Shown here: in pieces, positions 1 to 19,894 of the stretch
How positions within the stretch are numbered: position 1 is the stretch's first letter
How the letters are laid out: each line of letters opens with the position of its first letter
Assembly (NCBI GenBank): GCA_025453925.1
Contig: JALOPK010000019.1
Coordinates: forward strand, 1-19,894
Length of the DNA stretch: 19,894 nucleotides
Direction of reading: 5' to 3'
Origin: Candidatus Eiseniibacteriota bacterium
GTDB taxonomy: Bacteria > JAFGKV01
Program-made: the position numbers and the translations under genes
Notes under the pieces: model-generated
Databases searched by the model: none
What the model saw: only the letters and a program-made list of their open reading frames with translations
Told to the model about the DNA's origin: nothing

Positions 1-1
1 C

Positions 2-1183
2 GACGCCGGCCTCGACCTGGTGGAAGGCGCGACGATCGAACTCTGCGACGGAGAACTGGGTGGCCCCGCCATGGTACCCGTGCCGCATCCGGAGCTCCTG
101 CGGGATCTTCGGGAGGGCGCTCGGGTGCTCTTCGATGACGGGGCGTTGGAGGTGCACGTGATCCAGACGGGCGAGTGTTGTGTGAAGTGCCGGGTCGTTA
201 CCGGCGGAACACTCAGATCCCACAAGGGCATCAACGTGCCGGGCGGATCGCTCGCCATGTCCGCCATCACGCCCAAGGACCGGATGGACCTCGCGTTCGC
301 CATCGAGCAGCACGTCGATTTCGTTGCGTTGTCGTTCGTGCGCCGCCCCTCCGACATCCGCGAACTCCGACAACTCCTGGCAGACGGCAGGGCCGACATC
401 GCCGTGGTCGCCAAGATCGAGAAACCGGAGGCGCTCGACGCCTTTGATGACATCCTATCCGAAACGGATGCCGTCATGGTGGCCCGGGGAGATCTCGGCG
501 TCGAAACACCGGCCGAAGAAGTGCCCTTCCATCAGAAGCGGATCATCCGTGCATGCAACCGCGCGGGCAAGCCGGTGATCACCGCCACCCAGATGCTGCA
601 ATCCATGATCGAGAACCCCCATCCCACCAGAGCGGAAGCTTCGGATGTGGCCAACGCCATTCTGGACGGCACCGATGCGGTCATGCTCTCGGGGGAGACC
701 GCGGTGGGTCGCTATCCGGTCGAAGCGGTAGAGACCATGGCGCGGATCTGCACCAACGCGGAGTCACACGGCCTCCGGGGCGCCCCCGTCGAAGCGGCGC
801 CCGAAGGGTCGGACGCGGTCACCCGCGCCATCAGCTCAGCCGCGGTCCAGATCGCCCGCGGACTGGACGCAAGGGCCATCGTCACACCGACAATGTCCGG
901 CACGACGGCGCGGATGGTCGCTCGACACCGGCCACCCATGCCGGTTGTCGCGATGACTCCCGACGTGAGGACCCTCCGCCGCCTCGCGCTGGTCTGGGGT
1001 GTCGTACCGGTTCTGATGCCCGAACCTGCCGGCACCGATGCACTCATCACCGGCATGCTCGCCAGCGTGCGCGAGCACGGCCTGGCCGCCTGTGGCGAGC
1101 GCGTCGTGCTCACCGCCGGGATCCCCTTCGGCGGGGGCGGCCAAACCAATACGCTTCAGGTGCACACCCTCGGGACCTGCTGA
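2..1183 (+). CDS. pyk: pyruvate kinase, 5'-truncated by window edge
   Basis: Pyruvate kinase transfers phosphate from phosphoenolpyruvate to ADP in the last step of glycolysis, in the cytoplasm. The frame is open from base 2, so the gene begins outside the window. About 393 residues are present against roughly 470 in the family, so the N-terminal part of the barrel (the STIGPAS and NFSHG region) is missing. Visible family motifs are KGINVPG, LSFVRRPSDI, the active-site stretch AKIEKPEA, ARGDLGVE, and the signature TATQMLQSMIENPHPTRAE followed by DVANAILDGTDAVMLSGETA. The C-terminal domain ends in the usual G-x-TN-x-L-x-V pattern. The GTG at 20 is an internal valine codon, not a start. No operon partner follows; a weak GC hairpin (1214-1226) lies 30 nt past the stop and could end transcription. 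Identification is secure. Confidence 0.97.
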   Translation, partial: DAGLDLVEGATIELCDGELGGPAMVPVPHPELLRDLREGARVLFDDGALEVHVIQTGECCVKCRVVTGGTLRSHKGINVPGGSLAMSAITPKDRMDLAFAIEQHVDFVALSFVRRPSDIRELRQLLADGRADIAVVAKIEKPEALDAFDDILSETDAVMVARGDLGVETPAEEVPFHQKRIIRACNRAGKPVITATQMLQSMIENPHPTRAEASDVANAILDGTDAVMLSGETAVGRYPVEAVETMARICTNAESHGLRGAPVEAAPEGSDAVTRAISSAAVQIARGLDARAIVTPTMSGTTARMVARHRPPMPVVAMTPDVRTLRRLALVWGVVPVLMPEPAGTDALITGMLASVREHGLAACGERVVLTAGIPFGGGGQTNTLQVHTLGTC

Positions 1184-1580
1184 CGCGGGCAGAATCGGCC
1201 GGAGCCTGAGCTCCCGGCGAAGCCGGCGGCCGGCCTGAACGGCCATGGCGTGATCGCGGCCACTCCCGGGGTGGCAGTGAGCGGAACCGCCTGGGTCCCG
1301 GGTTGCGCGTCCTGCGCGGAACGACGGTCCAGCATTTCCCCGACGATCAAACTCCACGCTGCACGCAGTATGGCCGGAGGCCCGGCCCGGAGCTGCACTG
1401 CCCCATGAGACGTCTACGTTTCCACCCGAGAACTGAACACGGGACATACTTGGGACTCTGGGGGTGAAATGCGGTGGCAGCAGACAGGTGCGCCCTCTTC
1501 TGGAATGCGCCGTCCTTTCGCGATGGCCATGTGCGCGCAGGGCAGCACGAGTGCGAACGGAGGATTCGGCGGAGCGGATA

Positions 1581-1619
1581 CCCCTTCTCGCCGAGGGAGA
1601 AGGCGGTGTTGAGGGGGCG
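1581..1619 (-). repeat. REP-like palindromic element, copy A
   Basis: The stretch contains a perfect 7-bp stem, CCTTCTC (1583-1589) with GAGAAGG (1597-1603), around a GCCGAGG loop, followed by GTTGAGGGGGCG. Read on the minus strand it begins GCCCCCTCAAC and then has CTTCTCCCTCGGCGAG. Copy B at 1691-1729 shows the same order on the plus strand. This is the general pattern of the interspersed CCCTCTCCC-hairpin-GAGGG elements seen in many GC-rich genomes. Calling it a dispersed family is an inference from two local copies. Confidence 0.5.
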
Positions 1620-1641
1620 AGCGTGCTTCCTGGGGCCCATG

Positions 1642-1676
1642 GCTGAGAGCAGAGAGCCGATAGCCGATAGTCGACA
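1642..1676 (+). repeat. heptamer-phased imperfect tandem repeat
   Basis: Five consecutive 7-nt units begin at 1642, 1649, 1656, 1663 and 1670. All fit G-Y/C-N-G-A-N-A, and two adjacent units are identical (GCCGATA). The pattern stops at 1677. It sits between the two REP-like copies. Heptanucleotide tandem repeats (STRR) are known in cyanobacteria; whether this belongs to any such class is unknown. Confidence 0.6.
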
Positions 1677-1690
1677 GCCCCCTGCGTGGT

Positions 1691-1729
1691 GCCCCCTGAC
1701 CTTCATCCTCTCTCTTCTGGGCGAGGAGA
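1691..1729 (+). repeat. REP-like element, copy B (inverted relative to copy A)
   Basis: On the plus strand this reads GCCCCCTGACC, then CATCCTCTCTCTTCTGGGCGAGGAG. That parallels the minus-strand reading of copy A: GCCCCCT, a short spacer, a C/T-rich arm, GGCGAG, then a purine arm. The hairpin arms are less perfect than in copy A. The two copies form an inverted pair about 110 bp apart, like a small BIME. Confidence 0.4.
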
Positions 1730-1820
1730 CTCAGTGGCACAGCACGGACGCAGATACGCAGACTCCCCAGTACCACCCACCGTGGTGCGTGTGGGCAATA
1801 GCCAGCCCCCGGAACGCCGA

Positions 1821-1846
1821 CGGGGCCGTCGGTGAGGACGGCCCCG
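1821..1846 (-). terminator. hairpin downstream of thioredoxin gene
   Basis: A perfect 10-bp stem, CGGGGCCGTC (1821-1830) with GACGGCCCCG (1837-1846), has a 6-nt loop GGTGAG. It lies 24 nt beyond the minus-strand thioredoxin stop codon. There is no clear U tract on the minus strand, so it may be a transcript-end stabiliser rather than a classic intrinsic terminator. Confidence 0.55.
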
Positions 1847-1870
1847 CCAAGAGAATAGTCGAGAAACGCG

Positions 1871-2260
1871 CTATGCCGACGGCGGATGGATCACCGCGTC
1901 AAGGGCCTTGCGGAACTCCGCATCCGGTCGAACGCCCACGAACTGATTGACGACCTTGCCCCCGGAGAAGAAGGCAACCGTCGGGATGCCGCGCACGCCG
2001 AGCTTGCCGGCCCAGACCTGGTTATCATCGACATTGACCTTGGCGAAGACGGCCTTGCCGTCATACTCCTTGGCGAGCTTCTCGATGGTCGGCGCCAGCA
2101 TGTGACACGGCGTGCACCACGGCGCCCAGAAGTCAACCACCACAGGCACCGGGGTCGCCGGAATGAGCGCGTCCAGCTCCTCGTCCGACAGGTGCTTCAC
2201 CAGACTGTCTGCGGGGTGATCCTCGTCGGCGTTCTTCTTGAATCGGTCGGTGAAACCCAT
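1871..2260 (-). CDS. trxA: thioredoxin
   Basis: This is a cytoplasmic dithiol-disulfide oxidoreductase that reduces protein disulfides. The thioredoxin fold is complete at 129 residues. It has the VVDFWAPWC strand-helix with active-site C49-T-P-C52, the family's cis-proline region (GIPTV), and a GG turn near the end. The active site is WCTPC rather than the commoner WCGPC. A 25-30 residue charged N-terminal extension precedes the fold. There is no signal peptide. Two ATGs compete: at 2269 the Shine-Dalgarno GAGAGG abuts the start, while at 2260 it lies 9 nt upstream, so 2260 is preferred. The DUF362 gene upstream ends 157 nt away on the same strand, so co-transcription is possible but not shown. 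Confidence 0.92.
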   Translation of the reverse strand: MGFTDRFKKNADEDHPADSLVKHLSDEELDALIPATPVPVVVDFWAPWCTPCHMLAPTIEKLAKEYDGKAVFAKVNVDDNQVWAGKLGVRGIPTVAFFSGGKVVNQFVGVRPDAEFRKALDAVIHPPSA

Positions 2261-2280
2261 GATCGACATCCTCTCTGCTG

Positions 2281-2295
2281 CCCCCGAGCCGGGGG
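2281..2295 (-). other. short GC hairpin in trxA leader
   Basis: CCCCCG (2281-2286) pairs with CGGGGG (2290-2295) around an AGC loop. It lies just upstream of the trxA Shine-Dalgarno and 120 nt beyond the DUF362 stop. It could be a weak end for the upstream transcript or part of the trxA 5' leader. There is no U tract. Confidence 0.35.
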
Positions 2296-2417
2296 TCACG
2301 TGATTGCGTAACAATACCCGTGCCCCCGCCGCCGGGTTCCGCCACGGGCGCCGTCGCAGGAGCCCGGGGCGCGACGGCCTGCCACTCGGCTTCCGGAGGC
2401 GGTGGGTGACAGCCCCG

Positions 2418-3728
2418 CTAGTACTCGGCGGTGACGGTGTAGAAGCCTGAGGGTTCGCCCCCCACGCCGACGTGGGTGAAGCTGGTGCCGATGGTCGCTC
2501 CGACCTTGACGCCCGAACCTTGAGGGTATGCGGAACTGTGACGGTACACGTTGTAGTTCGACACTCCTGCCACCGCATTCCACGTGATCACCACATCGTT
2601 GCCCGCATTGCTCATGTGCACGTTCTGCACCTGGGCGGGCGGCACCGATGGATTCGTGATCTGAATCACCTCGATCTGGCCGGGATCGTTGGTCCCGAGA
2701 TTGTAGGGCGCACCCGCGGCCGCGGGCAAGTGCGGGGGATTCACCGGTGCTGAGCCTGCGAGCGATCGGTGGTAATTGAGCACCTGCAGCATCTCGTAGT
2801 CAACGGCCACCGGATCTGTGCCGAGGATGATGGTCTTGGGTATGCAGTCCACGGCTGCCTGCGGCCCTTGCCTGCAACAGCCGAAGATGCCGTCGATCAT
2901 GAACACCCTCTGGATATTGCTGAAGGAGTCGCGGAGATAGGCGTTCAAGCCCGGGATGCCCCTCGAGAGGCCCGTGCCGTGCATGGCGGTGCTGTACACG
3001 CCATCGAAGGACCCGTAGTGGTTCTTGAGGACACCGGTGATTGTGGCATCCGAGTGATATCCGAGAATGCCGACATTGATCATATAGTCGGTGTAGTCCG
3101 TGATGATGGTGCACGGATGGTGATTGGTGTCCGCACCCGGATGATCGATCGTGTACGTGTGGGAGAGGTCAAAACCGAGCCCGTCTCCGATCCAGCTGTT
3201 GCCGATGCCGCCGTGGCTTACGAATGTCCACCAGTCCGTGACGGCATAGTAGACCTGCACGCCGGCCCCGCCCAGATTTATCGTGTAGCCGCTGCCGACC
3301 ATGGGATCCTTGTCGGTGTCCCACACCATGATGCTCTCCAGCGGGATCTGCCCACCCGTGGTGGGCATCTGGCGGAGACCCTCGACAACGGCGCTGGTGA
3401 CCGCCGGGTGGACGGTCGCCTTGGCCGTACCGGCGACCGATCCGTTCGACAGGTTCTCCTTCAGGCTGACCTTATGCGATGATGTGATTCCCGGAAGCAG
3501 CGAGTACCACGCCTGCCCAATGGTGGGCTGGCCCGTGAGCTGCTTGATGCCGGCGTTGACCATCTGTGTCGCCACACTGGCATTGACCGTCGAGCCTGAC
3601 ACCACATTGCTGTCGGTCACGATCACCACTCTGGTGGTCCTCCCCCCCTCTGCCAGGAGTCGATAGGGGATGAGTCCGCCGACCGCGGTCGCGAGGCTGC
3701 CTGCAAGAAACCGTCTCCTGGTGATCAT
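2418..3728 (-). CDS. Tat-exported DUF362 domain protein with C-terminal fibronectin type III domain
   Basis: This is a 436-residue protein of unknown biochemical function. The N-terminus TRRRFLAGSLATAVGGLIP is a twin-arginine signal, with likely cleavage after the LLA near residues 24-26, so the folded protein should be exported by Tat. The body (about 30-355) matches the DUF362 (COG2006) pattern as I recall it, with internal features such as MVWDTDKD, the HGTGLSRGIPGLN stretch, a CC pair in GIFGCCRQGP, and TIILGTDPVAVDYEMLQ. The last 75 residues (about 362-436) look like one fibronectin type III domain (VVITWNAV, NYNVYR, FYTVTAEY). A good Shine-Dalgarno, AAGGAG, lies 11 nt before the ATG. 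A palindrome 130 nt upstream may control it. The DUF362 label is fairly sure; no activity is claimed. No ferredoxin-like cysteine clusters are present. Confidence 0.8.
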   Translation of the reverse strand: MITRRRFLAGSLATAVGGLIPYRLLAEGGRTTRVVIVTDSNVVSGSTVNASVATQMVNAGIKQLTGQPTIGQAWYSLLPGITSSHKVSLKENLSNGSVAGTAKATVHPAVTSAVVEGLRQMPTTGGQIPLESIMVWDTDKDPMVGSGYTINLGGAGVQVYYAVTDWWTFVSHGGIGNSWIGDGLGFDLSHTYTIDHPGADTNHHPCTIITDYTDYMINVGILGYHSDATITGVLKNHYGSFDGVYSTAMHGTGLSRGIPGLNAYLRDSFSNIQRVFMIDGIFGCCRQGPQAAVDCIPKTIILGTDPVAVDYEMLQVLNYHRSLAGSAPVNPPHLPAAAGAPYNLGTNDPGQIEVIQITNPSVPPAQVQNVHMSNAGNDVVITWNAVAGVSNYNVYRHSSAYPQGSGVKVGATIGTSFTHVGVGGEPSGFYTVTAEY

Positions 3729-3857
3729 CGGGATGCTCTCTCCTTGGCGGGGTGATATCGCGGCGCGAGAATCGAATCAGGCGACAGGAACGTCAGGTGA
3801 GGAAACGCGGACGAGCCCCCCGCGTCAACGGGAAAAGGCGAGATGGCCTCGGGCTTG

Positions 3858-3879
3858 ACTATTCTAATATGAGAATAGT
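3858..3879. promoter_or_regulatory. 22-bp palindrome, candidate operator upstream of DUF362 gene
   Basis: Perfect 8-bp arms, ACTATTCT (3858-3865) and AGAATAGT (3872-3879), flank a 6-bp centre AATATG. It lies 130 bp upstream of the DUF362 start. The minus strand of the left arm includes TAGAAT, a possible -10 box, but I find no good -35 at the right distance. TTGACT overlaps its left edge on the plus strand. Symmetry, size and A/T-richness suggest a dimeric regulator site. I cannot name the regulator. Confidence 0.5.
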
Positions 3880-3889
3880 GCCTAATCCT

Positions 3890-3911
3890 GGGCGACCTGA
3901 GTCGGTCGCCC
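3890..3911 (-). terminator. hairpin between lipid kinase gene and DUF362 gene
   Basis: GGGCGACC (3890-3897) pairs perfectly with GGTCGCCC (3904-3911) around a 6-nt loop, TGAGTC. It lies about 140 nt beyond the minus-strand lipid kinase stop and just upstream of the palindrome. It may separate the two transcription units. It has no U tract. Confidence 0.4.
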
Positions 3912-4003
3912 CTACGCTCCGCGATGAGTCTCCAGTCCTCAGTGGTCAGTCCAGCGCCCCATGATTCCGCCCGACCCAGCATTCCTGCCTTCGATGCCTG
4001 CCG

Positions 4004-4031
4004 TTTCGGATTTCGATATTCGTGCTTCGGA
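4004..4031. repeat. heptad-phased TTCG repeat
   Basis: Four consecutive 7-nt units start at 4004, 4011, 4018 and 4025, each of the form N-TTCG-N-N. A further out-of-phase CTTCGAT occurs at 3989. On the minus strand the unit reads NNCGAAN. From memory, similar CGAA-heptad stretches recur between genes in planctomycete-like genomes; that link is not verified here. Confidence 0.5.
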
Positions 4032-4048
4032 TTTGCCCTTCTTTGTCT

Positions 4049-4651
4049 TCACCCTAGAAGGGTCATCACGCCCCCGGCCACGAGTGGGATGCGAAGGTTG
4101 TCATCCAACGGAATGGGAAGGAACTCCACGATGGCCGCGGTGAGCGCCCCGTAGGCAGCGAGGCCCGGCTGCACAAAGGCGATGCCGATAAGCCAGGAGA
4201 CAACCACGTTCGCGATGAACCCCTCGAAGCTCTTCCCGAAAAGGCGAAAACTCCCGAAGGTCTTGCCCACAATGGCGGCAGCCGAATCGCCCAGGATCAG
4301 GAAGCTCAGGGCCGCGGCGGCCACATGCCGGTCGAAGAGGTAGTAGGTGCAGAGAGATCCGACGAGAACGAACGTTGATCCCGTGAAGCTGAACGACTCG
4401 TGCTCCCGCACCACCGAGCCGAAGAACCGGGAGAAGACGTGGGCAAATCGCTTGTTTTCCAGTCGGGCGAACTCGATGGCCAGCATCACGACGCTGAGCC
4501 CGAGCAGAATCGGCATCATCACGGAGCGTGGGAGGTAGCTGCATCCAAGAGGAATGACCATCGCCACCAGGTGCACGGACTTGCGCTCGAGTTCCCGTGA
4601 GAGCGTGCTCCTGGTAGTTGCCTCATGTGGTGTGTCGCCCGGAGAGGCCAT
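4049..4651 (-). CDS. diacylglycerol/polyprenol kinase family (DGK/SEC59-like) integral membrane protein
   Basis: This is a 200-residue multi-pass membrane protein of the family that includes dolichol kinase SEC59, phytol kinase and phosphatidate cytidylyltransferase-like proteins. Members transfer a nucleotide-derived phosphate to a membrane lipid alcohol. Family marks are RKSVHL (residues 23-28), the GDSAAAIVGKTFG loop (121-133), K-S-F-E-G (140-144) and the C-terminal E-x6-DDNLRIPL (about 176-190). About five to six hydrophobic segments are visible. The frame extends upstream to 4789, but that part lies inside tRNA-Glu and a hairpin, so the ATG at 4651 is chosen, with GAGGG 7-8 nt upstream. 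It follows the tRNA pair on the same strand, separated by a terminator-like hairpin. The substrate (undecaprenol, dolichol-like, phytol or diacylglycerol) cannot be told from sequence. Confidence 0.83.
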   Translation of the reverse strand: MASPGDTPHEATTRSTLSRELERKSVHLVAMVIPLGCSYLPRSVMMPILLGLSVVMLAIEFARLENKRFAHVFSRFFGSVVREHESFSFTGSTFVLVGSLCTYYLFDRHVAAAALSFLILGDSAAAIVGKTFGSFRLFGKSFEGFIANVVVSWLIGIAFVQPGLAAYGALTAAIVEFLPIPLDDNLRIPLVAGGVMTLLG

Positions 4652-4682
4652 CAACCACCCTCTTCGGTTTGGCGAACAGAAT

Positions 4683-4707
4683 GGGGAAGGCGAGAATCGC
4701 CTTCCCC
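4683..4707 (-). terminator. hairpin terminator after tRNA-Glu
   Basis: A perfect 11-bp stem, GGGGAAGGCGA (4683-4693) with TCGCCTTCCCC (4697-4707), has a 3-nt loop. It begins 4 nt past the CCA end of tRNA-Glu on the minus strand. The following minus-strand sequence ATTCTGTTCG is only mildly U-rich. It stands between the tRNAs and the lipid kinase start 32 nt further on, so it may stop most tRNA transcription or allow partial read-through. Confidence 0.7.
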
Positions 4708-4710
4708 TCT

Positions 4711-4785
4711 TGGTAGCGCCACGGGGAATCGAACCCCGGTTTGATGGCTGAGAACCACCCGTCCTAACCCCTAGACGATGGCGCC
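4711..4785 (-). tRNA. tRNA-Glu (anticodon CUC)
   Basis: A complete 75-nt cloverleaf with encoded CCA. The acceptor pairs GGCGCCA with TGGCGCT (G1-U72 wobble), and the discriminator base is A. The anticodon stem GGTGG/CCATC encloses the loop TTCTCAG, giving anticodon CTC. The T arm is CGGGG-TTCGATT-CCCCG. It decodes GAG. It lies 9 nt downstream of tRNA-Gln in the same transcript. Confidence 0.95.
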
Positions 4786-4794
4786 GCACGAGTC

Positions 4795-4868
4795 TGGCTG
4801 GGGAGCAGGGATTCGAACCCCAATACCATGGTCCAGAGCCATGTGTCCTGCCGTTGGACGACTCCCCA
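4795..4868 (-). tRNA. tRNA-Gln (anticodon CUG)
   Basis: A complete 74-nt cloverleaf with encoded CCA. The acceptor is TGGGGAG/CTCCCCA with discriminator G, as is typical of bacterial tRNA-Gln. The anticodon stem CATGG/CCATG encloses the loop CTCTGGA, giving anticodon CTG for CAG codons. The T loop TTCGAAT is canonical. It is the first member of the two-tRNA unit. Confidence 0.95.
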
Positions 4869-5189
4869 GGTCACGCACGAGCCGGTGCGGATGGCAAGAA
4901 ACCACGAGCGCGACCGACCACGCCGAGAAGCGTGCGAAACAATCAAACATCCAAAGTACCAAATCCGGGACAAGCGGTCAAGTACAGGGAGTTGCCTGAG
5001 CTCTCGAGAGAGGATCCGACGGCATGCGGGGAGCCGAACCCCCGCAAGAGCAAGCTCAAGACGGCCCTTCGTGCCGGGCCGCCAATCTGTCTTGCATCAT
5101 GAAACACCCGTCTCTACCTTGGCGGACATTGACAATCCTCCTCGCACTCTCCCCGCCGCCAGCGGGTTCGTCTTCACGGAGGCAGAATT
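4869..5189. other. divergent intergenic region between tRNA unit and ilvE
   Basis: No gene is supported in this 321-bp divergent spacer. It contains the probable tRNA promoter (4953-4981, minus strand). I find no convincing sigma-70 pair for ilvE: the TTGACA near 5138 has no -10 box at the right distance. The ilvE Shine-Dalgarno GGAGG is at its right end. Confidence 0.6.
4953..4981 (-). promoter_or_regulatory. probable sigma-70 promoter of tRNA-Gln/tRNA-Glu
   Basis: On the minus strand a -35 box TTGACC (4976-4981) is followed by exactly 17 nt and a -10 box TACTTT (4953-4958). Transcription would start near 4946, giving a leader of about 80 nt before tRNA-Gln. The local A/T-richness contrasts with the flanks. 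Confidence 0.55.
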
Positions 5190-6200
5190 ATGGACTGGGA
5201 CAAGCTCGGGTTCAAGGTCGTTCCGACCAAGACCATGTACGTGGCGCGAACGGATGAAAGCCTGGCGTGGCAGCCGGGCTCATGCGTCCCGTATGGGCCT
5301 ATCGAAATCCACCCCGCCTCCGGAGCCATCAACTACGGTCAGAGCGGATTCGAGGGCATGAAAGCCTTTGAGGCCATTGACCGGAAAGTGGTTCTGTTTC
5401 GCCCCCAGGACAATGCGCGGAGAATGCAGCAACTCGCCGATCGATTCGCCATGCCACCCTACCCGGTGGAGGACTTCGTCACCGCAGTCATGGAGGTGGT
5501 AAGGGAGAACCGGGAGTTCATACCCCCGGGGGAGAAGGGGAGCCTCTACATCCGCCCGGTTTTGGCGGGCTGGGGTCCGGTGCTCGGCGTCGGCCCGGCC
5601 AGTTACTACATCTTCTATATCTTCGTGTCCCCGGTAGGGCCATACTTCAAGGGTGGGGTTCGCCCCATCGACCTGCTGGTCACCGACTACCACCGTGCAG
5701 CTCCTCACGGAACGGGAAGCGTGAAGGGCGCCGGCAACTATGCCGCCAGCCTCAAGCCGCTGCAGATGGCCAAGAACGCGGGATATGACGAGGTCCTTTA
5801 CCTTGATGCGCGTGAAGACACGTTCGTTGAGGAGGTCGGCGCGGCCAACTTCTTCGCCGTACTCAAGTCGGGCGTCATCGTCACGCCCCGGCAGGGATCG
5901 ATCCTCCCGGGCATAACCAGGGACTCCGTGATGCGCCTCATCGGGGAACACTTCTCGTGGGAGCTGCAGGAGCGTGACGTCGAGATCCACGAAGTGCTGA
6001 GTCAGGCCGCCGAGTGCTTCAGCACGGGAACGGCGGCAGTCGTGACGCCGATCGGCAGCATCACGTATCGCGGCAGCCGCCACGTGCTCTCCGAGGGCAA
6101 GCCCGGTGAGAAGACCATGGCGATCCGCGACAGGCTGGTGGGGATCCAACGCAAGAAGTATCCGGATCCCCACGAGTGGGTAGTCGAGGTGCCGCTGTAA
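5190..6200 (+). CDS. ilvE: branched-chain amino acid aminotransferase
   Basis: This PLP enzyme moves the amino group between glutamate and the 2-oxo acids of leucine, isoleucine and valine, the last step of their synthesis and the first of their breakdown. The 336 residues match the fold-type IV class, closer to the eukaryote-like BCAT II form. Visible are YGQSGFEGMKAF (49-60), YIRPVLAGWGP (120-130), the catalytic lysine in GTGSVKGAGNYAAS (K179), the conserved glutamate in EEVGAANFF, and GTAAVVTPI near the C-terminus. The Shine-Dalgarno GGAGG lies 7 nt before the ATG. The HprK-like gene follows 63 nt downstream on the same strand, so the two may share a transcript. Confidence 0.96.
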   Translation: MDWDKLGFKVVPTKTMYVARTDESLAWQPGSCVPYGPIEIHPASGAINYGQSGFEGMKAFEAIDRKVVLFRPQDNARRMQQLADRFAMPPYPVEDFVTAVMEVVRENREFIPPGEKGSLYIRPVLAGWGPVLGVGPASYYIFYIFVSPVGPYFKGGVRPIDLLVTDYHRAAPHGTGSVKGAGNYAASLKPLQMAKNAGYDEVLYLDAREDTFVEEVGAANFFAVLKSGVIVTPRQGSILPGITRDSVMRLIGEHFSWELQERDVEIHEVLSQAAECFSTGTAAVVTPIGSITYRGSRHVLSEGKPGEKTMAIRDRLVGIQRKKYPDPHEWVVEVPL

Positions 6201-6263
6201 GCCGGCGGCCCCGCCCGGTAGTCTCTCCGCCACTACTACATCGTTTCAACCCGCAGGAGAGTT

Positions 6264-7082
6264 ATGAAGGAACTGAACTTGGAGATCGGGGGTCTCCCCA
6301 CCACGATCGTGGTTCCGGAGGAGCCCATCGCCGCCGTGCTGCTCGACAGGTACGCCGCCTTTCTCGCGCCTTGCTCCACCGACGAGTCCGTGATCACGGT
6401 GGAGCTCCTGGGCGGGTCGCTGGAGCACGGCTACCGAGTGCCGACAATCGACATTACGGGCGACACGCTGACCGTGACGCGCCACGACCTCCACGCCCAC
6501 TCCCCGGACCAGGGGAGAACATGGCATGCCAGGATGATCGCCAACGAGTACACGTTCGACTCCTGCCTCCGGGTTCTGTACACACTGCGGCTTCTCCGGC
6601 ACGGGGGTTTTCTCGTCCATGCCAGCGCCCAGATCAGGAGCGGCGCCGGGTGTATCTTCACCGGCAAGAGCGAGGCCGGGAAGAGCACCATCAGCCGGCT
6701 CGGTGTCGACAATCTCGTGCTCTGCGACGAGCTTCCCTTGATCCGAAGGATTGAGGGCAGGTACCGGGTCTGGGGCACGCCCTTCTGGGGCGAGTTCGGC
6801 AAGGGCACCGTGACCGCCTCGGGCGAGGTGCGGGCGCTCTTCTTCCTCAACAAGGCTCCATTCAATCGCAGCGATCCCGTGAGCCGGGCGCGGGCGTTGC
6901 CCCGGTTGCTGCAGACCACGCTCTTCTTCTCGCGGGACCCCGCAATGGTCGACGCCGCCATGCGTCATTGCACAGACTTCCTCTCCACGATTCCCGCTTT
7001 CGATCTGTACAGCCGTCCCGAACCCGGCGTCTGGGAAGCGGTGGACGCGGCGCTCGAGGCGATCGGGCACGCCGCCCGATAG
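6264..7082 (+). CDS. HPr kinase-like P-loop protein (HprK-related), orphan
   Basis: This is a 272-residue protein of the HprK/PEPCK-like P-loop fold. The central signature is HASAQIRSGAGCIFTGKSEAGKS (about 119-141), with Walker A G134-KSEAGK-S141, followed by CDELPLI (154-160) and the GTPFWGEF block (171-178). These match HprK-related proteins often found beside PqqD-like and radical SAM peptide-modification genes, rather than true HPr kinase, whose N-terminal domain is absent. The first 100 residues resemble nothing I can name. No HPr, PqqD-like or precursor peptide gene is adjacent. A Shine-Dalgarno AGGAG precedes the ATG. It lies 63 nt after ilvE. A soluble kinase is likely, but its substrate is unknown. 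Confidence 0.8.
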   Translation: MKELNLEIGGLPTTIVVPEEPIAAVLLDRYAAFLAPCSTDESVITVELLGGSLEHGYRVPTIDITGDTLTVTRHDLHAHSPDQGRTWHARMIANEYTFDSCLRVLYTLRLLRHGGFLVHASAQIRSGAGCIFTGKSEAGKSTISRLGVDNLVLCDELPLIRRIEGRYRVWGTPFWGEFGKGTVTASGEVRALFFLNKAPFNRSDPVSRARALPRLLQTTLFFSRDPAMVDAAMRHCTDFLSTIPAFDLYSRPEPGVWEAVDAALEAIGHAAR

Positions 7083-7100
7083 GGATCACCGTCCCGACCT

Positions 7101-7122
7101 CGCGGGGCATGCACGCCCCGCG
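7101..7122. terminator. hairpin between convergent genes
   Basis: CGCGGGGC (7101-7108) pairs perfectly with GCCCCGCG (7115-7122) around ATGCAC. It lies 18 nt past the HprK-like stop and between convergent genes, so it can serve either strand. It lacks a U tract. Confidence 0.5.
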
Positions 7123-7266
7123 GCGCATCCGCTCGGCAGGCAGACTCGGACAGGCGGTGGTTTCGGGGCTGAGTCTACCGGCCGACGCAGGCGGGCTCGT
7201 ATCACCCGCATCCCGTTGAAACGGCGCAGGATGAAGCGGCCGTGGGACGGCTCGCGGCTGTCTACG

Positions 7267-8694
7267 TCACGGCAATGCGAGGACCGCTCCCTGGAGTATC
7301 TCCTTGGTCAGCAGGTTCTGCGCGAAGGCGATCAGCTCTCGCTCTCTGCCCCACCACCCCGAGGGAGTCGAGAACGGAGTGTCGAGCGTGTCGATTCCGC
7401 CGGGGGCGAGCACGAGCGGGTACCCGGCCGAACCGCTCGGGAAGGCGATGGCGGTACCGTAGAGATGATTGAAGCTCTGCCACGAGTAGAGCGTATCCAC
7501 GCCGGTCATGACCACCATGAGCCGCGCGTCAATCCCGGTACCGCCCAGATCCCTGCACACGGCGCGGAGTTGACCGCTGCCCGTCGCGGTTTCATACACG
7601 GGGAGAGAGAGCGTGATTTCCATCGTCGCCGGCAGCGATGCCCGCTGGTGGTATTCGGAAGTATAGTCGATGGGCGTGCTGGGGAGGCCGCCGATGCGGT
7701 CCACTGTCCCGTCAAACCACACGTGGGGGATGCCTATTACCCCGTAGAGATTCGCCCGATCCTGACCGGCGAGGATGCTGAATCCGTCGGAGAGGTGGTA
7801 GGCCACCATTGCCAGGCGCTCCCTGCCGACCGTCTGTTGGAGCGCGTGGAGGCCCATCATGGCGCCGGGGCAGTACGTGCACCACGTGCCCGTGAACTCC
7901 TCGGCCACCACGACGCGGGTTGCGCCCCCCGCGCCGATCGTGAGACCCACTACCACATCGTATCGTGGGGCATAGGGGTCGGTCGTGTAGATCTGAACAA
8001 TGCACTGATGCACATCGTCGGCGAGACCGGCGGAACGAACTGAGAGGGTGATAGTCCCCCTCGCGCCCGGGGGGAGATCCAGCGATGTGGGGGAAGCGGA
8101 TACCCACTCGCACCCTTCCGAAACCTGGGTGATGCTGCCTGTGGCCGAGCCTGCATTGACCACCGTGCAGGCAACTTCGGTTGAGTCCCCGGGTTCCAGA
8201 GCCAGGTTGAACAGGGTGGGACTCACTGTGATGCTCGCGGGACGCCCCTCGACCACCTCGACCTCCAGCGGAACGAGGAGTGCGGGAGCGGAGGGGTCAT
8301 TGCTCTCGATTCTGAGTCTTCCTTCATAGTCACCGCTCCCCGCGGACGACGCATCGGCGGTCAGGGTGGCGACCCCCTCGCCATGGGGTTGCACCGTCAA
8401 CGCGATCGGATCGCTGGTAATCCAGGGCAGGGTGCAGGTGATGCCGGTGATCTCAAGCACCCCTTCACCATCGTTGTAGATTACCACCGGCTCAGTCGCG
8501 GTCAGGCGCTCAGACACGACCATGGTGATTCTGGTTCGCTCGAGGCGAAGCGCGGGGTGTGTATCGCCATCATCCCCACAGGAGAGGACGAGAAGCCCGA
8601 CCATGCAGCCGAGCGCTGCCAGCGTTTCGCCACGCCGGTGTCGAGGCTGCGATCCCACGGGTGATCGAGGCTCAGCCGGTGTGGTCGGCGTCAT
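7267..8694 (-). CDS. lipoprotein with two Ig-like domains and an Omp28/thioredoxin-like domain
   Basis: This is a 475-residue exported protein. The N-terminus is long: a basic stretch, then the hydrophobic run LAALGCMVGLLVL and a lipobox-like LSC with C39, so a membrane-anchored lipoprotein is likely. Residues 45-150 and 150-255 are two beta-rich repeats of the choice-of-anchor/ASPM-Hydin type (SNDPSAPALLVPLEV; TTDPYAPRYDVVVGL). From about 260 a thioredoxin-like fold follows with EEFTGTWC272TYC275, IGIPHVWFDG and an Omp28-related C-terminal beta domain. The CxxC suggests an extracytoplasmic thiol-disulfide role; that is inference. The ATG at 8694 has GGAGG 6 nt upstream inside lysS, and the genes overlap by 23 nt, so translation is probably coupled. 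It is the last gene of the tatC-lysS operon. Confidence 0.82.
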   Translation of the reverse strand: MTPTTPAEPRSPVGSQPRHRRGETLAALGCMVGLLVLSCGDDGDTHPALRLERTRITMVVSERLTATEPVVIYNDGEGVLEITGITCTLPWITSDPIALTVQPHGEGVATLTADASSAGSGDYEGRLRIESNDPSAPALLVPLEVEVVEGRPASITVSPTLFNLALEPGDSTEVACTVVNAGSATGSITQVSEGCEWVSASPTSLDLPPGARGTITLSVRSAGLADDVHQCIVQIYTTDPYAPRYDVVVGLTIGAGGATRVVVAEEFTGTWCTYCPGAMMGLHALQQTVGRERLAMVAYHLSDGFSILAGQDRANLYGVIGIPHVWFDGTVDRIGGLPSTPIDYTSEYHQRASLPATMEITLSLPVYETATGSGQLRAVCRDLGGTGIDARLMVVMTGVDTLYSWQSFNHLYGTAIAFPSGSAGYPLVLAPGGIDTLDTPFSTPSGWWGRERELIAFAQNLLTKEILQGAVLALP

Positions 8695-10177
8695 CAGGGA
8701 CCTCCAGGTGCGGCGGGGAATCGTCCGACGACGGTCGCATGTGAGGGAAGAGAATCACATCCTGGATGGCGGGCTGTTGCGTGAGCAGCATGACCAACCT
8801 ATCCACGCCGAGCCCCAGGCCTCCGGCGGGCGGCATGCCGTACTCCAAAGCCCGAAGGAAATCGTCATCCACGGGATGCGTCTCGCCTTCGTCACCCAGC
8901 CGGCGCTGGTCCTCCAGCCTGCGGCGCTGCTCCGCCGGATCGTTGAGCTCAGAATACGCGTTCACGACTTCCCTCCCGGCGACGAACAGCTCGAAGCGCG
9001 CGGCCGTCCGGGGATCGCTCCGATCAACACGGGCGAGGGGTGAGAGGTCGAGTGGATGATTGGTCACGAAAGTCGGCTGGAGGAGCGTTGGCTCGACGGC
9101 GAGGGAGAACAGCTTGTCGATGAGCCAAGCCCGGGAGGGCGCGGGAGGAATCTCGCCCAGACCGCGGTGCGCGCAGGCCTCGACCAGATGGTCGTCGGGG
9201 CTCTCGAACGCATCAAGCCCTGTGCGCTCACGGATCAGATCGGCCATCGGCCGGCGAGGGAATGGACCTCCAAGGTCGATCTCGCCGTCGCCGTGCGGCA
9301 GTCGCGCGCTGCCCGTGGCCTCGATCGCGGCGGCCCGTACGAGCGCCTCCGACAGCTCCATCATGCCGTCGAGATCCGAGAATGACTCGTATGCTTCGAG
9401 GAGCGTGAACTCGGGATTGTGTGACCGGTCCATGCCTTCGTTGCGAAAACACTTTCCGATCTCGTAGACCTTGGACATGCCTCCGACCAGAAGCCGCTTG
9501 AGGTGAAGCTCCAGCGCGATTCTCAGGTAGAACATACGGTCAAGCGCGTGGTGATGCGTGGTGAACGGCCGCGCGGCAGCGCCCCCGTACAGGGCCTGAA
9601 GGACCGGGGTATCCACCTCGAGAAAGCCGCGGGCGTCCAGAGTGCTCCGAAGCGCCCGGAGTACGGCGGCCCGCGTTTCGAAGACCGCGCGGGAAGCGGG
9701 GTTCACCATCAGGTCGAGGTACCGTTGCCGGTAACGGGCTTCATGGTCTTTGAGCCCTTTCCATTTGTCGGGCAGCGGCCGCACGATCTTCGACAGGAGC
9801 ATGAGGTCCCTGACGTCTACGCTGACCTCGCCGGTGCGGGTGCGGATGACAGGTCCATGCGCCCAGATCCAGTCACCCAGATCCAGTCTGCGGAAGAGGG
9901 CCACGGCGGAGGGGTCGGCGCTTCCTTCCCGGAGGAACAACTGGACCTTGGCGCCGCCCTCGGCCACATCCCCGAAGGCCAGCTTGCCGTGCGCGCGTTT
10001 GGCAACCAGACGGCCGGCGACGCCGACGGGTTCATTCAGCTCCCCCGCCTCGAAACTCCGAAGCACGATGTCGATGGGTGTCCGGGGGGGCGTGTGCTCC
10101 GGGTAGGGCTCGATACTGTCCTCGCGGAGGAGCCGGGCCTTCTCAAGACCCGATGCGACGGTATGCTCCAGTCCCAT
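8672..10177 (-). CDS. lysS: lysyl-tRNA synthetase, class II
   Basis: Charges tRNA-Lys with lysine in the cytoplasm. The 501-residue protein has the N-terminal OB-fold anticodon-binding domain (about 50-145), then KGLKDHEARYRQRYLDLM, class II motif 2 in YEIGKCFRNEGMDRSHNPEFTLLEAY, and motif 3 in GMPPAGGLGLGVDRLVMLLT close to the end. The family ending DVILFPHMRP is followed by about 20 extra acidic residues. The ATG at 10177 lies 10 nt after the DUF4321 stop, with only a weak Shine-Dalgarno. The last 23 nt overlap the lipoprotein gene and contain that gene's ribosome site. Confidence 0.96.
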   Translation of the reverse strand: MGLEHTVASGLEKARLLREDSIEPYPEHTPPRTPIDIVLRSFEAGELNEPVGVAGRLVAKRAHGKLAFGDVAEGGAKVQLFLREGSADPSAVALFRRLDLGDWIWAHGPVIRTRTGEVSVDVRDLMLLSKIVRPLPDKWKGLKDHEARYRQRYLDLMVNPASRAVFETRAAVLRALRSTLDARGFLEVDTPVLQALYGGAAARPFTTHHHALDRMFYLRIALELHLKRLLVGGMSKVYEIGKCFRNEGMDRSHNPEFTLLEAYESFSDLDGMMELSEALVRAAAIEATGSARLPHGDGEIDLGGPFPRRPMADLIRERTGLDAFESPDDHLVEACAHRGLGEIPPAPSRAWLIDKLFSLAVEPTLLQPTFVTNHPLDLSPLARVDRSDPRTAARFELFVAGREVVNAYSELNDPAEQRRRLEDQRRLGDEGETHPVDDDFLRALEYGMPPAGGLGLGVDRLVMLLTQQPAIQDVILFPHMRPSSDDSPPHLEVPDDADHTG

Positions 10178-10187
10178 GATGATGCGC

Positions 10188-10454
10188 TCAGTACCAGCGG
10201 AAGATGTGTACCGCGAGCATGATGCCCAGCACGCTGGCCACGGTCAGCTTCAGAGTGAAACCAAGGGTGAAACCGATCACGCCGAGATCGACAGAAAGAG
10301 GGCCGAACTGCGGCTGGAACCCCCTCACGAAGAAATCCCGGATGACGCCCTGCGGGAGCACCAGGCCGATGAGCTGGCTCACCAGTGCACCGAAGATGCT
10401 GCCCACGACGAGGACGAGAATCAGAATGCCGACGGGACGCGAGCGGAGACTCAC
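10188..10454 (-). CDS. DUF4321 family small membrane protein
   Basis: An 88-residue protein with two hydrophobic helices (about 8-33 and 57-82), matching the DUF4321 pattern: an N-terminal helix ending GALVSQLIGLVLP, a short hydrophilic middle with F-FVRGFQPQFGPLSVDLG, and a second helix with LKLTVASVLGI. The function is unknown. It starts with GTG (10452-10454), supported by GAGGTG 4 nt upstream. It sits 3 nt after the polyprenyl synthase stop and 10 nt before lysS, so it is inside the operon. Confidence 0.85.
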   Translation of the reverse strand: MSLRSRPVGILILVLVVGSIFGALVSQLIGLVLPQGVIRDFFVRGFQPQFGPLSVDLGVIGFTLGFTLKLTVASVLGIMLAVHIFRWY

Positions 10455-10457
10455 GGG

Positions 10458-11438
10458 TCACCTCTCTCTCTGAACAACATACCGGGCGACCAGATCCAAG
10501 GACCGAATAGTAGGGCCGGCGGGCAGTTCGGCAAGTATCGTCAATGCCTCCTGGCTCAAACGGTCCGCCGTCAGGAAGGCATGATCGAGACCGCCCAGAC
10601 GGCGCACCGTGGCGATGACATCATCAACGACGTCTTGGCCGTCTCGCGCCTGTTGTACCTTTGACAGCAACGCCTCCCGTTCACTACCTGCGCGAGCCAG
10701 GGCAGCGATCAGCGGCAGGGTCACGATGCCGTCCCTCAGATCCATTCCCATGTGTTTGCCCATCGCGTGATCCGAGGCGGTGTAGTCAAGAATGTCATCG
10801 GTGACCTGGAAGGCCTCGCCCACCTTCTCTCCGAACCGGGCCAGCAGCTCCTGATGGGCCGATGGCGCGCCGCCCAGGATTGCGCCGGCCCTGCAACAGG
10901 CTCCGAAAAACGACGCCGTCTTTGCCCAGACCACCCGCAGGTACGCGGACTCCTCGGGAAGGGTGCCCCGCAGGAGGAACTCCTCCAGTTCGCCGCGGGA
11001 CATGATGCGGGTTGCCCGCGCCATTTCCCTCGAGAGCCGGAGATCGCCCAGTTGAGTGAGCAACTCGAATGCCCTTGAGTAGAGAAGGTCTCCCAGCATG
11101 GTCGCGATCTTGTGGTTCCAGGTCACGTGCGCCGTCGGCCTCCCACGGCGGAGGGTCGAATCATCGATGCTGTCGTCGTGGATGAGGGTGGCCAGGTGGA
11201 TGAGTTCGACCACCGCGGCCACGGTAGGGGCCGGCCCGTCGTTCGACCCGCCCGCGCCCGCACTGAGGAGCAGCAGCGTAGCTCGAAGCCGCTTGCCGGA
11301 TGCCGCAACCATCTCGCCTCCCTGATCGCCGAGTACCTCGGTGATCTCATCGCGGATGGTACGGAGCGTGTTCTCCATCTCACGCAGGCCGCCAACCACC
11401 GGCCGCTGAGCCTGCCGAAGCGCATCGGCTTCCATCAT
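10458..11438 (-). CDS. trans-polyprenyl diphosphate synthase
   Basis: Chain-elongating prenyltransferase that condenses isopentenyl diphosphate onto allylic diphosphates, giving the side chain of a quinone or another isoprenoid. The 326 residues contain SGKRLRA (48-53), the first aspartate-rich motif in HDDSIDDSTLRRG (DDSID 88-92), the second in QVTDDILDY (DDILD 214-218), and GKHMGMDLRDGIVTLPLI. All catalytic aspartates are present. The product chain length cannot be read reliably by eye. The start codon overlaps the tatC stop as ATGA. Confidence 0.93.
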   Translation of the reverse strand: MMEADALRQAQRPVVGGLREMENTLRTIRDEITEVLGDQGGEMVAASGKRLRATLLLLSAGAGGSNDGPAPTVAAVVELIHLATLIHDDSIDDSTLRRGRPTAHVTWNHKIATMLGDLLYSRAFELLTQLGDLRLSREMARATRIMSRGELEEFLLRGTLPEESAYLRVVWAKTASFFGACCRAGAILGGAPSAHQELLARFGEKVGEAFQVTDDILDYTASDHAMGKHMGMDLRDGIVTLPLIAALARAGSEREALLSKVQQARDGQDVVDDVIATVRRLGGLDHAFLTADRLSQEALTILAELPAGPTIRSLDLVARYVVQRER

Positions 11439-12127
11439 CTGACGCGTTCCCGGGGGCGCGCCGCCGCGCTGACCATGATCCCCACCTCATAAAGAACCAT
11501 CAGTGGGATGGCAAGAAGGATCTGGGTGAAGGCATCGGGTGGGGTGACAATAGCCGCGACGATGAAGACTCCCACGATGGCGTGCCGGCGCTTCCGGCGC
11601 AAGGTCTTGGGCGTGATGATGCCCAGCTTGGTCAAGAAGAACATGGCGACGGGGAGTTCGAACACGGCGCCGAAGGCGAGCATGAGATTCAGGACAAACG
11701 AAACGTACTTTGCGACGCTCCAACGGTTTGCGATTTCGGGTGTGCCGAGACCCTGGAGCATCCGCATGGCATTCGGCCCCACAACGATGAACGAGAAGGC
11801 TCCGCCGACCACGAAGCAGAGGAACGATGACACGATGAGCCCCAGCGCTACCCGTTGCTCGTTCCGGTACAGGCCGGGCGCGACGAAGCGCCACGCTTCA
11901 ATCAAAACGTACGGGAGTGCCAGCACGAGACCGGCCACGACGGCGAGCTTGATCCTGACGCCGAATGTCTCCAGAGGGCTGAGCGACTGGAGCTCACCCG
12001 CGGATCTGGCCAAGTACCCCAGCGCCGGCCTGGACATCAGGTACCCCAGAACCGCCCCGACGCAGACGGCCGCAAGGCTGCGGATGATCCGGGATCTCAA
12101 CTCCTCGAGGTGATCGAGGAATGGCAT
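11435..12127 (-). CDS. tatC: Sec-independent protein translocase subunit TatC
   Basis: Membrane receptor of the twin-arginine pathway. It has six transmembrane segments in about 230 residues. Family marks are the N-terminal FLDHLEELRSRI, SPLETFGVRIKLA, E-AWRFVAPGLYRNEQR, a conserved FELPVAMFFL, and TPPDAFTQILLAIPLMVLYE near the end. The ATG at 12127 is chosen because GGAGG lies 7 nt upstream. An earlier ATG at 12184 overlaps the upstream stop (TGATG) and would add 19 residues, so it remains possible. No tatA or tatB gene is in the window. The RR-signal DUF362 protein is a likely client. Confidence 0.95.
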   Translation of the reverse strand: MPFLDHLEELRSRIIRSLAAVCVGAVLGYLMSRPALGYLARSAGELQSLSPLETFGVRIKLAVVAGLVLALPYVLIEAWRFVAPGLYRNEQRVALGLIVSSFLCFVVGGAFSFIVVGPNAMRMLQGLGTPEIANRWSVAKYVSFVLNLMLAFGAVFELPVAMFFLTKLGIITPKTLRRKRRHAIVGVFIVAAIVTPPDAFTQILLAIPLMVLYEVGIMVSAAARPRERVR

Positions 12128-12183
12128 CTCCCGGCCTCCGTCGCGCGGAGGATCTCCCGGCCTGTCGCGGGCAATGCCGGCCA

Positions 12184-12594
12184 TCAGGCGTCGATGAACC
12201 GGAGCCACAGCTCGCGCTGCCGGGGGCCGTCGAACTCGCAGAAGAAGACCCGCTGCCATCTGCCAAGCGCCAGGTGACCGGCTTCGACGCCCACGCAGAG
12301 CGACACACCGGTAAGCGTGCTCTTCACGTGCGCATCCGAATTGCCTTCCGCATGCAGAAAGCCCGAGTGCACCGGCACCATCCGGGCGAGGGCTGCCTCG
12401 ATGTCCCTGGCAACGTCAGGGTCGGCGCCCTCATTGATCGTGAGCCCGGAGGTGGTGTGCGGACAGAACAGCATACACAACCCGTCATGCGCCTGCATGG
12501 CGTGGAGGCTCTGCTGCACGTGACCCGTAACGTCCATCATGACGCGGTGTGCCTCGGTCCGGAGCGTGATGACGATCCGCGAAGAGCGATTCAT
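12184..12594 (-). CDS. YjbQ-like protein (secondary thiamine-phosphate synthase family, UPF0047)
   Basis: A 136-residue cytoplasmic protein of the YjbQ/UPF0047 family. Conserved features are FCPHTTSGLTINEGADPDV (43-61), HAEGNSDAHVKSTLTG (81-96) and GRWQRVFFCEFDGPRQREL (111-129), which hold the family's histidines and acids. Family members have been reported to have weak thiamine-phosphate synthase activity; the true role is unsettled. The open frame runs back to 12756, but that part lies in tRNA-Leu and its terminator, so the ATG at 12594 is used, with GAGG about 11 nt upstream. It heads the operon that continues through tatC and lysS. Confidence 0.92.
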   Translation of the reverse strand: MNRSSRIVITLRTEAHRVMMDVTGHVQQSLHAMQAHDGLCMLFCPHTTSGLTINEGADPDVARDIEAALARMVPVHSGFLHAEGNSDAHVKSTLTGVSLCVGVEAGHLALGRWQRVFFCEFDGPRQRELWLRFIDA

Positions 12595-12640
12595 GGCAAA
12601 GACTTCCCTCGGCGCCCGGGGGGACCGACTGGCCGGTGAC

Positions 12641-12671
12641 GCATGGTGAGCGCGCTGCGCGCCGACCGTGC
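12641..12671 (-). other. imperfect hairpin in the YjbQ gene leader
   Basis: GCATGGTGAGCGC (12641-12653) faces GCGCCGACCGTGC (12659-12671) across a 5-nt loop, with 10-11 of 13 positions able to pair. It lies between the tRNA-Leu terminator and the YjbQ gene start. It could be a 5'-leader structure or a back-up terminator. Confidence 0.3.
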
Positions 12672-12674
12672 AAG

Positions 12675-12707
12675 AAAAAACGCCGTGGCCCGTGGGAGGA
12701 CACGACG
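12675..12707 (-). terminator. intrinsic terminator of tRNA-Leu
   Basis: On the minus strand CGTCGTG (12701-12707) pairs with CACGGCG (12681-12687, one G-U) and is followed at once by six U (12675-12680). It begins 6 nt beyond the CCA end of tRNA-Leu. It is the clearest rho-independent signal in the window. Confidence 0.7.
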
Positions 12708-12712
12708 TCTTC

Positions 12713-12800
12713 TGGTGCCGAAGGGGGGACTCGAACCCCCACGGGCTGCTGCCCACTGCGCCCTGAACGCAGCGCGTCTACCAAATTCCACCACTTCGGC
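12713..12800 (-). tRNA. tRNA-Leu (anticodon CAG)
   Basis: An 88-nt class II tRNA with encoded CCA. The acceptor GCCGAAG pairs with CTTCGGC, and the discriminator is A. The anticodon stem CTGCG/CGCAG encloses TTCAGGG, giving anticodon CAG, which decodes CUG. A long variable arm (TGGGCAGCAGCCCGT) and a GGGGG-TTCGAGT-CCCCC T arm follow. Confidence 0.96.
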
Positions 12801-12816
12801 ACAATCGTTCGAAAGA

Positions 12817-12844
12817 GTTATCTCCCACTCCCGTTCCGTGTCAA
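12817..12844 (-). promoter_or_regulatory. probable promoter of tRNA-Leu
   Basis: On the minus strand a perfect -35 box TTGACA (12839-12844) is followed by 16 nt and a -10-like GATAAC (12817-12822). TAACTC at 18 nt spacing is an alternative. The start site would be about 10 nt before the tRNA. It sits right after the outer-membrane-like gene. Confidence 0.55.
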
Positions 12845-12860
12845 GAGAGACCTGCGCGCG

Positions 12861-13514
12861 TCAGAACCTCCGCGCCAACCCCACCGTGGCCTCGAACGCG
12901 ACCGTGGTGGGGGCGACACTCTCATCGTCATCGTTGAGATCGGGAATGCCCTGGTCCGTATGGTCGCTCCATCCGTTAAGCCGGACATGCAGCGCCGGCA
13001 CGAGCTCCCACCATTCACCCATGGCAATCTCCGCCCCGCCTCCGAACAGGAACGTGGTGGCCCGCCTTCGATCATCGGTAATCGTGAAGTCGGGTTCATC
13101 GGCCGGGTATGGTCTATACGGCTCAGCATGGTCCCACCCGAGCCACGACAGCCCCAGCCCTACGGTGGCAAACGGCCGAGTTTCTTCGTCAGGGTCGAAC
13201 ACCAGCATGGAGACGAGCAGAATCTCCTGGAACGATGCACGGTCGTAGGCCTCTTGGTCCGTGCCGGAAATGCCCATCCCGTGCCAGGAACCTCTGAGTC
13301 CCATGGCGAAGCTCTCCTGCAGGCGGTAGCTCAGATCCACGTATCCCCCCGCGCCGATGGTGAAGTCTGCGCCACCGACCCCGATGTTCTCGCCGACGGT
13401 GCCCAGCAGCTTCAGCGCGCTCAGTCCTGCCTTCACGCGAAGCCCGGGCTCGACGGCCTCAGCGGGAGCAAGCACCGCCAAGGCCAGGATCGCGACGAAC
13501 GTCCTCATGCTCAT
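12861..13514 (-). CDS. outer-membrane beta-barrel-like protein
   Basis: A 217-residue exported protein. The N-terminus MSMRTFVAILALAVLAPAEA is a Sec signal with probable cleavage after AEA. The rest is made of alternating short strands rich in Gly and aromatic residues (FTIGAGGYVDLSYRL, PFATVGLGLSWLGW, TTFLFGGGAEIAMG, LVPALHVRLNGW) and ends in Phe (LARRF), as do many outer-membrane barrels. The length suits an eight-strand OmpW/OmpA-like barrel. I cannot name the family. The start overlaps the TPR gene stop (ATGA); an in-frame ATG at 13508 is an alternative. Confidence 0.75.
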   Translation of the reverse strand: MSMRTFVAILALAVLAPAEAVEPGLRVKAGLSALKLLGTVGENIGVGGADFTIGAGGYVDLSYRLQESFAMGLRGSWHGMGISGTDQEAYDRASFQEILLVSMLVFDPDEETRPFATVGLGLSWLGWDHAEPYRPYPADEPDFTITDDRRRATTFLFGGGAEIAMGEWWELVPALHVRLNGWSDHTDQGIPDLNDDDESVAPTTVAFEATVGLARRF

Positions 13515-14611
13515 CCACCCTTCCGGCTCACCCCGCCGCGGCCGCCGAATGGACCCGGTATGCCGCTGCCCACGGGAGCCTTCCCGTGAGAAGAAGACGG
13601 CTCTCGGGACGGGTTTCGTCCCTGCGCCGCGGGCTGGGCGCCCTGGGTCGGGTTGTTTGGATCCGCCACCACGCCCCCCTCCATCCCCTCGCCCTTCCGG
13701 ACTTCGCCCTTCAGACGATCGTAGAGGACCTGGGCCTTGGCGAGAATCTCCGCGTCCTCTGCACTGTGCGGAGCACCCATGTACGTCTCCAGGTAGCGGA
13801 GCGCAGTCACGCCGTCCCCCTGATCCGCGTACGCAACGGCGAGGTAGTAGAGCGCGCTGATGTTCTTGCTGTCAAGCTCGCGGACGCGCAGAAACTCCCA
13901 AACGGCGTTGCGGTTCCGCCCGATGTCAAGATAGAGCAGGCCGAGTTTCAGATGAGCCTGTGGGTTGTCCGGGGTGCCGTTCAGGACTTTCTGGAATGAG
14001 CTGATCGCAAGGTCAGGCCGGCCCACCAGCCGGTAGTATTCGCCGGCCGCAAGCAGAACGGCGCCGTCGGAGGGCGCCAGCCGCTGAGCGTGCTCGATTT
14101 CCTGATCGGCCTCGGTGGTCATCCCCCGCTCGAGGTAGGCCAGCGCCAGACCGGTGTGAGCTGAGGCATTGTCGGGCTCGAGCTCGGTGGCCCGTCGGTA
14201 GAGACTATCAGCCGCGACATACCCCCCGCCCGATCGGTGGAGGTCTGCCAGGGCCACCAGTGCCGCTGCCGTCGGATCGCTCTGAACCTGCGCCGTCAGG
14301 CGCGCGATGTCTCGGGTGCGAACGCGCTCCGCCAGAAGGATGCTGGCATTGGCGGCGAGTCGGCTCGTCGGGTAGGTCTGCATGAAATGCTGGAGCGAGG
14401 TCGTGCCGGTGTCCGCGGCCGCCCGTTCGAACCGAACCGTGTCGAGAACCACCACGGCATCCATCACCAGAGGGCTCTCGGGATGGCCGTGGATGAAACT
14501 GCGGATGCGATTCTCGTTCCGGCTTTCCACCGCTTTGCGGTATTGGCCTTCAACCGAGGCGCATCCGACGGCCAACAAGGCGCCTATGCCTGCAATCAAT
14601 GCTCGTCTCAT
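13511..14611 (-). CDS. TPR-repeat lipoprotein
   Basis: A 366-residue lipoprotein. The signal MRRALIAGIGALLAVGC ends in a lipobox (AVGC, C17). Residues about 25-110 form a helical region of tol-pal/outer-membrane-assembly style repeats (HPESPLVMDAV, YPTSRLAANAS). Four to five tetratricopeptide repeats follow from about 113 to 310 (for example LADLHRSGGGYVAADSLYRRATELEPDN and LGLLYLDIGRNRNAVWEFLRVRELD). The last 60 residues are a low-complexity Gly/Pro/Ser/basic tail. A periplasmic scaffold role is likely; partners are unknown. A possible Shine-Dalgarno GGAG lies 9 nt upstream. It leads a two-gene unit with the barrel protein. Confidence 0.85.
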   Translation of the reverse strand: MRRALIAGIGALLAVGCASVEGQYRKAVESRNENRIRSFIHGHPESPLVMDAVVVLDTVRFERAAADTGTTSLQHFMQTYPTSRLAANASILLAERVRTRDIARLTAQVQSDPTAAALVALADLHRSGGGYVAADSLYRRATELEPDNASAHTGLALAYLERGMTTEADQEIEHAQRLAPSDGAVLLAAGEYYRLVGRPDLAISSFQKVLNGTPDNPQAHLKLGLLYLDIGRNRNAVWEFLRVRELDSKNISALYYLAVAYADQGDGVTALRYLETYMGAPHSAEDAEILAKAQVLYDRLKGEVRKGEGMEGGVVADPNNPTQGAQPAAQGRNPSREPSSSHGKAPVGSGIPGPFGGRGGVSRKGG

Positions 14612-14696
14612 GTCTCAACGCTCCACCTGGAAGATGTCACGCCACCGCGGGGCCTTCGAGCGAAAAATGCGCGCCACTCCGGCGGGGCGGAGAAGA

Positions 14697-14721
14697 GATC
14701 ACACGCGGGGATCACACGCGG
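14697..14721. promoter_or_regulatory. tandem GATCACACGCGG repeat, candidate operator
   Basis: GATCACACGCGG occurs at 14697-14708 and again at 14710-14721, a 13-nt period. The second copy runs into GTGTG and so forms the inverted repeat CACAC-GCG-GTGTG (14713-14725). It lies just downstream of the predicted start site for the TPR gene, where a bound repressor would block elongation. Confidence 0.4.
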
Positions 14722-14749
14722 TGTGCAGCCTGGACTGTCTGAACGCCTC

Positions 14750-14779
14750 CTATTACCCTCCGGAAGTCCATTCTGTCAA
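14750..14779 (-). promoter_or_regulatory. probable promoter of the TPR/barrel unit
   Basis: On the minus strand a perfect TTGACA (14774-14779) is followed by 18 nt and TAATAG (14750-14755). The predicted start near 14743 gives a leader of about 130 nt before the TPR ATG. The -10 match is only fair. Confidence 0.45.
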
Positions 14780-15216
14780 CACGATTGGCGGGGCGAGGCC
14801 GCCCGCCGCATTCACGCAGACCTTGATTCGAATCGGACTCCCCCACATTCTCGTCACCGTGGCCGACCCTAATCACCGCTGGAAGAGGCTTCACACGATG
14901 ATGTACGCCGGCGCTTGCGCCCTGTTCCCGAATCCGTTACCTGCCCTCACCCATCCCGGGCTGGTTGCCCAAGCGCCCCGGGACGATGGCCGGGCTGACG
15001 ATACCCCCCCGTCACGATCTCGTGTGGAATCAGGGGGCCGTCCCCGATGAGCAACGCGCCGGAGCAACCGCGAGCCGAGGAAAGTTGTCGCCAGGCCGGC
15101 GGAGGCGGTCGCGTCGTCATCGTCTTCTCCCCCCCCGGCGCCGGGAGCCCTGCAGGGGCGAATCCTCGCCCTCCGGAGGCGGCCTCTCCTGCGCCTCCGA
15201 TCTTCCCCCGGCGAGC

Positions 15217-18200
15217 ATGCCTGCGATGATGCCCCAGACCGAGACGGCCACCGGGCCAAGTCGGACCGAGGCGTTTCTTGCCAAGCTTGACATCCAGCCT
15301 TCGGAATCCCTCGCGTACACCGATGACCTGACGGGACTCCCCAACCGCCGGTTTCTCGATCGTGCGCTGGACATGCTCATGGCCCGGGGATGCCCGTTCT
15401 CGCTGTTTTTCCTCGATCTGGACAACTTCAAGGCAGTCAACGACCTCCGCGGACATGCCGAGGGTGACCGGGTTATCCAGCGGTTCGCCGATTTGCTGAA
15501 CTCCAGCATCAGGGGAGACGACGTGCTGGCGCGGTATGGCGGCGACGAGTTCATCGTGCTGGTCGACGGTGGCGACTCCACCACGGCTGCCGCCATCGCC
15601 GCCCGCATCGTCAGTTCTGCGACGGCGACGCTGAAGCCGTTGTGGTCGGTGACTGCCAGCCTCGGTGTGGCCCGGTTTCCGGAGGATGCCCGGAGCAAGC
15701 ACGCTCTGCTCACCCTGGCGGACCGGGCCATGTACGCGGCAAAGGATGGAGGCAAGTCCTGCTGGCGGCGCGCCGGCTCTGAGGATCGCACGCTGTTCTG
15801 GCGCGAAGACGTGTTCATCGGCCGGGAAGACGAGATGGCCGTATTGGCAGCCCGATTGACGCCGGGAGCCCGGAATGCGCTTACCTTCGTCACGGGTGAG
15901 ACCGGTATGGGAAAGGCCACGCTGATCCAGCAGGCCCTCCTGAGCATTCCGGCGACCGTCAATCTGTTGGACATCCGCTGCACGTCCGAGCTCTCCGCCA
16001 TCCCCTATGCACCCCTTGTGGCGGCCCTGCGGACGGGTTGCTCGCGCTATGGCAAGCCTCAATTGCCGCCAGCGTGGACACGGGTTCTTTCGACGGTGCT
16101 TCCCGACCTGTTCCCGAGCGGCGAACCGGTGGCCCACCCGTTCGAGCGGGTCGCGGTGCTCCAGGCGGTGTCATCACTGTTGAGCGCCTGGCGTCCCCTG
16201 GCGGTGATCGTGCGAGACGGACATCTGGTGGACCGCGAGACCGCTGAGGCCTTGATCTATCTGTATCAGGTCGGCATGCCGGACCACTTGGCCATGTGTT
16301 GTTCGCTCGACGGCACGCGGGTCAATGGCAGGAAGGGCCATGCCGGCCTGCTGACGGGGCTCTCCGATGCCGTGACCGTGGAACTGCGCCCTCTTCGCCG
16401 TGACCATATCCGGGAGCTCATTCGCCAGCGCGTGGGTGCCCAGGACGTCTCTGATGAGCTGGTGGAGAACATCCAACGGGCATCCGGGGGCATGCCGCTC
16501 ATCGCGAACGACATGGTGCGGGTCCTGCTGGAATCAGGAGTCTTCGCCCCTGCAGGCCAGCCAGGTCAAGCGTACGACGCATTGCCCGCCGTCGTCTCGG
16601 AACGAATTGCGGGCATGGTGGATGAGAAGCTGTCAGCGCTCTCCGACGATGAGCGACTGGTCATCCTTCATGCAGCGGCCGCGGAGGGCAGGTTCGACGC
16701 GGATCTCCTCAAGGATTTGACCGGCCAGTCGGAAGGCGAAGTGCTCACCGCGCTGGACCGGTCGAGACGGCTGGGCCTTTTGAAGGAAGACGCAGCCGAT
16801 CCATTCGCCTTCGACTTCGTGAACGAAGTATTTCGCGAGGAGGTGCTCCGATCCGCGGATATGGCCTCCCGCCGCCGTGTCCACCTCAGGATGGCCGACC
16901 ATCTGCGGCTCACTGAGTTGCATGCCGCCAGGGCCCGCCACCTGGAGCGGGGAGGCGAGTGCCTCGAGGCGGTGAGAGCCCACATTCAGGCCGCACGGCA
17001 ATCGGCGGCCAAGTTGCTCCCTCAGGTCGCCTTGCATCATCTGTCCCAGGCGGAGCGCCTCCGTGAGCGCATGCCACCGGACAGCCTGCCCTATGCAGAA
17101 GTCGAGGCACTGTGGGGCGGGCTGGCAATGCTGTTCTACCACTGCGATTCGCCGGAGGAAGCGCGGACGGTTCACCTTCGTCTCGCCGAGGCCTGTGCGG
17201 CCCGTGGCGATTCGCCGTCTGCGGACAAGCAGCGTTACCGCGCGGCGGTCATGCTGCGGATCTTGGGTCGGCTCGACGAGGCGCTGCTCGAGCTCGAACC
17301 CTTGGGCCGGCGCGCGCTCCCCGACCTGCGGGTTCAGGCTCTGTTAGAGCAGGTCGACTGCTTGGCACGATTGGGACGAACAGCCGAAGCGGGGGACATC
17401 CTGGCACAAGCGCGTCCGCGCCTTCACGCGACCAAGGCAGATGCGGCTCAGTGGCGGCTGTACTACCATGCCATGATGCTGGCAGCCATCGGCCAGGGGT
17501 CATTCCCCACCGCCGAGAGGGCGGCAATGACCACCGTCCGCGGGCTGCCCGACAGCTCCGATGCGTGGTGGTACCACCACGATCTGGCCGAAACCTGCCT
17601 CCTCAACGGCAAGCCGCTCACCGCCTCACGCCACTTCGCCCACAGCCAACGCCTGGCGGCCATGGGGCCTTCGATCATGGGTGAAATCTGGACGCGGCTC
17701 GGCGTGGCGAACACCCAGTACCACCTTGGCCGGCCAGAGGATGCCCTGGTCACGATAGAGGAGGCAGACGAGCTGATACACAAGACAAAGGACCATCAGG
17801 CTCGCCTCGGCGCCTGCCTTCACCGGGCCAGAGTCAAGCTGGATCTTGGAGACGCAGGAGCCGCCCGCGCTGCCGCAGAAGCGGCAGCGGCATTGTCAGC
17901 GAGCGCGGCGGCGGTGGACTACGTCCGCTCGCTCGTTGCCTACGCGTGTGGAGACGTGCCTGAGGCCCTCCACTGCATCAATGCGGCGCTGGAGAAGGAT
18001 GCGGCGGCACCTACTCCGCTGCAACTGATCAGCGGAATCCTCCTGACGGTGGCGGATCTCGAGATACAACGGGAGGCGGTGGCCGCACGGCAGGGAGATG
18101 CCTGCGGCGTGTTGGCCAGGCTCGGGCCGAGAGCCCGCGGTTTCTACCCTCGGGCCGTGCTCCGTGCCTTGGGCGTGCTGGCGGAGTGTGCCTACGGCGA

Positions 18201-18381
18201 GGGAGACGCGGAGGGGGCAGCCGCGCTGTATCGCGAAGCATTGGCGCTCTCCCCGGGGCGCCAGGAAGTGAGGGAACGACAGCTTCTCGTCAAGGCATGG
18301 GGAGCGTGGAGCCCGGAGGCGTCTCAATTCGAGAAACTCGTCCGACCGCGCCGACGGATCAGCCCGGCACGAGCCCGGTGA
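15217..18381 (+). CDS. GGDEF diguanylate cyclase fused to AAA/STAND-like ATPase and TPR region
   Basis: About 1054 residues, no signal peptide, cytoplasmic. The GGDEF domain (about 33-190) has DDLTGLPNRR (36-45), a full active site RYG108-GDEF, and an RxxD inhibitory site (R99-GDD) exactly five residues before it, so c-di-GMP synthesis with product feedback is expected. From FIGRE (200-204) an AAA_16/MalT-like NTPase module follows. Its Walker A is G227ETGMGKA, with Ala in place of the Mg-binding Ser/Thr, and its Walker B region is VIVRDGH (330-336), with Arg where the first Asp is usual. From about 600 to the end the chain is helical with TPR-like repeats (LRILGRLDEALLELEPLG, NTQYHLGRPEDALVTIEEA). 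The start is uncertain: the ATG at 15217 has a weak ribosome site, with ATGs at 15226 and 15229 close by. The 3' end overlaps the convergent radical SAM gene by 23 nt. Confidence 0.87.
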   Translation: MPAMMPQTETATGPSRTEAFLAKLDIQPSESLAYTDDLTGLPNRRFLDRALDMLMARGCPFSLFFLDLDNFKAVNDLRGHAEGDRVIQRFADLLNSSIRGDDVLARYGGDEFIVLVDGGDSTTAAAIAARIVSSATATLKPLWSVTASLGVARFPEDARSKHALLTLADRAMYAAKDGGKSCWRRAGSEDRTLFWREDVFIGREDEMAVLAARLTPGARNALTFVTGETGMGKATLIQQALLSIPATVNLLDIRCTSELSAIPYAPLVAALRTGCSRYGKPQLPPAWTRVLSTVLPDLFPSGEPVAHPFERVAVLQAVSSLLSAWRPLAVIVRDGHLVDRETAEALIYLYQVGMPDHLAMCCSLDGTRVNGRKGHAGLLTGLSDAVTVELRPLRRDHIRELIRQRVGAQDVSDELVENIQRASGGMPLIANDMVRVLLESGVFAPAGQPGQAYDALPAVVSERIAGMVDEKLSALSDDERLVILHAAAAEGRFDADLLKDLTGQSEGEVLTALDRSRRLGLLKEDAADPFAFDFVNEVFREEVLRSADMASRRRVHLRMADHLRLTELHAARARHLERGGECLEAVRAHIQAARQSAAKLLPQVALHHLSQAERLRERMPPDSLPYAEVEALWGGLAMLFYHCDSPEEARTVHLRLAEACAARGDSPSADKQRYRAAVMLRILGRLDEALLELEPLGRRALPDLRVQALLEQVDCLARLGRTAEAGDILAQARPRLHATKADAAQWRLYYHAMMLAAIGQGSFPTAERAAMTTVRGLPDSSDAWWYHHDLAETCLLNGKPLTASRHFAHSQRLAAMGPSIMGEIWTRLGVANTQYHLGRPEDALVTIEEADELIHKTKDHQARLGACLHRARVKLDLGDAGAARAAAEAAAALSASAAAVDYVRSLVAYACGDVPEALHCINAALEKDAAAPTPLQLISGILLTVADLEIQREAVAARQGDACGVLARLGPRARGFYPRAVLRALGVLAECAYGEGDAEGAAALYREALALSPGRQEVRERQLLVKAWGAWSPEASQFEKLVRPRRRISPARAR

Positions 18382-19870
18382 CGCGATCCAACCGCCTGAT
18401 GAGCGCGTGCCTTCGGAGCTTCTCCTCGCGCGGCACCCCGTCGGTCCAGTGCAGGCAGATGGCATCGAGGCTTCCTCGGAGATGGGCGGCTTCAGCCGGC
18501 AGCGGAAGGTGAAACGGAATCAAATCGATCCCCCAGCGAGCGGGATCCCTGAACATGGGGGAGTAGGGTTCCACCCGCAGGATGTCCGGGGAGCCCCAGG
18601 TGATCCTCGACCACTGTCGGGCATCGCTGATGGATTTCTTGAACTGCCGGAGCAGAGCGTACATCTCCAACACCTCATCATCGGTCTCCCCCGGCGCGCA
18701 ACACATTCGGTGCACGGTGGGCTGAATCCCGGCCGCACTGAGATGGCGGGTGGTGTCGAGGATCCACTCGACCTTCGTGCCTTTGCGCATCGCCTCCAAC
18801 GCCCGGGGAATAAGGGTCTCGGCTCCGATGTTCACGCTGCGGCATCCGGCTCTGAATGCCTGCGCGGCGAGATCGGAGGTCAGCCAGGGCGCGGGCCGCA
18901 TGTCGCACGTCCAGTCCACAGGCATCCGCGCGTTGATCAGGCCGTGCGTCAGCGCGTGGAGCCTCCCCTGTGACGGATTGACAAGACTGTCCACGAACTC
19001 GATGTGCATCGGCCCATGTTTCCGCGTGAGCCGGTTCACCTCATCCACGACCACGGCAACGCTGCGCTGGCGGTGTGTTCGCCAGTACTGGCTCTCGGAG
19101 CAGAACGCACACCTCATGGTGCAGCCCCGGGTGGTCTCAACGGGAGCATACCCCTGCGGCGCCTCCGGGAAAGTAGTGGCCGGAAGCGAATCGAGATCGA
19201 GAAGGGGACGGGGAAGGTAGCGAACATCGCCGCCTTCGAGGATCGCGACCCCTGGCACCTCCGCGGGCGGGCCCGTCGTAGGCCAGTTCTCCAGCAGGTC
19301 GCCTATCGTCGCTTCCCCCTCACCCACCACCACGGAGTCCACGAATCCGGTCCGCAGCAGGAAGTCCGTGGTCTCCGGCATACCTGCTCCGGGGCCTCCG
19401 AAGATGATCCGAATCGGGCTCCGCCGCTTCAGCTCGCGGGCGAGGACCGTGCTGAAGAGCAGATTGCTGGAATAGGTCGAGAATAGGGCAAAATCGTACT
19501 TTGCCGCACCAATCCGATCGGCGGCCAGCGACACGAAGTGCTCGAATCCATCGACCGGGAGCACCGGACTGGTCCGCAGGATTTCAGCCCACGGTACCTG
19601 GGGAGCGTCCCGATGGTACAAGGCGTGCAGCAGAACTTCGAGGCCGAGAATGAAGGTGACGCGATCGAACTCACGCCCGATGTTGTTGGCCCGCACGTAC
19701 TGGTCGTACCAGAGCCGGTCGGTGTCCTTCAGCCACGTGTCGAGATCGAACACGTCGGGCTCGTACCCTGAGTTGACCAGGGCCGTGTAGATCCTGGCGA
19801 GGCCCAAGTGAGGGCTCCTGATGGAGAAGTATGGGCAGAACACCAGCGCAATGCGATCGGAACGACTCAT
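18359..19870 (-). CDS. B12-binding-domain radical SAM protein
   Basis: A 503-residue enzyme. The N-terminal half resembles the cobalamin-binding Rossmann domain of class B radical SAM proteins: PHLGLARIYTALVNSGYEPDVFD (20-42), IRIIFGGPGAGMPE (153-166) and FVDSVVVGEGE (176-186). The radical SAM barrel follows with ETTRGC250TMRC254AFC257 (CX3CX2C), which binds the 4Fe-4S cluster, then HIEFVDS and the conserved SVNIGAET. Typical reactions include methylation at unactivated carbons and ring formation in lipids or natural products. The substrate cannot be told here. AGGAG lies 4 nt before the ATG. The upstream neighbours are outside the window. A B12-free member of the same class is possible, as no DxHxxG cobalamin motif is obvious. 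Confidence 0.85.
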   Translation of the reverse strand: MSRSDRIALVFCPYFSIRSPHLGLARIYTALVNSGYEPDVFDLDTWLKDTDRLWYDQYVRANNIGREFDRVTFILGLEVLLHALYHRDAPQVPWAEILRTSPVLPVDGFEHFVSLAADRIGAAKYDFALFSTYSSNLLFSTVLARELKRRSPIRIIFGGPGAGMPETTDFLLRTGFVDSVVVGEGEATIGDLLENWPTTGPPAEVPGVAILEGGDVRYLPRPLLDLDSLPATTFPEAPQGYAPVETTRGCTMRCAFCSESQYWRTHRQRSVAVVVDEVNRLTRKHGPMHIEFVDSLVNPSQGRLHALTHGLINARMPVDWTCDMRPAPWLTSDLAAQAFRAGCRSVNIGAETLIPRALEAMRKGTKVEWILDTTRHLSAAGIQPTVHRMCCAPGETDDEVLEMYALLRQFKKSISDARQWSRITWGSPDILRVEPYSPMFRDPARWGIDLIPFHLPLPAEAAHLRGSLDAICLHWTDGVPREEKLRRHALIRRLDRVTGLVPG

Positions 19871-19894
19871 AGTGCTCCTGTCATGGTCGAGGAC

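Follow-up and report, generated by a model that had tools for sequence, protein, structure and literature searches.

The gene at positions 15217–18381 of the window, the whole 19,894-nucleotide stretch of contig JALOPK010000019.1 that was analysed, encodes a plausible product-inhibited c-di-GMP synthase built on a STAND-derived scaffold. We slightly favour the reading (probability about 0.55) that this protein is a soluble diguanylate cyclase regulated through a STAND-type oligomerisation platform that senses by its TPRs, probably without NTP hydrolysis or a Mg-ATP switch. Relatives in many bacteria keep the Mg-ATP residues that are lost here, and we therefore suspect that the switch may now work without burning ATP.

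The gene is a single unbroken frame of 1054 codons plus stop on the forward strand. Its ATG at 15217 is the presumed start codon, an upstream in-frame TTG at 14965 being less likely, because similarity to the ortholog starts near residue 15. The following features can be delineated:

15217..18381, forward strand: whole gene, GGDEF-(degenerate STAND NOD)-TPR, 1054 aa
15313..15759, forward strand: GGDEF diguanylate cyclase domain, residues 33–181 (Pfam PF00990, E 1.1e-38; PDB GGDEF structures)
15511..15522, forward strand: I-site R99-G-D-D102, the product-inhibition site (sequence, alignment)
15538..15552, forward strand: GGDEF signature, residues 108–112 (sequence, alignment)
15814..16386, forward strand: NBD of the STAND NOD, residues ~200–390 (Pfam AAA_16 at 200–352, E 3.2e-11; NOD model)
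15895..15918, forward strand: degenerate Walker A GETGMGKA, residues 227–234 (A234 codon gcc, 15916–15918)
16198..16218, forward strand: degenerate Walker B LAVIVRD, residues 328–334 (R333 codon cga, 16213–16215)
16486..16497, forward strand: GxP-type motif of the helical domain, GGMP, residues 424–427 (alignment)
16600..16854, forward strand: winged-helix domain, residues ~462–546 (model and motif alignment)
16822–16824, forward strand: N536, at the predicted position of the ADP β-phosphate His (from its place in the domain)
16861..18342, forward strand: arm and TPR superhelix, residues ~549–1042 (weak Pfam matches, model, structural matches)

The Pfam matches to GGDEF and AAA_16 both lie above cut-off; single TPR models reach residue 1019 but fall below theirs. 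The STAND-type nucleotide-binding module spans about residues 200–546, a repeat-type sensor (TPR) is present and the effector domain sits at one end, as the STAND class demands. The highest 19-residue Kyte–Doolittle mean across the protein is 1.53, too low for a membrane helix, which agrees with the preliminary description of a protein with no membrane sensor.

At its 3′ end the gene overlaps by 23 bases with a convergent gene (18359–19870, reverse strand) encoding a B12-binding radical SAM protein, which reaches no NCBIfam equivalog cut-off. Elsewhere in the window, a gene at 6264–7082 (forward strand) encodes a P-loop protein (TGKSEAGKST) that is HPr-kinase-like by eye and matches no Pfam family above cut-off. 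Another gene (7267–8694, reverse strand) encodes a predicted secreted protein in which a thioredoxin-like region with CxxC (WCTYCP) comes after a HYDIN-like Ig domain; L112 has a syntenic ortholog.

The GGDEF signature and the RxxD inhibitory site had been described as intact, and the alignment agrees in both residues and spacing. R99-G-D-D102 is followed after five residues by G108-G-D-E-F112, a canonical geometry with a spacing that we take to be the same as in PleD, and RxxD is retained in 20 of the 22 family members possessing a GGDEF domain. The Mg/GTP-site residues D67, N75, D84 and K176 are all present, and the GGDEF part of the full structural model matches PDB GGDEF structures with VIA Z of 22–24. 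Binding of c-di-GMP at the I-site inhibits diguanylate cyclases. A cGAMP-type (Hypr) cyclase is disfavoured, since D84, presumably the guanine-site residue, is Asp where the presumably Hypr/cGAMP-type 6d9m has Ser; c-di-GMP is therefore the favoured product. The genome that carries the gene (G000, 82% complete) encodes 12 GGDEF and 7 HD_5 (HD-GYP-type) domains, making c-di-GMP turnover plausible there. The same genome gives zero EAL and PilZ matches; its c-di-GMP turnover apparently dispenses with EAL enzymes and PilZ receptors, the customary components. Two GGDEF-STAND relatives from another lineage (L047 4340–7951 and L087 919–4542) display the reverse pattern of degeneration, with AGDEF and a lost I-site (R to S/A, D to G) next to intact Walker motifs.

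The middle module, originally called AAA/STAND-like, yields only weak sequence matches in the PDB (MalT, E 0.066), so a fold search was needed. The full AlphaFold model (mean pLDDT 83.7; pTM 0.60, which leaves the domain arrangement uncertain) contains the GGDEF fold, a P-loop domain of alpha/beta type and a winged helix, followed past residue 549 by some 25 consecutive helices. Its best PDB match in Foldseek is PH0952, a STAND with a TPR sensor (3.8e-13). Because the VIA list of the full model was filled with GGDEF and TPR matches, the NOD was folded separately (pLDDT 87.4, pTM 0.79). The leading Foldseek matches of the NOD-only model are MalT (8bob_C, 8.6e-11), PH0952 (6mfv, 5.3e-10) and CED-4 (1.4e-9), and VIA aligns it to CED-4 with Z 20.7 across 327 residues. 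The model shows the STAND layout of NBD, helical domain and winged helix, and together these matches identify the module by fold as a MalT-like STAND NOD. The NOD-only model lies nearer to open active STANDs (CED-4, rmsd ~5) than to the closed ADP forms of Apaf-1 (1z6t) and MalT (8bob) (rmsd ~20), a weak hint that may reflect the AlphaFold choice of state. The proposed long TPR array also holds, given the helix run and the superposition of residues 659–1018 on MalT domain III (1hz4; Z 22.4, 344 residues, rmsd 4.2). A peptide ligand, as the likeness of the TPR part to the Rap/NprR peptide receptors (Z 24–26) might suggest, is not accepted because TPR superhelices match broadly.

Both Walker motifs are correctly placed in the model: the P-loop lies between strand 221–227 and helix 233–241, and R333 ends strand 328–333. 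The replacement of GKS/T by GKA and of a DD-type Walker B by VRD, as first reported, is borne out by comparison with relatives. The final Walker A residue is S/T in 21/21 other members covering the site and Ala in none (0/21), and the first Walker B position is D/E in 21/22 other members. The sole exception is the syntenic ortholog from the same genus, which reads VTD, yet GKS. In the Walker B context, L-A-V-I-V-R333-D334-G-H336, the second Asp and the His do remain; seven other members, including four from the protein's own subfamily, have N at the second acidic position. Still present are K233 and D334, the glycines of the P-loop and the GxP-type motif, whose G425 and P427 are conserved in every member covering that site. 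N536, which probably corresponds to PH0952 H382 judging from its place just after the β-hairpin, is Asn in 7/7 subfamily members and His in five other members; in resting STANDs the winged-helix His contacts the ADP β-phosphate (PMC6468293, PMC10427625). As for the two alternatives raised in the preliminary description, Pfam and the model both give 227–234 as the P-loop, with no second one and no canonical Walker motifs in any other part of the sequence, and GKA/RD is not the standard of the family: neither GKA nor RD occurs in the 22 other family members. GKA is also missing from about 16 further AAA_16-TPR proteins, in only some of which Walker B was read.

A profile search finds the order GGDEF-NOD-TPR in 13 of 386 sampled genomes (the protein's own, G001, G002, G005, G292, G230, G128, G221, G370, G242, G329, G198 and G175), a lower bound, as two candidates were scored per genome. 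Three more members come from scanning the phylum of G370 (42 genomes); the sample includes just three genomes of the source organism's phylum, a poorly sampled lineage. The domain order is uncommon, as had been proposed, but it recurs and so is not unique. Among the 23 aligned members AAA_16 is present in all and GGDEF in 22, the remaining one being cut at a contig end. Trees place the protein in a subfamily of seven, with its ortholog and L092, L094, L103, L104 and L105 (100/100 support); these members span two phylum-level groups, with the linker and all modules conserved. The source genome also carries a second STAND-TPR protein (L038, G000:C296:3-2357), cut at the contig start; it is a relative of L042, a GGDEF-STAND-TPR paralog of canonical type, and its Walker B reads VED. 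Genome G002, from the same family as the source genome, shows a lineage expansion to four GGDEF-STAND genes (on contigs C49, C179, C5 and C252), one of which is truncated by the end of its contig.

When the trait columns are left out of the tree building, loss of the first Walker B acid takes one change and loss of the second takes two. The degeneration is lineage-specific and stepwise, with first-acid loss only in this genus. Because the same-genus ortholog has VTD but GKS, a single loss of the Walker B acid preceded the change of Walker A Ser to Ala in the protein under study. This ortholog matches over the full length (56–57% identity) in a conserved gene neighbourhood, with four neighbouring genes in the same order, and a scan of genome contigs found only this known ortholog. 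The neighbourhood comparison gave no conserved operon partner outside the genus and no neighbour gene in common with the members from the other phylum.

These comparisons bear on whether the Walker changes mean anything at all. They would be functionally meaningless if they came from neutral drift, from a gene beginning to decay or from an error in the MAG assembly; this seems most improbable, even though A234 is seen in one draft MAG only and could have arisen from Ser by a change of one base: the Walker B loss is common to a second genome of the genus (T for D/E), no interruption occurs in the 1054-codon frame, and conservation is as in adjacent genes. The full-length ortholog identity of 57% compares with 56.5–69% for syntenic neighbours, and third codon positions of the ortholog pair are 36–51% identical versus 71–86% for second positions. 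By part, identity is 72.5% in GGDEF, 55.6% in the AAA core and ~51% in the TPR region, so the degenerate module decays no faster than the TPR part. The protein is evidently not decaying and is presumably retained under selection as a fold joining the sensor to the cyclase.

STANDs are described as closed ADP-bound monomers that open on an inducer, swap ADP for ATP and multimerise, hydrolysis resetting them (PMC4381067, PMC6468293, PMC10427625), and two GGDEF domains have to meet for activity (PMC7825114). We hypothesize that a ligand or protein partner would bind the TPRs and shift the NOD/arm arrangement or the assembly, and that this change would join two GGDEF domains for c-di-GMP synthesis, with the product feeding back via the I-site. 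Across the GGDEF-STAND-TPR family, STAND assembly may bring GGDEF domains together. In the protein studied here both Mg2+-binding side chains are gone, which makes hydrolysis unlikely and points to a switch that is either nucleotide-free or non-hydrolysing; from its residues, the NOD probably cannot hydrolyse ATP. That nucleotide switching was abandoned altogether, with Arg substituting for the Mg2+-binding Asp and binding of a ligand or partner to the TPRs alone assembling the GGDEF domains, is a tentative and rather unlikely version. If true, the NLR/MalT switch would here have given rise to a nucleotide-independent form that is coupled to c-di-GMP, and the protein's relatives would show the steps of the loss: the second acid to Asn in a sister branch and, in this genus, the first acid to Thr/Arg followed by Ser to Ala. 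Against the favoured reading of a platform without a Mg-ATP switch count the retention of K233 and D334 and the ability of MalT to multimerise with ADP (PMC6468293, PMC10427625), so the module may still have a nucleotide role.

The same retained residues, together with the P-loop glycines and GxP, fit a NOD that is still a nucleotide switch, one binding ADP or ATP without hydrolysis and reaching, by ATP binding alone, an on-state unable to reset itself. A P-loop that does not hydrolyse may nonetheless bind ATP or ADP; such a variant could perhaps be Mg-free, with R333 neutralising the phosphates. According to PMC4381067, STAND hydrolysis returns the protein to rest rather than activating it, so its loss would bias the switch to "on"; the open-like NOD-only model suits this as well, although the AlphaFold state is weak evidence. 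However, both Mg2+-binding side chains are lost together and the presumed ADP β-phosphate His is Asn in the subfamily, and we regard this rival as possible but unlikely. It is improbable that the STAND-TPR part is a mere localisation or scaffold tail behind a constitutive GGDEF domain controlled mainly by the I-site. Such a tail would fit the lack of an N-terminal sensor, the degenerate NOD and the intact I-site, but against it stand the conservation of linker and modules between phylum-level groups and the retention of the order by relatives with intact ATPase motifs, which suggest regulatory coupling.

Each of GGDEF, STAND and TPR is known, as are inactive STANDs in other systems (PMC7159879); searches of open-licence papers gave no description or characterisation of a GGDEF-STAND-TPR protein. 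In this protein c-di-GMP synthesis and the STAND/NLR/MalT platform, both well-studied switches, are combined in a single soluble molecule bearing no membrane or receiver sensor, which adds a recurrent type of diguanylate cyclase input for uncultured bacteria. PADLOC gave zero matches, so a defence system is not favoured.

MalT of E. coli and PH0952 of P. horikoshii, the best structural matches, share the layout NBD-HD-WHD-arm-TPR with the protein, and PH0952 likewise carries its effector at the N-terminal end. Here, however, the part of the effector is played by a GGDEF enzyme and not by a DNA-binding domain, Asn stands at the predicted winged-helix His position, and the Mg-NTP motifs have both degenerated. 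PleD/WspR-type cyclases are alike in catalytic residues and I-site geometry (Z ~22) but have a REC input domain that is missing here, where the cyclase must receive its regulatory input from its C-terminal side. In soluble adenylyl cyclase-like class III cyclase-AAA-TPR proteins, too, a cyclase precedes a P-loop module and helical repeats; the present protein has GGDEF instead of a class III cyclase, and its P-loop is degenerate.

The iSTAND proteins of MoxR-vWA ternary conflict systems have a degenerate STAND core, sometimes with an N-terminal nucleotide-signal enzyme (PMC7159879). The catalytically degenerate core is a shared trait, whereas direct GGDEF fusion and a TPR sensor set our protein apart, and Pfam finds neither MoxR nor vWA among the nearest genes on both sides, the contig stopping 1.5 kb downstream. 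The protein lacks both the GK[S/T] end of Walker A and the first acid of the hhhh[D/E][D/E] Walker B of STAND ATPases, and because these two NTPase motifs fail despite fold and descent, we file it as a degenerate STAND and not as a STAND ATPase. Its closest counterparts in architecture, the GGDEF-STAND-TPR relatives L042–L045 and L088–L098, have the same order and similar length and mostly keep RxxD and GGDEF/AGDEF, but they have S/T intact in Walker A and an acidic residue at the first position of Walker B. Some belong to the same bacterial family, and set against the degenerate pair they offer a comparison for asking whether Mg-ATP is strictly required in STAND assembly.
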